Positions 1-64,000 of a DNA stretch of 64,000 nucleotides are shown here, in pieces. The notes below the pieces were generated by a model that did not search any database, was not told the origin of the DNA, and worked only from the letters and a program-made list of their open reading frames with translations. How positions within the stretch are numbered: position 1 is the first letter of the stretch; every line of letters begins with the position of its first letter. Location of the stretch: positions 1 through 64,000 of the forward strand of contig RDXM01000084.1 of NCBI GenBank assembly GCA_004292595.1, given 5' to 3'. The stretch comes from Candidatus Kapaibacterium sp. (GTDB lineage: Bacteria; Bacteroidota; Ignavibacteria; Kapaibacteriales; UBA4661). A program made the translations under genes and the position numbers.

Positions 1-157
1 GACTTCATCCATTGTTGATGTTTTCTGCATTTTCATCATCTTCATCCATTCCATCATCTTCATCTGCGTCCTAAAAAATCATGACCTGACTAGTTACAAT
101 ATCTTTTGTCTAAATACTGGGGTTTATTCATCAAATCACCACGCAACATCAAGCACC
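1..157. other. Low-complexity CTTCATCC-rich leader region
   Basis: No gene could be supported here. The first 70 bases are a degenerate run of CTTCATC/CATCATC words, resembling the pyrimidine-rich repeats seen near 38.8 and 51.1 kb. On the minus strand the run could be read as the start of a protein leaving the window, rich in Met and Lys, but that reading is repeat-like and not convincing. The remainder is probably the leader and promoter region of the oxidoreductase gene that follows. Confidence 0.4.
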
Positions 158-1165
158 ATGAAAGCACTCCGCCTCTACGAAGCCACCGAGCAACGCATTG
201 CGATTGACGACATCCCACGCCCTGAACTCGCCGAAGGGCAAGCACTGGTGCGCCTTCGCGCTGCCGCGCTCAATCACCGCGACGAGTGGATTCGCAAAGG
301 ACAATACGGAAAGCTCCGCTACGGCGCGGTTCTTGGCTCGGATGGCTGCGGCGTTGTGGAAGAAATTGCCAGTACCGACTACGAAGCCCACAAACACTGG
401 CTTGGCAAAGAAGTCATTATCAATCCGTCGCTTGGATGGGGCAATAATCCTCGTGTTCAAGACCGCGCATACCATATTTTGGGAATGCCGAGCGATGGCA
501 CATTTGCCGAATACTGCGCTGTTCCCCTTGCAAATCTTCACCCCAAACCCCAGCATTTATCGGATGTTCAAGCTGCTGCTTTGCCGCTTGCTGGACTAAC
601 CGCATTTCGCGCCGTAAGCACGCAGGGAGAAATTTCCGCAGGACAAAACGTGCTTGTAACAGGCATTGGCGGCGGTGTGGCGCAGTTTGCGGCGCAATTC
701 GCACTTGCGCTTGGTGCGAAAGTGTTGTGTACGTCGGGCGACGAGCAAAAGCTCCAGAAAGCCCGTGAAATGGGCGTTCATGGGGCGTACAATTACAAAA
801 GTAGCGATTGGCAAAAAGCATTGCTCCAAGAGCATGGCGAATGCGATGTGGTGATTGATTCTGCCGTTGGCGATAGCATTGACGCGCTCTTGGGGCTGCT
901 CGCTTTCGGCGGACGCTACGTGTTCTACGGCGCAACAAACGGTCGCCCAACGACGCTGAACGTGCAGATGATTTTTTGGAAGCAACTTCGCTTACAAGGC
1001 TCGACAATGGGCAATGACGCGGAGTTTGCGGAAATGCTGCGCTTTGTAGAGGCAAAAAAAATTATTCCTGCTGTTGATTCTGTATTTTCTTTTACCGATA
1101 TTGTTTCTGCCTTCGATACAATAGCGCGTGGCGGTCAGTTTGGCAAATTGGTGGTGCGGTTTTGA
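158..1165 (+). CDS. MDR-family zinc-type alcohol dehydrogenase / quinone oxidoreductase
   Basis: The 335-residue product has the layout of medium-chain dehydrogenase/reductases. A GroES-like N-terminal half (about residues 1-125) includes AALNHRDEWIRKGQY and LGSDGCGVVEE. A Rossmann nucleotide-binding half contains VLVTGIGGGVAQFAAQFA at about residues 165-182. These enzymes transfer hydride between NAD(P)H and an alcohol, enone or quinone. The structural-zinc cysteine cluster is not apparent, so the zinc-independent quinone-oxidoreductase branch is possible. The substrate cannot be read from sequence. The ATG follows a short leader, and the gene stands alone, separated from rsmB by a dispersed repeat. 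Confidence 0.88.
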   Translation: MKALRLYEATEQRIAIDDIPRPELAEGQALVRLRAAALNHRDEWIRKGQYGKLRYGAVLGSDGCGVVEEIASTDYEAHKHWLGKEVIINPSLGWGNNPRVQDRAYHILGMPSDGTFAEYCAVPLANLHPKPQHLSDVQAAALPLAGLTAFRAVSTQGEISAGQNVLVTGIGGGVAQFAAQFALALGAKVLCTSGDEQKLQKAREMGVHGAYNYKSSDWQKALLQEHGECDVVIDSAVGDSIDALLGLLAFGGRYVFYGATNGRPTTLNVQMIFWKQLRLQGSTMGNDAEFAEMLRFVEAKKIIPAVDSVFSFTDIVSAFDTIARGGQFGKLVVRF

Positions 1166-1184
1166 AAGTTATTTTTTATCATGC

Positions 1185-1260
1185 AGTGGCACAGACATTC
1201 TTGTCTGTGTTTTTTTCAAAACCCTCTCCAATACTCACAGACAAGAATGTCTGTGCCACT
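1185..1260. repeat. 78-bp-class palindromic repeat, copy 1
   Basis: Two perfect 25-bp inverted arms (1185-1209 and 1236-1260) flank a 26-base centre. Each arm is itself a hairpin: CACAGACATTCTTGTCTGTG has an 8-bp stem and TTCT loop. The element lies between two plus-strand genes. Matching copies are at 4556, 25440, 36201 and 49928. This is the cleanest copy in the window. Confidence 0.95.
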
Positions 1261-1357
1261 ATAAAAGCTGGTGTAAGCTGTCATTGAAAGTATTGCTGAT
1301 TTGTAGTTCATCATTTCTTCTACGTCCCTTTGTTGTTGGGATGTTTCCCTTTTTACT

Positions 1358-2893
1358 ATGCGTTTACCCTCACTTCTAGGGCATTCCGCCCAACTTCTGC
1401 GGATAATTGAACATTCCCCCCGACCCGCAGATGTGCTTGCTTCCGAGTATTTTCGTTCAAAAAAATACATTGGCGCGAAAGAACGCCGATTCATCGCGCA
1501 GGCGGTATTTTCCTCCTTGCGCGGACACAGCGTCTTTGCCTACTGTGCGCACGAAGCATTGAAGCACATTGCGCATGACACCGATGCGGTGAAAGCGCAT
1601 TTGCAGACGCATGGCAAAGTTGGCAAGCGCAGCAGCGCGGAAATGCTCTTCGATGAATTGGGCGTGATTACGGCGTGTTGCTTGGTGGGCAATCAAGTCG
1701 GCGTGGGCAATATGTTTGCGACCATTGAGCAATCGCTCGGCATTCCCTACCAAGACATTGAAGGACGCATCATTGCTTTAGGCGAGGCGTTTGGCGAGCG
1801 TGCTGCTATTTCGCAGGATGCTGGAGTGCAGTTTGCGGCGGCATTGTACGAGTATTGGGCAATGTTGCATGAAGAAATCGAAGCAATTTTTGATGCCGAT
1901 GAATTCCCCGAAGCCGCACAGGAGCTTATTGCCAAGCGATATGCCGTGCCGCGCTGGATTATGGAAGCATGGCAAGAGGAATCCATTCCGCCGCACCACG
2001 ACTGGTTTCAAGCGGTGGAATTAGCCGCATCGCTCCTCAGTGCAGCACCGCTTTCGCTGCGAGTAAATATGCTTGGTGCAGACCGCACGGCTGTACTGGA
2101 AATTTTGCGTAGCGACGGCGTAACAGCCCGCGAAGGCAAGCTCTCACCACATTGCATCACCTCCGAGCAGCGTGTAAACTTGACCGCAACAAACTTATAC
2201 CGCGAAGGCACGATTGAAATTCAAGACGAAGCAAGCCAGCTAGCGGGGTTCGCGCTCGCGCCGCAGCAGGGCTGGCGTGTGCTGGATGCGTGTGCGGGAG
2301 CGGGCGGGAAGTCGCTCCACATCGGGGTTTTGCAGAAAAATCGCGGCGAAATTATTGCCTCCGATGTGGAATACCAACGCTTGAAGGAATTGCCTGTGCG
2401 AGCGCGGCGAAGCGGGCTGACGAACATTTCTACCGTGCAGCTCACAAGCAAAATCACAACCAACGCACTTCCCGAACAGCTCCAACGCTACAAAGCCCAA
2501 TGCGATGCGGTCATTGTCGATGCGCCCTGCTCTGGCATGGGAACAGTGCGCCGAATGCCGATGACGAAGTGGCGGCTCACGCCCGACCTCCTGCGCAAAC
2601 ACGCCCAGAAGCAGCTTGAAATCTTGCAGTCTTTCGCTCCTGCGGTGAAAGACGACGGCGTGTTGCTCTATTCTACCTGTTCGCTCATGCCGCAAGAAAA
2701 CGAGCACGTTGTTCGCGCATTTTTGGCGGCAAACCCAGATTTTACGCCAGAAGCACTCGCTCCACATTTTGCAGAAAACAACGTCCACATTCCAGGTTTG
2801 CATAAAGACGTAGCAATGCTCACGCTCACACCCGCGCAGCACGGCACCGATGGCTTCTTTGTGGCGCGGTTGCGGAAAAACGGCAATGCGTGA
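1358..2893 (+). CDS. rsmB: 16S rRNA (cytosine-C5) methyltransferase RsmB/Sun family
   Basis: The 511-residue protein matches the RsmB/NOL1-NOP2-Sun family, SAM-dependent enzymes that methylate C5 of a cytosine in 16S rRNA. The N-terminal third is a helical NusB-like RNA-binding region. The Rossmann methyltransferase domain follows, with the SAM-binding CAGAGGKSLH (about residue 312), the catalytic-cysteine motif DAPCSGMGTVRR (about residue 390) and the second conserved cysteine in STCSLMPQENE (about residue 441). The ATG at 1358 lies 97 bases after the repeat. The length is slightly above the usual 430-450 because the N-terminal region is longer. The stop is followed at once by hairpin repeats. 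Confidence 0.93.
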   Translation: MRLPSLLGHSAQLLRIIEHSPRPADVLASEYFRSKKYIGAKERRFIAQAVFSSLRGHSVFAYCAHEALKHIAHDTDAVKAHLQTHGKVGKRSSAEMLFDELGVITACCLVGNQVGVGNMFATIEQSLGIPYQDIEGRIIALGEAFGERAAISQDAGVQFAAALYEYWAMLHEEIEAIFDADEFPEAAQELIAKRYAVPRWIMEAWQEESIPPHHDWFQAVELAASLLSAAPLSLRVNMLGADRTAVLEILRSDGVTAREGKLSPHCITSEQRVNLTATNLYREGTIEIQDEASQLAGFALAPQQGWRVLDACAGAGGKSLHIGVLQKNRGEIIASDVEYQRLKELPVRARRSGLTNISTVQLTSKITTNALPEQLQRYKAQCDAVIVDAPCSGMGTVRRMPMTKWRLTPDLLRKHAQKQLEILQSFAPAVKDDGVLLYSTCSLMPQENEHVVRAFLAANPDFTPEALAPHFAENNVHIPGLHKDVAMLTLTPAQHGTDGFFVARLRKNGNA

Positions 2894-2894
2894 T

Positions 2895-2952
2895 TGTACA
2901 GCCTACGCTGTACAGCCTACGTGAGGCTCTCGCGTCCCAGCGAGGGTCTCAC
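2895..2952. repeat. Tandem hairpins between rsmB and the OstA gene
   Basis: Two adjacent inverted repeats lie directly after the rsmB stop. The first (2895-2914) is TGTACAGC-CTAC-GCTGTACA, a perfect 8-bp stem. The second (2921-2952) pairs GTGAGGCTCTCGC with GCGAGGGTCTCAC, with two G-T wobbles. No T-run follows, so intrinsic termination is doubtful. A dispersed repeat or an mRNA-stabilising structure is as likely. Confidence 0.7.
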
Positions 2953-3009
2953 TTTGCCAGCCCAAGTTCCACTTCTCCAGTCAAAGATTTCACTCCTCAC
3001 ATTTGCTCC

Positions 3010-4515
3010 ATGCTGCACCGATTCTTGTTCTCCCTTCTCTGTCTGTGCCTCCAAGCCGCACCAATACTAGCGCAAGAAGCCGACGACGTGCAACCAAATA
3101 CACCGCTTTTCCTCCAAGCAGAAAAGCTCATTGGCAATGTCGGTGCGACGGGCGGATTTACACGGGAATTGATTGGCAATGTGGTCTTAACGCAAGGTCC
3201 TGTGCGAATTACCTGCAATCGCGCGATGCACTACGTCGAGCAGAATCGCGCCGATGTGTTTGGCAACGTCGTCCTCACGCAAGGCGCAACCACGATGAAA
3301 GCCGCAGAAGGCACGTATGATGGCGCGGCGCGGGTGATTTCTGGCAGAGGCGGCGTAGAACTCTTCGATGGAAAATCAAACCTGAAAGCCCGCACGGGAA
3401 GCTATTCTACGGCAGTAAAGCAAGCGCGATTTTTTGGCAAAGTCCGCATTGAAAACGATTCGCTCATCATCACTGCTGATTCGCTCGAATATCACCGCGC
3501 AACGCAAAATAGCTTTGCAAACGGTATGGTTACTGCGCAAGGAAAGTTTACAAGCGCGTATTTGCAAGGCGATTCGCTCACCAACATCCACGCCGACCGC
3601 TACACGCGCGTCAGCAACTACGCTGGACACGGGCAAGCAATGGTCAGCCAGATAGATACCGTGCGGGATGCAGAAAATAGTGCAGATTCGTCCAGCAATA
3701 AAGAGCCTTCTTCGCCAAAAAATATTGAAAAAAAATTAGAAAAAATTACGAAGAAAAATACTCCTGTGCGGCTTGACACCTTGTGTATAGCTGGACAAAT
3801 GCTAGAAGGATTTCGCAAGGATAGCAACGAAGTGTATATTGCAGTTGGCGCAGTGCAGATGACACGCGGACGGCTTGCAGGACGCGCAGAACGGGCAGTC
3901 TATGAAAAGACCTTCGAGCGCATTCGTTTGTATGCCACAACCACCGCTACGCCTATTTTGTGGCTCGATTCCACGCAACTACGCGGCGATTCGGTGTTTA
4001 TTCAACTCCGCAACAAGCAGCTTGACTGCATCACCGCTTACGACAACGCTTTTGCCGCAACCAAGAACGATACCGCGCACCAAGACCGCATTGACCAGCT
4101 TTCGGGCGAAAATATCATCATCAACATTCAGCGCGACACAATGCGTTCAATTTCTGCTGAAGGAAAAGCATTTAATGTGTATTTTGCGCAATCCGAAAGC
4201 GAGGACAGCATCCGCACAAAACAGCCCGATGGCGCGGTAAAAAACGCCGCCGACACCGTGCGCGTCCTCTTCGAGCGCGGTGAATTAGATAACATTCTCT
4301 GGCGCGGAAAAGTAGAAGGCGAATATATTCCCGAATCCATTGCCCGAAAGCAGCTTCAAACCTTGCGTTTGAAGGGTTTTGAATGGTTTTTGAATCGCCC
4401 TACGTTGTGGCGCGGCATGACGCAAGGCGTAGAACGGGCAAGCCCACCAGTACAGGCTTCTCAGGCAGTTCCTTTGGTGAAGAAAAAGGAGAAATTGCCA
4501 CTACGCAAGCAATAG
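3010..4515 (+). CDS. OstA/LptA-like organic solvent tolerance protein
   Basis: The product is 501 residues from the ATG at 3010, where a clear signal peptide (MLHRFLFSLLCLCLQAAPIL-AQ) begins. An upstream in-frame ATG at 2890 would translate hairpin repeats and was not chosen. Two blocks of short repeating beta-strand units of OstA type (GNVVLTQGPVRITCN, GNVVLTQGATTMKAAEGTY, and later GAVQMTRGRLAGRAERAVYE) suggest the beta-jellyroll of LptA/LptD-N, which carries LPS across the periplasm. A charged low-complexity linker near residues 220-250 separates them. In Bacteroidota such tandem OstA proteins are common near the LPS export genes. Function is inferred from fold-like repeats only. Confidence 0.75.
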   Translation: MLHRFLFSLLCLCLQAAPILAQEADDVQPNTPLFLQAEKLIGNVGATGGFTRELIGNVVLTQGPVRITCNRAMHYVEQNRADVFGNVVLTQGATTMKAAEGTYDGAARVISGRGGVELFDGKSNLKARTGSYSTAVKQARFFGKVRIENDSLIITADSLEYHRATQNSFANGMVTAQGKFTSAYLQGDSLTNIHADRYTRVSNYAGHGQAMVSQIDTVRDAENSADSSSNKEPSSPKNIEKKLEKITKKNTPVRLDTLCIAGQMLEGFRKDSNEVYIAVGAVQMTRGRLAGRAERAVYEKTFERIRLYATTTATPILWLDSTQLRGDSVFIQLRNKQLDCITAYDNAFAATKNDTAHQDRIDQLSGENIIINIQRDTMRSISAEGKAFNVYFAQSESEDSIRTKQPDGAVKNAADTVRVLFERGELDNILWRGKVEGEYIPESIARKQLQTLRLKGFEWFLNRPTLWRGMTQGVERASPPVQASQAVPLVKKKEKLPLRKQ

Positions 4516-4555
4516 AATACTCAAAAATCTAAGTAGATAATCTTCAAAAATATTT

Positions 4556-4633
4556 AGTGGCACAGACATTCTTGTCTGTGAGTATTCATGAGAATTTCAA
4601 GCGACCAACACAGACAAGAAGTCTCAAGCCACT
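4556..4633. repeat. 78-bp-class palindromic repeat, copy 2
   Basis: The left arm is the canonical CACAGACATTCTTGTCTGTG type. The right arm (4609-4633) is a different variant ending in CAAGCCACT, with its own small stem AGAC-AAGAA-GTCT. The centre retains the TTTCAAGCGAC word shared with copies 3, 4 and 5. A GTG inside this repeat opens the malQ reading frame early, but that start is not credible. Confidence 0.88.
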
Positions 4634-4718
4634 GCTGACTTTTGCCGCTTTTTTTGTTCAATTCAAACAAGTATTACATCTCATTCTTTCCTCAATTTTC
4701 CTAAACTCCATAATCCTT

Positions 4719-6281
4719 ATGGCTCTTTCTTCTTATCAACGTCTTTTTTCGCGCTCGGCAGGCGTTCTGGCGCATATTACCTCGCTTCCGGGACGCTTCG
4801 GCATTGGCGATATGGGCAAATCTGCCTACCAGTTCGTGGATTTTTGCAATGCCGCGCAATTACGCCTCTGGCAGGTGCTTCCGCTTACGCCGACAGGCTA
4901 CGGCAACAGCCCCTATTATTCCTATTCCGCAATGGCGGGAAATCATCTGCTCATCAGCCCTGACGGCTTGAAAGAGCGTGGTTTTTTGAGCGAGAGCGAC
5001 CTTGCAAATGTGCCACATTTCCCCGACAACCGCGTGGATTATGGCGCGATGATTCCCTTCAAAATGGGCTTGTTCGAGAAAGCACTCGCAAATTTCCAAG
5101 CAAATGCATCCAAAGAAGAGCGCAAAAACTATGAGAAGTACTGCAAAGACAATAGCGCGTGGTTGGAAGATTTCGCACTCTACGTCGCGCTAAAAACGGC
5201 GAAATACGACGGTCAGCCGTGGGATAAATGGGAACAGCCCGACCGTTTCTTGGAGAAAAAAGCAATGGACGCGGCTCGTAAAAACTACGCGCATCTCATT
5301 AATTTGCACAAATTTTTGCAATATGAATTTAGTGTACAATGGGCATCATTGCGCAAATATGCCAACAGCAAAGGCGTTGCGTTTGTGGGCGATATTCCAA
5401 TTTTCGTTGCGTATGATTCCGCCGATGTCTGGTCGAAAAAAGATGTATTCCGCTTGGACGACAACGCCATGCCGACGCACGTCGCAGGAGTGCCGCCCGA
5501 TTACTTCTCTGCAACAGGACAACTCTGGGGCAACCCGCACTACAACTGGGCAAACATGGAAAAAGATAAGTTTCAATGGTGGGGCGACCGCTTTGAGAAA
5601 TGCTTTGAATTGTACGACGTTGTGCGCGTGGACCATTTTCGTGGGTTCCAGGCGTATTGGGAAGTGCCGTTTGGTATGCCGAATGCCATGAAAGGCACGT
5701 GGCAGCTTGCTCCGGGACAAAAACTTTTTAGCGCAATGAAAAAGCGATTTAAGGAATTGCCTGTGATTGCAGAAGATTTAGGCTTAATCACGCCTGAAGT
5801 AACGGCGTTGCGCAAGGAGTTTGGAATGCCCGGCATGAAAATTCTGCAATTCGGCTACGAAGGCGGCGACCCTAGCGACGGATTCCTTCCGCACAACTAC
5901 GAGACCGATTGCGCCACCTACACTGGCACCCACGACAACGACACCACGCTCGGCTGGTTCCGCTCCTGCACTGACGACCGCAAGCGCAATGCTCTTGATT
6001 ACTTGCGTGCAAGCAGCGAGCAGGAAGTGGTCTGGGAAATGATTCGCGCTGGATATTTATCAACGGCACTCTTTGCAATTTTTCCCTTGCAAGATATTCT
6101 TACGCAGGACTCCAGTTCGCGGATGAATTCGCCTGGAAAGGCTGATGGGAACTGGGAATATCGCTTATTGCCGAATCAACTCGGCGAATGGCACGTGAAT
6201 ATGCTCGCAAAACTTGGCAAGCTCTCCAACCGCCTTGAGCCTGTCGAAAAAGAGCCAGTAAAACTAGAATCAACGTTGTAA
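4719..6281 (+). CDS. malQ: 4-alpha-glucanotransferase (amylomaltase), GH77
   Basis: The 520-residue product from the ATG at 4719 matches amylomaltase/disproportionating enzyme, which transfers maltodextrin segments between 1,4-alpha-glucans in the cytoplasm. Hallmarks are SPYYSYSAMAGNHLLISP, GDIPIFVAYDSADVW, VRVDHFRGFQAYWEVP with the nucleophile Asp, VIAEDLGLITPEV with the acid/base Glu, and YTGTHDNDTTLGWF. The length is normal for the short bacterial (DPE1-like) type. The frame is open back to 4557, but those 54 codons translate a dispersed repeat. The gene suggests glycogen or maltodextrin turnover; no glycogen gene is adjacent. Confidence 0.96.
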   Translation: MALSSYQRLFSRSAGVLAHITSLPGRFGIGDMGKSAYQFVDFCNAAQLRLWQVLPLTPTGYGNSPYYSYSAMAGNHLLISPDGLKERGFLSESDLANVPHFPDNRVDYGAMIPFKMGLFEKALANFQANASKEERKNYEKYCKDNSAWLEDFALYVALKTAKYDGQPWDKWEQPDRFLEKKAMDAARKNYAHLINLHKFLQYEFSVQWASLRKYANSKGVAFVGDIPIFVAYDSADVWSKKDVFRLDDNAMPTHVAGVPPDYFSATGQLWGNPHYNWANMEKDKFQWWGDRFEKCFELYDVVRVDHFRGFQAYWEVPFGMPNAMKGTWQLAPGQKLFSAMKKRFKELPVIAEDLGLITPEVTALRKEFGMPGMKILQFGYEGGDPSDGFLPHNYETDCATYTGTHDNDTTLGWFRSCTDDRKRNALDYLRASSEQEVVWEMIRAGYLSTALFAIFPLQDILTQDSSSRMNSPGKADGNWEYRLLPNQLGEWHVNMLAKLGKLSNRLEPVEKEPVKLESTL

Positions 6282-6595
6282 AATAAGCTGCAAGATTGAT
6301 AAATACTTGCGTTCTCGCCCGATGATAGCAAAAGATGGTAAAAATTTTCCTCTTTTGCTGCATCGGGCGTAATGTTTTGAACAAAAAAAAGAGAAAACTG
6401 GCACGTTGTTTGACAGATGAAAAGAGTGTGCATAACTTTTTCTACGATAATTGAGCAGACGTTATGCCATGAGAAAAGAAACCGTGCGCAATAGCATTTG
6501 CATTTTTCGCGCTGAATTTCGTATCTTCCATAACGTTGTCGCAGCAAATATAATCACAGCAACAAATCTCGCTCGTCTATTTTCGGGAGAATACT
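6282..6595. other. Intergenic region malQ to antitoxin
   Basis: This stretch of 314 bases holds the stem-loop at 6316-6369 near its start. The remainder is AT-rich and should include the promoter of the toxin-antitoxin pair. GGGAG lies a few bases before the antitoxin ATG and is a good ribosome binding site. No further gene is evident. Confidence 0.5.
6316..6369. terminator. Long stem-loop after malQ
   Basis: CGCCCGATG (6316-6324) pairs perfectly with CATCGGGCG (6361-6369), and inside it AGCAAAAG pairs with CTTTTGCT, giving a long extended hairpin. It lies 34 bases after the malQ stop. No uninterrupted T-run follows, so it may be a transcript-end processing or stabilising structure instead of a strict intrinsic terminator. 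Confidence 0.5.
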
Positions 6596-6853
6596 ATGGC
6601 TTTCCAAAATTCCAATGTCAATGCAAAACTAAACTTTCTTATTGACGAAAGTGCAAGTTTTATACGCCGCTATATGGATGAATTACAAGGACATAAGGTG
6701 CGCCAAGCCTCGCTGGAACGCCTTGTCAAGGGAGCAGACGGATTTGCTACGCCGGGCGAAGTCTATCGCCCATTTTCCAAGTTTTCTCCCGTCGAACCGA
6801 TTGCCAAAGCCGGCGAACACTCTTCTGAACTTCTCATTAAGGGACGACAATGA
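6596..6853 (+). CDS. Putative type II antitoxin partner of PIN toxin
   Basis: This 85-residue protein directly precedes the PIN-domain gene and overlaps it by ATGA (6850-6853), the usual translational coupling of type II toxin-antitoxin pairs. A GGGAG ribosome binding site precedes the ATG. I recognise no standard AbrB, Phd or RHH motif. The N-terminal half is helical and charged (SASFIRRYMDELQG, RQASLERLVKG) and the C-terminal half is Pro/Gly-rich and probably disordered, as expected for a toxin-wrapping tail. The antitoxin role is inferred from position. Confidence 0.65.
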   Translation: MAFQNSNVNAKLNFLIDESASFIRRYMDELQGHKVRQASLERLVKGADGFATPGEVYRPFSKFSPVEPIAKAGEHSSELLIKGRQ

Positions 6854-7302
6854 CACTGTACTATCTTGATTCTTCCGCATGGCTTCAATACTACGTCCGT
6901 GAGCAAGGCTCGGAGAGAGTTGCAGCTTTATTTCAGTCGTCGGTCGCGCTTGCGTGTTCGTCGTTTGGTTTTGTTGAAGTGGTCGTTACCCTCAGCCGTT
7001 TAGCGCATTCGGGGGCAATTTCCCACGAAGATTTGTTGCAGAAAATTCACGACCTCGAAAATGACTGGACGCAATTTCTCCAAGTTTCTGCTTCATCGGC
7101 AGTTATCAAACACGCTGAACAGTCTGCCTTGAAGTACAATCTTTCGCCAGAACGTGCCTTGCACATCGCGTCATTGCTTGCTGTGCAAGAACGCACGGGC
7201 GCAAGCGACAACACCGTTACGCTTGTTTCGACCGATACCGAATTGCTTGTAACGGCGCAAAAATATGGCATTCCGGGCATGAATCCTTCCGAAGCGTCGT
7301 AA
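6850..7302 (+). CDS. vapC: PIN-domain ribonuclease toxin, VapC-like
   Basis: The 150-residue product has the PIN fold. MTLYYLDSSAWLQYY supplies the first metal-binding Asp at residue 7, FGFVEVVVTLSRL the conserved Glu, and VSTDTELLVTAQKYG the late Asp region. The middle reads SPERALHIASLLAVQ, in the position of the usual D-A-x-H-x-A motif, with Ala and Leu where an Asp is often found, so one acidic ligand may be missing or shifted. VapC proteins are Mg-dependent endoribonucleases that cut tRNA or rRNA. It is coupled to the upstream antitoxin by a 4-base overlap. Confidence 0.82.
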   Translation: MTLYYLDSSAWLQYYVREQGSERVAALFQSSVALACSSFGFVEVVVTLSRLAHSGAISHEDLLQKIHDLENDWTQFLQVSASSAVIKHAEQSALKYNLSPERALHIASLLAVQERTGASDNTVTLVSTDTELLVTAQKYGIPGMNPSEAS

Positions 7303-7349
7303 ATACCTGCATTTGCCTTTCTTCCATTCACGTTTTTTGTAGAGATATT

Positions 7350-8324
7350 TTGTCCAACGCTCCACACGATACTTCTTCCCTGTCCCAGCACTCACGCGCC
7401 CTCGCGTTGCTTGCTCTCACGGCAGTATTGTGGAGTTCGGGTGGCTTTTTGATAAAGCTCATTTCGTGGAATGCCTTCTGTATTGCTGGAATGCGCGGTG
7501 CGATTGCCGCCGCCTGTATCGCGCTGCTCATGCGCAAACATCTCGTGTTCAATCCTACGCGCCTTTCCTTCTATGAACGCTGCGCCGCCCTTGTTTATAC
7601 CTCAACCGTAACACTCTTCGTCTCGGCAACAAAGCTCACAACCGCCGCCAATGCTATCTTGCTGCAATATACGGCACCCGTTTATGTGGCAATTTTTGGT
7701 GCATGGTTTTTGAGTGAACGCACCGACAAACGAGACTGGATAACGCTTGCAGCCGTTCTCTGCGGTATGGTGCTGTTTTTTGTGGAAGGCTTATCGGCAG
7801 ATAATATGCTAGGAAATTGCCTCGCGCTTCTGAGCGGACTTAGTTTCGCGTGGCTTACGCTCTTTATGCGCAAAGAAGCACAAATACGCCATGCGCAGAC
7901 GATTTCTTTACAAAATACTTCTTCTATTTCTTCAAGCAATTCCTCCAATTCTGGCGTAAACGCTGTGTTTTGGGGCAATATTCTGACCGCGTGTATTGGT
8001 GCGCCTTTCGTGGTGCAATCTTTCCTTGGCGGTACGGCTCCTGTCTCTGGCGACGCGGCATGGCAAAGTTGGCTTGGATTGGTGCTTCTAGGCGTGTTTC
8101 AGCTTGGCATTTCCTACATTCTCTATGCTCGCGCCCTGCCGCACGTCAGCGCACTGGAAGCAATTTTGATTCCTGTTATAGAGCCGCTCCTGAATCCTGT
8201 CTGGGTTGCGATTGCAACAGGCGAAAAGCCGAGTTTTTATGCGGCATTGGGCGGTATTGTTGTCGTTGCTGCCATTACCGTTCGCAGTCTGCTTGCCCTT
8301 CGCGCACCCCGCACAAATCCTTGA
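7350..8324 (+). CDS. EamA/DMT-family transporter
   Basis: The 324-residue polytopic protein has about ten hydrophobic segments in two EamA-like halves, typical of drug/metabolite exporters of the inner membrane. Recognisable pieces are TAVLWSSGGFLIKLISWNAF and FISATKLTTAANAILLQYTAPVYVA-like helices in the first half, and LGVFQLGISYILYARALPHV with EAILIPVIEPLLNPVWVAI in the second. A Ser/Asn-rich cytoplasmic loop sits near residues 185-205. No ATG is available near the N terminus; the TTG at 7350 is the likely start. The substrate cannot be predicted. Confidence 0.85.
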   Translation: MSNAPHDTSSLSQHSRALALLALTAVLWSSGGFLIKLISWNAFCIAGMRGAIAAACIALLMRKHLVFNPTRLSFYERCAALVYTSTVTLFVSATKLTTAANAILLQYTAPVYVAIFGAWFLSERTDKRDWITLAAVLCGMVLFFVEGLSADNMLGNCLALLSGLSFAWLTLFMRKEAQIRHAQTISLQNTSSISSSNSSNSGVNAVFWGNILTACIGAPFVVQSFLGGTAPVSGDAAWQSWLGLVLLGVFQLGISYILYARALPHVSALEAILIPVIEPLLNPVWVAIATGEKPSFYAALGGIVVVAAITVRSLLALRAPRTNP

Positions 8325-8472
8325 TTTGGCAAAATATGTTTTAAAGTGTATTTTTGCACTGCTTGAGTTCCACAACGCTCTATTGCCGCATTCCTTCTCA
8401 TCATTTTCCTTCTCGTATTGCCCCTTGCACCGCGTTAATTCGCCCTTCTTTTCTGAACTGTTTGTCTTTTGT

Positions 8473-9522
8473 ATGATATTTTCCGTTGAAAAAACAACGC
8501 TGGTGCGTGTATTGGTGCGCTCTCTGGGCTTTTTTATCAAATTTTCATTTCGCACATTCATTTGTGTCATACTCTTTGCTTTCGTTCATGTTACTCAGGC
8601 TCAGGAACAACGTCCTGCGAGCAGCACAACGGCGACAAGCAGCATAAAGTCTGCCCTTCTTCAACAACTCCAACGCGGCGAAACCGAGTATTGGGTGCGC
8701 CTGACTAATGGCGATATGCTTTCTGGCAAAGTGCTGGAGGTGTTGGAACGCTCGGCGGGTTCGGCAACGTCGGCAGCTATGCCCGAAGAAGGGCTTATTC
8801 TCGAAACATCGTTAGGAAAACTGACTATTTTTTTGAGTGAAATTAGCGAAATCGTTCCGCGCCGCTCTGCCTATCGGCACAACCACCGTGCATACATTAT
8901 GCCAACCGCCGAACCTATTGGCAATAATCACTTTATTGGTTTGTGGGAATTGATATTTTTATATGCCGGAGCAGGAATTGGCGATGTTGTTTCTATCACG
9001 GGCGGGCGCACAATCGTTCCGTTTTTGTCTGCCGATGAGCAAGTAACGCTTGTCAATCTGAAAATCACTCCCTACGTGTTCGAGCTTGATGAGAGCGGAA
9101 ACCGCTTATTTACCTGCATTGGGGGCAATTTCGCGCTGGCAAATACGCCCAATCAATTCTGGCACGCATACATGGGCGCGACGTTCAAAAGTGCGCGGTC
9201 GAGCATCACGGGACACGTTTTTTACAAAGTAAATGAACCAAGCAGCTATCGGATTCGCGCAGGAAATTTCTTGGATTTCAATGCTCGCTATCCCGCATCA
9301 ACACTGGGCATCGGCGCAGCGTTAGACACGCGCATCAGCGACCATCACGATATGCACTTTATCGGCGAACTCTGGAACGCAAACGTGCTGCAACCCAGCG
9401 CGACTGCTATTTTGCTCGGTCTCCGCCTCAGCAATACTGCGGTTTCGATGGATGCAGGACTTGCTATTTTCACTCAGCCGTTTGTTTTTCCGTTTGTGAG
9501 TTTTGCATGGACACCATTTTGA
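8473..9522 (+). CDS. Exported protein of unknown function, probable outer-membrane beta protein
   Basis: I do not recognise the family. From the ATG at 8473 the 349-residue product starts with a basic segment and a hydrophobic helix ending in VTQAQ, a probable signal peptide. Residues about 65-125 form a compact beta-rich segment with the phrase VRLTNGDMLSGKVLEV followed by ETSLGKLTIFLSEISEIVP, reminiscent of small SH3/Sm-like barrels that begin with 'G-D-x-x-x-G'. The C-terminal half has alternating beta strands and ends in an aromatic residue (FVSFAWTPF), as outer-membrane barrels often do. An upstream extension to 8206 overlaps the EamA gene and was rejected. Confidence 0.6.
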   Translation: MIFSVEKTTLVRVLVRSLGFFIKFSFRTFICVILFAFVHVTQAQEQRPASSTTATSSIKSALLQQLQRGETEYWVRLTNGDMLSGKVLEVLERSAGSATSAAMPEEGLILETSLGKLTIFLSEISEIVPRRSAYRHNHRAYIMPTAEPIGNNHFIGLWELIFLYAGAGIGDVVSITGGRTIVPFLSADEQVTLVNLKITPYVFELDESGNRLFTCIGGNFALANTPNQFWHAYMGATFKSARSSITGHVFYKVNEPSSYRIRAGNFLDFNARYPASTLGIGAALDTRISDHHDMHFIGELWNANVLQPSATAILLGLRLSNTAVSMDAGLAIFTQPFVFPFVSFAWTPF

Positions 9523-9680
9523 TGATATACGAAGATGCTTTTTCAGTAGTGTTAAAAATCAGTTGCTAGCTCTTTGTCGTAGCTCCTTCTCCTTTTGGAA
9601 GAATGCGGGGGATGGGGAGCGTTTATACAAAATTTCTTGCACACTCCTGTTGTTCAGAGATTTTGTTATGGACTGCTTTT

Positions 9681-10610
9681 TCATATCTTCCGTTCGATTG
9701 CTCCACGCACAAAGCCGCCCGCTGCTTCCAAGCGCTCTTTTGCGGCTGGTACATCCACATTTGCCAGAAGCATCACAATCGCTGTTTTTACGTATCCATT
9801 TGTTGCGCCCAGAACGCGGCTGGCTTCGTCGTAATCAACGCCCGTAATGTCTATCACGATGCGCTTTGCACGTTCAACAAGTTTTTGATTGGTCATTGCC
9901 AAGTCCACCATCACATTCCCATATGTTTTGCCAAGGCGAATCATGGACGCAGTAGTCAGCATATTTAAGACGAGCTTTTGCGCCGTACCTGACTTCATTC
10001 GCGTTGAACCCATCACAACTTCTGGTCCTACGTTGGGGCAAATAAAAATATCTGCCGAAACACCCAATTCATGCAGCTTTTCGCGGTTCGTTGTGGTAAC
10101 AAGAATCGTCGGTGCGCCGTGCTTTTTTGCTTCGGCGAGTGCGCCTAGCACATATGGAGTGCGCCCAGAAGCCGCAATACCACACACAACATCGTTTGCA
10201 GAAATATTCATCGCCAAAAGGTCGGCAGCACCCGCATCGGGCTTGTCTTCTGCGCCTTCCTGCGCCGAGAAAACAGCTTCGCGCCCACCAGCAATGAGCG
10301 CAAGCACCATTTCTGGCGGTGTGCCATATGTTGGCGGGCATTCCGACGCATCCACAATACCAAGACGACCGCTTGTGCCAGCTCCAACATACATTAAGCG
10401 TCCGCCGCGTTTGAAGCGTTCAACAATCACATCCACCGCTTCGGCAATGTGCGGAATTTCTGCGCCAACAGCACGCGGCACACGCTCATCATTGCTATTG
10501 ATAAGCTGCAAAATTTCTTGCGTAGATGCCGCATCAATTCGCGCTGTTTCGGGATTTTTTTGCTCGGTAGGGAGTCCAGCAATTTGTGTAAAAAGTTCGC
10601 TTGCGGGCAT
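9681..10610 (-). CDS. murQ: N-acetylmuramic acid 6-phosphate etherase
   Basis: The 309-residue protein matches MurQ, which removes D-lactate from MurNAc-6-phosphate to give GlcNAc-6-phosphate during cell-wall recycling in the cytoplasm. Typical segments are LPTEQKNPETARID near the N terminus, the SIS-domain phosphosugar loop MYVGAGTSGRLGIVDASECP at about residues 74-93, and GSTRMKSGTAQKLVLNML at about residues 201-218. It has normal length and is complete. It is the last gene of the minus-strand run; no MurP or anhydro-MurNAc kinase is in the window. Confidence 0.96.
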   Translation of the reverse strand: MPASELFTQIAGLPTEQKNPETARIDAASTQEILQLINSNDERVPRAVGAEIPHIAEAVDVIVERFKRGGRLMYVGAGTSGRLGIVDASECPPTYGTPPEMVLALIAGGREAVFSAQEGAEDKPDAGAADLLAMNISANDVVCGIAASGRTPYVLGALAEAKKHGAPTILVTTTNREKLHELGVSADIFICPNVGPEVVMGSTRMKSGTAQKLVLNMLTTASMIRLGKTYGNVMVDLAMTNQKLVERAKRIVIDITGVDYDEASRVLGATNGYVKTAIVMLLANVDVPAAKERLEAAGGFVRGAIERKI

Positions 10611-10695
10611 AATGATTTTGGGAAAAATTTGAGAAGGAAGAAGAAATTATCAGAGTGTAGACGGGGCTTGCCTTGAGGACGTTGAGCGAGTGCGT

Positions 10696-12096
10696 TTAGC
10701 GAATACGTTGTAATTTCAAGAGGGTTTCCGAGCGTTCTAGGGCGGCATCATCAAACGGGATTGCCGTGAGCGCAAGGAATAATGCGCCTTGCACGGCAAT
10801 ATTGCTTGCATCAAGCGCGAGCGTGTGAACGCCACGTGGTTGCTCAAGATTCTCGGCAAGCCGCGTAATGGTGCGCCCCGTGGCATCCAGTAACTCTGCC
10901 GAAACGCGGGCGCGGTCTTCCAGTTCATAGCGAATGGTGCTGTTTTGCACGAATGGATTTGGCTCGGCACGAGCAAATTTGAGAACAGTATTGGGAACAC
11001 GCACGAATGCGGAATCTTTCACAAAATTTGCTTGGAGCGCACGAAAAGCAGAGGCATTTGCATCAAAGGGGCGCAAGCGATAAAAATGGACATCGCCGCG
11101 AGACGGCGCAGAATCGCGCAATTCATAGAGCGTTCCCTGTGCATTACCGCGCAAGCGCAAGGCTGGATTGGTGCGAAAATGCGCAAGGGTATCAAAAGGG
11201 CGCAGCGCGAAGAGCTTGAGCAACGACGCACTATCGGAGACCATGAGCGCAATACTCTCTGCTGAAACAATACGACGAAGAACCACAAAGCCAGCATTTG
11301 TGCGCCTTCCCGTGCGCTCGGATGAAGTGCGCCAAGAGATACGAACACGCTTATCGCCTGTATATTCGGCAGCAAATGTGCTAACGGCAAGCTGTGGTGC
11401 GGGTTCTATACTGGGAATTTCCGTGCGGTATGCCGTGAGCATTTCAACGTTATCATGCCGCACAAGCTCCAGATTGCCGATTGTTCCTTGTGCGTAAAGG
11501 TTGTTAGCTACAGACTTGAACGCATTTGCTTGAAAACGTCCATACGGCTCTGTCCATTCCATGCGAAATTGCTCAGGTGAGCGCACGGTATCGGAAAACT
11601 GGAGGCGAAAACGCCCCAGAAGCCGCTCCATTCCTTGCGGAACAACAAAAGAGTTCTGTACGCTATCTGTGCCTAAGATGGCAATGGCAATGCGTGATTC
11701 TGCGGCTTGCACCTGCATTTTTACTTCATATGCACGGCGTTCTGAACCGAGAATGTGCGGAAAAACAAGACGTGGAAGTGGCGTAGAATCTAGTTCGCAG
11801 CGAGCGTTTTGCAAAAGAGAGCGTGGAACATTGTGCAGGGTCAGGTAGAATGTGCCGTTTGCCCAGTATTGCCACGAAATGCCATCTGAGCCTGATGCTG
11901 TCTGGCTTGCAGGGCGAGAGCGATTGACAAGAATAATATCAAACTCGCAGGAGTTGGGCGGAAGAATAAGAATATTTGCACAGCGTAGTTCGGCAAGGGT
12001 GTCGGCAGTGAGTGTTTGTGCGGTTAGCCGCGCATACATCATGGAAAAGATAAGCAGACTCACGACAACGCATATTCTTGAAAAGCGAGATTTCAT
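10696..12096 (-). CDS. Exported protein with Por-type (T9SS) C-terminal sorting-like domain
   Basis: The 466-residue product begins with a signal peptide ending MYARLTAQT. The middle is beta-rich and unrecognised; it contains RISWRTSSERTGRRTNAGFVV, resembling the fibronectin-like stretch that precedes sorting domains in FCB secreted proteins. The last 85 residues carry FARAEPNPFVQNSTIRYELE, then ELLDATGRTITRLAEN and a final beta segment, the pattern of the T9SS type A C-terminal domain (PNPF, strand, G-R-x-v, strand). The final 'G-x-Y-f-v-k-l' motif is altered to GALFLALTAIPF with a long tail, so sorting competence is unsure. It follows the cyclase by 49 bases. Confidence 0.65.
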   Translation of the reverse strand: MKSRFSRICVVVSLLIFSMMYARLTAQTLTADTLAELRCANILILPPNSCEFDIILVNRSRPASQTASGSDGISWQYWANGTFYLTLHNVPRSLLQNARCELDSTPLPRLVFPHILGSERRAYEVKMQVQAAESRIAIAILGTDSVQNSFVVPQGMERLLGRFRLQFSDTVRSPEQFRMEWTEPYGRFQANAFKSVANNLYAQGTIGNLELVRHDNVEMLTAYRTEIPSIEPAPQLAVSTFAAEYTGDKRVRISWRTSSERTGRRTNAGFVVLRRIVSAESIALMVSDSASLLKLFALRPFDTLAHFRTNPALRLRGNAQGTLYELRDSAPSRGDVHFYRLRPFDANASAFRALQANFVKDSAFVRVPNTVLKFARAEPNPFVQNSTIRYELEDRARVSAELLDATGRTITRLAENLEQPRGVHTLALDASNIAVQGALFLALTAIPFDDAALERSETLLKLQRIR

Positions 12097-12145
12097 GCGG
12101 CACGTGGAATTGAATGACAGAGAAAGATACTACGAAAGACGGATA

Positions 12146-13198
12146 TTATTCCCGCGAATTTTCATCAACCAGAAAGAACGTGCGCATCTTACCTTTGCCT
12201 TTTATGTCAATGGTGCCGCGTTCCTCGAATTTATAGATATGATGCAACTCTTCATACACCGATTCTGAGCAGTGAATACGTCCTGCTTCGCCATGAGATT
12301 CCATGCGGCTTGCGATATTGACGGTATCGCCCCAGAGGTCATACACAAACTTCTTTGTGCCGATAACGCCCGCAACAACTGGTCCGCAGTGCATTCCGAC
12401 CCGCATAGAAATAGGATAGCCTGTGGCTGCAACAAACTGACGCAGCTCATTTTGCATCGCAAAGGTAAAGGCAGCCGCCTGCAAAGCATGGTCTTTGTCA
12501 ATGTTTGGAATGCCCGCCGCCACCATATAGCTATCGCCAATGGTCTTAATTTTCTCAACGCGATAATGGTCTAAGAGCGAGTCAAACTTAGAAAAGAGCA
12601 AATTGAGGAGCTGTACAATCTTCGTTGCCGAGACCAGCGAAGCGAGATTGGTGAAGCCAACAATATCGGTAAAAATCACGGTTACGTTCTCATATTGGTC
12701 GGCAATCGTTTCTTCACCTTCCTTCAAACGGGTTGCAATCTGGGCTGGAAGGATGTTCAGAAGAAGATTATCTGCTTTGACCTGCTCTTTTTCCAACACC
12801 ACATTGAGCTGATTGATTTCCTCAATGGACTCTTTCAACTGCTCGTTTTTATGCTGTAATTCGCTATTGGTTTGCTCAATAATTTTGGCTTGGTTGGCGA
12901 GTTCTTGTTGGGCATTCATCAATTTGCGCTGCGCCATATCGCCGATACGTGTGAGCTTGGTTGCTTGGCGGAGCAGATGCTCGTAGCGCTGCCCCAGCGT
13001 ACGATATTCCTCCAGCAATTCTGCTTGATTCATGGTATCAATACGCACAAGGGTTTCTCGGTAGTGCGTCGCAATATCTAGTTCGTTTTTAAACATTTCG
13101 TTAATATACGCCCGCTTAACATCCGCCGACACTTCCTCGTGTGGAGAGTGGTTGTGAAGCGTGTTGGCGGATGAAGATGTTGATAAATGTTGCGACAT
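12146..13198 (-). CDS. Class III adenylate cyclase with N-terminal coiled-coil stalk
   Basis: The product is 350 residues from the ATG at 13198. Residues about 20-160 are helical and coiled-coil forming, including YEHLLRQATKLTRIGD, a segment like the stalk of SiaD-type cyclases. The catalytic domain has both metal aspartates (VIFTDIVGFTNL and IGDSYMVAAG), the adenine-selecting pair Lys (VEKIKTIGDSYM) and Asp (VYDLWGDTVNIASRM), and the transition-state Asn/Arg in that last motif. These residues predict ATP as substrate, so the product should be cAMP. The gene follows SiaC by 100 bases, so its activity is probably controlled by SiaC binding. An upstream in-frame TTG would add a transmembrane-like segment but begins within a hairpin, so I prefer the ATG. 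Confidence 0.88.
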   Translation of the reverse strand: MSQHLSTSSSANTLHNHSPHEEVSADVKRAYINEMFKNELDIATHYRETLVRIDTMNQAELLEEYRTLGQRYEHLLRQATKLTRIGDMAQRKLMNAQQELANQAKIIEQTNSELQHKNEQLKESIEEINQLNVVLEKEQVKADNLLLNILPAQIATRLKEGEETIADQYENVTVIFTDIVGFTNLASLVSATKIVQLLNLLFSKFDSLLDHYRVEKIKTIGDSYMVAAGIPNIDKDHALQAAAFTFAMQNELRQFVAATGYPISMRVGMHCGPVVAGVIGTKKFVYDLWGDTVNIASRMESHGEAGRIHCSESVYEELHHIYKFEERGTIDIKGKGKMRTFFLVDENSRE

Positions 13199-13253
13199 AG
13201 CGAAGAAGAAAGCAAGCAAAACACAGAGAAAAGAGAGCAGAGCGCACAATGCC

Positions 13254-13280
13254 CAGAGACCGCCTAGCAAGCGGTCTCTG
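13254..13280. promoter_or_regulatory. Hairpin in the siaC-cyclase gap
   Basis: A perfect 10-bp inverted repeat, CAGAGACCGC (13254-13263) and GCGGTCTCTG (13271-13280), with a 7-base loop. It lies 18 bases after the siaC stop and about 55 bases before the cyclase ATG in the direction of transcription. No T-run follows on the minus strand, so it is more likely an mRNA processing or stabilising structure that sets the SiaC-to-cyclase ratio than a terminator. Confidence 0.6.
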
Positions 13281-13298
13281 TATGGAAAAGGCGGTATT

Positions 13299-13682
13299 CT
13301 AGGAGTACGGTAAATACATGATTTTCATGTCCATACCGTCAGCAAATTCCTTGCCTTGGTCTAAAATATCTTCATCATCTTCTTGGTAGTGCCAGTAGGC
13401 TTCAATTGCCCCAGCCGAGGTATAATGGTAGCTTTGCATACGGTCGAACAAATCCAGAATACATTTCGATGCGCTGGTATTAAAATAGGTAAGGCGAAAA
13501 TGCACCGAGAGGAAACGCTTTTCTTCCGTTGTAAAGGCCATAAACCATTCTACAACTTGGCTAAAAAAGGCAACGGCATCTTCGTTGAAGAATTCGCCTT
13601 CGATTTCGATAATACCATCTTCAACGTGCGCGGTAATTCCGGGCGTTGTTTTGGTACGTTCCAGTATCATATTAAGAAGCAT
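13299..13682 (-). CDS. siaC: SiaC-family regulatory phosphoprotein (DUF1987)
   Basis: The 127-residue product, taken from the ATG at 13682, matches the SiaC/DUF1987 family in length and pattern. It has an N-terminal strand pair (TPGITAHVEDGIIEIEGEFF) and the signature TYFNTSASKCILDLFDRM. In Pseudomonas aeruginosa SiaC the Thr of this N-T-S motif is phosphorylated by SiaB and dephosphorylated by SiaA, and only unphosphorylated SiaC activates its cyclase; the equivalent here is Thr69. A longer frame upstream lies wholly inside siaB. The start overlaps the siaB end by 11 bases, indicating translational coupling. Confidence 0.9.
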   Translation of the reverse strand: MLLNMILERTKTTPGITAHVEDGIIEIEGEFFNEDAVAFFSQVVEWFMAFTTEEKRFLSVHFRLTYFNTSASKCILDLFDRMQSYHYTSAGAIEAYWHYQEDDEDILDQGKEFADGMDMKIMYLPYS

Positions 13683-14241
13683 TTTCTTGTCCTTTCGAGA
13701 TATAAACGGAAAGCATATAAAATGAGGTTTCGTCATTAAAAGGCAAAAAGTCAAATTCTATGGGAAATTCAGATTTTCGCGCCATGTCAATCAGCCCCAA
13801 GCCCGCGCCCTTACTTTCAGACTGGCGTGGCAAGCGGCGTTGTTCGTTGTAATAGACCTTGAGTTGGTCTTTATTCATTTTGCTCACAATCTCACAGCGT
13901 TCGCGAATACGTGCGACGTTATCATTAAACATCAAATTTCCCGAACTAACACAATAGCAGTCGTCCATTTCGCTTACAACTAAGATGCCGACACCGCTCT
14001 CTTTGCCTTCTTCATCGACTTCTTTTTCTGCTGAATAGAACAAAATATTTTGCGACATCTCAACAAAAATCGCAAAAATTCTCTTCATGACCATTGTTTG
14101 ATTTGTCCGCGCAGCAACTTTACCACGCAGAGCGGTTGCCATCTCTACAATGGCGGGCTGGGCAAATACCCCCTTGAACGACATCAGAATCCGATTGTCG
14201 GTCATTTGGCGATATTGCTGATAAAGATTTGGGAAATCCAT
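13672..14241 (-). CDS. siaB: SiaB-family protein kinase
   Basis: The 189-residue protein corresponds to the SiaB family (DUF6272), a kinase with a GHKL/anti-sigma-factor-like fold that phosphorylates SiaC. The sequence shows an N-box-like helix (FAIFVEMSQNILFYSAEK, about residue 59) and a glycine-rich ATP-lid region SKGAGLGLIDMARKS (about residue 144). Overall length and gene order (siaA-siaB-siaC) agree with the family. It starts 45 bases after siaA and overlaps siaC. Confidence 0.88.
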   Translation of the reverse strand: MDFPNLYQQYRQMTDNRILMSFKGVFAQPAIVEMATALRGKVAARTNQTMVMKRIFAIFVEMSQNILFYSAEKEVDEEGKESGVGILVVSEMDDCYCVSSGNLMFNDNVARIRERCEIVSKMNKDQLKVYYNEQRRLPRQSESKGAGLGLIDMARKSEFPIEFDFLPFNDETSFYMLSVYISKGQENAS

Positions 14242-14286
14242 CGTGTCGTTCCTTCTTACACGGTAAAGGGTTTCATAATTTGTAAT

Positions 14287-15819
14287 TTACGCATCTAAAC
14301 GAATTCCAACAACAGTAATATCATCACGTTGTTCTTCGCTACCCTGATGCTCACGCAAGCGAGCATCAAACAAATCGTGCTGTTCCTGCATTGGCTTGGC
14401 ATGGATAGATACTATCAGTTCGCGCAATCTTCTCTTACTAAATTTTATACGCTGCGGATTACTTTGGTCGCCGAATCCATCGGAGGATAAATAGAGCAGC
14501 ATTCCTGGAGTACGCTCTATAACGTGCTGTTCAAAACTCGGCATATTTGAGCGTTGTTTGCCACCAATGTGTGCCATAGAGCCGTTTATGGTCTCTAACA
14601 CACCATCTTTGACAACATAGAGCGGCAGCCCAGCTCCAGCAAAAAGAACGCGCGTCGGTTCAATCACGCATAAACACACGTCCATACCGTCGCGTGAGAG
14701 CATATTTTCACCTTCCTGTTTTAATGCCATACGCACGGCAATATTCAAATTTTCTAAAATAAGTCTTGGTCCAGTAATGCGCTTTTGGTTCACAATTTCA
14801 TTCAACAACGTATTACCAATCATAGACATAAATGCGCCTGGTACACCATGTCCAGTACAATCCACAACTGCGATAACCTGTTTATCACCTAAATCGCTGA
14901 ACCAATAAAAATCACCAGAAACTACGTCGCGTGGCTTAAATAACACAAAGTGTTGTGGCAATAAGTCTTTCATTTCTTCAGCTTCAGGCAAAATCGCGCT
15001 TTGGATACGCTTACCGTACTCAATACTGGCACGAACCTCCTCGTTATACTCTTCAATAATATGATTTTTGTCAGTTAATTCATCATTTTTTGAGCGAATT
15101 TGCTCCATTGCCGAGCGGATATTTGCGACCATAAAGTTAAACGCACCAGAAAGAACGCCGATTTCATCGGCAGTTTCAGCTTTCACTTCCACATCAAAAT
15201 TCCCCTCAGCAACCGTCATGGAGGCTTTCGAGAGCTTGACAAGCGGCTGTACAATACGTCCAGTCTGCCAGACAAAAATCAGACCACCCAGTATAAGCAC
15301 CAACACGCCCACGGCAAAAGCAACCATACGGCTTTGACGCACGTCATCCTTCAGATTTTTTCTTGTTACCCCAACGATAATCTGCCCAATATTTTCTTTC
15401 GCTTCTGTCACCATTGGAACAAGTGCAATGGTAACGTCATCAAGGTCAATAGATTGACGACCTTTTTGTTTCAATAATGCTTGAATGTTGCTCTCAAAGG
15501 CTTGCGATTTTGAGCTTTGATATGCTGCAAAGGGTGTGGTTTCGCCAGCACGATAAATAATGGCAAATTCCACCTCTTCCAGCGATTTCAAGATATTCAA
15601 ATAGTTTTCGATTGACTTCAAATCGTCAAAAAGCAAGCCTGGCATGGTACTGAAAGAAACCATGTCGGAAATCACAAATACTTTTTGATTTAAGTATTCG
15701 GACATCTGCCGCTCTTGACGTTGCGGAAAAAAGAAGAAAATAAATGCCGCAACAATGAGCAATAACGCTACGGCCAAGCTCACGAACTTACCTTTAATTC
15801 CGAGTTTTATGTTGTCCAT
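14287..15819 (-). CDS. siaA: SiaA-like membrane PP2C (SpoIIE-type) phosphatase with HAMP domain
   Basis: The 510-residue protein has a transmembrane helix at about 13-32, a periplasmic sensory segment to about 165, a second transmembrane helix at about 168-190 and a HAMP domain starting at TGRIVQPLVKLSKASM. A helical linker leads to a SpoIIE-type PP2C domain with the metal-binding motifs DVVSGDFYWF, VVDCTGHGVPGAFMSMIG and the terminal RDDITVVGIRL. In Pseudomonas SiaA dephosphorylates SiaC. Its signal would enter through the periplasmic domain, whose ligand is unknown. It is shorter than P. aeruginosa SiaA mainly in the sensor part. Confidence 0.9.
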   Translation of the reverse strand: MDNIKLGIKGKFVSLAVALLLIVAAFIFFFFPQRQERQMSEYLNQKVFVISDMVSFSTMPGLLFDDLKSIENYLNILKSLEEVEFAIIYRAGETTPFAAYQSSKSQAFESNIQALLKQKGRQSIDLDDVTIALVPMVTEAKENIGQIIVGVTRKNLKDDVRQSRMVAFAVGVLVLILGGLIFVWQTGRIVQPLVKLSKASMTVAEGNFDVEVKAETADEIGVLSGAFNFMVANIRSAMEQIRSKNDELTDKNHIIEEYNEEVRASIEYGKRIQSAILPEAEEMKDLLPQHFVLFKPRDVVSGDFYWFSDLGDKQVIAVVDCTGHGVPGAFMSMIGNTLLNEIVNQKRITGPRLILENLNIAVRMALKQEGENMLSRDGMDVCLCVIEPTRVLFAGAGLPLYVVKDGVLETINGSMAHIGGKQRSNMPSFEQHVIERTPGMLLYLSSDGFGDQSNPQRIKFSKRRLRELIVSIHAKPMQEQHDLFDARLREHQGSEEQRDDITVVGIRLDA

Positions 15820-15866
15820 TTTGAGCTTTCAAGAAGCATGAAATAAAGGCAGAGGAAATTGTACCA

Positions 15867-17234
15867 TCATGGATACAACACACCATCAATCAATAAATTA
15901 ATCGTTTCAAGCGCACCTTCTACCCAACCAGCATTGACCGCGAAGGATTCTCCGGCAATGTGAATACGCTCGGCGGCTGTTCCCATGAGGAGGTTGCGTA
16001 CTTTTGTAGGGTCGGAATTGCGACGCCATACGTGAATACCCGTACTCCAGAACTTTGAGTAAAAAGCAGTCGGACGGGGCAATTTTGCGGGATCCATACG
16101 ATAAATAAGAGCAAGCTGACGTTGTACCTCGCCCAAAAGAGCTTCTGGTTTACGCCCACTCTCGGCAATGAAGTCTTTCCAGTATAGTGCTGATTGGCAA
16201 TCGCTGTAAAACATGAGATGATGCCCTGGACCATAATAAATCTTCCGAATGGGCATATCCGTAATACAAAAATTTCCATCGCGCCGCGAAAACGACGACC
16301 ACCATGAATTTGTGTACGTTGCAAACATTTTCACCATTGGGACTGGCTCGACAGCTTCCATTGCGTCGAGTTTTTCTTGACTAAGTGGCAGCGTAATATC
16401 AGCAATATCCAAACGCTTAACACATAAAAAAACTCGGTCTGCCTCAATATATTTCACAATCGAATCGTTATTCTGCTGCGCCTCGACGTACACCGTCACG
16501 GAGTTTTCATTTTGAATAAGTTCAATACAACGATGATTCGTAAAAATCTTTGCACCACGCGCTGTTACTTGTTCCTCTAGCGTTTTCATTAACATTTGAA
16601 AACCACCCACGATGTGAAACCATGATACTTCGCTCTTGGGCAACATATCGGGATGTTGTTTCACAGCTCGTACGCCGTCCATGCCAGAAAGCCACTCGCC
16701 CAGAAGCAAATCGTACCCTTCGGCATCGCGGAAAAAGGTGCAGGCTTCTTCGCTAATGTGCTCCGCAAGATATTCATGGAAACTCATAGCGTTAATTTCT
16801 GCTTCCGTGCGTTTGCTATTTGTTTCGGTGTAGTCATAGAGATTATCAGTATATTTCCCAATCTCATTTTCTCGCAATTCGTAGGCAGCTTTTCCTGCAG
16901 CAATGTCATCTAAACCCAATTTTTTTCCGCGCAAATGCCAAAAACGATTGGCATATTCATATGGCATTGTTTTAAGCTGAAAATGCTCCACAAGTCTGTT
17001 TAATACTGGATGGACATATTTGCTAAAACGCGCCGCACCAAGCTCAATCGGGAAGCCATTATGAATCCATGCTGTCGAGATGCGTCCTGTACACTTCTGC
17101 GCTGCTTCGTAAATGTGAATATCCACATCGGTCAGATTTTTCTCGTAGAGCATTTTCCATGCCGCATACAAACCCGACACACCACCACCAATAATAGCAA
17201 TAGTTTTACGTTGAGATACTTCTATTTCTGCCAT
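15867..17234 (-). CDS. FAD-dependent amine oxidase-family protein
   Basis: The 455-residue product from the ATG at 17234 begins with the dinucleotide-binding fold TIAIIGGGVSGLYAAWKML and continues with the GR motif region CTGRISTAWIHNGFPIELGA, both typical of monoamine-oxidase and protoporphyrinogen-oxidase-like flavoenzymes. Near the C terminus a second FAD-contact motif reads ERIHIAGESFAVNAGWVEGA, where GE..... GWVEGA matches the family end. No signal peptide is convincing once the 15-residue upstream extension is dropped, so it is probably cytoplasmic. The substrate is unknown. Its place between the TonB receptor and siaA, 47 bases before siaA, suggests co-expression. Confidence 0.85.
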   Translation of the reverse strand: MAEIEVSQRKTIAIIGGGVSGLYAAWKMLYEKNLTDVDIHIYEAAQKCTGRISTAWIHNGFPIELGAARFSKYVHPVLNRLVEHFQLKTMPYEYANRFWHLRGKKLGLDDIAAGKAAYELRENEIGKYTDNLYDYTETNSKRTEAEINAMSFHEYLAEHISEEACTFFRDAEGYDLLLGEWLSGMDGVRAVKQHPDMLPKSEVSWFHIVGGFQMLMKTLEEQVTARGAKIFTNHRCIELIQNENSVTVYVEAQQNNDSIVKYIEADRVFLCVKRLDIADITLPLSQEKLDAMEAVEPVPMVKMFATYTNSWWSSFSRRDGNFCITDMPIRKIYYGPGHHLMFYSDCQSALYWKDFIAESGRKPEALLGEVQRQLALIYRMDPAKLPRPTAFYSKFWSTGIHVWRRNSDPTKVRNLLMGTAAERIHIAGESFAVNAGWVEGALETINLLIDGVLYP

Positions 17235-17383
17235 AATGCACACCCGAAGAAAAAAAAGGATGAAGTATAAAATATGCAACCTCAGAACTTCAGATTAACT
17301 GCGTAGTGTACGCAATTTTGTTCGTCGTTTTTCTTATATTCAAAAACTGTACCGAAAACTCTTAAAGTAGAGAAGGTCATTAA

Positions 17384-19702
17384 TTAAAACTTAATCGAAA
17401 AACTGCCATAGATACCGCGTCCTGGACGACCTGGAATACTGTTCATATTCCGACGCACATATTCAGGATACCAAATCTGCTCATCCAAAAGATTATTTAC
17501 ATACAAACCCAATATCATATCTGGCAGTGTGGTTGATTCAAATAAGCCCGAAATATTATATTGGATATTTGCTGAAAGGTAGTTATACGGGCGCACAGCA
17601 GGGTTGAGCTGACGCGTACTTGGTGTTGCAATATTACCGTGTTCAGCAAAATAAGAGTTCCAAAGGCTCACACTTAGTCCGAATGGTGACGAGTAACTTA
17701 CACCAAGTTTCAGCATCAAATGCGGCATACCCAAACCATTGATAATACTCAAAACATCTGCAGAATCAGGTGTTTCGGCAGTACGATTGTACGTTGCCGA
17801 ACCCAAAAGTGAAAATTCTTTGGAGAAATTTGCCTTGCCTTCCAACTCTAATCCCTGCGTCTGCAAGCGACCACGATTGATATAAAATGCCACATTTGAG
17901 TATGCTATTCCGTTCACAACAGCAAGATTTTCTTTTGGTAACGAACGCTTGATAACATTACGTTGGGTGCTTTGGAATGCGGTTAAAGAAATTTCATAAT
18001 TCGACGAAGCATAAAAAATTTGCGCTTCAAGAGTAGCAATTTTCTCAGGTTCAAGATTTGGATTGCCCAAAATGATATTGCGACTGAGGAAACCACGCTC
18101 GAAGGCAGATCCCGTGCGAAAGGCTTCGGCAAATAACACCTTTGCACCAAAAGATTCCGAGATGCTCCACACCGCGCCAAAGCGTGGCACAACGTCCAGT
18201 GCTTGTCCTGTAACTTGATTCAACTGCCCGCCCGCAATAAGTTTGAGGACTTTAAAAAGTTTGTAATCTACTTGGAAATACGCGCTCCACCATGTGTAAT
18301 TATAGGCAGGCAAAATACTGAACGGCGTAGCGTTGAGTGGTGCTGTGGGCTGGCTTGCATTGGGATACGGCGAACCAAACGGTGGCGGTGTAGGAATCGT
18401 GTTGTACACAGTATGACTACCCGTTTGTGTATTTGTCAGTCCACCAATAACAATGTTCATGTTTTCCACTGGCTTCAAAAAATTTGTCCATTCCACCAAA
18501 ACATCATTCGAGGCAATATCATCGCGGTCGTTGGGAATCTCGGGTCTGCCGAGGCGTACCGTGTTACCATTGTAGGTAACATTGATGGTAGAAGTCCACA
18601 CATCGGGAATAATCTGCGCTTCGTAGCCTGCATCCAGAAAAAGGCGATTCATGGTAAAATTGAAGTCAATAGGACCAGTCGCAAGTGAATTCGGCGTACC
18701 GCCCCACATCGCGTTGCGCGACAAAGCTGCTTGGCGGCTAGATGTATAATTCGCACTGAGCTTAAATCCTTGAAACTTAATACCAATATCTGCACCAATA
18801 CTGGTGTGATAGGCTCGTATTGTTTTTGCGGGAAGAATGATAGAGTCGGCGGTATTCGCTGCATTGCGGATAAAATCTTGCTCACCGCGTGTGGTGTAGT
18901 CCCAGCCTGTCGAATTAGCATATTGTCCACCGACGGTAACTTCGAGGTCGCCAATCTGAAAGCCTGTACTTGCGCCCGCTTGCAGCGTCCCAAATGAACC
19001 ATACCGTGCCGTTGCTTGTAATTTTCCTTGTGTAGAAGCTGATTTGGTAATGATATTGACAACACCTGTCAAAGCACACGTTCCGTATAGAACCGAGCCA
19101 GGACCGCGAATAATCTCAATGCGGTCAATACGCTCAATCGGGAATGCCATGTAAATAGACGCATTGTAACCATTGGAATAGCTTTCGCGCATTGGGCGAC
19201 CATTCAAGAGAATCAGAACATTTGTATTGAAACTCGCAGTATTATTTCCACGAATTGAAATCATATTGTTCGGATATAAATAGCTACCAAGACCGTACAT
19301 ACTCGTTGCGCGGTCAATGACCTCTATGAGCGAGAGCGCACCATAGCTTGCAATTTCTTTTGCTGTAATAACGCTAATCACTGCGCCTGCATCGTAAAGT
19401 TTTTCTTCGCTTTTGGAAGCCGTCGTAACGATGAGATTGATAAGTTCATCCAACGAGGAAACCCCCGCAATTTTGACCAAATCCATCACCTCGTCAAGCG
19501 GTAGGTCCAAAAGATCCTCCACCTTCATTTTGAGAATTTGCCCTCGTGTGGGTTTGGGCTTGTCTTGCTGCGGCATAGTACTATTTTTCACAGAATCTTG
19601 TGCTGGAGCTTGTCCTTGAAGAGTACTTGGCTGCAAAACTAGTGCGGACGCACCAAGCAGGAGCGCACATAAAGGGGAAAAAAGAAAGGAGCGAACATTC
19701 AT
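17384..19702 (-). CDS. TonB-dependent outer-membrane receptor
   Basis: The 772-residue product from the ATG at 19702 has a signal peptide (MNVRSFLFSPLCALLLGASA...). A short N-terminal extension follows with the motif ILKMKVEDLLDLPLDEVMDL and then LINLIVTTASKSEEKL, the usual lead-in of this receptor type. The plug domain includes GAVISVITAKEIASYG, ISIRGNNT and RIEIIRGPGSVLYG. A 22-strand barrel region ends in GSFSIKF with a terminal Phe. It should import a substrate with energy from TonB-ExbBD, whose genes are at 50-53 kb. The substrate is not evident. The YfiR-like gene upstream suggests a sensory role. Confidence 0.93.
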   Translation of the reverse strand: MNVRSFLFSPLCALLLGASALVLQPSTLQGQAPAQDSVKNSTMPQQDKPKPTRGQILKMKVEDLLDLPLDEVMDLVKIAGVSSLDELINLIVTTASKSEEKLYDAGAVISVITAKEIASYGALSLIEVIDRATSMYGLGSYLYPNNMISIRGNNTASFNTNVLILLNGRPMRESYSNGYNASIYMAFPIERIDRIEIIRGPGSVLYGTCALTGVVNIITKSASTQGKLQATARYGSFGTLQAGASTGFQIGDLEVTVGGQYANSTGWDYTTRGEQDFIRNAANTADSIILPAKTIRAYHTSIGADIGIKFQGFKLSANYTSSRQAALSRNAMWGGTPNSLATGPIDFNFTMNRLFLDAGYEAQIIPDVWTSTINVTYNGNTVRLGRPEIPNDRDDIASNDVLVEWTNFLKPVENMNIVIGGLTNTQTGSHTVYNTIPTPPPFGSPYPNASQPTAPLNATPFSILPAYNYTWWSAYFQVDYKLFKVLKLIAGGQLNQVTGQALDVVPRFGAVWSISESFGAKVLFAEAFRTGSAFERGFLSRNIILGNPNLEPEKIATLEAQIFYASSNYEISLTAFQSTQRNVIKRSLPKENLAVVNGIAYSNVAFYINRGRLQTQGLELEGKANFSKEFSLLGSATYNRTAETPDSADVLSIINGLGMPHLMLKLGVSYSSPFGLSVSLWNSYFAEHGNIATPSTRQLNPAVRPYNYLSANIQYNISGLFESTTLPDMILGLYVNNLLDEQIWYPEYVRRNMNSIPGRPGRGIYGSFSIKF

Positions 19703-19784
19703 AACGGTATGCAAAAAACGGTATGCAAAAGATGCGAAAAATCTCGTCATTACATTCTGATAAGGTCGAACTAAAAGAGCATCA

Positions 19785-20552
19785 TTACTTGCGGCGCGAG
19801 CCACTACTGGTTGCAGTCGAGGCAAGAACGGGATTGACGAGCTTGAGAATTTCTCCCAAGCGCATATCCATAAGGTCTCTGAGCTTCATGCGAAGAAGCT
19901 CCTCGCGTGTTGGATGTTTGGTGGAGCGTCCTGTTTTTGAGCTTTTCTGGTGGCGTTGTTCTTGCAGATGCTGCAAGTCCTTGTTGAATTTATCTAACGT
20001 TTGTGTTTCACGGCTTTGCTTGGAAGATGTATGCGACGGCGACGGGAGAGATACTCCCGGAACACCAGTAGTCCGTTTCTTACTGCTTGTACGCGAATGT
20101 GTATTGCTTTGTCCTGGCTGCTGGGCAGTTCTGATGGAATCAATCACCTTTGCATATTCTAGCACTGTTTCCATTGGCAAGTCTAATAATTCCTCCAACG
20201 GTATACGCAAAATCTCCTCTCGCGTACGCTTCCGTATTAAGGGCTGAATAGTATCGGGAACGCTGGCAGCTTGCTTGGTTGATATATTTTCTCCTTGAGC
20301 ATTTTCTTTTTGAGCGTTCTCTTTTGGGAGACTTTCCTTCGGAAAACTGTTTTTGGGATCAGCACCAGAGCGTATCTCTAATGAATCCTTAACAACAGGT
20401 ACAACTTGTTGAGCCAGACAATATACGTGAGCTGTTCCGAAGAAGATAATAGCAAGCGTCAGGGGCTTCACGAGTATTTTTCTGTGCGCGTCTGTCGCTA
20501 CTCTCTCAACAAGTATTGTTATGAGCGCAATCCAAGAAATATCCAAACGCAT
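19785..20552 (-). CDS. Exported protein with two TRxxxL-DLLDLP modules
   Basis: I do not recognise a named family for this 255-residue protein. A hydrophobic segment ending in TAHVYCLAQQ looks like a signal peptide; a GTG at 20471 would give it a standard N terminus, so the true start may be there. The mature part is highly charged, Ser/Thr/Lys/Gln-rich and probably disordered. It carries two related modules, TREEILRIPLEELLDLPMET and TREELLRMKLRDLMDMRLGE, which closely match the N-terminal extension of the TonB receptor encoded 82 bases downstream. A periplasmic partner or duplicated receptor extension is the simplest reading. Confidence 0.6.
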   Translation of the reverse strand: MRLDISWIALITILVERVATDAHRKILVKPLTLAIIFFGTAHVYCLAQQVVPVVKDSLEIRSGADPKNSFPKESLPKENAQKENAQGENISTKQAASVPDTIQPLIRKRTREEILRIPLEELLDLPMETVLEYAKVIDSIRTAQQPGQSNTHSRTSSKKRTTGVPGVSLPSPSHTSSKQSRETQTLDKFNKDLQHLQEQRHQKSSKTGRSTKHPTREELLRMKLRDLMDMRLGEILKLVNPVLASTATSSGSRRK

Positions 20553-20647
20553 ACACCAAGAGAAAAATGGTACAGAAAACCGAGAGTTGAATTTAGATAT
20601 TCAATTATTTTATTCCCAAACCATGACAAGACTGCAAGCACCGAACA

Positions 20648-21232
20648 TCATTGCGCTGGAAAAATAGTTGCGTATCGAAGGAAATCTGCCGAAACTTTGA
20701 GACTAAGCTCTTCAATACCTTTATTATTGACGAGAAATTTTCTATCACCCTGACTAAGCATACTAATCACGGGAAAATTTCCTAAGTTCTCGCTGCCTTC
20801 AGTAATAACAAGAGTTGGTTTACCTTTCAATACTCGTATAATTTGTGGCAAACGAGAAACATGACGAAGCGGCACAAATACAACATGGTAGTCCGCCAAC
20901 GCAGACGTAACGGCATCGGCAAGAACTATTTTAATGGTTTGCCCTGTTGTGGGGCTTTTTCTCACTAATGCTGTCTTTTCAAGATTGACTGATATCTCCG
21001 AAGGACCACCTATAACAGCAATAACGTACTCGCCCGACGTTTTTGACGGCGGAAAATAAACGTAGCGCGTTATGTTATAGATGTAAACGGCTTGAAATGC
21101 GCTGAGTGCTTTTTGTACATCTTGCTGCTGTGCGAGCATTCGTACTGGTGTCCACGATGACTGAAGAACAAAAAAGGTAAAAAGAATGCTCAGAAACGTG
21201 AGCCGATGACGATGTTGGTAACGATACATCAT
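20648..21232 (-). CDS. YfiR-like periplasmic protein (DUF4154)
   Basis: The product is 194 residues from the ATG at 21232, with a signal peptide ending before QQQDVQKALSAF. The mature part fits YfiR/DUF4154: ALSAFQAVYIYNITRYVYFP near the start, YVIAVIGGPSEIS, HVVFVPLRHVSRLPQI, then PTLVITEGSENLGNFPVISM and an ending of KVSADFLRYATIF. In Pseudomonas, YfiR is a periplasmic inhibitor of the diguanylate cyclase YfiN. In many other Proteobacteria and FCB genomes DUF4154 genes stand next to a TonB receptor, as here. Upstream codons to 21349 were dropped because the signal peptide begins at MMYRYQ. Confidence 0.85.
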   Translation of the reverse strand: MMYRYQHRHRLTFLSILFTFFVLQSSWTPVRMLAQQQDVQKALSAFQAVYIYNITRYVYFPPSKTSGEYVIAVIGGPSEISVNLEKTALVRKSPTTGQTIKIVLADAVTSALADYHVVFVPLRHVSRLPQIIRVLKGKPTLVITEGSENLGNFPVISMLSQGDRKFLVNNKGIEELSLKVSADFLRYATIFPAQ

Positions 21233-21604
21233 ACAAAGGAGAGGCGGAGAAGTAGAAAAATTGAACAGACACCTCTTTTGCGCAGCAATTTTTGTCTCCC
21301 GCATAAGGATTGAGACCCAAACGATATTGCTTGTCAAATAAAGTTTCAAAACAAAGCTGTCTTAAAAGAGAAGTCAAAGATACAAGGAAAATGAGCTAAA
21401 ACCAATAGCAATTATGCAGGTCTTGAGAAAATTTCTGTAAAACAAGCTGTATGCGCCTATCTTCATAAGCATTGGTATCGAAACTTTACTAAAGGTGCAA
21501 TGATATTTAGAAAACCTTTTCATTTTCATTTTTCCACACCACAAAAGCAGTGTATATTTGCCGCTTCCAGCAGGATTTTACTACTTTTATCACAATGGGA
21601 ATAG
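21233..21604. other. Divergent intergenic region, yfiR-like to M28 peptidase
   Basis: This AT-rich 372-base spacer should hold the promoters for both directions: the minus-strand sensory array and the plus-strand peptidase. I saw no strong palindrome and cannot assign promoter boxes with confidence. Confidence 0.45.
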
Positions 21605-23155
21605 ATGTTTTTTATGAGAACCATATTCGCAAATATTCGTCTGTATCGTATCACAAGCATAATTGCTCTTTCCAGCGTGATAGCGATATTTCCACACGAG
21701 CGCGTTGATACACGCTTGTACGCACAAACTCCTCCAGCAGCGAAAGAGAAATCTACACAAGAAAAAACGGTCCCCCAGAAAACATCCGCATTTTTCACCA
21801 ATACCCGCACAGCTCTTGGGCAGCAAGCATCCACAACATCCACAATTCCGTATCAAAATGTAAAGCAGCTTGATTCGGTGTATATGCAAAAAAACTATGC
21901 AGAAGTTGCTAAAAAAATTCTCGCTTACGCAATGAAAGACAGTCTTGCTTTTAAGCGCTTGCAATATATGTGCGACACCTACGGACCACGTCTTTCTGGC
22001 TCGCCTGGTCTGGAACGTGCTATTGATTGGACGCTTCAAGAACTCAAAAAAGATGGCTTTGAAAATGTGCGCGGCGAAAACGTCCTTGTTCCGTCATGGC
22101 AGCGTGGCGAGGAATCCTGCGAATTAGTGCGCCCACGTCCACAAAGACTGCCCGTTCTGGGCTTGGGTGGAAGTGTGCCAACGCCGAAAGGTGGCATTAC
22201 AGCTCGTGTTCTGGTGGTGAAAGACTTTGCAGAATTAAAACAACGTGCTGGCGATGCAAAAGGAAAAATTGTTCTTTTCAATGCGCCCTTTACACAATAC
22301 CGCCAAACCGTGATTTATCGCGCTGAGGGTGCCATTCGTGCGGCGGAAGTAGGAGCAGTTGCGAGCCTTATTCGCTCGGTTGCGTCATATTCCATACAAA
22401 GCCCCCATACAGGCGGAATGCGCTATCAAGAGGGCGTTCCACAAATCCCACACGCGGCAATTTCGGTGGAAGATGCAGAAATGCTTGCACGAATGCAAGA
22501 GCGCGGAGATAGCGTCGTTGTGCGCCTTGTGATGAATGCTCAATCACTGCCTGATGCAACCTCGCGCAACGTCATTGCCGAACTCAAAGGACGCGAAAAG
22601 CCTGATGAAATCGTGGTGTTGGGCGGACACATTGATTCGTGGGATGTCAGCACGGGTGCAATGGACGATGCTGGTGGCTGCTTTGCAACATGGAAAGCAC
22701 TGCAAATCTTGAAAGAACTTGGCTTGAAGCCCCGCCGTACCTTGCGTTTGGCACTCTGGACAAACGAAGAAAATGGTTTGCGTGGCGGGATTGATTATGC
22801 AGAAAAGCACGGTAAAGAAAAGCATATTTTAGCGTTTGAATCCGATGGAGGTGTATTTCAGCCGCAAGGCTTTGGTTTTACGGGTGCGCCAGACTTACTC
22901 CGCGTGTATTCATCTGCCGCAACATTGCTCTCGCCCATAAATGCGGCTTCCGTTACCGTTGGCGGCGGCGGGGCAGATATTTCCCCGCTTATCGAATATA
23001 ACGTCCCGCAAATGAGTATTCTGGTAGAAGGTACGAAGTATTTTTGGTATCATCATACCACCGCCGATACGCCCGACAAACTCAACCCAGAGGAAATGAA
23101 TCAGTGCGCTGCAGCAATCGCTGTGATGATGTTTATTGCGGCGGATTTGCCGTAA
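21605..23155 (+). CDS. M28-family zinc peptidase with PA domain (carboxypeptidase Q-like)
   Basis: The 516-residue exported protein has a hydrophobic N terminus (RITSIIALSSVIAIF) and a Pro/Thr-rich linker. An inserted PA domain lies at about residues 190-310 (GGITARVLVVKDFAELKQRA, GKIVLFNAPF). The peptidase core has zinc ligands in order: GGHIDSWD (His at about 342), GAMDDAGG (Asp at about 354), WTNEENGLRGG (catalytic and bridging Glu), and the late His in HHTTADTPDKL. The family removes N-terminal residues or cleaves dipeptides outside the cytoplasm. A second in-frame ATG at 21614 is an equally good start. Confidence 0.9.
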   Translation: MFFMRTIFANIRLYRITSIIALSSVIAIFPHERVDTRLYAQTPPAAKEKSTQEKTVPQKTSAFFTNTRTALGQQASTTSTIPYQNVKQLDSVYMQKNYAEVAKKILAYAMKDSLAFKRLQYMCDTYGPRLSGSPGLERAIDWTLQELKKDGFENVRGENVLVPSWQRGEESCELVRPRPQRLPVLGLGGSVPTPKGGITARVLVVKDFAELKQRAGDAKGKIVLFNAPFTQYRQTVIYRAEGAIRAAEVGAVASLIRSVASYSIQSPHTGGMRYQEGVPQIPHAAISVEDAEMLARMQERGDSVVVRLVMNAQSLPDATSRNVIAELKGREKPDEIVVLGGHIDSWDVSTGAMDDAGGCFATWKALQILKELGLKPRRTLRLALWTNEENGLRGGIDYAEKHGKEKHILAFESDGGVFQPQGFGFTGAPDLLRVYSSAATLLSPINAASVTVGGGGADISPLIEYNVPQMSILVEGTKYFWYHHTTADTPDKLNPEEMNQCAAAIAVMMFIAADLP

Positions 23156-23251
23156 TATCGCAGAGAGCCAGTGGCTGTTCCCATCCGAAACAGACCTGAA
23201 AATGCGCGGAAGAGCAAGAGTAAACTCGTCGCAGAGCATCTACGCGCACTT

Positions 23252-25345
23252 CTACGCTTCCACGCTCACTTCCACGCGCACAAGACGCTTGTAAAACCCT
23301 CGCTCTGCCTGCGTTTCATTGCGCGTTTCTTCTTGCGCTGTTCCGCTCAATTTCCCTTGCGAAACAAGCCGTAATGCGCTCCGAGCAAGACCAAGCCGCG
23401 CAGCAAGAGCATCACAAAAAGCCGCAGAAGGCTCGACATCGTGAAAGTAAACCGTTGCAGAACGATTGCCTATTGTTTTGGGAAAGATTGGTATGGCGGT
23501 ATCTTGCGAAAATGTCGAGGAATAGATCCGCTTTGCTGCTTGCGTTGCGGTATTTTCTTGAACGACATTTACTTCGACCTGCGGCACGTCGGAATTTCGA
23601 TTGCTGAGGTCGGTTACATCCAATTTGAGCGATACTGCGCTGCTTGCATTTGGCACAGAACCCGCTTCATCACTCATGTTCCAGACAAGGCTGCGCGGAT
23701 ACTCGCTTTTCCCGCGCACCATATTCAGCGTTTTGATTTCCGCTCCGTCGAACTGCGAACATTCCAACACCCATTCTTTGATGCCCACGCCAGCGCGAAT
23801 ATCAAGGTCAATCCGCAAAGCAGAAGGATTTGCCGTTTTGACCATACCACGAAACTCCAGAGGGCGCATGATTTCTGGGTTGGGAGAGCTGATGCGCACA
23901 GCGCGATATTCCGCCAACGTCGCTTCGGGCGTGTTTTCGGGAAGTGAAACTTGTTCGATATTTTCCTGCATTTGTTCAAGCGAAATTCCCCACGTGCCGC
24001 GCAAATACTCGCGTACAGAGCGTGTGCGCTCCTTGGCAAGGTTTGCATCGTTCCGCTCCGAACCAGTGGAACAAATAATGCCTGTCATCGTGATTGTTGC
24101 TCCCGTTTGCTCTTGTAAACGTTTGCCGATAATGTTCAGAACGTGGTAATACGAGCGCAGTGGCTCTTGTTTTGCGAGTGCTTCGGTGCGGAAACGTTTC
24201 GTTCCATCTGCCGTCAAACGCCGATACCGTGCGGGAATCACGCTAGAACGCTCGGTGAAATACAGCACGGGCAGCCATTCTTGCGTCCGCACGGTTTGGA
24301 TTTCCGCAATGCGAAGCACAGGGCGTTCCACTTCTTTGCCAGCGTCATCAATGCCGACTACGCGCTGAATCGAAGCCGCAATGCCGCTTTGCTTCAGCTC
24401 TCGCAAATCTTCCTGAATTTTCGCCCGCTCTGTGGCAACGGTGCGCTCGGCTTCTTGAATTTTTTTTAGGCGCAATTCAATTTCCGTCAGCGCATTTTCC
24501 CGCTCAGGGTAGTAGCGAAGCGCGATTCCGCCGCGAATGCTGTTCACGCGCCAAAACTCGTCCTGTGCATCCATCCTCTGGAAAATATTGAACAGCCCAA
24601 CATCAGCAAGGGCGCGGGCTTCAATCGAAAATACGCGGTTTGTGCCAAATTCAAATTCCACACCAAGCCCGCCGATTGCCGCCGCATTAAAGTTCGCAAT
24701 GCCCAAATTCCGTACTTCTGGCAATTCCGCACGTTGCTCGCGGCGTGTGCGCAAGCCGTTTTCAAAACCACCGTCGCTTTCTGCCAGCATTTCTTCCCGC
24801 GCAAAGTAGTCTTTTCGGGAAATAATATCACCCCGCAAACCCGCATACAGATTCACTCCTTGAAGCGGTGCGGGCAAAGGATTTGCGCGAAAGAGCATCT
24901 CCGCGCCAATCGTATGCAAGTACGTGTCCAGTCTGCGCTGCGAGACCAGCACTGCTTCCGAGCCATCGGCGCGTCCTGCGGGCGTGCGCAAGGTATCGGA
25001 AAACAGCGTCGCTAGCGGCAACGCAACACGCAAATTCAAGCCCGCACTCAGCCACGACGAAAGCGGAATCTCCGCACCAACACTGCCTGCAAAGCCAGTT
25101 CCCACACCGTATCGGAATCTATACGCTTGATTTGGCTCGGCGTTGTCAATCGTTTCGCGTGTGCCGAGTGGCAAATTCAAAAACTGCACCGCGTGGAATT
25201 GGCTCAGAAACTCCACGCTGCCGCTCCAGCGCACCATGCGTGGGCTTGTCGTTGATTCCGTTGGTGGAGATTGCGCAAAAACCTCTTGCGCAAACGTGGC
25301 TTGCACAACAAGAATTATCGTAAAAAAAATAGCTACAAGGCGCAT
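23252..25345 (-). CDS. Large OmpA-like outer-membrane/periplasmic protein
   Basis: The 697-residue product from the ATG at 25345 has a signal peptide (LVAIFFTIILVVQATFAQ). Residues about 40-300 look like a beta-barrel or barrel-like domain (YRFRYGVGTGFAGSVGAEIP, GGLGVEFEFGTNRVFSIEAR). A coiled-coil stretch rich in Glu/Arg (about 300-340) leads to an OmpA-like region (YYHVLNIIGKRLQEQTGATI, TGSERNDANLAKERTRSVRE). A second, more divergent OmpA-like unit with ATVYFHDVEPSAAFCDALAA ends the protein. OmpA domains bind peptidoglycan and tie the outer membrane to the wall. It converges on the M28 gene. Confidence 0.75.
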   Translation of the reverse strand: MRLVAIFFTIILVVQATFAQEVFAQSPPTESTTSPRMVRWSGSVEFLSQFHAVQFLNLPLGTRETIDNAEPNQAYRFRYGVGTGFAGSVGAEIPLSSWLSAGLNLRVALPLATLFSDTLRTPAGRADGSEAVLVSQRRLDTYLHTIGAEMLFRANPLPAPLQGVNLYAGLRGDIISRKDYFAREEMLAESDGGFENGLRTRREQRAELPEVRNLGIANFNAAAIGGLGVEFEFGTNRVFSIEARALADVGLFNIFQRMDAQDEFWRVNSIRGGIALRYYPERENALTEIELRLKKIQEAERTVATERAKIQEDLRELKQSGIAASIQRVVGIDDAGKEVERPVLRIAEIQTVRTQEWLPVLYFTERSSVIPARYRRLTADGTKRFRTEALAKQEPLRSYYHVLNIIGKRLQEQTGATITMTGIICSTGSERNDANLAKERTRSVREYLRGTWGISLEQMQENIEQVSLPENTPEATLAEYRAVRISSPNPEIMRPLEFRGMVKTANPSALRIDLDIRAGVGIKEWVLECSQFDGAEIKTLNMVRGKSEYPRSLVWNMSDEAGSVPNASSAVSLKLDVTDLSNRNSDVPQVEVNVVQENTATQAAKRIYSSTFSQDTAIPIFPKTIGNRSATVYFHDVEPSAAFCDALAARLGLARSALRLVSQGKLSGTAQEETRNETQAERGFYKRLVRVEVSVEA

Positions 25346-25439
25346 ACAATCTAAAGTTTGCGTGATGAAATACAATCAACTACTCTTACCGTCCTTAATA
25401 CATGACAAAATCTTTGAACAGTAGGTAAAATCAGGCTTC

Positions 25440-25517
25440 AGTGGCTTGAGGCTTCTTGCCTGTGTTTGTCGCTTGAAACCCGCTCCAGCACTCACAGACA
25501 AGAATGTCTGTGCCACT
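25440..25517. repeat. 78-bp-class palindromic repeat, copy 3
   Basis: Here the variant arm is on the left (25440-25464), carrying the small stem AGGC-TTCTT-GCCT, and the canonical arm is on the right. It is thus inverted relative to copy 2. The centre, read on the minus strand, is GCGGGTTTCAAGCGAC as in copies 4 and 5. The left flank AAATCAGGCTTCAGTGG is shared with copy 5, so the element extends about 11 bases beyond the arms. Confidence 0.9.
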
Positions 25518-25599
25518 ACTGAAGAAATTTTGTCGTGTACTGAGCTTCCCGTTCTACGTTTTCCGAAGCTGTGAACGGGTTTCACGAAAAGTAAGGCTT

Positions 25600-26259
25600 T
25601 TACTCTGAAGCCAGTACCAGTCTGAATCCAACCGTATTATCTTTCCGCTCCTTGCCCATTGTCATAACATAATCTTTATCAACCCAGAGCTTTTGTGTCG
25701 CCCAACACGCGCCTCTATACACGCACGTATCTGCTCGTACAGTGGTAATGTCCGCCGTGAGAATGTGAAAGAGATTGCCCAAGACATCGGAAAGGTTGAG
25801 TTTGCCCATCTGTTTTGTGTTCACGGGCTGTGTCTGGCGATTACTATTTTTTTCAAACCATACGGTTTCCTCAATGGTATCAAAAAAAGCGTCGTCATAA
25901 TTCAGCACACAAGCATAGATAAATTCAGACTCTGTTGGCAAGCGAAAGTGCAGTCCTGTTGCCGTGTTGAGCTTATCCATAAACACTTCTACTTCATTGT
26001 AACTGACACTCTCAACAGGCTTGGTGTCGCCTCGAAATTTGGAAGGATTTGTTGTCATAATTTTCGTCCAGACACTCTGAGGAACGAATGTTTCGCCAAT
26101 CCAAATATCTTCCTGAATGTCTATTGTTACCAATGACTTGCCTTTTTTGACAAATTGATTTCTGTGCGGCTTTTTGCTCCAATCTATTTCGTAGGTCAAA
26201 TGCCCTTTTGGGAGCGGCTGAAAATTGAGAATGGAATCGCCTATGGGAACAGATTTCAT
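25600..26259 (-). CDS. FGE/SUMF1-fold protein without catalytic cysteines
   Basis: The 219-residue protein has the order of conserved blocks of the formylglycine-generating-enzyme fold: an early strand (WIGETFVPQSVWTKIM), NPSKFRGDTKPVESVSYNEV, the FRLPTESEFIYAC helix, LSDVLGNLFHIL in place of the usual 'D-M-x-G-N-V-W-E-W', VYRGACW and the terminal DNTVGFRLVLASE. The C-terminal cysteine pair of true FGE is absent, so a structural or binding role is likelier than sulfatase activation. No signal peptide is visible. It sits 65 bases after the end of the CUB/BNR gene on the same strand. Confidence 0.78.
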   Translation of the reverse strand: MKSVPIGDSILNFQPLPKGHLTYEIDWSKKPHRNQFVKKGKSLVTIDIQEDIWIGETFVPQSVWTKIMTTNPSKFRGDTKPVESVSYNEVEVFMDKLNTATGLHFRLPTESEFIYACVLNYDDAFFDTIEETVWFEKNSNRQTQPVNTKQMGKLNLSDVLGNLFHILTADITTVRADTCVYRGACWATQKLWVDKDYVMTMGKERKDNTVGFRLVLASE

Positions 26260-26270
26260 GCGGGTTTGCT

Positions 26271-26310
26271 TGTTGATGAGCTTCTACAAATGTTGATGAG
26301 CTTCTACAAA
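26271..26310. repeat. Perfect 20-bp tandem duplication
   Basis: The word TGTTGATGAGCTTCTACAAA occurs twice in direct succession (26271-26290 and 26291-26310). It lies between the CUB/BNR gene and the FGE-fold gene, just upstream of the latter's ATG. It could alter spacing in that leader or simply be a slippage product. Confidence 0.95.
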
Positions 26311-26324
26311 TAATGAATACAAAA

Positions 26325-29300
26325 CTATCGAACAACCGAAACCACACGCACCGTGCTGTATTCAGGCGTTTGCAAACGCACAAAATACGTTCCTGTGGGA
26401 ATGTCGGATGTATTCAAAAGCGCGTCGTACCTGCCTTCGGGCAATGTTTCGGCATTGACCATCGTTTTCAATATTTGCCCAAAAATGTTCAAAAGGCTGA
26501 TGCTGACTGTGGTTTTATCAAAAATTTCGTAGGAAATGGCGGTGGTGTTGGGTGCGGGATTGGGCGCAACAGAAGCAAGTATTGGTGCGCGTTCTGAGCG
26601 ATACAAGCGTGTGCCGTCGCCACTGAACAAACCGCGCGTGTTGAAAATGCCGCTCGACGGCATTATCACAATCGCATCCGACGGCGTAGTTTGGATGTTC
26701 GTGAGAATGAGCGGTGTGGCTGCATTATTGCCCAAAACTGCTCGGAGGCGAATCCGCGCAAGCGGCATTCCTACTGTGTTTGCAAGCGGAAATTCTATTG
26801 GCAAAATTCGTTCACCATTCACCACGCTTGAGCGTTGTCGTTCTTGTTCGGTGAGTGGCATGAGCATGGACGCGTTAAAGCGCAGAAAGCCGCTTACGCG
26901 CTTTGTTCCGCGCAATTCGCCCGAGAGCGAGCGCAGAATAATTGGCACTTCGACCGTATCACCCACACGGGCTTGGAGCGTGTCGGGGATTTCGAGAAAA
27001 GCTCGTGGTGCGGTCGAAGGAAGCTGCAAGGACGATGTAATCACAGCTCCGCCGCGCAAACCTGCATAAAGTTCCGTACCATTGGCAGAGAAAATCGAAT
27101 ACACCTGCGCTTCGCCTCCAGCAAGACCATCGTTTACTTCTTCCCACGAATCGCCGTTGTCCACAGTGCGCCACACGCCTTTTCCGTCAGTTGACACGTA
27201 CAAAATATCGCCCACAATCTGCATGGATGTTAAGGGCTTTCCAACAAGAATGGGAAAATTGCGCAAGCGTTCCCAGCTCGAACCGTTATTGCGACTGCGA
27301 TACAACCCGTCGAATGTTCCAACGAAAATTGTTCCCGATGCGTTCACAATCATTGAATATGCAACTTCTGCATTCGCATTGTTCGTTGTAAGCACCATTT
27401 TACGCCATGTTGAGCCGTTATCATCGGAGCGATACACGCCATTGCCAAGCGTTGCTGCAAAAATACTTTCGCCCAAGCCTACGCCTTCAGCAATCGCAGT
27501 TACGGGAGCTGACACACCTGGAATTGCCGCCAAGCGCCATACAAAACCAGTTTGCGAAATCCAAACGTGACCGTTACCGCTTCCCGCGTACAAGGCGCGT
27601 TCGGTTTGCAGGAGTCCGTAAAATGAATTGCGGTTCAGCGTGGCATTGCGTGGAAAGCCTATACTGTCGGTCAATACTTGCGTCCATGTTAGCCCGTTAT
27701 CCGCCGAGCGATACACGCCAGGAATGAAGCCGCTTTCTGGCTCGTAGCCGTCAAAGGACGTTGTAAAAACAACACCAGCGCGAGAAACAAAATTGAACAG
27801 CGACCGCGCCGTTAAGCCATTATTGGCTAATTGCCACGTAAAGCCGTTGTCAGACGAACGGAAAATCCCGCTTCCCAGCGTTCCGGCAAGCAGAAAACCG
27901 CGTATTTCCTTAATTGCCGTCACCACGCCACCCGTCAGTCCCGTCGAAACTGGCTGCCAGAGTTCGCCGCCTGTGGTCGAGCGGTACACGCCAACGCTTG
28001 TGCCTGCGTAGAGTTCTACATCGTTTGCAATGAGCGACGAAACTTTTGCATCCGCCAAGCCACGTACAACGCGCTTCCACGTTGCGCCGCCATCGGTTGA
28101 GCGAAAAACGCCGTCGTTGGTGGCAGCAAAAACTCCTGCGCGGCTTGCGGCAAGTTGAGTAACGGTATCCCGCACCAAATCATTGTCTTGGAGCGTTTTT
28201 TGCACTCGTTCCCATTCTTGCGTGTTGCGTTTACGAAAGAGACCATTTCCCGCCGTTGCCACGAAAACACTTGTATCGGTACGGCTTATAGCCCATTCTG
28301 TGATAGAAGTTACTTTTGCTGTGTCCGCTTGGAAGGTTTGTTCGGATTGCCACGTTATGCCATTATCCTCAGAAACAAGTATTTGTGCGGTTGTGGAAGT
28401 ATTCCGATTTCCTGCTGCAAAAATTCGTCTGCTCATGGGCGAAGCAAAAACGGTTGTGAGACGAAGGCTGTCAAAGCGGCTTGATTGCATACGTTCCCAC
28501 GCGTCGCCGTCGTTTGCAGAACGAAACATTTGTCCATTCGAGACCACAAACACCGTATCTTTGCGAATCGAAATACTTTCAATAGAGTTACTTGCAAGAA
28601 CTGGTGCGCTTTTGAGCCATGTTCGCCCGCCGTCTTTGGAAGCAAAAAAGCCTCGCGCTGTGCCAGCAAACGAGGTGCGATTGGACGACGCGAGTGCTTG
28701 AATAACAAGTTCGCTATTTGCATTCAATCCCGATACAGCCTGCAACCATGCGGCTCCAGAGGCATTGCTGCGATACACGCCCGTAAGCGTCCCAGCAAGA
28801 ATCGTATTGCTTGGCGCAAAGGTAAGACTGCGGACTTGTGCGCTAAAGGGACCATTTGCTGGTCGCCAAAACACCGCCGGAGTGGCTTGTGCGCTGACGG
28901 GAAGGGTGAACTCCCGTGCGCCGTTGCTCACGCGAACTTGCCCCGAAACCTTGCCCACGGCAGTCGGTTGGAAACGAATGCGAACAGAAGTTTGAAACCC
29001 TGAAGCAGGAATACGCAGCGTGTCGGAAAATGGGGCGTTGGGGGTGGCGTTGGGGGTATTCAGCGCAAGTTGAAAGGGAGAAGATGTCGTCAAAACAAGC
29101 GGGAATGCGGTATCGGAAGGCGTAACGCTTATCTGTGCTTCGGTGGACGTTCCGAAAAGAATCGGTGCAAAGGCAGGTGTGGGCTGGGAAACGAGAATCT
29201 GTGCGGCACTGTTGCTGGAGAGATAGTCAAGTTGCCAGCCGTTTTCTTCAGCAGAGGCATTTGTTTGAAAACGTAGCAGCACAGCACCGCTTGCAACAAC

Positions 29301-29669
29301 AATTGGCGCAGGAAGTGTTTGCCCGCTCAGTCTTGCTACAACAGGCGCAGTGGTGTCGCGTCCAGCGTACACGGTCAAAATATCTGCGTTGATTTCCGTA
29401 GAAAATTGCGCAAAACTGAGGCGAATAATACGAGCATTCTGTGGCTCTACAAGCCAGAAACAGTCTTGGTTGGGCGAGTATGTTGGCGCGGCATTGGTGC
29501 GGTCTGCAATGCGTCCCGATAGCAAAGTGAATCGCTGAAGAGCGCATGAAGTCTGGGCTTGCGCCGCTATGCTTGTCAGCAAGAACGGTATCAGCAAACA
29601 AGCGAGGAGTATCGGCACAGAACCCCGATTGCTCCATGAAAAACGGCACGAAGTCGTACATTGATTCAT
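26325..29669 (-). CDS. Large secreted protein: CUB domain, BNR-type propeller repeats, T9SS sorting domain
   Basis: The 1114-residue product begins with a signal peptide (ILLACLLIPFLLTSIAAQAQ). A CUB-like domain lies at about residues 40-150 (DCFWLVEPQNARIIRLSFAQ). About ten BNR/sortilin-type units follow, each with the S-x-D-x-G-x-T-W signature, for example ASKDGGRTW, RSTDGGATWKRV and RSADNGLTWTQV, predicting one or two beta-propellers. A cohesin-like beta domain (DTLQARVGDTVEVPIILRSL) and a T9SS type A C-terminal sorting domain complete it (SVAPNPAPNTTAISYEIF, GRYDALLNTSDIPTGTYFVR). It is probably exported by type IX secretion to the surface or medium. The ligand is unknown. Confidence 0.9.
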   Translation of the reverse strand: MNQCTTSCRFSWSNRGSVPILLACLLIPFLLTSIAAQAQTSCALQRFTLLSGRIADRTNAAPTYSPNQDCFWLVEPQNARIIRLSFAQFSTEINADILTVYAGRDTTAPVVARLSGQTLPAPIVVASGAVLLRFQTNASAEENGWQLDYLSSNSAAQILVSQPTPAFAPILFGTSTEAQISVTPSDTAFPLVLTTSSPFQLALNTPNATPNAPFSDTLRIPASGFQTSVRIRFQPTAVGKVSGQVRVSNGAREFTLPVSAQATPAVFWRPANGPFSAQVRSLTFAPSNTILAGTLTGVYRSNASGAAWLQAVSGLNANSELVIQALASSNRTSFAGTARGFFASKDGGRTWLKSAPVLASNSIESISIRKDTVFVVSNGQMFRSANDGDAWERMQSSRFDSLRLTTVFASPMSRRIFAAGNRNTSTTAQILVSEDNGITWQSEQTFQADTAKVTSITEWAISRTDTSVFVATAGNGLFRKRNTQEWERVQKTLQDNDLVRDTVTQLAASRAGVFAATNDGVFRSTDGGATWKRVVRGLADAKVSSLIANDVELYAGTSVGVYRSTTGGELWQPVSTGLTGGVVTAIKEIRGFLLAGTLGSGIFRSSDNGFTWQLANNGLTARSLFNFVSRAGVVFTTSFDGYEPESGFIPGVYRSADNGLTWTQVLTDSIGFPRNATLNRNSFYGLLQTERALYAGSGNGHVWISQTGFVWRLAAIPGVSAPVTAIAEGVGLGESIFAATLGNGVYRSDDNGSTWRKMVLTTNNANAEVAYSMIVNASGTIFVGTFDGLYRSRNNGSSWERLRNFPILVGKPLTSMQIVGDILYVSTDGKGVWRTVDNGDSWEEVNDGLAGGEAQVYSIFSANGTELYAGLRGGAVITSSLQLPSTAPRAFLEIPDTLQARVGDTVEVPIILRSLSGELRGTKRVSGFLRFNASMLMPLTEQERQRSSVVNGERILPIEFPLANTVGMPLARIRLRAVLGNNAATPLILTNIQTTPSDAIVIMPSSGIFNTRGLFSGDGTRLYRSERAPILASVAPNPAPNTTAISYEIFDKTTVSISLLNIFGQILKTMVNAETLPEGRYDALLNTSDIPTGTYFVRLQTPEYSTVRVVSVVR

Positions 29670-30044
29670 TGCTCAATGGAAAAGAGGTGGTAACGGGAAA
29701 TGTTGTGGTAAGGTGCTAGTTTTTTGACGAAAATCAGGGAGAATTATTTTGCGGAACGCCGATGTGTCTTGCTTTCCAGAGAGTTCACAAAAAAGCTCAC
29801 AAAAGAGTTTGCAAAACAGTTCTGCGCAAATCTGGCAGCGTGGGAAAAACCTGAAGACTTGTTTTCCTTTGTATTCAATGCAGATTTTATGCTGCTTTCG
29901 CGCTCTTTTGTTGGATATGCACACGGGTAAATTTGCCTATCTCTTTGGAGTGTGATAAATTGCAGCATAATGTTGTTGCAGCGCACGAACTATTCGTTTT
30001 TCGCAAACCATTGCGCCATTGTTTCTCACCAACTGTACCTCACC
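29670..30044. other. Divergent intergenic region with degenerate 12-bp repeats
   Basis: The 375 bases between the secreted-protein gene (minus) and the membrane protein gene (plus) hold no convincing gene. Reading frames on both strands here consist of repeat-like residues. The only pattern is a degenerate 12-bp tandem repeat at 29782-29829. Promoters for both neighbours must lie here, but I cannot assign them. Confidence 0.5.
29782..29829. repeat. Degenerate 12-bp tandem repeat, four units
   Basis: Units read AGTTCACAAAAA, AGCTCACAAAAG, AGTTTGCAAAAC and AGTTCTGCGCAA. They look like decayed tandem copies and account for the repetitive translations on the minus strand in this spacer. Confidence 0.55.
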
Positions 30045-30719
30045 ATGACCACCGAAGAATTTCTCAACGAACAGCCTGAACCCGATGAAATGCCACGCTC
30101 CCAAAAACGTAACTGGCTGATTGTCTATACGTTTTTTGCCGTCTTAGGCATCACGGGCTTGATTTTGATTGCACTCTATCGCCAAGTTCCGAAAAAAAGT
30201 GCGCCCGTTGCAAAGCGAAAATTCCCTGCAACCCGCACCGTCTTTACCTCCATTCTCGCGCCAGTCGATTCGCTGACGGCACGGCGCATCGTTGGTGATG
30301 TTTCGGCGACGATTGGTAAGGATTCCGACTATACGCAAATGACCATTAGCGGAACGGCAGTCTATAAGCGGTGTACGTCGCTGAAAGATTTTGAAAATCT
30401 CTTTTTTGACGCGCTCGTAAAAGCCGAACCAGAAAACCTGAAGCGGCAATCAATGCTGCTCTCGCACGTTTCGGGCGTGATTACCAGCGATGCCTTGCCA
30501 ACGGATTTGTACGTGGTCGGGCGCATTGCCGAAGATAACTACGCTCCCGAAGAAAAACGCCTTCTCAGCTTTGCGCAAGTCATGGGGCGGCGCAGCGAGT
30601 CCATGTCGCCCGTAACAATGACGCTTTACGTTCCAGAGGGCGGTGCGACGCGGCAAAGCGTTATTGCTACGCTGCGACGTGGAAAATATAAGCTCACCGA
30701 ACATCCTTTGCAATGGTAA
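30045..30719 (+). CDS. Single-pass membrane protein of unknown function
   Basis: No family recognised. The product is 224 residues from the ATG at 30045. It has an acidic cytoplasmic N terminus (TTEEFLNEQPEPDEMP), one transmembrane helix (LIVYTFFAVLGITGLILIAL, about residues 25-44) and a periplasmic alpha/beta domain of about 170 residues containing TLYVPEGGATRQSVIATLRR. The following gene begins 50 bases after its stop, on the same strand, and also encodes an envelope protein, so the two are probably co-transcribed. The upstream extension to 29952 has no support. Confidence 0.7.
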   Translation: MTTEEFLNEQPEPDEMPRSQKRNWLIVYTFFAVLGITGLILIALYRQVPKKSAPVAKRKFPATRTVFTSILAPVDSLTARRIVGDVSATIGKDSDYTQMTISGTAVYKRCTSLKDFENLFFDALVKAEPENLKRQSMLLSHVSGVITSDALPTDLYVVGRIAEDNYAPEEKRLLSFAQVMGRRSESMSPVTMTLYVPEGGATRQSVIATLRRGKYKLTEHPLQW

Positions 30720-30769
30720 TAAATGTATTCTGCATCAAATGTTTCACATATCTTGAACTGCGAGGTTTT

Positions 30770-31297
30770 ATGCGCTCTCCAAAGTTTTTCTTTCTCTGTG
30801 TTGCGTCTGTACTCTTGCTCGGCGCGATGCAGACACTGCCCGCACAACAAGCAATTTCGCGCTATACGGCAAATGACAACGGTACTTCGCAAGCAAAACG
30901 CCTCGCTACACCATCAGCAATGGTGCGGGGTATAGACGTTTTACCTTTCATTGTGGCAAGCGAAGATTCCTTACAAAGCTATATTCAGGATAATGCAATT
31001 TCCGTCTGGGTCAATGTGCCGTCGTTGCAGCGCAGCGGAGACACGCTGACAGCAGTAGTGAAGCGGGTTCTGCGCTACGACATTACGCACCGCTTGAATA
31101 AAGATTTGGTGAATGTAGATGTAATGAAATTTAATACGCGCAATGATACTTTCGCACGCGTTGCCTCGCTCGACGCTGGCACAAACACGCTTGCCCCCAA
31201 CACGAAAGCAGAATGGGAAAAAACCTCGCAGGATGAGGATGTACTGGCGTTATATCACTACGTGGGCTATTTGTATGAAAAATATGGGAAGAAATAA
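30770..31297 (+). CDS. Small exported protein of unknown function
   Basis: No family recognised. From the ATG at 30770, the 175-residue product has a signal peptide (FFFLCVASVLLLGAMQTLPA-QQ). The mature domain contains ISVWVNVPSLQRSGDTLTAV and ends in a helical segment LYHYVGYLYEKYGKK. It sits 50 bases after the single-pass membrane protein gene and converges on mutS, with a 30-base gap. Periplasmic location is inferred from the signal peptide. Confidence 0.7.
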   Translation: MRSPKFFFLCVASVLLLGAMQTLPAQQAISRYTANDNGTSQAKRLATPSAMVRGIDVLPFIVASEDSLQSYIQDNAISVWVNVPSLQRSGDTLTAVVKRVLRYDITHRLNKDLVNVDVMKFNTRNDTFARVASLDAGTNTLAPNTKAEWEKTSQDEDVLALYHYVGYLYEKYGKK

Positions 31298-31327
31298 GAA
31301 AAAGCAACTCATCGCAAAAGCAGCGAG

Positions 31328-34042
31328 TTATCCTTTCTCAACCTGCGCCTTTAGCTCTGCAAGCAGCGTCAATGCTTGCACGGGCGTAAGTGCATTTACA
31401 TCAATCTTGCGAATCTGCTCGCGGATTTTATCATCCCGAATTTCAAACAAAGAAAATTGCGGCGCGGATTCGTTGGTGGTGGCTTGATTGCTTGGTCGCT
31501 CAGGATTTGCGAGAAACGAACTTGCAATCTGCACAATTTCCTCACGAATACCTTCGCCCTTCTCCCGCTCCAATGCTTGCATGATGACCTTCGCTCGCTC
31601 GGTAATTTCCTTCGGCAAGCCCGCCATTTCTGCTACGTGAATACCAAACGAATGGTCGGCGGTGCCAGAAATGATGCGCCGCGTAAAGATAATCTTCCCG
31701 CCGAGTTCCTGCACATCCGCCTTGTAATTCCGCGCTCTTGGGAGGCGTTCCACAATCGAGGTCATTTCGTGATAATGCGTTGCAAAGAGCGTCTTTGCTT
31801 GGGTGTGGTCGTGCAGATGCTCCGCAATCGCCCATGCAATGGAAATACCATCAAACGTCGCTGTGCCGCGTCCTACCTCGTCGAGCAGAATCAAACTTCG
31901 CTTTGTTGCGTTGTTCACAATGCTCGCCGCTTCCTGCATTTCCACCAAAAACGTACTTTCGCCCGCCACGATGTTGTCCTGCGCCCCAACGCGGGTGAAA
32001 ATTCTATCCACAAGCCCGATGGTTGCTTGCTCGGCAGGCACAAATGCGCCGATGTGCGCCAGCAGCGTAATCAAGCCAATTTGCCGCAAATAGCTGGATT
32101 TACCCGACATATTCGGTCCTGTGAGGATGTGCAACTGCCCCGCGCTTCCTAATGTAAGCTCAGAATCAGTATCCATGCGGGTTGTATTCGGCACATATTT
32201 TTCGCCAATCGCCAAAAGCCGCTCTACAACGGGATGCCGACCGTTCACGATGTGCAGTTCTTCGGTTTCCGTGAGCGTGGGACAGGTGTAGTCATATTCG
32301 CGGGCAGTTTGGGCAAAGGATTGGACGCAATCCAGCATGGCGACAAGCGCGGCGTTGTGTTGCGCGTCTTCGGCAGCTTCGGCAATTTTCCCACGAAGTT
32401 CAGCAAACAAGCTGCGTTCAAGGTCGCCGAGTTTTTCCTCTGCGCTCAAGATTTTCGCTTCCATTTCCTTCAGTTCGGGCGTGGTGAAGCGTTCGCCGTT
32501 TGTGAGTGTTTGCTTGCGCTGGTAGCTGTCGGGAGCCTTGTTTTTATGCGTGTTGGAGAGTTCGATGTAATAGCCAAAGACGTTGTTAAATCCTACTTTC
32601 AAGGACGAAATACCCGTTGCTTGCCGCTCGCGCTCTTGGTAGTCGGCAATCCAGTTTTTGCCAGAATACATCGTGTTCAGCACGTCGTCCAATTCCGCCG
32701 AATAGCCCTCGCGGAACACGCCGCCGCCGCCCACGTTTGCGGGCGGTTCGCTCGTAAGGGCGCGGTCAATAAGTTCCACAATGCGCCGTACATCCCGCAT
32801 AGATGCTTGCACATTGGCAAGTGTATCTGAAGGAGAATGGTGCTGAATATCCTGCAAAAGCTCATGGATTCTGGGCAGACGAGCAAAGGTGGACTTCAGC
32901 GCGGTCAAGTCGCGTGGATTGGCGCGTCCTGTGGAAATTTTCGACATCAAGCGTTCAATATCGCCCATTTGTCCAAGTTCTACCCTGAAAGCCGCACGAA
33001 TACTATCGTTTTGGAAAAATGCTTGCACCGCGCTTTGGCGTTGATGAATCGGTTTCAAGCGACTGAGCGGGCGCGTAATCCACTTCTTGAAAAGTCGCGC
33101 ACCCATCGGGGTTTCGGTCTTGTCCAAAATGCTGATAAGTGTGCCTTCGCGCGAGGCATCGTGCATGGAGAAGGTGATTTCGAGATTGCGCTTGGTCGCA
33201 AAGTCCAGCGTCATGTACTCGCTGGGATTGAACGCGGAAATTTTACGCAAGTGCGGCAACTGACCTTTTTGCGCCTCGCCAACGTAATGCAACGCCGCAC
33301 CAGCAGCAGCCACGCCCGCCGTCATTTCCTCAATCCCGAAGCCTTTCAAATTCTGTGTTTTGAAGTGCCGGAGCAAGGTTTCACGCCCAAACTGCTCGGC
33401 AAAAATCCAGTCCTCCATGCGCGTCAGCGTGGGCGTGTTGTTGGGCGGAAAGACTTTGCGAATGTGCGCCGTTGCTTCTTCGGTATGTGCTTTGGAAACA
33501 AGTATTTCTGCGGGTTGCAGGGTTTCTAGCACATCGCCAAGCTGCTCTTCCAGAACTTCGGTTGTGAAAAATTCTCCTGTTGAAACGTCCACGCAGCTTA
33601 TACCCAGCACCGTTACTGGCTTGCCGCCCTGTTTTTGTTGCAAGAAAGCAAGCGCGGCGAGGTAGTTATTTTTCTTCGTATCAAGCAGTTTTTCGTTAAA
33701 CGCAACGCCCGGTGTAACGACTTCCACCACGTCGCGGCGCACGATTCCACGCGCTTGCTTGGGGTCTTCGAGCTGCTCGCAGACCGCCACGCGGTAGCCA
33801 GCCCGCACAAGTTTTGGCAAATAATTATCCAACTGATGATGCGGAAAACCTGCAAGCGGGGTTTCGTCCGCGCCGCCGTTGTTGCGCTTGGTGAGCGTGA
33901 TGCCGCAGACCTTTGCGGTCAGTACGGCATCGTCCTCGAAGGTTTCAAAAAAATCGCCCAAACGAAAAAGCAAAACGGTATCGGGATAACGTTTTTTTAT
34001 TTGCGAATATTGCCGCATGAGCGGTGTTTGCTTGTCTGGCAT
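31328..34042 (-). CDS. mutS: DNA mismatch repair protein MutS
   Basis: The 904-residue product is full-length MutS, which binds mismatches and recruits MutL. The N-terminal mismatch-recognition domain shows PLMRQYSQIKKRYPDTVLLF, LGDFFETFEDDA (with the conserved Phe-x-Glu) and LAGFPHHQLDNYLPKLV. The ATPase domain has the Walker A motif TGPNMSGKSSYLRQIG at about residue 641, Walker B in SLILLDEVGRGTATFDG and the helix-turn-helix region AGLPKEITERAKVIMQALE. The ATG at 34042 was preferred to a TTG five codons upstream. It follows the membrane protein gene by 39 bases. Confidence 0.97.
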   Translation of the reverse strand: MPDKQTPLMRQYSQIKKRYPDTVLLFRLGDFFETFEDDAVLTAKVCGITLTKRNNGGADETPLAGFPHHQLDNYLPKLVRAGYRVAVCEQLEDPKQARGIVRRDVVEVVTPGVAFNEKLLDTKKNNYLAALAFLQQKQGGKPVTVLGISCVDVSTGEFFTTEVLEEQLGDVLETLQPAEILVSKAHTEEATAHIRKVFPPNNTPTLTRMEDWIFAEQFGRETLLRHFKTQNLKGFGIEEMTAGVAAAGAALHYVGEAQKGQLPHLRKISAFNPSEYMTLDFATKRNLEITFSMHDASREGTLISILDKTETPMGARLFKKWITRPLSRLKPIHQRQSAVQAFFQNDSIRAAFRVELGQMGDIERLMSKISTGRANPRDLTALKSTFARLPRIHELLQDIQHHSPSDTLANVQASMRDVRRIVELIDRALTSEPPANVGGGGVFREGYSAELDDVLNTMYSGKNWIADYQERERQATGISSLKVGFNNVFGYYIELSNTHKNKAPDSYQRKQTLTNGERFTTPELKEMEAKILSAEEKLGDLERSLFAELRGKIAEAAEDAQHNAALVAMLDCVQSFAQTAREYDYTCPTLTETEELHIVNGRHPVVERLLAIGEKYVPNTTRMDTDSELTLGSAGQLHILTGPNMSGKSSYLRQIGLITLLAHIGAFVPAEQATIGLVDRIFTRVGAQDNIVAGESTFLVEMQEAASIVNNATKRSLILLDEVGRGTATFDGISIAWAIAEHLHDHTQAKTLFATHYHEMTSIVERLPRARNYKADVQELGGKIIFTRRIISGTADHSFGIHVAEMAGLPKEITERAKVIMQALEREKGEGIREEIVQIASSFLANPERPSNQATTNESAPQFSLFEIRDDKIREQIRKIDVNALTPVQALTLLAELKAQVEKG

Positions 34043-34081
34043 AGTGTGTAGTCGCAAAAACTGCGCGGGTTTGGTAAGTGC

Positions 34082-36157
34082 TTATTTTTGCTGTTGCGCA
34101 GCTTGCTGTTGTGCGGCTTGTTGCAAAGCCTCTTGCTGCCGATAATAGGCGACTTCTGTGGCTGTGAGCGTATCAATGGCAAAGGTGAGGAAGGTTGTGT
34201 AAATATTTCCCTTTTCTTTCTCTTGAACGTTGGTAATGTATTTTTTTCCGTCTTTTCGGAGCGTCAGCATTGTATTTTCATGTTCTGTCAAAAAGCGACC
34301 AAAACGGAAAGGATAATTAAGCAAATTATTGGAAACTTGATATTGCCCCAAAATAAAGCAAATATCCTGTCTGCGGGGCAAGTCGTGATAAATATTCGTT
34401 ACCTTGTGCGCTTGAAGAAGTTCCTTTGTTGTTGGAGTGCGCTGCGCCCACATAAGCCAGAGTGCGTGAAAATTATTGAACACATTCACATCGCAAAAGG
34501 GCGGCATATCTCGGAAGGGAAAGCCATATCCCCAAATAACATACAGGTTTTCTTTTTTTGGCTGCAAGGTCGCAATCGTTTGGCGGAGCTGTTTTTCGCC
34601 GTCTTTGATAAAATCAGAAATACCTGCATATTGTTCTACACTTCCTTTTGTTTTCCAAACAGCAAATCCTGCAAGCCCGACGGCAGCACACGCACACGCA
34701 GTGAGGAGAATTGCTTGAGAACGTGTTTCCATGCGCTTTGCACGGGCTTTGGTAATGAGCAAACCAAGCATGGCGCAGTAAATCCACAACGGGAAATACA
34801 CACGCTCGGCAACATCGCGCATTAAGGTTTGGTCGTTGATGTAGAAAAGAAGCCCAAAAAGAACGCCTCCAGCGGCAATCACGGTACACAGCCACACCAA
34901 CTCAAACTCCGCAATACACAAGGTTGCAAGCAGAATGAGTGCCGCCATTGCGAAACCATCCGAGCGGAATAATTGCCACTGCCGTTGCCAGAGTTTTTTG
35001 TTCATTTCTGCAAAGTTGTCTTTTCCAATCTCATAATTTTTCCCTGCTGGATTGATAACCTCTTCGCGTTCAAATTTATCGAACGCATCCAGCACCTTTT
35101 GCATTTTTTCGCTGGTGTAGAGCGTTTCATCCATATAAAACTCGTTCAGAAGCATTTCAAAGTCGGAAGCAGTCCAATTTGCGGCTTGCTGCGCCATACT
35201 GGTATATTGTTCCAGACTAGAAAAGGGGACGCGCTGGTGCTTCTTTACATCGGAAAACATTCCATATACACGGTTAAATTCCAAATAGTTAAAGCTGCCC
35301 CAGTTCGCATAACGATAGCGGTGATATGCTTCCGCACCACCTGCGAGCAGACCAGCACAGCCGAGCAGCAAGCAAGCAGCGAGCGTCATTTGGCGGGTGC
35401 GCGTAAAAAAGATAGGGACAATAAATAACGGCACAGTACAGGCCAGCACAAGCGTGAACGACTGCCAGCGCAGCATTGCTGCCAGCGTCAGCAGGACAAT
35501 ACCAACAAGTCCTGCGCCCGAAAAAATACGGTGTTTGACGATGTGAAACGCATTTTCTGTGTTCTCTGTCTCTTCGCCTTTTCCTTGCACCAGCACCAAT
35601 GCAATTCCACCAAACGCAAGAATTGTTGCGGACATGGTGAATTGTAATTCTGCTAAGGTATATCCGCCAAGCGCGAAAAACATGATGATATACAGCAGCA
35701 CGGTCATAATGCTCGGACGACGCTTCAATGCTGCATAGCAGAGCGCAGTATAGCCACCAAAGAGTGCAGCAATGAGCATTATCGGATACCACGACGTACC
35801 CGGAAACGAGGTGTACAGCCACTTCAAGCAATGCCCAATGAGAATGTTAATGAAAATAAGATATTCCGTTGGTGCGAGTGTGATGAGCTTCCCAGCCGCA
35901 AGGAGCATCATTGCGCGGTCGTCGCCGGTATTAAATTCGGGGTGAAAAAGTTTGTAGAATACGGCGAATAATGCCGCATTCAGCACCAAAGCAATGAGAA
36001 AAGGCGAAAAAGTAAACGAGAGTTTTTGCTCTAAGACATCCCACCAAATGGGCGTATCACGGACAACAGGTTGTACAATTTTTTTGGGTTTATTTTGCGG
36101 TGCGGCTGCTGCTTTTTGTGGTGTTTTTGCGGTGCGAGAGGGTTGCTGTTTTGCCAT
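34082..36157 (-). CDS. Polytopic membrane protein, possible GT-C-type glycosyltransferase
   Basis: The 691-residue protein has a basic, Ala/Pro/Lys/Gln-rich N-terminal tail (about 45 residues) and about ten transmembrane helices, with a long soluble stretch between helices near residues 285-385 and a soluble C-terminal domain from about 500. The first loop after helix 1 carries HPEFNTGDDRAMM, where the acidic pair recalls the Asp-rich loop of GT-C enzymes such as lipid-linked mannosyltransferases. The end is a Gln/Ala-rich tail (QQEALQQAAQQQAAQQQK). Family membership is tentative. It is followed by mutS on the same strand. Confidence 0.55.
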   Translation of the reverse strand: MAKQQPSRTAKTPQKAAAAPQNKPKKIVQPVVRDTPIWWDVLEQKLSFTFSPFLIALVLNAALFAVFYKLFHPEFNTGDDRAMMLLAAGKLITLAPTEYLIFINILIGHCLKWLYTSFPGTSWYPIMLIAALFGGYTALCYAALKRRPSIMTVLLYIIMFFALGGYTLAELQFTMSATILAFGGIALVLVQGKGEETENTENAFHIVKHRIFSGAGLVGIVLLTLAAMLRWQSFTLVLACTVPLFIVPIFFTRTRQMTLAACLLLGCAGLLAGGAEAYHRYRYANWGSFNYLEFNRVYGMFSDVKKHQRVPFSSLEQYTSMAQQAANWTASDFEMLLNEFYMDETLYTSEKMQKVLDAFDKFEREEVINPAGKNYEIGKDNFAEMNKKLWQRQWQLFRSDGFAMAALILLATLCIAEFELVWLCTVIAAGGVLFGLLFYINDQTLMRDVAERVYFPLWIYCAMLGLLITKARAKRMETRSQAILLTACACAAVGLAGFAVWKTKGSVEQYAGISDFIKDGEKQLRQTIATLQPKKENLYVIWGYGFPFRDMPPFCDVNVFNNFHALWLMWAQRTPTTKELLQAHKVTNIYHDLPRRQDICFILGQYQVSNNLLNYPFRFGRFLTEHENTMLTLRKDGKKYITNVQEKEKGNIYTTFLTFAIDTLTATEVAYYRQQEALQQAAQQQAAQQQK

Positions 36158-36200
36158 ATGGAAGGCTCAAAAATTAAATGGATAAACTTCAACAATATTT

Positions 36201-36278
36201 AGTGGCACAGACATTCCTGCCTGTGCGTGTTGGTGCGGGCTTCAGGCGACAACCACAGACAAGAATGTCTGTGCCACT
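36201..36278. repeat. 78-bp-class palindromic repeat, copy 4
   Basis: The left arm is CACAGACATTCCTGCCTGTG, with two changes that weaken pairing to the canonical right arm (36254-36278). The centre GTGCGGGCTTCAGGCGAC matches copies 3 and 5. It lies between the start of the polytopic membrane protein gene and the end of the amidinotransferase gene. Confidence 0.9.
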
Positions 36279-36404
36279 ACTGACTTGAAGCACTTATTTT
36301 TTACTATTCCTATGACACTGCGCGGTAAGATAGAATGATAAATAAATTGCATATTATTGAGGTAGTGAAGGCACTATTTTCGACCGCTTCTTGCGCCTTG
36401 AAAC

Positions 36405-37346
36405 CTACGTTGCTGGCATTGTTGCAAAAATTTCCGCCAGCATACACCGCGCCGAGCCACCACCAAAGCGTTCGATAACATCAAGGTCGGTGTGAAGAAT
36501 GACGGAATCGTGCTGCAATGAGGCGATTTGCTCTGGAAGCAAGGCACTATGCGCCCGCGAAGACATTATCCAAAAACGCTGCCCCTCGTCATTGCGAAGT
36601 TGCAGCATATTTCCTGCAAATTCATCCATTTGCGCTTCGCTAATTTCGATAACAACTTTCTGACGTGCTTTCAGCGCGTCCAGCACCATTGCTCGCTCGC
36701 CAGGATTGCGAATAACTTCCGCGCACACGACCGATGTCTGCTCGCCAACTGCCATCATCACGTTGGTGTGGTAAATTTGCCCGCCGCCTCCAGTGCGCAG
36801 CGACGAAAACTCTATCGGAATAAAGTTCATCACCTCGCAAAACCGCTTCAGTGCTTGGCTGTGCATCCGCGTTGAGCGATTTGCGTACGCAATTTGGTTC
36901 GCTCTATCCAGCACAAGACTTCCTGTTCCTTCCAAGAAAATCTCATCAGCCTCGAAACCGCTTAAATCCTCGCGTTTCCACTGTCCGCCTGCGCGCTGTA
37001 CCGCCGTAATAACCTCTTCGCGGCGTTCCAAGCGGCGATTCGGCGGCTCCATTGGGTACAGCACGACGCGCCCGTCGGCATGAGTAGAAATCCAGTTGTT
37101 CGGGAAAATGGAATCTGGCGTGTGCGGACTTGGCGTGTCCTCAATTTCCACAACGTGAAGATTATGCGAGCGCAAAAGTGCCGTGAAATCCGCAAACTCC
37201 CGCGCCGCCCGCGCCGCAATATCTTCGCGCTCGGCAAGCGACAATGCGCCATCGGACTGCATGAAGGAATTGGTTTCCGCCGCATCGGGATTGAATCCGA
37301 ACTTGTACGGCTTAATCATGAGAACGGTATTGGTAAGCTGGGACAT
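36405..37346 (-). CDS. ctlX: CtlX-like amidinotransferase-family protein
   Basis: The 313-residue product from the ATG at 37346 matches the arginine-deiminase/amidinotransferase superfamily, CtlX branch (citrulline utilisation hydrolase). Blocks include TVLMIKPYKFGFNPDAAETN at the N terminus, DSIFPNNWISTHADGRVVLY, the catalytic His in GGGQIYHTNVMMAVGEQ and the nucleophile Cys near the C terminus in GGSARCMLAEIF. The superfamily hydrolyses or transfers guanidino groups. The exact substrate is not proven. The frame is open for 64 more codons upstream, but they translate the pyrimidine-rich repeat and were excluded. Confidence 0.9.
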   Translation of the reverse strand: MSQLTNTVLMIKPYKFGFNPDAAETNSFMQSDGALSLAEREDIAARAAREFADFTALLRSHNLHVVEIEDTPSPHTPDSIFPNNWISTHADGRVVLYPMEPPNRRLERREEVITAVQRAGGQWKREDLSGFEADEIFLEGTGSLVLDRANQIAYANRSTRMHSQALKRFCEVMNFIPIEFSSLRTGGGGQIYHTNVMMAVGEQTSVVCAEVIRNPGERAMVLDALKARQKVVIEISEAQMDEFAGNMLQLRNDEGQRFWIMSSRAHSALLPEQIASLQHDSVILHTDLDVIERFGGGSARCMLAEIFATMPAT

Positions 37347-37347
37347 A

Positions 37348-37398
37348 AAAAAGGCAAAAGGATAAAGGCAAAAAGATAAGGACAAAAGGATAAAGGTT
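37348..37398. repeat. Purine/pyrimidine-biased repeat (GGATAAAGG words)
   Basis: Four degenerate copies of a 12-13-base word (AAAAAGGCAAAAGGATAAAGG type) lie immediately upstream of the ctlX-like ATG. On the coding strand they form an unbroken pyrimidine tract. The same words occur at 38753-38857. Confidence 0.7.
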
Positions 37399-37416
37399 AG
37401 AACTTTCGCACAATAC

Positions 37417-37458
37417 CACTTCGGTAGAACAAACAAGGATGTCTGCTCTACCGAAGTG
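37417..37458. repeat. 12-bp inverted repeat CACTTCGGTAGA
   Basis: CACTTCGGTAGA (37417-37428) pairs perfectly with TCTACCGAAGTG (37447-37458). The enclosed ACAAACAAGGATGTCTGC resembles the arm core of the 78-bp family, so it may be a related sub-family. Confidence 0.75.
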
Positions 37459-37479
37459 TCATGGAATCCAGTCTTGGTG

Positions 37480-37521
37480 GTAGCGCAGACATTCTTGCCC
37501 ACACCGTCTGCAAAAGCCCTA
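37480..37521. repeat. Degraded copy of the 78-bp-class repeat
   Basis: GGTAGCGCAGACATTCTTGC matches the left arm with changes, and CACCGTCTGC follows in place of the right half. The central word is missing. A similar GCGCAGACA-type variant occurs near 54224. Confidence 0.6.
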
Positions 37522-37558
37522 AAGGTAAAAAAAAGCAATAAGCCGCATATAGTGGGTA

Positions 37559-38701
37559 CTATTCTGCCGACGTTGCATCGGTGCTAGCAAGCGGAATACG
37601 CACAATAAACGTCGTGCCTTTGCCAAGCACACTGCGCACCGAAATTTCCGCTTTAATGTCTTCCACTAATTTTTTCACAATCGACAACCCCAGACCAATC
37701 GTGTGTTCGCCGCCGGTGGGCTGTGCGCTGAGGCGAGCAAATTTGCGGAACATTTTCTTTTGGTCGTCGTCGGAAATGCCCGGACCAGCATCTTCCACTT
37801 CCAAGCGCACGGCATCAGCTTCCGCCAAAAGGCGCACCGTTACTGCTTTGTTGAAAGGTGAGTACTTGATGGCATTGGAAATCAGATTGTCCAGAATTTG
37901 CACAATCGCTACTTCATCCGCCAAGACAAGCGGCAATGCGGGGTCGTGGGTGTAATGGAGCGTGATTTTCTTCTTTCCTGCTCGCCCGTCGTAGTCGCGG
38001 ACAATATGCTCCACGATATGCTCTATCTCAATCGCGTTCAATTCCGTGCGCAAATGCCCTTGCTCAATCGCGTTCACGTCCAGCAAATTGCTCACAAGTT
38101 CCATCATACCAGCAACGGTATGAGCAATATCCGCAGAGGCTTCTTTTATGAGGTCTGGCGTGAAAGAATCTGCCTTGTAGGACATTTTCTCGGCAATAAA
38201 CTGGATTTTAGAAAGCGGATTGCGAAGGTCGTGCGCGGCAATTCCCAAAAATTCGTCTTTTTCTTTGTTCAAATCTGCCAAACGCTTGTTTTGGCGCACG
38301 ATAGAAAGGTGCGTCCGAACTCGCGCTAAAAGCTCTTGTGAAATAAAAGGCTTGGTGATATAATCCACAGCACCAAGCTCGAACCCCCGCACAATATCTT
38401 CGGTTTCCGTCCGTGCTGTGAGGAAAATAACAGGAATGTTGCGGCTGCGAGCGTGCAGTTTTAAGCGACGACACACCTCAAAGCCGTCCATATCGGGCAT
38501 TTGAATATCCAGCAAAATGATGTCGGGTGCTTGCTCGGCAATAGCATCCAACGCGCCCTGCCCGCCAGAGGCGACGCTCACGCCGAAGCCATTTTCACTC
38601 AAAATGCTTCCCAGCACTTGAAGATTGCGAGCAATATCATCCACAATGAGGATGAGTGCTTCGTCGGGGGAATGCGAATCGAGAGGTGTTCCAAGGTGCA
38701 T
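37559..38701 (-). CDS. REC domain fused to histidine kinase
   Basis: The 380-residue cytoplasmic protein, from the ATG at 38701, has an N-terminal receiver domain (ALILIVDDIARNLQVLGSIL, phosphoacceptor Asp65 in DIILLDIQMPDMDGF, VDYITKPF). A helical linker and a HisKA domain follow with His157 in GIAAHDLRNPLSKIQF. The HATPase domain has the N box ILDNLISNAIKYSP, G1 VEDAGPGISDDDQKK and G2 TIGLGLSIVKKLVEDI. With the receiver first and no DNA-binding output, it is likely a relay component fed by another kinase. The 39 upstream in-frame codons translate a dispersed repeat. Confidence 0.93.
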   Translation of the reverse strand: MHLGTPLDSHSPDEALILIVDDIARNLQVLGSILSENGFGVSVASGGQGALDAIAEQAPDIILLDIQMPDMDGFEVCRRLKLHARSRNIPVIFLTARTETEDIVRGFELGAVDYITKPFISQELLARVRTHLSIVRQNKRLADLNKEKDEFLGIAAHDLRNPLSKIQFIAEKMSYKADSFTPDLIKEASADIAHTVAGMMELVSNLLDVNAIEQGHLRTELNAIEIEHIVEHIVRDYDGRAGKKKITLHYTHDPALPLVLADEVAIVQILDNLISNAIKYSPFNKAVTVRLLAEADAVRLEVEDAGPGISDDDQKKMFRKFARLSAQPTGGEHTIGLGLSIVKKLVEDIKAEISVRSVLGKGTTFIVRIPLASTDATSAE

Positions 38702-38752
38702 ACGTAGTGTGTTTAGGCGGTTTGCAAGCTGGTGAAAGGAGAAAAACAATCC

Positions 38753-38857
38753 GAAAAAGGCGTAAAGACAAAAGGATAAAGAAAAATAACCAAGAAGCGG
38801 TATTAAATCATGCTTCATCGACTTTTTTTCCTTATCCCTTTGCCTTCATCCTTTTTT
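38753..38857. repeat. Imperfect inverted repeat of CCTTTATCC-type words
   Basis: The left part AAAAAGGCGTAAAGACAAAA with GGATAAAG is inversely related to the right part, CTTATCCCTTTGCCTTCATC followed by C and a T-run. About 40 bases lie between. It fills the gap between the histidine kinase leader and the end of the TPR gene, and its last bases provide the TPR stop codon context. Confidence 0.65.
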
Positions 38858-40511
38858 AATACTTCAACAAGGTAACATCGCGCTCAATCAAGAACGCAAG
38901 CGGCTCTTGGAAGTCGTAATCGCTGAAGGCTTTTGCTTTGTCAAGATTTGCGCGGGATTTCTCGCGTTGTCCTTGCACATTGTAAATTTCCGAAATGCGG
39001 AAGTAGCTCCACGGCATAAACCACCGCTCTTTTTCGGGTTGCAATTCCACTGCTTTCAAGTAGTACGCGATTGCTTCGGGATACCGTTGCTGTCCGCGCA
39101 TTGCCTCGCCCATATTGAAGCAGGCTTCAGCGCGAATTTCTTTCGACAAACTGCCGTTGTCCACAATCGGCTTCAAGAACGGCTCTACCTCTGTAAAGCG
39201 CAAGGATTCTGCACAATTCACACCTTTGATAAGCTGAATCATTGTGGCATCAAGCGGCGTTTTCAAACATTCTTTTGCTTTGCGAATAGCGTATTTGTCC
39301 TCTGGCTCAAAGGGCGCAACCTCAATACATTTTTGATAGCCTTTCACAGCACTCGTGCGGTCTCCACTCATTTCGTACATGAGAGCCAAACGATAGAAGG
39401 CGATACCACGAAACGAACGCTCGAAACGGGCTTTAAAGTAGCGTTGCAAGCAGGCTTTGCCTTTGTCGAAGTCGTTCAAGCGGAAATATGCTTCGCCCAT
39501 GCGATAGTTTGCGAGCGTGGTGAAGGTCTTGAAATTGGTGTCGGCAAGCTGCACCACTTTTTTGTAATAATCATTGGCAAACGTCATTTTTTTCAAGAAC
39601 GTTTCTACGTTGCCGAGCGTGTACAACACGGGGATATTGTTTGGATATTTCTGCAATAAATCTTGCAAATACTTGTAGCCTTTGCCGTAATCTTTGTTAA
39701 AATACACTTCGATAAAGGCAAGGAAAATTTTCGCATCGCTGCGGGAAAACAAGGATTTATCGGCAGCCAAATTCACTTCGCGCAAGCCGCTTTCGCGGTC
39801 GCCTTTCAAGCCAGCAAAATTCGCTGCAAACTTCACCGTGCTTGGCATAACAGCAATGCCAAAGTGAAAAACGCCCATACCCAAGTATGCGTCGTATTGC
39901 TGCGGGTCGCGCTTCAAGGCTTCGTTGAGATAATTGTAGCAGGAACGCCCATCCAGCGTGGCTTTCACGAGATTTTCCGCACGAAAATTGGCAACAGCGC
40001 GGAAACCGTAAATTGCACCAAGAATAGTGCGTGATTTGTTGTTGTTTGGGTTTGTTTTCACGGCTTCGTCTGCCACAGAAATGGCTTTATCACAGGCGGC
40101 AATGAATTTTTTAAAATCTGGCTCGCTGTAATCAAATAAGAATCGCCATAGGAATATCTGGGAGCGAAAGAAATAGCCAACAGGGTCGGTGGGATATTTT
40201 TGAATAATTTCATCATAAATCACCATCGCTTGGTCATAACGCATGGAGTAAAATGCATCAATGCCAGCAATAACGCGCTCCTTTACGTAGGGGTCGTAGT
40301 CATCGGCAAGTGCAGCCCCGACAAGCATTGGCGGTGCATTGCGGTCGTCTGCCCCGTATTCCCCCAGCACATTAAGGTAATTCAATGGCTCGGAAGCACG
40401 AAGGATATTGAACGGCAATGACGATACTGGAGGGTGCGCAGCAAAAAGCATTGGAGACAAGCATAATCCTATCAAAGCGCATCCCGTACAAACAATCATG
40501 TAAAATTGCAT
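38856..40511 (-). CDS. Exported TPR protein
   Basis: The 551-residue product from the ATG at 40511 has a signal-like N terminus (MQFYMIVCTGCALIGLCLSP). A helical solenoid of TPR-like units follows: AGIDAFYSMRYDQAMVIYDE, a long central array including IPVLYTLGNVETFLKKMTFA and ANYRMGEAYFRLNDFDKGKA, and a C-terminal set (CFNMGEAMRGQQRYPEAIAY). TPR proteins serve as periplasmic or membrane-attached protein-binding scaffolds. The partner cannot be read. A longer form starting at 40568 adds an Arg-rich lead and is less likely. An ordinary FCB-type TPR protein of about 550 residues. Confidence 0.82.
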   Translation of the reverse strand: MQFYMIVCTGCALIGLCLSPMLFAAHPPVSSLPFNILRASEPLNYLNVLGEYGADDRNAPPMLVGAALADDYDPYVKERVIAGIDAFYSMRYDQAMVIYDEIIQKYPTDPVGYFFRSQIFLWRFLFDYSEPDFKKFIAACDKAISVADEAVKTNPNNNKSRTILGAIYGFRAVANFRAENLVKATLDGRSCYNYLNEALKRDPQQYDAYLGMGVFHFGIAVMPSTVKFAANFAGLKGDRESGLREVNLAADKSLFSRSDAKIFLAFIEVYFNKDYGKGYKYLQDLLQKYPNNIPVLYTLGNVETFLKKMTFANDYYKKVVQLADTNFKTFTTLANYRMGEAYFRLNDFDKGKACLQRYFKARFERSFRGIAFYRLALMYEMSGDRTSAVKGYQKCIEVAPFEPEDKYAIRKAKECLKTPLDATMIQLIKGVNCAESLRFTEVEPFLKPIVDNGSLSKEIRAEACFNMGEAMRGQQRYPEAIAYYLKAVELQPEKERWFMPWSYFRISEIYNVQGQREKSRANLDKAKAFSDYDFQEPLAFLIERDVTLLKY

Positions 40512-40999
40512 ATTAACGCGGTTTATCTGCAAGCGGCTTATCCGCAAAAAATTCGTCATCGAAAGCATGAAAAGAATGAAAAGTGGATGTAATTATTTGC
40601 CTGATTTTTAGGTCTGATGTTGTACAAGTATAAAAGGTTTACGAAGTATACATGAGATATGATGCGGTATTGGGAATGTTAGACACCTAATGTCCAAAGA
40701 CAAATAATTTACAATTTTTTTTTGAGCTAACCGAAGAATTTTCAAATGCTTTTACTAACGTATAATTTTCAAGGAAACAATCGTGAAGGCGTAAAATACA
40801 CGAAGCATACCAAGTCTGCTGAAAAAGGACGCTTACAGTGAAGGTGCTGTAAGCATTCTGGAATGTGCAATACAAAGTATTGGATGTAGCTTTCAACAGA
40901 AAAAAAATACCTCAAACATATTCGATGCAGAAGCATTGGTACGTTTGAGGTATTTAAATATTTGACGTTTTCAGCTGCGCAGCTTTATACTTCGCTTTT
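40512..40999. other. AT-rich intergenic region, TPR gene to rpsA
   Basis: The 488 bases contain the rpsA terminator at 40901-40955 and, in the remainder, the presumed promoter of the TPR gene. A minus-strand reading frame of 69 codons at 40687-40896 has no recognisable feature and unusual composition, so I did not call it. Confidence 0.5.
40901..40955 (-). terminator. Rho-independent terminator of rpsA
   Basis: On the minus strand AAATACCTCAAAC pairs with GTTTGAGGTATTT (13 bp), with a small nested ATGC-TTCT-GCAT stem, and the helix runs directly into a run of T. It lies 45 bases after the S1 stop codon. Confidence 0.88.
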
Positions 41000-42412
41000 T
41001 CATGCTTCGCCGCCGAATAATTTGCGTTTTTCGTCATCAGAAAGGAGGTCAGCAAGGGAAACTTCTTGCTTTTGCTCTGGCAAAATAATGCTTTCTTGTT
41101 GTTCGCGGTCTCGGCGGGATCCGCGGTCACCACGTCCGCCCCCACCACGATTGCCACCACCTTCTCTGCCGCCGCCGTCGCGTCCGCTACTCTCTCTGCT
41201 TTCGCGTGACGGTGCGCCCTGGTCAAAGCCTTCCATACCCAAAATGAGTGAGTGGTTATCAGGAACAACATCCATAACAAATAGTCCTTCAATTTTATCA
41301 CCTACTTGGAAAGGAAGTGCCTTACCGCGAAGCGACGGGTGCATTTTGCCTTTCGGCATAAAAGCATCAATATCTTCTGCAATATTGACAACAACACCGC
41401 GCTCAATGACTTCACGAACAGAACCCTCAATTTTATCACCTACTTTGAAGCGTTCTGCAATATTCGCCCAAGGATTCGGCTGAGTTTGCTTGTAGCCCAA
41501 AGAAACCTTTTGTTTATCTTCATTCAATTCTAAAACTTGTACTTCTACTTCCTGTCCTGCTTGGAAAATCTCGGACGGGTGCTTAATACGACGCGCCCAT
41601 GACATTTCCGAAATGTGAACAAGCCCCTCAACGCCAACTTCCAACTCGACGTACACACCGAAATCAGTGAGGCTCTTCACTTTGCCTTTGTAGCGTGAAC
41701 CAGAAATATATCTCGTCGATGCACCCTGCCATGGATTTGATTCCAATTCTTTCATCGAAAGAGACAGGCGTTGTGTGTTTTCGTTGATTTCCTTGACAAT
41801 AGCTTTTACAGTGTCGCCTTTTTTCAAGACTTCTGAAGGATGATTGATACGACGACGAGAAATTGCCGACACATGAACCATACCATCCACGCCGCCCAAG
41901 TTGATGAATGCACCAAAGTCCGTGAAGGAAACAACTTTTCCCTCAACTATTTGTCCCACTTGAAAGTCTTTTAAGTGGTCAACACGCAAGAGCTTGCGGC
42001 GTGTTACAATCACCTTTGTTTTGTCTTCATCGTTCAATTCGTGAACATGAACAGGAAATGTTTGCTGAATCAAGCCCAAAAGCTCATTTTCACTCGGATT
42101 CGGCTTCAGCGATAGATGCGAAGTTGGAAGGAAAAGTGGCATTCCTTTATACGCAGCCAAGATACCACCACGCACACGGCGAAGCCCTGTTACATCAACT
42201 GTGGTTTTGTTGTTCTTTGCAGCAACAATCTCAGGATACAAGGCATTTACGTCGTACTCTGGTTGTTTCGGAGCCTCTGCTTGGGGAGCAGCTTCTTGCG
42301 AAGCGATTGTTTGCGAAGGAGGTGCTTCGGCACTCACCGTAGCGGTTTCAGCAACGGTTTCGGTCACTGGCGGAGCAGCAACGGCGGTCTCTACTTTTTG
42401 TTCGTCAGTCAT
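41000..42412 (-). CDS. rpsA: 30S ribosomal protein S1, four-domain form with RG-rich tail
   Basis: The 470-residue protein has an acidic N-terminal tail rich in Ala/Glu/Pro/Val (about 55 residues), then four S1 (OB-fold) RNA-binding domains: a degenerate first (GLRRVRGGILAAYKGMPLF) and typical ones with VVSFTDFGAFINLGGVDGMV, VKSLTDFGVYVELEVGVEGL and GSVREVIERGVVVNIAEDID. S1 brings mRNA to the 30S subunit and helps translate leaders with weak ribosome binding sites, which are common here. The C terminus has a Gly/Arg/Asp-rich tract (RGGGGRGDRGSRRDR) before VSLADLLSDDEKRKLFGG. Most S1 proteins of this size have five or six domains, so this is a reduced form. Confidence 0.92.
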   Translation of the reverse strand: MTDEQKVETAVAAPPVTETVAETATVSAEAPPSQTIASQEAAPQAEAPKQPEYDVNALYPEIVAAKNNKTTVDVTGLRRVRGGILAAYKGMPLFLPTSHLSLKPNPSENELLGLIQQTFPVHVHELNDEDKTKVIVTRRKLLRVDHLKDFQVGQIVEGKVVSFTDFGAFINLGGVDGMVHVSAISRRRINHPSEVLKKGDTVKAIVKEINENTQRLSLSMKELESNPWQGASTRYISGSRYKGKVKSLTDFGVYVELEVGVEGLVHISEMSWARRIKHPSEIFQAGQEVEVQVLELNEDKQKVSLGYKQTQPNPWANIAERFKVGDKIEGSVREVIERGVVVNIAEDIDAFMPKGKMHPSLRGKALPFQVGDKIEGLFVMDVVPDNHSLILGMEGFDQGAPSRESRESSGRDGGGREGGGNRGGGGRGDRGSRRDREQQESIILPEQKQEVSLADLLSDDEKRKLFGGEA

Positions 42413-42970
42413 ATCAGCGACATCTAAATAAAATCAACAAATCAAATGGTTTACTGGCTTTAATTGCTTATTGCTTGAGAATAATTTTTTTCGCCCAAAC
42501 AACACACATTTGCGGCTATGTTTTTGGTTTTTTTGCGAGGGAGCAATTTTTACACAGAACAATATACATTAAGCAAAAGATTCTTTCAAGAAAGATTTCA
42601 AATATACGCATTTTCGAGCAAGTTCCAAAAAAAATATACTGTTACAAGGAGTGAAATTCTTCTGTCCTTGCTATTTTTTCTTTCTGTTTTCATCAGGGTT
42701 TTCCGTATTTTCCTGTCCTACTGTCACCACATCAGTCATAAATTAGAAGTAAGTACGTGACTAAATATAGTTGAGGATGCTTCGACAGGCTCAGCATGAG
42801 GTCGGAAGCGGTCTTGACCCTGAGCTTGTCGAAAGATATAATGCAAACTATATTGAGCGACGTACTTAATTGACAATGATTCTGATGTGCAGACATACTA
42901 TTGATGTCATTGCTTGTCTTGAGGTGTGTATAATTTCATTTCTTCTTTATCATCTAGTTTGTGTGGTATT
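42413..42970. other. Intergenic region rpsA to lipoprotein gene
   Basis: The 558-base divergent spacer should hold the rpsA promoter in its first part and that of the lipoprotein gene in its last. The composite palindromic repeat at 42750-42868 occupies the middle. An 80-codon plus-strand frame at 42518 lacks any recognisable feature and is probably chance. Confidence 0.5.
42750..42868. repeat. Composite palindromic element with TTCGACAGGCTCAG core
   Basis: Outer arms TAAGTACGT (42750-42758) and ACGTACTTA (42860-42868) continue inward as AAATATAGTT and AACTATATT, with a few mismatches. Inner arms are CTTCGACAGGCTCAG (about 42780-42794) and CTGAGCTTGTCGAAAG (about 42820-42835). The inner word is of a type found as a dispersed repeat in many unrelated bacteria. 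Confidence 0.85.
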
Positions 42971-43792
42971 ATGAAACATCAGTCACTCCAAATGATTTCT
43001 CGGCAGTATAGCACGTATAGTGCCTACGCCATTCAAAAGATTTTTGGTGCGTGGAGCTTTGCGCATTTTCGCGCACTCGGCGCGTTGTGTGCGTTGCTTA
43101 TATGCTTGTCGTGCAGTGTGGTTCAGCCCGTGCGAGTGCTGCCAGAGGGCGTTACGCAAGGCACCGTCGCACTCGGCGGTCCATGGCTACCGCGCTCAAG
43201 CCCAGCCTACATTGTACCGTATTTGAACGTCGGCGCAATGCACGGCATTTCTGAGAATGTAACTCTTGTTGGCAATCTTCACGGCACGGTTGCTGCTTTT
43301 GGCGTTCTTGGCTTGGATGCTGGCGCGGCAGTGCGCCTCGTGAAACAGCAAGGCGCAGTACCAGAATTGACGGCAAAAGGACAACTCTATGGCTTTGTGG
43401 ATTTAGCTGGAGGCGGCACACCTGCTCGTCCGTCTAGCATTGACGGCGCAACAAGTAGTGGTGCGGTGCGCATTTATCCACATCTCACACTGACGGGTTC
43501 ATATGAGATTACCAACAATCTTTTGGGCTACATCGCTCTTGAAAACACGCTTCAGTTTGGCGAACGCTTCGGGTATTTCTTCACCCCAGGCATAGGACTA
43601 CAATTCAACGTCGCTCCAAACTCCAGCATTCAAGCCGAATGGAAGTGGGCTGCCGCGAATGTGCCGACAACCTTCGGTCTTTTTCAAGGACAATCCTCCA
43701 TTGCTGGCACAGGCAACTGGGGCATTTATCTTGGCTATAACTTCTATCTTGGCGGAGGACGCACCAGTCCTAGCTCTGAGCCAACAAAGTAG
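42971..43792 (+). CDS. Putative outer-membrane lipoprotein
   Basis: No family recognised. From the ATG at 42971 the 273-residue product has a hydrophobic segment, ALGALCALLICLSC, that ends in a lipobox-like LSC, so a lipid-anchored protein is likely. The mature part is beta-rich with strands such as AYIVPYLNVGAMHGISENVT, GRFGYFFTPGIGLQFNV-like stretches and SSIQAEWKWAAANVPTTFGL, in the style of 8-12-strand outer-membrane barrels. It lies 84 bases before the alpha/beta hydrolase gene on the same strand, also a probable lipoprotein. Confidence 0.65.
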   Translation: MKHQSLQMISRQYSTYSAYAIQKIFGAWSFAHFRALGALCALLICLSCSVVQPVRVLPEGVTQGTVALGGPWLPRSSPAYIVPYLNVGAMHGISENVTLVGNLHGTVAAFGVLGLDAGAAVRLVKQQGAVPELTAKGQLYGFVDLAGGGTPARPSSIDGATSSGAVRIYPHLTLTGSYEITNNLLGYIALENTLQFGERFGYFFTPGIGLQFNVAPNSSIQAEWKWAAANVPTTFGLFQGQSSIAGTGNWGIYLGYNFYLGGGRTSPSSEPTK

Positions 43793-43876
43793 TACATCAA
43801 AGGCAACAAGCTCATGCAACGGATGTAAACTCAATGTGAACTCAACAATTTTTTAGCACTTTTTTTGAACAATACC

Positions 43877-44749
43877 ATGAAACGTTCTCTCAAATCCGCA
43901 CTCATCCTCGCTTGTGCGGCATTCGCTTGTATGGCAAATGCCTGCGCGGTGATGGATGGGTTTATGTTCAACACGCAAAAACTCTCCAGCTATACGCTCT
44001 CGGATTCAATTATTCCTGCGTCAGCGCGGGAATTTATTACAATGGAGTCTGGTCCGAATAAGCTCAAAATTTATGGCTATTTCGTAAAATCACCCAAAGC
44101 AACAGCAAACACCCCAACTATTTTTTATAGTCATGGCAACGCCCGCAATATCCAAGCATATTGGGATAGAATGGAAATTTTCTACAATGCTGGCTACAAC
44201 ACGTTTATCTACGATTATCGTGGTTATGGCATGAGCGAAGGCAGCTCTTCGCAGCAAGGTCTGGAAGAAGATGCAGAAGCGGCTCTGGCATATACGCTTT
44301 CGCGCCGCGACGTAAATCCTAACAACGTTATGCTCTACGGCTATTCGCTGGGCGGCATCCCGTCGGTGTATCTTGCCTCGAAATATGCACAATCGGCAAC
44401 CTTCCGCCCACGTGCGCTTATCACCGAAGCGATTTATGCCTCTGCTACTGACCTTGTGCAAAGCGGCTCGCTGATTGACATTCCAGGTGGTTTTGTGATG
44501 CGTGATGAGTTCAATAACGCAGAACGTATGCGCTCGGTGCGCTGTCCGCTTTTGCTCATGCACGGCGAAAAAGACGATTTTATTCCGATTGAGCGTCATG
44601 GCGTAAAAAACTGGGAAAATGCTATCAACGCCGCACAGCCAAAGGTTTTCTGGCGCATTCCGAATGCGAACCACAGCACGATTCCGCCAACGGTTGGCAT
44701 TGATGCCTTTACCAAACGCCTCGTTGATTTTACCGTGAGTGTACGATAG
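43877..44749 (+). CDS. Alpha/beta hydrolase, probable lipoprotein
   Basis: The 290-residue product from the ATG at 43877 begins with a signal segment ending in FACMANAC, a possible lipobox. The hydrolase core is complete: oxyanion region IFYSHGNARNIQAYWDRM, YDYRGYGMSEGSSSQQG, the nucleophile elbow VMLYGYSLGGIPSVYLA with the Ser, the acid in LLMHGEKDDFIPIERHG and the final His in IPNANHSTIPPTVGI. It belongs to the BAAT/serine aminopeptidase-like group of small exported hydrolases. The substrate is unknown. Confidence 0.88.
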   Translation: MKRSLKSALILACAAFACMANACAVMDGFMFNTQKLSSYTLSDSIIPASAREFITMESGPNKLKIYGYFVKSPKATANTPTIFYSHGNARNIQAYWDRMEIFYNAGYNTFIYDYRGYGMSEGSSSQQGLEEDAEAALAYTLSRRDVNPNNVMLYGYSLGGIPSVYLASKYAQSATFRPRALITEAIYASATDLVQSGSLIDIPGGFVMRDEFNNAERMRSVRCPLLLMHGEKDDFIPIERHGVKNWENAINAAQPKVFWRIPNANHSTIPPTVGIDAFTKRLVDFTVSVR

Positions 44750-44775
44750 ACCTCAACACCGCATATAATCTGACA

Positions 44776-44827
44776 ACAACGCCCGCAGATTGAGTACAAA
44801 AATTGTACGCTCGTCTGCGGGCGTTGT
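44776..44827. terminator. GC-rich hairpin after the hydrolase gene
   Basis: CAACGCCCGCAGA pairs with TCTGCGGGCGTTG over 13 bp (14 with the flanking A-T), and GTACAAAAATTGTAC forms a nested stem in the loop. It lies 27 bases after the hydrolase stop. The T-run is missing (TGCGTTCTGG follows), so termination is plausible but not certain. Confidence 0.65.
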
Positions 44828-44951
44828 GCGTTCTGGCGAGGGTCAAAATGATGAATGCGAAGATAGATTTTTTTGTGAAGTTCTTTTCGGTATCTTTGCC
44901 TGTCTGCCCGCAGTTGAATACACTTTCTTCTTGATTTTGCTTGCTTGAATT

Positions 44952-45554
44952 ATGCTTGATTACGCCGTTCAGTTTATCACAAACTTACCACCGCTTGGTG
45001 TGCTGCTTTTTGTGTGTTTTATTACCTTTGCCGAGAACGTATTTCCGCCCTCGCCGAGCGATACAATTTTAGTTTTTTGTGGAACACTCATTGGGCTTGG
45101 CGCAGTTGGTTTTCCTTCTATGCTGATAAGTGCGACGCTCGGAAGTACGCTGGGTTTCGTGCTGATGTACTGGGTCGGGCAACGCTATGGCACGAGCATT
45201 ATTGACTCTGGCAAAATTTCCTTCCTCCCCAAAGAAGCCTTCAATAAAGCAGAGGCATGGTTTCGTGAGTATGGCTATTGGGTGATTATTGCCAATCGCT
45301 TTCTTTCTGGCACACGCGCTGTTATTTCAATGGTCGCAGGTATTTCAGAAATTCCACTTTTGCCCACCACACTCCTTTCCACGGTGAGTGCAGCCGTTTG
45401 GAATGGTCTCTTGCTCTTTGCTGGCTTCACACTCGGCAAAAATTGGACGCGCATGGATGAGTACTTACAGTTGTACGGAAAAGTTCTCTTGGGCATAGCA
45501 AGTGCTGTGCTGGTTGTGGTGCTGCTTGTACGCCTTTGGAAAAATAAAAAGTAA
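44952..45554 (+). CDS. DedA-family membrane protein
   Basis: The 200-residue protein matches the DedA/SNARE-associated family, inner-membrane proteins linked to undecaprenyl-phosphate or phospholipid recycling and to proton-driven homeostasis. Visible hallmarks are the acidic membrane-embedded FAENVFPPSPSDTIL (residues about 26-40), LGSTLGFVLMYWVGQRYG and the arginine-bearing NRFLSGTRAVISMVAGIS at about residues 117-134. The length is typical. The gene is followed by a transposon remnant that starts 48 bases after the stop. Confidence 0.92.
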   Translation: MLDYAVQFITNLPPLGVLLFVCFITFAENVFPPSPSDTILVFCGTLIGLGAVGFPSMLISATLGSTLGFVLMYWVGQRYGTSIIDSGKISFLPKEAFNKAEAWFREYGYWVIIANRFLSGTRAVISMVAGISEIPLLPTTLLSTVSAAVWNGLLLFAGFTLGKNWTRMDEYLQLYGKVLLGIASAVLVVVLLVRLWKNKK

Positions 45555-45602
45555 GCGTAGCACTACGCGCCTTACGCAGTTGCCGCGAAATATCCTTACT
45601 GC

Positions 45603-46560
45603 TATACTAAAAAAGGATGGTAATTGTATGATTCCGACAAGAGAAGTAATTTGAGAAAGTTTTTTACTATTCGTCCACTTCTCTCACGCGCTGTCTAGCA
45701 AAGCTCATCTTTCCAAACAAAGTTATCTCCATTTTGGAGCAAGAACGCTATGCGAATTGCATCAGCATATGGAAATGTTGAAAGCCTATTTTACCGCTCA
45801 TCCGCCGCATTCGATGAAATACGTCGCCGCAGAGATTGAAGAAAAAACGGGCGCGAAACGGATTTCACAGCAAATGCGTCTGTTTCTTCGGTCGTTGGGT
45901 CTGCGTCCCTTGCGCACGAGTCTCTTGCCCGCCGAAGCGAATACCAAGCGACAAAAAGACTTTAGAAACAGGAAGTTGGTACCTCGTTTAGAGGAAGCCC
46001 ACCGCGGCGAGCGCACGGTCTTCTGTGTGGATGCGGCGCACTTCGTTTTGGGAAGATTCTTGGCAACGCTCTGGAGCTTTATCAGAGTGTGGGTCAAAAG
46101 CACCGTCGGGACGACAACGTTTCAACGTCTTGGGGGCATTGAATGCCATCATCCGTAAAATCATTACCGTCACCAATGATGTCTATATCAATGCCGAATC
46201 GGTGTGCGCATTACTCGAAGAGATTGCTGGGCAGGGCATAAAAACTGCTATTACCTTAATTATGGATAATGCTCGCTATCAGCATTACTCTCTGGTCAAA
46301 ACAAGAGCGGCAGAACTCGGTATTGAGTTGCTCTTTCTTCCGCTGTATTCACCAAACCTGAATCTCATTGAACGCTTCTGGAAATTTACGCGCAAGCACT
46401 GTTGATGTGGAGTCTCTTGTACGGACTTCTCGCTCTTTTCTCGGATTCTTGATGTGTTTATTTGCACCACGCATCCAAAGTATGCCGATGAGCTACAAAC
46501 CTTGCTCTCGCTCAATTTTCAGAGCGTTGAAAAATGCAATTCTTAGCCTTTTTTAGTATA
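45603..46560. mobile_element. Decayed IS630-type insertion sequence
   Basis: The element is bounded by TATACTAAAAAAGG (45603-45616) and its exact complement CCTTTTTTAGTATA (46547-46560), followed further in by a shared AATTG word. IS630/Tc1-type elements insert at TA, consistent with the TA at each end. The 958-base interior encodes the transposase remnant on the plus strand. Most of the N-terminal DNA-binding portion is lost, so the element should be immobile without help in trans. Confidence 0.85.
45691..46546 (+). pseudogene. IS630-type transposase remnant
   Basis: Three frame pieces together recover the transposase core. The first (to about 46110) reads HPPHSMKYVAAEIEEKTGAK and FCVDAAHFVLG, giving the first catalytic Asp. 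The second, in another frame, reads RFNVLGALNAI, LIMDNARYQHYSLVK (second Asp) and SPNLNLIERFWKF (Glu), so the DDE triad survives. That frame ends at a TGA at 46403, after which the same frame resumes with HPKYADELQTLLSLNFQSVE, the usual C terminus. At least one frameshift (about 46085-46130) and one stop, plus loss of the N-terminal helix-turn-helix region, make it non-functional. Confidence 0.85.
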
Positions 46561-46587
46561 GAATGAACATTCATGCCACAAACCTAC

Positions 46588-46633
46588 AAAAAAACGACAG
46601 CCTAAGTGAGTTTTGATAGACTCGCTTAGGCTG
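46588..46633 (-). terminator. Rho-independent terminator of the TPR gene
   Basis: Read on the minus strand, CAGCCTAAGCGAGT pairs with ACTCACTTAGGCTG (one mismatch) around a short loop, and GTCG then a run of T follows. It lies about 45 bases after the stop of the TPR gene and ends the Ton cluster transcript. It is separated from the transposon remnant by about 27 bases. Confidence 0.88.
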
Positions 46634-46676
46634 CCGTAGATATATTGCTTGTTTTAGCTTATTTTAACATTCTTTT

Positions 46677-48497
46677 TTATTTTTTCTTTTTTCCGCCAGC
46701 TGGAGCAGCCGATCCATTACATGCTAAGGCTTCAATCTGGGTTTCAAAATCACCAACCATTTTTTGCTCATTCGGGTTTTTGCTTGCGCGAGCGCGTTTC
46801 AGTGCCTCTTTGTAGTAGGTACAAGCGTCGGCGGTGTTCTGTCCTTGTTGTGATGCAATCGCCGCATAAAACCAGCCAAAAGTGTTGTCAGGGTCCACGC
46901 TAGTCCAATCAAGCGCGTTTTTCTTCAATTCCGACCAGTTCTTTTGACCATTTGCAATGCGGCAAAGTGTGCTGAGTGCCTGCACAACGTCGCGCTTACC
47001 TTTTACTGTGTCGGCTTTACCCAATTCCACAATTTTCATGTATTCTTCTTTTGCTTCTTTCGGCTTTTTCATTTCCAAGAATGTTGTTGCAAGCTGCTGA
47101 CGTGCATACAAAGCTTTTGGGTCGAGTTTCACGGATTCTTGCAAGGCGGGAAGCGCGGAATCAAGTTTGTTTTTTGAGAAATACGCCGCGCCAACGTAGT
47201 AGTTCGCACGAGCACTCAAGCTGTCTGCGGGGCAATTTGCGGGGTCGAGGCGCTTGCGGAAGGTTTCGATTGCGTCGTCGTACTGCCGCCACGTATAGAG
47301 AGCCGTACCGATGGACATCATGAGCTTGCAGCTTTTCGGGTTTTTCACGAAAAAGTCTTTGTATTCGCGCACTGCCGTTGCAGTGTCGCCAGCGTTGATG
47401 GCAGCGCGAGCGTACAATTCAATATCGGCAGGCTGAAGACCTTTGTTCGCTTTGATTTCCGCGAATTTATCTGCTGAAGGCTTAAAGCTACGCTTGTAGA
47501 GCAAGGTTTTTGCAATCATCAAATCTACTTTGTCGGCAACGGTATCAATTGCTTTTTTCGACAATTCGAGGTGAGAAACAAGGTTGGTATCGTATTCTTT
47601 TTTCTCATTTTCCAAGAGCGAGAAGCCTGCTTGCGCCAAGAACCAACGCCCTTGTGTGCCGTCTGGCTTCAAGACGAGATAGCGTTGCAAAGTCGGAATT
47701 GCTTCAGCATATTTTTTCGCCAAAAACTGAATCTTCCCTTTCGAGAAAAAGGCTTTGACGTTGTTGGTATCGGCTTTGGTTACTTTGTCCCATTCTTGCA
47801 AAGAAAGATTTACATACTTGATGTTGTCTTCTTTGAGTGTACCAGTATTGTTTGCAATGCGGAAATACGATTCTGCCAACTTTGCGCGAGATTCGGTCAA
47901 ATTCGGGTCGAGCTTCAATGCCTCTTCGTAGTTATTTTGCGCAAGTTCAAAGACGCGCTGCGCGAAGTACAAATCGCCACGAGCAACAAACGAAGCCGCC
48001 GATTTATTGATGCTTTGCGCCTTGATAACTGCCGCATCTGCTTTGGTCAAGGGGTTATCAACTTTCGCTTTTGCAAAGTCCGCCGATTCATTACCAGCAA
48101 TATAGACTTGACTCAAGGTCAAGAAACTTTCCGCATCTTTTGGGAATGTTTTGGTCAATTCTTCTGCTTTTTTGAGCGCGTCGCCGTGCTTACCGACCGC
48201 CGACAAACCAAGTGCTACCTTGCGCATCGCCTCAGGCTTCCAGTAGTCCACCTCTTGTGCTTTTTGGTAATACGCAAGCGCGGAGTCTTGTTGGTCAATC
48301 GCATCATACACATCGCCCAAGAGCAAGAGCGACGGCAAATCACGCGGATTGTCTTTTACTGCCGCAATCGCAGCCGGAAGCGCAGATTGGTATTCTTTTG
48401 CTGCCAAAAGTTCTTTTGCTTTTTGCAAGTTTCCTTGTGCAAAAACTGCTGATGAAGCCAGCAAGAATGCCGCTCCGAGAGCAAGAAATTGTTTCAT
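46677..48497 (-). CDS. Periplasmic TPR protein of the Ton cluster
   Basis: The 606-residue product from the ATG at 48497 has a clear signal peptide (MKQFLALGAAFLLASSAVFA-QG). About twelve TPR-like helical pairs follow, for example NLQKAKELLAAKEYQSALPA, LLLLGDVYDAIDQQDSALAY, AKYAEAIPTLQRYLVL-like units and YVGAAYFSKNKLDSALPALQ. The C terminus ends in a Gly/Lys tail (PAGGKKKK). In Bacteroidota a TPR protein commonly closes the exbB-exbD-exbD-tonB-pstS-like gene set, as here, suggesting a role as a periplasmic scaffold in energised transport. It follows the PstS-like gene by 108 bases. Confidence 0.85.
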   Translation of the reverse strand: MKQFLALGAAFLLASSAVFAQGNLQKAKELLAAKEYQSALPAAIAAVKDNPRDLPSLLLLGDVYDAIDQQDSALAYYQKAQEVDYWKPEAMRKVALGLSAVGKHGDALKKAEELTKTFPKDAESFLTLSQVYIAGNESADFAKAKVDNPLTKADAAVIKAQSINKSAASFVARGDLYFAQRVFELAQNNYEEALKLDPNLTESRAKLAESYFRIANNTGTLKEDNIKYVNLSLQEWDKVTKADTNNVKAFFSKGKIQFLAKKYAEAIPTLQRYLVLKPDGTQGRWFLAQAGFSLLENEKKEYDTNLVSHLELSKKAIDTVADKVDLMIAKTLLYKRSFKPSADKFAEIKANKGLQPADIELYARAAINAGDTATAVREYKDFFVKNPKSCKLMMSIGTALYTWRQYDDAIETFRKRLDPANCPADSLSARANYYVGAAYFSKNKLDSALPALQESVKLDPKALYARQQLATTFLEMKKPKEAKEEYMKIVELGKADTVKGKRDVVQALSTLCRIANGQKNWSELKKNALDWTSVDPDNTFGWFYAAIASQQGQNTADACTYYKEALKRARASKNPNEQKMVGDFETQIEALACNGSAAPAGGKKKK

Positions 48498-48605
48498 AGT
48501 ACACGGAATTTGTGAGAAAAATAGGGTAGTTTGTTGCATCATTTTTTTGTTGGAAAAAGACTGGGAACGAAAGGTTTAATGCGTGTTGTGTGGGAGAAAT
48601 TTACC

Positions 48606-49586
48606 TTACTCTTCATCAGGAATCAAATTAAATCGCGCTCCTTCAGGAACAATGCCGTTTTTCAAAAAATATTCTTTTGTGCGAACATCATTGCGAAGAA
48701 AGGTGATATAGCCCCACGGCAGATTCCGTCTATCTTCCAAGAGTAAGCCTTGAATTTTAATCGGCAACGGATATTTCCCCATCACGATATAGGACTGATG
48801 CACGGCTTTCGGGCGCACATAGCTTCCCGTTGTATCTTGGAAGCCAATTTTCAGCATCTTCAACGTTGTTTCCCGTGCAAACTGCGACAAATAGCCAACG
48901 GCGATTGCGTTTGGATTGCTCAAGACCGCCGCTTTTGCTTCTGCCGCGTTCTTGGTCAGCGTGATAGCGTGTTTTGGTGCGGCATTCTTGGTGAGATAGA
49001 GCAACAGATTTCCGTACTCGGACGAATAGGAATCGGGACAAATAATCGTTGGCTCGGTTTTGAGTTGCGGAAACATTCCCTTCAGGCTTACTCCTTTTTC
49101 GCTAAAAAGACGTTGGAGCTGCGCGAGCGAGATGGTATCAAGCGGGAAGTTGCGTTGCACCGCAAACACAAGCGCGTCGGTTGCGATAATCGTGCTGGCG
49201 TGTGCGGGAACTTTATTTGCTTTCAAGAGCGAATCTTCATCAGCCAGATAGCCCCGCGCAATCACGATTCCACGCGCTTTTGTGCCAAAAAGCTGCGTCA
49301 TTGCTTCCCGTGCCGAAACCGCTTTTATGCCGACGGCAGCGTCATTGTAGGAAGAATCAAAGAGGCGAAAGGTTGGTTGCATAAACGTAGCAATGCTTTC
49401 ATCGCAGAGGAGTTCTGCTTTACCTGTTGTTGCAGTTTCGTATTGCTCAGAAGATTTCGGGTCGGGTTTGTCGCAAGAAAAGAGGACGATTCCGCTCACA
49501 GCAGCCACAAATACGCCACAAACAACGACGGCGGCACTGATAATGCGAGACGTGTTTTTTTTCGCTGGTTGGGAAGCGTTCTGCAT
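48606..49586 (-). CDS. PstS-like substrate-binding lipoprotein
   Basis: The 326-residue product from the ATG at 49586 has an N-terminal helix ending in SGIVLFSCDKPDP, a lipobox-like FSC, so it is probably lipid-anchored in the periplasm. The mature part resembles the PBP type 2 fold of phosphate-binding PstS: GKAELLCDESIATFMQPTF, AHASTIIATDALVFAVQRNF, LAQLQRLFSEKG and NPNAIAVGYLSQFARE. No Pst permease genes are adjacent. Its setting beside TonB-ExbBD is conserved in Bacteroidota, so a role with the Ton system is likelier than classical ABC uptake. Confidence 0.82.
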   Translation of the reverse strand: MQNASQPAKKNTSRIISAAVVVCGVFVAAVSGIVLFSCDKPDPKSSEQYETATTGKAELLCDESIATFMQPTFRLFDSSYNDAAVGIKAVSAREAMTQLFGTKARGIVIARGYLADEDSLLKANKVPAHASTIIATDALVFAVQRNFPLDTISLAQLQRLFSEKGVSLKGMFPQLKTEPTIICPDSYSSEYGNLLLYLTKNAAPKHAITLTKNAAEAKAAVLSNPNAIAVGYLSQFARETTLKMLKIGFQDTTGSYVRPKAVHQSYIVMGKYPLPIKIQGLLLEDRRNLPWGYITFLRNDVRTKEYFLKNGIVPEGARFNLIPDEE

Positions 49587-49669
49587 AGCGTTTACCTTGA
49601 TAAAAAGGTGGTGAATGAGAGGGAAAATATCCGACAAATCCTGTATTTACGGGCTTTCAAGCGGATAGA

Positions 49670-49879
49670 CTATTCTTCATATCGCGCTTCTTGCTGGCGT
49701 TGATTCCAATACATCGCCACGCGATAGACACCGAATAAAATAATCACAATGCCAAACATTCGCACATTTACGTCGCCGTTCACCATTGGAACTAAGCCAC
49801 TCACCCACAGCACACCAACAAGACCAACCATGCCGCGTGCAGCGTAATTGAGATAGACAATAAATTTATTGCTGCGCAT
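49670..49879 (-). CDS. Small two-helix membrane protein
   Basis: This 69-residue protein has two hydrophobic segments (ARGMVGLVGVLWVSGLVPMV and RMFGIVIILFGVYRVAMYW) joined by a short NGDVN loop, with a charged C-terminal tail (NQRQQEARYEE). It lies between tonB and the PstS-like gene on the same strand, 83 bases from the latter. Similar small proteins occur at this position in Ton clusters of other FCB bacteria. No function can be assigned. Confidence 0.7.
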   Translation of the reverse strand: MRSNKFIVYLNYAARGMVGLVGVLWVSGLVPMVNGDVNVRMFGIVIILFGVYRVAMYWNQRQQEARYEE

Positions 49880-49927
49880 AGAGATTATAGAGAAAAATTA
49901 CTTTGTACCATACAAAAAATCTTCAGT

Positions 49928-50006
49928 GGTGGCACAGACATTCTTGTCTGTGAGCTTTAGTGCGGGTTTCAAGCGGAAAAACACAGACAAGAATATCTGT
50001 ACCACT
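49928..50006. repeat. 78-bp-class palindromic repeat, copy 5
   Basis: The left arm is canonical. The right arm (49982-50006) has two changes (AATATCTGTACC). The centre is AGTGCGGGTTTCAAGCGG. Flanking CTTCAGTGG and CCACTGAAG extend the inverted pairing, and CCACTGAAGCCTGATTT is the complement of the flank of copy 3. It lies within a 365-base gap between the small membrane gene and the end of tonB. Confidence 0.9.
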
Positions 50007-50173
50007 GAAGCCTGATTTCACGAGACGTGCAAGGTTTTTGTGTGATACTGAAGAAAAGTTGTGTGTTGTTTGAGCAATGCTTACTATGGAGAGAATCGTG
50101 AGCAACGATGCTGCTCTGGAACAATTCTCGCTGTACCAAGTTTGCTTCTACCAAGTCCGCCCTAAAAATAGTA

Positions 50174-50225
50174 TAGAGACGCGCTTTTGTCGAAGATTTG
50201 CCTAAGAACAGAAGCTACGTCTCTA
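50174..50225. repeat. TAGAGACG inverted repeat downstream of tonB
   Basis: TAGAGACG (50174-50181) and CGTCTCTA (50218-50225) form an 8-bp inverted repeat with a 36-base interior. It lies 20 bases beyond the tonB stop codon. The arm resembles the GTAGAGACAAGG palindrome at 58841-58876. Confidence 0.6.
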
Positions 50226-50244
50226 CACAGATAATTGCCAACAT

Positions 50245-50985
50245 TTAGCGAAGACGGAAGACAATCGGAATACTCACCCAACAGTCAATCGGTTGATTGT
50301 TTTGGATAGCGGGAGTAAAGATCGACGACATAACGGCGCGGATAGCCGCATCGTTCAAAAGGTCGGAGTCCGTGGATTCGATAATGTGCTTTTTCGGAAC
50401 ACCGTTTTTGCCAACAAGAACACGGATGTTTACTTTCCCTTCAATACCTGCGCGTTTTGCGAGGTCGGGATAGACAACTTTTCGTTGCAAGTCCTTGATG
50501 TCAATGTACGGCTCTTTTTCTACGGGAACGAAAGCATATGGGTCAGCCTCTTCCTCGCGGACTTCGGTATCTACATCGGAAGCAAGTCCCAAGTAGCCAG
50601 TATCGGTACCGTCGCCGCCAGTCGTGCTTGCGCGAGAGATTTCATCAACGTTTGCGAAGTCTTTCACATCCGGCGCGACAAGCGCGTCTGGCACAGGCAC
50701 AGGCGTACCTGCACGTGCCGCCGGTCCTGCTGCTGCTGGCGGTGGCGGCGGTGCTGCCTCCGTTTGCACGGGCGGTGGTGGAAGATTCGTCAGTTTCATC
50801 TTATTCACCATTGGACCTTTCTTGATTTTTGTCCGACCAGCAACGAGGAACGTTGCATAGCCGCCAAGAAACAAGAGAAAGAGCAAAAGTGCATAGAGAA
50901 AACCACGTTGTGTCGCTTTCGGAATATACGCTTTAATTTCCTTCGCACCGTAGTGCGGGTCGAGTGTTTCTGCAAGAGCAGCCAT
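50245..50985 (-). CDS. tonB: Energy transducer TonB
   Basis: The 246-residue protein has a cytoplasmic N terminus, one transmembrane helix (GFLYALLLFLLFLGGYATFL, about residues 28-47), a proline-rich periplasmic spacer (NLPPPPVQTEAAPPPPP) and an acidic linker. The C-terminal TonB domain shows LQRKVVYPDLAKRAGIEGKV, VRVLVGKNG-like strands and ending WVSIPIVFRLR. TonB passes proton-motive energy from ExbB-ExbD to outer-membrane receptors such as that encoded at 17384-19702. It follows exbD by 135 bases. Confidence 0.95.
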   Translation of the reverse strand: MAALAETLDPHYGAKEIKAYIPKATQRGFLYALLLFLLFLGGYATFLVAGRTKIKKGPMVNKMKLTNLPPPPVQTEAAPPPPPAAAGPAARAGTPVPVPDALVAPDVKDFANVDEISRASTTGGDGTDTGYLGLASDVDTEVREEEADPYAFVPVEKEPYIDIKDLQRKVVYPDLAKRAGIEGKVNIRVLVGKNGVPKKHIIESTDSDLLNDAAIRAVMSSIFTPAIQNNQPIDCWVSIPIVFRLR

Positions 50986-51075
50986 AGCGTATTACACAAA
51001 ATGGTTGAAAAATTTGTTTGTTATTTTTAGTCAAATATCACCAAGGCGTGAGGAATAGAGAGGGTTTTAAGTTAT

Positions 51076-51116
51076 CCTTCATCCCTCATATTTCATCCCT
51101 CATCCTTCATCCTTCT
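51076..51116. repeat. CTTCATCC tandem words between exbD and tonB
   Basis: Degenerate CCTTCATCCCTCATATTTCAT-type words repeat across 41 bases, just after the stop of the second exbD. They belong to the same pyrimidine-rich family as 51730-51787 and resemble the start of the window. Confidence 0.7.
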
Positions 51117-51120
51117 AAGT

Positions 51121-51675
51121 TTAGAGTACCTTCAAGTCTTCAACGTCTTCAGGGGTCATTGGCGTAAGAGCGAATTTGCGTTCGCGCTTCATACCTTTCG
51201 CGCTGAGGCGTTGGGTAATCTCGGTTTCAGCGATGTTCAATTCGTCGAGAATTTTAATCACCAAATTGTACGGAACTTTTGGTGAAATTCTGAGCGACAT
51301 AATGAGCTTATTTTCCATGCGCATATTTTCTGTCACCGACACTGCACGAAGCTCCTTAACGGAAATCTTCTGTGGTTTTTCGGTGTTTTTATCGCCCATG
51401 TATTTGAAAATTTGCCCATCGTCGCGGACGAGAACGGTCAAAAGCTCGGATTGCTTTACTTCGACGTTTTCTGTTTCTGGCGGCACGGACATTTCCATTG
51501 TTTGTGGCGTTGTCAGTGTTGTTGAAAGCATGAAAAAGGTCAGAAGCAAAAAAGCAATATCTACGAGCGGGGTCATATCAAGCACGAAGCCAACACGCTT
51601 TTTCTTTTTGCGTTTTGTCGCAAAAGAACCGCGTTTTACTTTGGGTTCGCGCCCCAGACTTCCACCACCACCCAT
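51121..51675 (-). CDS. exbD: ExbD-family biopolymer transporter, second copy
   Basis: The 184-residue protein has a basic cytoplasmic N terminus (GREPKVKRGSFATKRKKKKR), one transmembrane helix with the functional Asp in DMTPLVDIAFLLLTFFML and a periplasmic domain. It partners ExbB to form the proton-driven motor that powers TonB. AAAGGAG at 51682-51688 is a strong ribosome binding site. It follows the first exbD after a palindromic repeat. Paired exbD genes are usual in Bacteroidota. Confidence 0.95.
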   Translation of the reverse strand: MGGGGSLGREPKVKRGSFATKRKKKKRVGFVLDMTPLVDIAFLLLTFFMLSTTLTTPQTMEMSVPPETENVEVKQSELLTVLVRDDGQIFKYMGDKNTEKPQKISVKELRAVSVTENMRMENKLIMSLRISPKVPYNLVIKILDELNIAETEITQRLSAKGMKRERKFALTPMTPEDVEDLKVL

Positions 51676-51729
51676 AATCGTCTCCTTTGGGTTGTTCGTT
51701 AGTATGTTTTGTGAATTGTTGGGAAGAAA

Positions 51730-51787
51730 GGATGAAATCTGAGGGCTGAAATATGAAGTGTATGGACTCAGCCCTCAACCTTCATCC
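51730..51787. repeat. Inverted repeat between the two exbD genes
   Basis: Nested arms GGATGAA/TTCATCC and TGAGGGCTGA/TCAGCCCTCA (both perfect) surround an 18-base centre. The gap between the two exbD genes is 118 bases and this element fills half of it, so it may set relative expression of the two subunits. Confidence 0.85.
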
Positions 51788-51793
51788 CTGCTC

Positions 51794-52309
51794 TTAATTT
51801 TGTCTATCGGTAACGAAATTGAAGATGGTTGCGTTCGATTTCCGCATCGCTTCCATGAGGTCTTCAATCCATTTATAGGTAATGCGTTTATCGGCATCAA
51901 TAGCGAATTTCATGCGAACATTCGCCATCCGTGTTTGCCGAAGAAGTGCTTCGAGATTTTTAATATCTACTTTCAAAATCACTTTTTGACGCATATCATC
52001 AGGAATTTGAATTTTATCCGAACTATACACAACCTTGCGGTCAGCTTCGTTGGAAAGCGAGTAATAATACGAGGTATCATTGGTAACGCTATCAATACCG
52101 ATTTTGATAGTTGCAAGATCTTTATCGGGAAGTTTCGAGGTGTCCGCCGACGCAACGGGGCGGGTAATCTTAAACTTCTGCTCGTTTTCCGTGTCGGATT
52201 TGAATTTTGCCGTAAACATAAAGAATGTCAAAAGCAAAAACGCAATATCCACAAGCGGGGTCATGTCCAGATAAAATCCAGGACGTTTTTTCTTAATTCT
52301 ACCACCCAT
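51794..52309 (-). CDS. exbD: ExbD-family biopolymer transporter, first copy
   Basis: The 171-residue protein shows the ExbD pattern: short basic N terminus (GGRIKKKRPGF), the transmembrane segment DMTPLVDIAFLLLTFFMF with the proton-carrying Asp, and a periplasmic domain ending LMEAMRKSNATIFNFVTD. AAGGAGA at 52317-52323 is a good ribosome binding site. It begins 43 bases after exbB and precedes the second exbD. Confidence 0.95.
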   Translation of the reverse strand: MGGRIKKKRPGFYLDMTPLVDIAFLLLTFFMFTAKFKSDTENEQKFKITRPVASADTSKLPDKDLATIKIGIDSVTNDTSYYYSLSNEADRKVVYSSDKIQIPDDMRQKVILKVDIKNLEALLRQTRMANVRMKFAIDADKRITYKWIEDLMEAMRKSNATIFNFVTDRQN

Positions 52310-52352
52310 TTGTGTATCTCCTTAATTGATGTTATAGAAACGATGAAGGAGA

Positions 52353-53135
52353 TTATTTCTTTACTTTGATTGCGAGAATTTCGGTGATATTCAAAATCGC
52401 TTCGTCAATCGTATAGGTGAAGTTATCGACGCGTGTGGTGAAGATGTTGTAGAAGATAATACAGATTACCGCACCAACAAGACCACCCGCCGTGTTGTAC
52501 AACGCCTCAGAAATACCGATAGAAAGCGACTGCGCCGATACTGTACCGCCCGAACCCAATGCCGCGAACGAACGAATCATACCGATTGTTGTTCCCAAGA
52601 GACCAATCATGGTTGCAACCGAAGAAATTGTCGAGAGAATAACGAGGTTTTTCTCAAGGAGCGGTGTTTCAAGGTTTACAGCTTCGTCGATAGAACGCTT
52701 GATTTCAAGCATTTTCTTTTCGGGGTCGAGACCGCTATTGCCAATGACGGTTTGATATTTCTCCAGGCCAGCACGGATAATGTTTGCAAGGCTACCACGT
52801 TGTGCTTCGCAAGCAGCAAGCGCACCTTTGATATCGCCATCTTCCAACAATGCTTCAACTTTTTTAGCAAATACTGGCATTTTCTCTTTGCCTTCTGCTT
52901 TGCCAATAGACAGCGAGCGCTCAATCACAAACGTAACGGCAATCATAATAAATGCCAAAAGCAATGCCACAAGCGGACCGCCAGTGTGGATAGTTCCCAA
53001 GATATTGTTCGGCAACGGCTCGTGGCGCATTGCACCATCTTTGAAGTTTGCCGGATTGCCCATCACGAACCACCAAATAGCGAAACCGATAGCGATTTCA
53101 GCACCGATGATAATGACGTTAATTGCATTTTTCAT
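52353..53135 (-). CDS. exbB: ExbB/TolQ/MotA-family proton channel
   Basis: The 260-residue protein from the ATG at 53135 has three main transmembrane segments: an N-terminal one (NVIIIGAEIAIGFAIWWFVM), a second (GGPLVALLLAFIMIAVTFVI) and the C-terminal pair around ISSVATMIGLLGTTIGMIRS and LYNTAGGLVGAVICIIFYNI. The GLLGT-x-x-GM signature is typical of ExbB. It forms the pentameric channel around ExbD. GGGAG lies just before the ATG. It is 50 bases after the STAS gene. Confidence 0.95.
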   Translation of the reverse strand: MKNAINVIIIGAEIAIGFAIWWFVMGNPANFKDGAMRHEPLPNNILGTIHTGGPLVALLLAFIMIAVTFVIERSLSIGKAEGKEKMPVFAKKVEALLEDGDIKGALAACEAQRGSLANIIRAGLEKYQTVIGNSGLDPEKKMLEIKRSIDEAVNLETPLLEKNLVILSTISSVATMIGLLGTTIGMIRSFAALGSGGTVSAQSLSIGISEALYNTAGGLVGAVICIIFYNIFTTRVDNFTYTIDEAILNITEILAIKVKK

Positions 53136-53185
53136 AAAAAAACTCCCGAAAAAGAGAAAGTTTGGAAAAAAATTATGAGATAAAC

Positions 53186-53533
53186 TCAAGAGAATTGAAT
53201 AATTGCTTCTTCAATAGTTGGAAACATCTCGAATACAAGCGTGAGCTTGGTAATAACGAAAATATTCTCAATGTTTTTGCTAATTTTGCACAGCCCCACG
53301 CGACCATGTTTTTGCTTGGAAAGACTCGCGTGAGCGGAAATAAGGACACCGAGCGCAGTCGAATTCAAATAACTTACTGCGTGCAAATCCACCGCAACAA
53401 GCGGCTTCTCGACGAGTGCCAAGCGCTTGAATTCCTCGCGCAGCGCGTCGGTTTCATCGCCGCCGATAAACTGTCCGCTCAGACGAATGACCGTTACACT
53501 ACCTTGCTGTTCAACACTAATTTGTTCTGACAT
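53186..53533 (-). CDS. STAS-domain anti-sigma factor antagonist-like protein
   Basis: The 115-residue protein is a stand-alone STAS domain of SpoIIAA/RsbV type. It has VTVIRLSGQFIGGDETDALR, then VDLHAVSYLNSTALGVLISA, in which the Ser of YLNSTALG is at the site phosphorylated by anti-sigma kinases, and a C-terminal helix (VFEMFPTIEEAIIQFS). Such proteins switch partner when a SpoIIE-type phosphatase dephosphorylates them. Here it heads the exbB-exbD-exbD-tonB cluster. No cognate kinase or sigma factor is adjacent. Confidence 0.9.
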   Translation of the reverse strand: MSEQISVEQQGSVTVIRLSGQFIGGDETDALREEFKRLALVEKPLVAVDLHAVSYLNSTALGVLISAHASLSKQKHGRVGLCKISKNIENIFVITKLTLVFEMFPTIEEAIIQFS

Positions 53534-54323
53534 AAATTGGGGGAAGTTCGTAAGAAGAAAATTTCAGCCAATGAAATTTTACTTTTGTTAAGAATGTTCA
53601 TGAGAATCACGAGGTGCGTCAATGAGAGAGCAGAGTAAGTAAGAATGACGCAAGAATATCGGATGTTGTGATCATATTTTACAAAAACAATCCTCAGTCA
53701 TGTAACGCGGATACCGTAAACTCTCTCTGAACGTTTTAATCTAGCTTGAAAATATTCGTCGCCGTTTGTGTTTTTCTCTATTTCTCAATAAATTTTGCCA
53801 TAGTACACGTAAATTATGCTCTCTCCAGAACCTTACCATACCTCAAACACGGCTTAATCACAAGGATTCCTGTTTGGTGATGCACGAGGCAAAGCATGGA
53901 TGCAATGAGCCTTGAACGAATCATTCAAACAATCCCAAAATTTACGTCAAAAAATCGCGTTTGTCAAAGGATTTTGTGCAACTTCAGAGAGTTTTTTTCG
54001 TCGCTGGGCTTTTTTTCGGAAAAAATATCGTAGTACATCAAAAAACTTGATTGCTAAAACAAGTATTAACAAAACCTTGTACAAGAAAGTCCGTTTGAAG
54101 GGGTTCCGAGAAAAATTACGAAGCTATTTCAAGACTTTCGCAAAATGGCGGTTGTACGGCACAGATAATCTCAAGGAACGCTTTCAAATTCGTTCACGTC
54201 AAGGCGCATGAAATCTGACTCAAACGGTAGCGCAAACACTCTTGTCTGCGCCATGCGCGAAAGTTCTCTACTTTTCGCAGAAAAGAGTTTGCATACATTC
54301 GCTCTTTTCATTATTCTGCGTGT
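53534..54323. other. Long divergent intergenic region upstream of the multi-PAS kinase
   Basis: This 790-base spacer separates the Ton cluster (minus) from the kinase (plus). It carries a degraded repeat copy at 54224-54258 and should contain promoters in both directions. A 99-codon plus-strand frame at 53912-54211 gives a very basic, low-complexity product from a TTG start; I do not consider it a gene. Confidence 0.5.
54224..54258. repeat. Degraded copy of the 78-bp-class repeat
   Basis: GGTAGCGCAAACACTCTTGT followed by CTGCGCC matches one arm of the family with a GCGCA/TGCGC outer pair, the same sub-type as the fragment near 37480. The centre and second arm are not present. It lies in the leader of the kinase gene. 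Confidence 0.6.
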
Positions 54324-57300
54324 ATGAACCATGTCAGTTTTTCCCCATACTCACTCTCTGAGCAAGATAGCCTTGCGCAAAAGCACATCGAGCAGCTTGC
54401 GCACTCAGGAAGTGCCATTTTCGAGGCTCTCTTTGAGCATTCGAGCGATGCCCTTTTTCTTGCTACTGATGAAGATGAGGCATGGATTTTTGCCTGTAAC
54501 CATAAAGCCCGTGAAATGTTCGACGCGCCAAGTAAGGACGCGCTCTTTGGACATCAACAACGAACCTTGCGTGAGCATCCGCTCACACAAGAAGAATTGC
54601 GCCGCCACACACAAGAACTGCATAGCAACGGCGTTCTGCGCTTTGATTGCCTCTACACAAGTTTCTCCCAGAAGAAAATTTGGTGCGAACACACCGTAAC
54701 GCGCATTCCTCTGGAGCAAGGATTTGTGCGCCTTCTGCGCCTTACCGATATGACCGAGCGCAAAAACTTAGAAGAAGAATTGCGCCACACTAATAATATC
54801 CTTGCTGATGCCGAGCATATCACCCAGCTGGGGACGTGGGAGTTCGATATTGAACACCAAACTATTCAATGGTCGGCAGAAACCTTTCGTTTGTATGGTT
54901 TAGAGCCTACACCAGGATTTGTAGCGCGTGAGCTTTTATGGGGTTTAATACATCCTGATGATGCTCCTGCCTTGCAGCAAGCCGTTACGGCGGTCATAGA
55001 CGAAGGGAAATCGTACAGGCTGGAACTACGCGGCTTGCAGCCCGACGGGTCGTATCATTTTCACGAGGCGCGGGGCAAGGCAATTCGCAATGTAGAAGGG
55101 CGTGTTGTAAAAATTCTTGGAACGGTGCGAAATATTAATGCAGACAAACGCCGCGAAGCCGAACTCCTGCACAATCAAGCACAACTCGAAAATATCATCA
55201 ATAACATTTCGGAAGTGATTGTTGAAGTGAGTTTGACGGGCATTATTCACTTTGTCTCGAAAAACTGGGAATCGCTCACTGGACGCAGCATTGAGGACGG
55301 CTTAGAACGCTCCCTTGTGGATTTTGTCCATCCCGACGATGTGCCTACACTGTATGGACTTTTGCTCAGAAGCCTAGAAAGCGTACCAAATGAGCGATTT
55401 ACGGCAGAATATCGCGTGTGGAATCCGAAAAAGCACGACTGGCGATGGCATGGCGCAAATGCGGTGGTTGTGCGCACAGAGAATGACGCACCACTGCATA
55501 TCCTCGCCACTGTGCGCGAAATTCATCAAGAAAAAGCAATGGCGGAAAAGCTGCGGCGTAGCGAGGAGTTTCTCGCCGAAGCCCAGCGTATGGCTCGCTT
55601 GGGAAGCTGGTACACGGATTTGCAAACACAAACAACCGAATGGTCGGAAACGATGTATTACATCTACAATGTTCCTGAAGCGACACGCCCATTTTCGAGC
55701 GCAGAGTTTTTGGAAGTTGTCCACCCGAAAGATAAAGACCTCGTTGCAGCGAGATTAGATGCGGCTATCCAGCACCAAGAGCAAGGAAGTATGGAATTTC
55801 GTATTGTGCATTCCAACGGTATGACTCTCTGGCTTGATGGGCGCGTGAAACCAGTCTTGCACCCCGTTACACGTCATACGATTGCACTTTTTGGTATTGT
55901 GTGGGATATCACCGAGCGCAAATTAGCAGAAGAGCAAATTCGCTCGCTGAATCTCCACTTGGAAGAGCGTGTTCAAGAGCGGACGCTCCAACTAAAAAAA
56001 ACGAATAGCGACCTTGTGAGTATTATTGAAGAACGCACCAAGACGGAATCTGCCTTGCAGCGCAGCCAGAATAATCTCCGCACACTCGTCGAAAGCACCA
56101 ACGATAGCATTTGGTCTATTGACCGCGAATTCCGATTTACGACGCTCAATGCTGCTTTTATATCAGTCGTGCAGTTGTATAATGGCGTTGCGCTGACCAT
56201 TGGCAGTTCCGCGCTCATAGAAACACTTGGTATTACCGAAAAAGACTGGTATGGGTATTACTGCCGTGTACTGCAATGTGAGCGCTTCATCGTCAATAGC
56301 CAATATATGCTGTCTGGTTACCACTTCGATGTAGAAATTTCCTTCAGTCCTATTTTTAACGAGCAAAATACTGTTCTTGGTGCTGTCGTGTTTGCACGGG
56401 ATATTACCGAGCGGCTTCTGGCAGAACGCGAGGTGCGCGAGCGCGAAGCACTGATGAATCTTATTTTGGAAAGCATTGCCACGGGCGTTGCTCTAAGCGA
56501 TAGTAATGGTATTATCTTGCGAGCAAATCGCGCACTGGCGCAAATGTTTGGCTACACACCAGAAGAAATGATTGGGCGGCATTACACACTCCTTACCAAG
56601 CCAGAACGTCACGAACAGAGTATGCAAGGCTTTCGCCAGCTCATAAGCAATCGCCCGAAAACACCAACAAACATTGAAACAGAGCTTGTGCGGCGCGATA
56701 GAGAATTTGTTGATGTGGAAATTTTACAAAATGTTATTCAGAACGAAGCCAGCGAGGTATTTGTTGTGTCGTCGGTGAACAACATCACCGAGCGCAAACA
56801 GGCAGAAACCGAGATACGACGCGCTTTGGAGCAAGAGCGTGAACTCAGCGCAATGCAATCGCGCTTTGTGGTCATGGTGTCGCATGAATTTCGCACACCG
56901 CTCACCACGATTCGCTCCTCAGCGCAGCTTTTAGAACGCAACCGCACAAAATGGTCGCCAGAGAAGCAACAATCATACTTTGAGGATATTGATATTGCCG
57001 TCAATTCCATGACCGAGCTTTTGGAAGATGTGCTTTCATGGGGCAAAGCACGCGCCAATCGCATTACGCTTCAGGCACAGCCAACGGAAATTGGAGAATT
57101 TATCGAAGGAATTGTCAGTGGTTTTCGCGTCATTGAGGACTTCAAATACCGCATCAATACTGTTTTGCCAGAAAAATCTCTTCTGCACAAAAAAGCTCTT
57201 CTGGACACCAAACTCTTACGGCAAATTTTAGTCAATCTCATCTCCAACGCGCTCAAATACTCGCCCGAAATAGAACCAATTTTGGTGGAAATGGTTGTTG

Positions 57301-57548
57301 ATATTGCCAGTATTTCCTTCCACATCAAGGACACAGGCATTGGTATTGCTGAAAAAGACCAACAATTCCTCTTTGAGCCGTTCTACCGCGCCAGCAACGT
57401 CGGTGCGATTGCTGGCACAGGACTTGGCTTGGCGATTGTCAAGCAGGCGGTGGATTTACACGGCGGCACGATTCACCTCGCAAGCGAAAGCGGAAAGGGT
57501 ACGGAATTTATTGTTGTGATACCTTGTACTTTTCTCGAAAACTCGTAA
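54324..57548 (+). CDS. Multi-PAS sensor histidine kinase
   Basis: The 1074-residue protein has no transmembrane helix, so it should sense cytoplasmic signals. At least five PAS/PAC units can be read: IFEALFEHSSDALFLATDED, TQLGTWEFDIEHQTIQWSAE, NISEVIVEVSLTGIIHFVSK, LAEAQRMARLGSWYTDLQTQ and two more before residue 830, several ending in the PAC phrase D-I/M-T-E-R. A coiled coil (LNLHLEERVQERTLQLKKTN) sits mid-protein. HisKA has the phosphoacceptor His854 in VSHEFRTPLTTIRSSAQLL; HATPase has NLISNALKYSP, KDTGIGIAE and GTGLGLAIVKQAV. The next gene encodes a REC-kinase, its likely partner. Confidence 0.94.
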   Translation: MNHVSFSPYSLSEQDSLAQKHIEQLAHSGSAIFEALFEHSSDALFLATDEDEAWIFACNHKAREMFDAPSKDALFGHQQRTLREHPLTQEELRRHTQELHSNGVLRFDCLYTSFSQKKIWCEHTVTRIPLEQGFVRLLRLTDMTERKNLEEELRHTNNILADAEHITQLGTWEFDIEHQTIQWSAETFRLYGLEPTPGFVARELLWGLIHPDDAPALQQAVTAVIDEGKSYRLELRGLQPDGSYHFHEARGKAIRNVEGRVVKILGTVRNINADKRREAELLHNQAQLENIINNISEVIVEVSLTGIIHFVSKNWESLTGRSIEDGLERSLVDFVHPDDVPTLYGLLLRSLESVPNERFTAEYRVWNPKKHDWRWHGANAVVVRTENDAPLHILATVREIHQEKAMAEKLRRSEEFLAEAQRMARLGSWYTDLQTQTTEWSETMYYIYNVPEATRPFSSAEFLEVVHPKDKDLVAARLDAAIQHQEQGSMEFRIVHSNGMTLWLDGRVKPVLHPVTRHTIALFGIVWDITERKLAEEQIRSLNLHLEERVQERTLQLKKTNSDLVSIIEERTKTESALQRSQNNLRTLVESTNDSIWSIDREFRFTTLNAAFISVVQLYNGVALTIGSSALIETLGITEKDWYGYYCRVLQCERFIVNSQYMLSGYHFDVEISFSPIFNEQNTVLGAVVFARDITERLLAEREVREREALMNLILESIATGVALSDSNGIILRANRALAQMFGYTPEEMIGRHYTLLTKPERHEQSMQGFRQLISNRPKTPTNIETELVRRDREFVDVEILQNVIQNEASEVFVVSSVNNITERKQAETEIRRALEQERELSAMQSRFVVMVSHEFRTPLTTIRSSAQLLERNRTKWSPEKQQSYFEDIDIAVNSMTELLEDVLSWGKARANRITLQAQPTEIGEFIEGIVSGFRVIEDFKYRINTVLPEKSLLHKKALLDTKLLRQILVNLISNALKYSPEIEPILVEMVVDIASISFHIKDTGIGIAEKDQQFLFEPFYRASNVGAIAGTGLGLAIVKQAVDLHGGTIHLASESGKGTEFIVVIPCTFLENS

Positions 57549-57593
57549 TTTATGCCACCTCTGTTTTTTTGAGACTGTATTTTCGGATTTTTC

Positions 57594-58700
57594 ATGAAAA
57601 AAATACTTGTTATCGAAGACGAAAAAAATATCCGCAATCGTATTGTTGATACGCTAGAGCTTTCCAACGAGGCGTATCAGGTCTTTACGGCGGAAAATGG
57701 TCGTATTGGCGTGGATGTCGCACAAGAAGAGCTTCCCGACCTCATTATCTCCGATGTCATGATGCCGGAAATGGACGGATACGAGGTATTGAAAGCACTC
57801 CGCTCCAACGACGAAACCGCCAGTATTCCTTTTATTTTTCTCTCCGCAAAAGCAGATATGGCGCATATCCGCGAGGGAATGAATCTCGGCGCGGATGATT
57901 ATTTGCCCAAGCCATTCAGCATTGATGAGCTGTTGAGGACAGTTGCCATGCGGCTTGCGAAGTTTGAGGCACACGAAAAACGCTCGAAGCAAGAATTAGA
58001 AGAAGTGCGCTTGCGCATTGCCAGTTCGCTCCCACACGAGTTCCGAACACCGCTTGCAGGCTTGATTGGCTTTGCCGAAATGCTCAAAAATTACAAGCAA
58101 TTCGACGACGAAACCGTTAATATGATGATTGACCAAGTGCGGGGCAATTCAGAGCGTTTGCAGCGTTTGGTGGAAAATTTCCTGCTCTATGCGCAAATTG
58201 AAATGTCCATTTTACGCAGTGGCGGCACGGCAAAGCTGTTTCAGGAAGACCGCCTCACGATTGTGCCAGAGCTTATCACCAGTGCGGTTGACGCTATTGC
58301 CGAGCGGCATAAACGCATCGACGACCTTGAATGTAGTGTTGAGAACCATGTTCTGACCTTGATGGCGCATAACCTAAAAAAAGTTGTGGAAGAACTCGTT
58401 GATAACGCGCTGAAGTTTTCCGCAAAATCAACAAAAGTGCGCGTGGATGCTCGCCGTACCGATGACAGCTACTATACAATTACGGTGAGCGATACAGGAC
58501 GCGGCATGAGCAAAGAAGACCTCGAAAACATCGCTGCTTATACACAATTTGACCGCGAAACCCATGAGCAACAAGGTATGGGACTGGGGCTAACGATTTC
58601 ACGCCGCATCATAGAAGGACATCACGGCACGATGGAGATTGCCAGTACACCTGGACAAGGCACGACCGTTACGCTAAAACTCCCCATTTTGCCAGAGTGA
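57594..58700 (+). CDS. REC domain fused to histidine kinase
   Basis: The 368-residue protein has an N-terminal receiver domain (MKKILVIEDEKNIRNR, phosphoacceptor Asp54 in LIISDVMMPEMDGYEV, DYLPKPFS), a helical linker and a HisKA-like region with His148 in SSLPHEFRTPLAGLIGF. The HATPase domain has VEELVDNALKFSAKS, SDTGRGMSKEDLE and GMGLGLTISRRIIEG. It lies 45 bases after the multi-PAS kinase and has the same architecture as the protein encoded at 37559-38701. It probably receives phosphate from the upstream kinase and modulates a later step; no DNA-binding output is attached. Confidence 0.93.
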   Translation: MKKILVIEDEKNIRNRIVDTLELSNEAYQVFTAENGRIGVDVAQEELPDLIISDVMMPEMDGYEVLKALRSNDETASIPFIFLSAKADMAHIREGMNLGADDYLPKPFSIDELLRTVAMRLAKFEAHEKRSKQELEEVRLRIASSLPHEFRTPLAGLIGFAEMLKNYKQFDDETVNMMIDQVRGNSERLQRLVENFLLYAQIEMSILRSGGTAKLFQEDRLTIVPELITSAVDAIAERHKRIDDLECSVENHVLTLMAHNLKKVVEELVDNALKFSAKSTKVRVDARRTDDSYYTITVSDTGRGMSKEDLENIAAYTQFDRETHEQQGMGLGLTISRRIIEGHHGTMEIASTPGQGTTVTLKLPILPE

Positions 58701-58723
58701 GAGTTTTTCTTCCTCTCGTGTTA

Positions 58724-58828
58724 TGTACTAAAAACAGGTAAAAATTGCATATCAAAAAGTGAAAGAAATGAGATGTAGTCCACCTTTGAGGTGGACTACA
58801 TCTAAATCACCCAACCTTTTTTAGTATA
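58724..58828. mobile_element. Non-autonomous (MITE-like) relative of the IS630-type element
   Basis: The right end, CCTTTTTTAGTATA, is identical over 14 bases to the ends of the IS630-type remnant at 45603-46560. The left end TGTACTAAAAACAGG is a decayed version, and both share an AATTG word nearby. The 105-base interior has no gene but a perfect 15-bp palindrome: AGATGTAGTCCACCT (58771-58785), TTG, AGGTGGACTACATCT (58789-58803). Confidence 0.75.
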
Positions 58829-58840
58829 GAATCTCTCGTT

Positions 58841-58876
58841 GTAGAGACAAAGAGACAAGGTGTGCCTTGTCTCTAC
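58841..58876. repeat. GAGACAAGG palindrome
   Basis: AGAGACAAGG (58851-58860), TGTG, CCTTGTCTCT (58865-58874) form a perfect 10-bp hairpin, with GTAGAGAC just outside repeating the arm. It lies upstream of cdsA and next to the MITE-like element. Confidence 0.8.
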
Positions 58877-58927
58877 GATACGCCACACAGTGCGCAACAA
58901 CTTTCTAACACATTCTCCCTCGCAACC

Positions 58928-59824
58928 ATGAGCAATACTACTCTCCGCGTCATTGTCTCTCTCATTGCCGCGCCGCTTATTGTGGGGCTGACGCTTCTTG
59001 GCTCATGGTGGTTTGCCGCATTCGCACTGGCTTTGGCGGTGCTTGCTTTGCGGGAATACTACAATCTCGCCTTGCACACCGACGCAATGCCGCTTGCGGC
59101 AATGGGCTACATTGGCACGGTGGCTATTGCGAGTAGTTTTTTTCTGGGAGGGCTGGCAAATCCTCGACTTCAGAGCATTTTGTTTCCCAGTATTTTCCTT
59201 ATTCTGACGCTTGCCATTCTCATCGTAGAACTTCTGCGCAACAAGGCGCATCCACTCCGAAACTCAGCAATTACGGGCTTTGGCGTGATGTATGTCGGAA
59301 CATTTCTCGCAAGTCTGATTGGTCTCCGCGAAATGTTTTCTGCTGACGCGCTTTCCCTGTCGGTGTTTGAGAATATCGTCGTTGCTGAACGCGCTGCCGT
59401 TGGCGATAGATGGGGCGCGTGGCTTGTTTTTGCAACGTTTATCGGCATTTGGACGTGTGATTCGATGGCGTTTTTTGCAGGAAAAGCCTTTGGCAAACAC
59501 AAACTTTTTGAGCGTGTCAGCCCAAATAAATCGTGGGAAGGTGCGGTTGTCGGCTTTTTGAGTTCTTCGGCAGCATTTGTTGCACTCGCGTATTATTTGT
59601 TACCCTTTTTGCCGCTTCTTCATGCTGGCATTATTGGTGGGCTGGTCGGCATTATCGGACCCTTTGGCGACCTCGTCGAATCCCTCTTCAAGCGCGATGC
59701 AGGTGTGAAAGACAGCTCGAACATTATCCCCGGACACGGCGGCGTGTATGACCGCTTCGATGCCGCAATGTTCGTCGCTCCTGTAGTGTACGTGTATGTG
59801 AAAATTTTTCTCGCACTCTCATAA
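58928..59824 (+). CDS. cdsA: Phosphatidate cytidylyltransferase
   Basis: The 298-residue polytopic protein from the ATG at 58928 makes CDP-diacylglycerol from phosphatidate and CTP in the inner membrane. The CdsA signature is present near the C terminus, SPNKSWEGAVVGF followed by GPFGDLVESLFKRDAGVKDS and PGHGGVYDRFDA with the conserved metal-binding acidic residues. About eight transmembrane helices precede and include it. The frame's 22 upstream codons overlap the palindromic repeat and were dropped. Confidence 0.96.
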   Translation: MSNTTLRVIVSLIAAPLIVGLTLLGSWWFAAFALALAVLALREYYNLALHTDAMPLAAMGYIGTVAIASSFFLGGLANPRLQSILFPSIFLILTLAILIVELLRNKAHPLRNSAITGFGVMYVGTFLASLIGLREMFSADALSLSVFENIVVAERAAVGDRWGAWLVFATFIGIWTCDSMAFFAGKAFGKHKLFERVSPNKSWEGAVVGFLSSSAAFVALAYYLLPFLPLLHAGIIGGLVGIIGPFGDLVESLFKRDAGVKDSSNIIPGHGGVYDRFDAAMFVAPVVYVYVKIFLALS

Positions 59825-59841
59825 ATGCTCGCTCTCACGCC

Positions 59842-60501
59842 TCAAAACCCGCCAAACGTGTAGCCAAGCGCAATCCCAACCGACGGCAACGGCAAAAAGA
59901 AAGGACTGAGCAGTACAATCGGCGTAAGACCAATGCGAAAATTGAAGCCGCCCGACGGCGGTTGCAATCGGTAGCCGATAACGCCTGTACCCAACACCGT
60001 TGCGAAGGCGGCAGGAAGATTACCCACAATCGGCGCGGTGAGCGAGCCAGCAGCAAAAATCGGCGTAATGCCCACGCCAAACTCCAGATGACTCGCGCTT
60101 CCGCCAAGATTGAGCAAATAGCTGGTCGTCAGCGGCAGACTCACAAACGAGCCACGCAGCGCAACAAGGTCGGTAAACGGAACACGAATATCAACATTAA
60201 ACGTCCCAAACCCCGCACGAACAGACCAGTTTGGCATAATTAACCGTTCTGCATTTATCGAATAGGTAATGCCATTGCCCAAGCCTTCGATAAAAATTGT
60301 ATTCCGCGCAATTTCTGGCAACGCTGCCGTAGAATCACGGTTTGGTGCGGTTTCTGCGGTGGTGGAAGTATTCGCATTCGGGCGTTGAATCGGGTATGTG
60401 CCTTGTGCATTGCTTGTGAAAGTATTGATAATAAGCAAATAGAAGCAAATGAGAACAAGCCAGACACAAGATTTTATCGGATGTTGAAGCAATAAGCGCA
60501 T
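59842..60501 (-). CDS. Exported beta-rich protein of unknown function
   Basis: No family recognised. The 219-residue product has a signal peptide (WLVLICFYLLIINTFTSNAQ) and a Thr/Asn/Pro-rich linker (residues about 35-62). The mature domain is built from short beta strands: IFIEGLGNGITYSINAERLI, VRAGFGTFNVDIRVPF and FRIGLTPIVLLSPFFLPLPS. It ends GYTFGGF with an aromatic residue, so a small outer-membrane barrel is likely. It is convergent with cdsA across a 17-base gap. Confidence 0.7.
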   Translation of the reverse strand: MRLLLQHPIKSCVWLVLICFYLLIINTFTSNAQGTYPIQRPNANTSTTAETAPNRDSTAALPEIARNTIFIEGLGNGITYSINAERLIMPNWSVRAGFGTFNVDIRVPFTDLVALRGSFVSLPLTTSYLLNLGGSASHLEFGVGITPIFAAGSLTAPIVGNLPAAFATVLGTGVIGYRLQPPSGGFNFRIGLTPIVLLSPFFLPLPSVGIALGYTFGGF

Positions 60502-60642
60502 AGCGAAAAAGAACGGTAGAAAAAGAAAAAAACGTCAAACTCACAAAACGTAACATAGCAAGATTTATCGCGCTTTCCAAGCCTTCTTCGTTGCTCAATG
60601 TACTCAATTTATCCTCATTATTCACCACAAAGAACACACTTC

Positions 60643-61422
60643 ATGGGACGATTCAAATGCACTATTGAGTACGAAGGCACACGGTATAGCGGCTGGCAAG
60701 CACAGAAAAACGCTCGCACCGTGCAGGGCGAGCTGATGACGGCGGTTGAAAAAGTCTGCACAACGAAAAATTTTGAATTATACGGCTCAGGGCGCACCGA
60801 TAGTGGCGTTCATGCGCTGGGGCAAGTCGCACATTTGGACGTAAACACGATGCTTGCGCCGCAAATCTTGCGCTTAAAATTGAACGATGAATTGCCGTCG
60901 GATATTCACATTTGCCACATTGACAAAGCACCAAAAAACTTTCATGCACGATTTGATGCGGTCTCGCGGCAATACTTGTACCAAATTTCGCGCCGCCGCA
61001 CTGCCTTTGCCAAAAAACACGTTTGGTGGCTCAAGGACTATCTCGACCTTGAAGCAATGCGCTCGACAAGCCGCATATTTACTGGTCTGCGCGACTTTCG
61101 TTCCTTCACCCGCGACGACCCAGAGGAAAAATCAACTGTCTCCAAAATTGAGGAAATACGCCTTGAAGAAGCTGGAAGCCTGATTTTGATTCGGGTGCGC
61201 GGCTCGCATTTTCTTTGGAAAATGGTGCGCCAGCTTGTGGGCGTGATGGTGGAAGTTGGGCGAGGAAATATGCCGATTGCACAGGTGCATGAGTTTTTTG
61301 AAACCAGTTCTGGCATTCCCGCTACCTTCACCGCGCCACCGTCGGGCTTATTTCTGGAAAAAGTGTACTACGATGGCGATGAATTGCAAACAGACTTGCA
61401 AGCAACGATGCGGGTTGAGTAA
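60643..61422 (+). CDS. truA: tRNA pseudouridine(38-40) synthase
   Basis: The 259-residue product from the ATG at 60643 is TruA, which converts uridines 38-40 of the anticodon stem to pseudouridine. The N-terminal KCTIEYEGTRYSGWQAQ and the catalytic-Asp motif YGSGRTDSGVHALGQVAHLD (Asp at about residue 52) are diagnostic. FHARFDAVSRQYLYQISRRR and HFLWKMVRQLVGVMVEVG in the C-terminal half are also typical. A 15-codon upstream extension lacks conservation. It is 67 bases before murE, possibly co-transcribed. Confidence 0.97.
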   Translation: MGRFKCTIEYEGTRYSGWQAQKNARTVQGELMTAVEKVCTTKNFELYGSGRTDSGVHALGQVAHLDVNTMLAPQILRLKLNDELPSDIHICHIDKAPKNFHARFDAVSRQYLYQISRRRTAFAKKHVWWLKDYLDLEAMRSTSRIFTGLRDFRSFTRDDPEEKSTVSKIEEIRLEEAGSLILIRVRGSHFLWKMVRQLVGVMVEVGRGNMPIAQVHEFFETSSGIPATFTAPPSGLFLEKVYYDGDELQTDLQATMRVE

Positions 61423-61489
61423 GTTTTTTTGATGACACTTATCAGCACATTGAACACATTTTACGCATAGTTTTTTCATTATTTTTTCT

Positions 61490-63112
61490 ATGAAATCCCT
61501 CCACACCCTTCTCACCGCGCTGCCGCACTTTACCATGACTGGCGACGAACACGCTCTCGCCCGCGCCGTTACTGGCATTTACTACGATTCTCGCCAATGC
61601 GCAGAGGACGCACTTTTTGTGGCAATGCGTGGTATGGCGGTGGATGGCTATGACTTCATACCGCAAGCAATAGAGCGGGGTGCGCGATGTATTGTCGCCG
61701 AGCGCGAGTACGACGCGCCCTCTGGCGTTACGGTGGTGATTGTTTCCGATGCCAGAAAAGCACTCGCTTCACTCTCCCACGCTTGGTTTGACGAGCCTTC
61801 CGAGAAATTGCACGTTTTCGGCGTAACGGGAACAAACGGCAAAACAACGACAACATTTATGTTGAAGTCCCTTCTTGAAGCGCGTGGCGAAAAGGTAGGA
61901 ATTATCGGCACAACAGGCAATTACATTGGCGCGGAGGTGATTCCGTCCAGCTTTACCACACCCGAAGCACCCGAACTCTGCGCCTTGTTTGTGGAAATGC
62001 GCAAGCGCGGCGCGACGGCGATTGTGATGGAGGTCAGTTCTCACGCGCTTACACTGGAGCGGGTGCATAGAACACACTTTCGTGGCGCGATTTTCACCAA
62101 TCTCACGCAAGACCATTTGGACTTCCACGAAACAATGGAAAAGTACGCGGCTGCCAAACAACGCCTTTTTACGATGCTTCCCGCCGATGCTTTGATTGCA
62201 GTGAACGGCAGTGATACGTGGTCGGCGTTTATGACAAAAGAGAGTGTTGTTCCCGAGCAGCAACGACGCGCTTTTTGGCGGACATTGGCGCAAAGTGGTC
62301 AGGGAAATAGTCAGAAAAATAGCGAGGAAAAGAGTCAAAAAAATAGCAACGATGTGGAAATTATTGCCATTCGTCTCGGCTTCACGGAGACCGCATTTAC
62401 GCTCTCGGCAGAGGGAAAAAGCTATGATTTTACCATGTCGCCGATTGGTGGGTTTAATGTTGATAATGCTGCTGGATGTCTTGTCATGATGCGGCTTCTG
62501 GGTGCGACGTGGGAAGAATTACAAGGATATATGCAGCGTGTGGAAGGTGCACCCGGAAGAATGCAGCGTATTCCGCTCGTGAAATCAACGAAGCAAGAAC
62601 CTGAAACGCAAGGAATGACGGGCGATGCAGCCGTTGCGATTGTGGATTATGCACATACGCCAGATGCACTTGAAAAAGCCTTGCTGTCCTGCGTGGAATT
62701 GCGCAATTCGCTCACAACAGGCTCAAACGCCAGTAGTGAAGAGGCTTCGAGGCAGAAAGGGCGTATTTTCTGCGTCTTTGGCTGCGGCGGCAACCGCGAC
62801 CGCACCAAACGCCCGAAGATGGGAGCTTGCGCGGCAGAACTGGCGGATTTCATCATTCCCACCAGCGATAATCCACGCGAAGAAGAGCCACTTGCTATTT
62901 TGGATGATATTTTAGCAGGAATTCCGAAAGAAAAATTTGCCACAACCCGCGTCCTTGCTGATAGGCGCGAAGCCATTCAGTACGCTATTGGCGCAGCGCG
63001 AGCGGGCGATATTGTCCTCATTGCGGGCAAAGGGCATGAAAATTATCAAATCATTGGCAACGAGCGTATTCACTTCGATGATGCGGAAGAAGTGCAGAAA
63101 TGCTTGCGGTGA
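61490..63112 (+). CDS. murE: UDP-MurNAc-L-Ala-D-Glu:meso-diaminopimelate ligase
   Basis: The 540-residue protein adds the third peptide residue to the peptidoglycan precursor in the cytoplasm. Visible motifs are the ATP loop VTGTNGKTTTTFML (about residue 112), GIIGTTGNYIGAEVIPSSFT, VMEVSSHALTLERV, FTNLTQDHLDFHETM with the carbamylated-Lys region just after, VDYAHTPDALEKAL and the substrate-selecting TSDNPREEEPLAI. DNPR indicates meso-diaminopimelate. A low-complexity insert with SQKNS repeated lies near residues 268-285, making the protein longer than the usual 480-500. It is followed by hisC 91 bases on. Confidence 0.96.
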   Translation: MKSLHTLLTALPHFTMTGDEHALARAVTGIYYDSRQCAEDALFVAMRGMAVDGYDFIPQAIERGARCIVAEREYDAPSGVTVVIVSDARKALASLSHAWFDEPSEKLHVFGVTGTNGKTTTTFMLKSLLEARGEKVGIIGTTGNYIGAEVIPSSFTTPEAPELCALFVEMRKRGATAIVMEVSSHALTLERVHRTHFRGAIFTNLTQDHLDFHETMEKYAAAKQRLFTMLPADALIAVNGSDTWSAFMTKESVVPEQQRRAFWRTLAQSGQGNSQKNSEEKSQKNSNDVEIIAIRLGFTETAFTLSAEGKSYDFTMSPIGGFNVDNAAGCLVMMRLLGATWEELQGYMQRVEGAPGRMQRIPLVKSTKQEPETQGMTGDAAVAIVDYAHTPDALEKALLSCVELRNSLTTGSNASSEEASRQKGRIFCVFGCGGNRDRTKRPKMGACAAELADFIIPTSDNPREEEPLAILDDILAGIPKEKFATTRVLADRREAIQYAIGAARAGDIVLIAGKGHENYQIIGNERIHFDDAEEVQKCLR

Positions 63113-63203
63113 GCAGATAATTCCACCATACATTTTGTCAAAACTCTTCCCAAAACAGACCAGAGGGTTTAAACCCAATGTTCCTTCTTCAAACCAAGAT
63201 TCT

Positions 63204-64000
63204 ATGCGCTCTTTAGACCAATTACTCCGCAAACATATTCTTGCCGTCAAACCCTACGCTTCCGCTCGAAGCGAATACACGGAAACCGCCAAAACCGCAT
63301 CAACACAGGTTTGTGAGGCAAATGTTTTTTTAGATGCGAATGAAAATGCCTTTGGTTCGCCAGCAGCATTGGCGGTGAGTCGTTATCCCGACCCGCTTCA
63401 AATCTCGCTCAAGCAGCGTATCGGCGCAATAAAAGGATTGCCAGAGAGCGGTCTCGACCCGATACAGACGCTCTTTCTTGGCAATGGCAGCGATGAGCCG
63501 ATTGACCTGCTCTTACGCGCTTTTTGCGAGCCAATGCCCGAAAACACTGATAAAACCACGCACGAAGCAGACACGGACAATATCATCATCACACCGCCAA
63601 CATATGGAATGTACGAAGTGAGTGCGGCAATCCACAACGTGCGCGTCCGCCGCGTACCGCTTCGGAAGGACGCTGCGGGCTTTCATCTTGTTGCGGAGGA
63701 AGTGCTTGCTGCCGTTACGCCGCGCACAAAAATTATTTTCCTGTGTTCGCCAAACAACCCAACGGGAAATAGCCTTGACCCCAGCGCGATAGAGCGTATC
63801 ATTACTGGCTTTGACGGCATTGTGGTTATTGACGAAGCGTATATTGATTTCGCGCCAGAGCAGAGCTTTCTTTCGCGCTTGCACTTGGCAGCATTTCGCC
63901 ATGTTGTGGTCTTGCAAACCTTCTCCAAAGCGTGGGGAATGGCGGCATTGCGGCTTGGGATGGCGTTTGCCGCGCCAGAAATTATTGCGGTGTTGAACAA
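63204..64000 (+). CDS. hisC: Histidinol-phosphate aminotransferase, truncated by the window edge
   Basis: The frame starts with the ATG at 63204 and runs without a stop to the window end, giving the first 265 residues of a usual 350-370. The PLP-dependent aminotransferase class I/II fold is clear: NVFLDANENAFGSPAALAVS, YPDPLQISLKQRIGA, FLGNGSDEPIDLLLRAF, TPPTYGMYEVSAA, FLCSPNNPTGNSLDPS, VVIDEAYIDFAPE, and the PLP-binding Lys in LQTFSKAWGMAALRLG. This fits HisC, which makes L-histidinol phosphate in histidine synthesis. A charged insertion rich in Asp/Thr (near residue 113) is slightly unusual. Confidence 0.94.
   Translation, partial: MRSLDQLLRKHILAVKPYASARSEYTETAKTASTQVCEANVFLDANENAFGSPAALAVSRYPDPLQISLKQRIGAIKGLPESGLDPIQTLFLGNGSDEPIDLLLRAFCEPMPENTDKTTHEADTDNIIITPPTYGMYEVSAAIHNVRVRRVPLRKDAAGFHLVAEEVLAAVTPRTKIIFLCSPNNPTGNSLDPSAIERIITGFDGIVVIDEAYIDFAPEQSFLSRLHLAAFRHVVVLQTFSKAWGMAALRLGMAFAAPEIIAVLN

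Follow-up and report, generated by a model that had tools for sequence, protein, structure and literature searches.

A SiaABC-type partner switch with a putative adenylate cyclase output in a Candidatus Kapaibacterium relative

Introduction

To our knowledge, a target of the phosphoprotein SiaC is known only in Pseudomonas, where it concerns the production of c-di-GMP. In the SiaABCD system of P. aeruginosa, the output protein SiaD is a GGDEF diguanylate cyclase with a helical stalk that binds SiaC (PMC8457831, PMC7647112, PMC7278518). The DUF1987 proteins have been guessed to modulate 'adjacent proteins', without a stated mechanism (PMC8457831). A four-gene locus from a relative of Candidatus Kapaibacterium, located entirely on the minus strand at positions 12146-15819 of a 64,000-nt stretch of DNA (the window), raises the question of what a SiaC switch controls when the fourth gene encodes a class III cyclase. 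We consider it likely that this locus encodes a SiaABC partner switch with an adenylate cyclase output, in which unphosphorylated SiaC would activate the enzyme via its stalk, albeit in the absence of any biochemistry. The gene identities, the catalytic residues, the conservation of the docking motif, the co-occurrence of its parts and their recurrence in other phyla were established by computation.

The genes of the locus

The sequence-only reading of this DNA had recognized siaA, siaB, siaC and a class III cyclase, an assignment with which both the positions and the profile matches agree:

14287..15819, minus strand: siaA-like membrane phosphatase, 510 aa, with a CHASE8 periplasmic sensor, HAMP and PP2C/SpoIIE domains (PF17152, PF00672, PF07228)
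13672..14241, minus strand: siaB-like GHKL protein kinase, 189 aa (NF038262, SiaB family kinase; PF19788)
13299..13682, minus strand: siaC, STAS-like phosphoprotein, 127 aa (PF09345)
12146..13198, minus strand: class III adenylate cyclase (predicted) with an N-terminal SiaC-docking stalk, 350 aa (PF00211, 214 bits, E 1.8e-63)

The best NCBIfam match of the membrane phosphatase is SiaA (NF038263), covering residues 166-509, the HAMP-PP2C half, with an E-value of 1.2e-76. This match of 258.7 bits, confined to HAMP-PP2C, does not meet the SiaA equivalog, whose threshold of 700 bits applies to the entire protein with its native sensor. Residues 16-235 resemble the YfiR-associated histidine-kinase sensor NF053592, below its cut-off. 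Judged by sequence, the protein is thus predicted to work like SiaA without being a SiaA orthologue, with CHASE8 as its sensor. Two genes upstream may be relevant to its input:

17384..19825, minus strand: TonB-dependent receptor (PF00593, PF07715), role inferred
20648..21349, minus strand: YfiR/HmsC-like periplasmic protein (PF13689)

The YfiR/HmsC-like protein is probably the input partner of the CHASE8 domain, a functional link that is inferred only. The receptor gene sits between the YfiR-like gene and siaA, an order which is also present in the congener G275; two congeners lack an adjacent siaA.

SiaB meets the family kinase profile NF038262 (181.3 bits, cut-off 85) and carries the N-box glutamate, Glu61 within FVEMSQN, which corresponds to the glutamate predicted to be catalytic in P. 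aeruginosa SiaB. SiaC meets PF09345 (108.8 bits, gathering cut-off 24.5) and has the NTS phosphosite in the stretch Y66-F-N68-T69-S70, so that the earlier numbering of the phosphosite as T69 was right:

13476..13478, minus strand: codon of SiaC Thr69, equivalent of the phosphorylated Thr68 of the NTS motif by alignment to 6k4f

The SiaC equivalog NF038265 (at least 150 bits) is not met at 83.6 bits, and by these profile scores the protein is a family member outside the Pseudomonas orthologue class. Its AlphaFold2 (AF2) model (pLDDT 94) superimposes on the SiaC crystals 6kko/7e6g with a TM-score of about 0.92, and helix 2 of the model begins with Thr69 (H69-88 by DSSP). Some contact residues are altered, namely I71 to S, R103 to D, L107 to Q and D114 to G. 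An upstream TTG was rejected as the siaC start in favor of the ATG at 13682, which overlaps siaB.

The cyclase and its docking stalk

Within the cyclase, three elements can be distinguished:

12167..12703, minus strand: class III catalytic domain, aligned with AC9/AC8 chains and with 13 relatives
12752..13027, minus strand: helical stalk, residues 58-149, modeled by AF2 as one continuous helix into the catalytic domain
12929..12958, minus strand: predicted SiaC-docking motif KLTRIGDMAQ, residues 81-90 (SiaD K77-Q86; stalk HMM E 4e-27)

The catalytic domain contains all residues of a class III adenylate cyclase that were looked for, including the metal-binding Asp178 and Asp222, Asn294 and Arg298, and the alignment also identified the adenine-selecting Lys and Asp of the sequence-only reading as Lys218 and Asp287. 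By Foldseek, the domain matches the adenylyl cyclase 5o5l (E 1.9e-24). That the enzyme makes cAMP from ATP is inferred from these residues, without biochemistry. A start at TTG 13270, which would add a membrane helix, was rejected, as it lies inside a hairpin and its hydrophobic N-terminal extension is absent in relatives; for the latter reason the enzyme, starting at ATG 13198, is predicted to be soluble. The hairpin (13254-13280) lies between siaC and the cyclase gene and may render their co-expression incomplete.

The stalk comprises 92 residues, with pLDDT values of about 62-89 along the helix. The SiaD residues that contact SiaC are known from crystal contacts (PMC8457831). When KLTRIGDMAQ is compared with KVARISDRYQ of Pseudomonas SiaD, K77, R80, I81, D83 and Q86 are unchanged and Gly stands in place of S82, as expected if the cyclase stalk bears SiaC-docking residues; lying on a continuous helix ahead of the catalytic domain, they satisfy the definition of a SiaD-type docking stalk. 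A stalk had been noticed from the sequence alone, but its motif had been ended too early, as the informative part continues to ...RIGDMAQ. The cyclase contains no GGDEF domain and does not meet the SiaD profile NF038266 (15.7 vs 290 bits), which aligns to the stalk only (residues 71-131 of the 374-aa ORF, E 0.0074). When the stalk sequence by itself was searched against the PDB, SiaD was not retrieved because a single sequence is too diverged, and the alignment between SiaD and the window stalk was reached through a SiaD homologue. No second, distal SiaC motif, located about 32 residues upstream in SiaD, is conserved in the window or its congeners, the region around residues 46-57 having also been checked.

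Of 60 stalks covering every output type, 59 retain D83 and 57 retain Q86, and both residues are kept in 13/13 stalk-cyclases. Furthermore, the salt bridge between SiaC residue 103 and stalk residue 91 of SiaD persists as a pair of opposite charges via a swap, R-E in gamma-proteobacteria and D-K/R elsewhere; none of 5000 shuffles paired the charges as well (phylogeny not corrected). RIQKLSDKTQ, a regex match in Leptospiraceae SiaA, was dismissed as a docking site and attributed to chance, since it lies about 930 residues before PP2C in an ATPase-like region.

Proposed mechanism and its alternatives

In the proposed mechanism, the CHASE8 sensor would detect an envelope or outer-membrane signal, probably through the upstream-encoded YfiR-like periplasmic protein. 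SiaB would phosphorylate SiaC at Thr69 and turn the output off, while the SiaA-like phosphatase would strip this phosphate and turn it on. Unphosphorylated SiaC would then dock on KLTRIGDMAQ of both stalk helices in the cyclase dimer, stabilize the stalk and line up the two class III catalytic domains for the conversion of ATP to cAMP; this cAMP may be received by at least one of the 13 cNMP-binding proteins that the genome encodes. From this analysis, a 2:2 SiaC-cyclase complex is expected instead of a 2:4 one, since SiaD carries two docking motifs and the cyclase a single one. SiaC-cyclase binding, ATP to cAMP conversion, activation rather than inhibition, and the YfiR input all remain inferences.

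The sign of regulation is where the proposal is most open to challenge. SiaC might dock but keep the cyclase off or merely localize it, with phosphorylation by SiaB freeing and activating the enzyme; the conserved docking residues do not fix the sign, and the register between motif and catalytic domain varies with the output, up to the insertion of a GAF domain in Leptospiraceae. We nevertheless regard this as unlikely, as it is at odds with the only measured case, in which unphosphorylated SiaC activates by stabilizing the stalk dimer (PMC8457831). Class III cyclases likewise require an aligned dimer.

Activation of the adjacent cyclase also presupposes that this enzyme is the target at all. 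It could be a mere neighbor, with the SiaC of the locus acting on another stalk protein, e.g., one of two orphan histidine kinases (G000 C76 and C105), which bear the stalk without an adjacent siaC; the hairpin that separates siaC from the cyclase gene would fit such an arrangement. This is very improbable, given that the genome encodes just three stalk proteins, the cyclase among them, that the cyclase adjoins siaC in all four congeners examined, and that the pairing of SiaC with a stalk-cyclase recurs in at least two other phyla. A search for siaC beside class III cyclases elsewhere, suggested along with the sequence-only reading, identified stalk-bearing cyclases next to siaC in three congeners, five Leptospiraceae loci and one Acidobacteriota locus, and the catalytic domains of the stalk-cyclases do not form one clade (p-AU 0.007). 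The genome encodes 19 class III cyclases and three further SiaC paralogues, and cross-talk or another SiaC target is possible in view of these paralogues and the orphan stalk kinases. A separate GGDEF protein as the target of SiaC is unlikely, because the single GGDEF domain of the genome is degenerate, without the GG(D/E)EF signature, and lacks the stalk.

Among 395 genomes searched with the stalk HMM, 17 contain both SiaC and the stalk, five SiaC only, two the stalk only and 371 neither (Fisher p 1.6e-23, not phylogeny-corrected), and a stalk gene lies within 2.5 kb of 54/144 distinct SiaC genes. That the likeness of the stalk is a generic signalling-helix trait unrelated to SiaC can hardly be maintained: sensors are often joined to cyclases or kinases by coiled-coil linkers, and the motif is partly low in complexity, but stalk matches occur in only 2/373 SiaC-less genomes (one with an internal stop) and in 0/24 stalk-less comparison cyclases even at E 1, while the motif is present in 57/74 stalk ORFs and 4/5757 others, one of these four being a missed siaC neighbor.

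Implications

The interpretation of a SiaC switch that drives cAMP instead of c-di-GMP is thus supported, with SiaC binding, the specificity for ATP and the direction of regulation being inferred. The claim that the output is exchangeable holds well beyond the two cyclase types, as stalks encoded beside siaC are joined to no fewer than five kinds of output (GGDEF, class III cyclase, histidine kinase, Ser/Thr kinase and PP2C). We are inclined to view SiaC and its docking helix as a general plug-and-socket switch, consisting of a portable stalk of about 80 residues and one Thr phospho-switch, which has been repeatedly re-assorted across phyla and which, in the window, links cAMP to an envelope signal of the YfiR type. 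Any dimer-activated output could be governed in this way, including diguanylate cyclases, adenylate cyclases, histidine kinases, Ser/Thr kinases, PP2C phosphatases and a stand-alone adaptor, and enzymes for c-di-GMP and for cAMP may be driven jointly by one SiaC in Thermochlorobacteraceae. The docking helix would provide a sequence rule for SiaC targets, namely any stalk-bearing protein, with the prediction that a single phospho-switch governs cAMP in some lineages and c-di-GMP or protein phosphorylation in others. The helix would also lend itself to use in engineered signalling. In the literature searched, no published report of a SiaC-adenylate cyclase wiring was found, although a passing earlier mention of cyclase neighbors is not excluded; as far as we found, a direct connection of a STAS-type partner switch to a class III cyclase would be without precedent.

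Comparison with known systems

The locus shares with SiaABCD the gene order SiaA-PP2C, SiaB-kinase and SiaC, the NTS phosphosite, the position of SiaB Glu61, the SiaC fold and a fourth gene whose helical stalk bears the SiaC-binding motif. It differs in that the output is a predicted class III adenylate cyclase instead of a GGDEF protein, that the stalk has one docking motif instead of two, that the SiaA sensor is a YfiN-like CHASE8 domain, and that several interface residues are charge-swapped. In the STAS partner switches acting on diguanylate cyclases, HptB-HptR-HsbA/HsbD and BgrSTUWV/BgrR (named in PMC8457831), a phospho-regulated STAS-type protein binds a second-messenger cyclase and governs its activity, as proposed here, but the output is c-di-GMP and the protein is a classic STAS, not SiaC (DUF1987). 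YfiBNR (YfiR-YfiN) also combines a YfiR/HmsC-like protein and a CHASE8 sensor in one gene run; there, CHASE8 is located on a diguanylate cyclase, whereas in the window it is found on a PP2C phosphatase, with the functional link inferred. Finally, soluble bacterial class III adenylyl cyclases such as 5o5l (46-48% identity over the domain) share the catalytic fold and the complete set of metal, adenine and transition-state residues, to which the window enzyme adds the SiaC-docking stalk and the genetic coupling to SiaABC.

Organization of the four-gene locus

The sequence-only reading had placed siaA, siaB, siaC and then a class III cyclase at this locus, and Pfam and NCBIfam families bear out this anatomy, observed in the following transcription order:

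15819-14287, minus strand: siaA, first; Pfam CHASE8, HAMP and SpoIIE/PP2C
14241-13672, minus strand: siaB, second; Pfam DUF6272 (SiaB family)
13682-13299, minus strand: siaC, third; Pfam SiaC
13198-12146, minus strand: class III cyclase, fourth; Pfam Guanylate_cyc

The NCBIfam SiaB-family kinase model exceeds its cut-off for the siaB product, while the SiaA, SiaC and SiaB equivalog models match the window proteins below their own cut-offs. The window proteins are thus members of these families without being orthologues of their Pseudomonas counterparts. Superposition of the AF2-modelled SiaC (pLDDT 94) on the 6kko and 7e6g SiaC chains gives a TM of about 0.92, and T69 opens helix 2 like T68 of Pseudomonas SiaC.

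The siaC gene starts at ATG 13682, overlapping the siaB stop, and the cyclase start at ATG 13198 is consistent with all relatives and therefore yields a soluble protein of 350 aa. An alternative TTG start (13270) was rejected: it falls within a strong hairpin (13254-13280), and the longer protein would gain a hydrophobic stretch missing in relatives. This hairpin, lying between the siaC and cyclase genes, is also present in the congener genome G275 (L041) and not obvious in the congeners G283 and G341; its retention in G275 makes a partial terminator or attenuator possible.

The predicted docking stalk and the catalytic domain

In the crystal structure, SiaC touches R74, K77, V78, R80, I81, S82, D83, R84, Y85, Q86, M88, R90 and D91 of SiaD; T68 of Pseudomonas SiaC bonds to S82 and Q86, and binding is abolished by phosphorylation or by the triple mutation N67A/T68A/S69A (PMC8457831). 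Compared with SiaD 77-86 (KVARISDRYQ in the crystallised sequence), the window stalk KLTRIGDMAQ is identical at K77, R80, I81, D83 and Q86, with V78 replaced by L and S82 by G, so that the claimed retention of a stalk holds at SiaD contact residues; binding of SiaC to the cyclase is inferred. Residues 58-149 of the cyclase are modelled as a single uninterrupted helix that leads into the catalytic domain (AF2, pLDDT about 62-89), and the stalk is the sole part aligned by the NCBIfam SiaD model, not significantly (E 0.0074).

At the interface, D83 is present in 59/60 stalks and Q86 in 57/60, and the SiaC contact residues Y65, N67, S69 and T/S68 are nearly invariant. The Pseudomonas salt bridge R103-D91 corresponds to R-E in gamma-proteobacteria and to D-K/R elsewhere, and charge complementarity between SiaC 103 and stalk 91 lies above all 5000 shuffles (ancestry not corrected). 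Where no stalk gene adjoins siaC, the SiaC proteins differ at positions 79, 107 and 114, as would be expected if their targets differ. In other Bacteroidota (L059, L063, L064, L056), siaC adjoins a TerB-ABC transporter fusion-like gene (Pfam on L059) and no stalk, and the differing interface residues suggest another putative target type.

The adenine-selecting Lys and Asp previously read from the cyclase are K218 and D287, accompanied by D178 and D222 (metal) and N294 and R298 (catalysis), all aligned with mammalian AC9/AC8 and 13 relatives. Bacterial adenylyl cyclase domains are closest to the model (Foldseek; 5o5l, E 1.9e-24). ATP is the predicted substrate, not a demonstrated one, and the product is likewise inferred.

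Co-occurrence of stalk and SiaC

A PF09345 search of 395 genomes of the phylum detected SiaC in 22, and at the loci inspected the gene adjoining siaC repeatedly bears the same motif on differing outputs. A profile built from 17 such stalks matches 19 of the 395 genomes, 17 of which also have SiaC (Fisher p 1.6e-23, shared ancestry ignored); one of the two matches without SiaC contains a stop codon. At E 1, the profile matched none of 24 stalk-less comparison class III cyclases. A motif search independent of the profile recovered 57/74 stalk ORFs and 4/5757 other ORFs, one of these four being a CheA-like kinase directly adjoining a siaC.

A stalk gene lies no more than 2.5 kb away from 54 of the 144 distinct SiaC genes sampled (sampling biased to Bacteroidota and SiaC-like loci), on the same strand in all but one. 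The outputs of these 54 are GGDEF (19), class III cyclase (9), histidine kinase (8), Ser/Thr kinase (6), stand-alone helix (4), PP2C (3) and other (5), with Pfam confirmation for examples of each kind; the window cyclase is a tenth siaC-adjoining stalk-cyclase beyond the nine counted.

Recurrence and exchange of the output

Searching other genomes for siaC beside class III cyclases, as proposed earlier, recovered stalk-bearing cases in three congeners (L041, L043, L045), five Leptospiraceae loci (L217/L078, L219, L220/L081, L221, L223), four of which have a GAF domain separating the stalk from the cyclase, and a single genome of Acidobacteriota (L225/L134, divergent strand). The catalytic domains of the stalk-cyclases do not form one clade (p-AU 0.007), their best tree having four changes, at least two forced (caveat for both: long branches L219 and L225), and the SiaC tree, built on few alignment columns, needs ten changes for six output types, the minimum being five. 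On these two grounds the output was exchanged more than once, in line with the exchangeability first inferred from the window alone.

Those Thermochlorobacteraceae that possess a siaC-stalk-GGDEF operon also have an unlinked stalk-class III cyclase (L251-L253) in the same genomes, and therefore a single SiaC could serve both messengers. In Acidobacteriota, stalk-bearing eukaryote-type Ser/Thr protein kinases immediately follow siaC (L227, L228, L230, L232, L234, L248). Stand-alone docking-helix proteins of ~77-99 aa beside siaC (L052, L053, L054, L055) are perhaps adaptors.

Messenger context and inferred input

The window's genome (G000, 96.5% complete) encodes four SiaC, 19 class III cyclases, 13 cNMP-binding proteins and three stalk proteins. 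The window cyclase is one of the three; the other two are orphan HisKA histidine kinases (L249 on contig C76, L250 on C105) with no siaC nearby. A separate GGDEF protein as the target of SiaC, which would have refuted the adenylate cyclase wiring, is unlikely because the sole GGDEF domain, carried by a GAF protein of 1043 aa, is degenerate (RYLGN in place of GG(D/E)EF) and stalk-less. The three further siaC genes (L034 on C55, L035 on C3, L036 on C80) have no adjoining stalk gene; that on C3 adjoins a CheW-receiver (CheV-like) gene without SiaA or SiaB, as in G275 (L039).

On the input side, SiaA has a CHASE8-like sensor half, similar to the sensors of YfiN and of YfiR-associated kinases (Pfam, NCBIfam). 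Preceding siaA is:

20648-21349, same direction as siaA: YfiR-like gene

Three more genes lie before siaA in this direction, encoding a protein of 255 aa, a TonB receptor and an amine oxidase. G275 retains the upstream order at 82-92% identity, falling to 56% for the protein of 255 aa, and two other congeners have siaB-siaC-cyclase without this upstream set. Gating of SiaA by YfiR is inferred, without direct evidence.

Proposed mechanism and comparison with SiaD

By analogy with SiaD, unphosphorylated SiaC would clamp the cyclase stalk dimer and thereby align the catalytic dimer, with SiaB acting as the off and SiaA as the on switch; this sign of regulation is an inference. In the open-access literature searched, the Pseudomonas SiaD system is the sole one described, and DUF1987 proteins have been speculated to modulate adjacent proteins (PMC8457831). 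Whereas Pseudomonas SiaD has two docking motifs, the window cyclase carries one.
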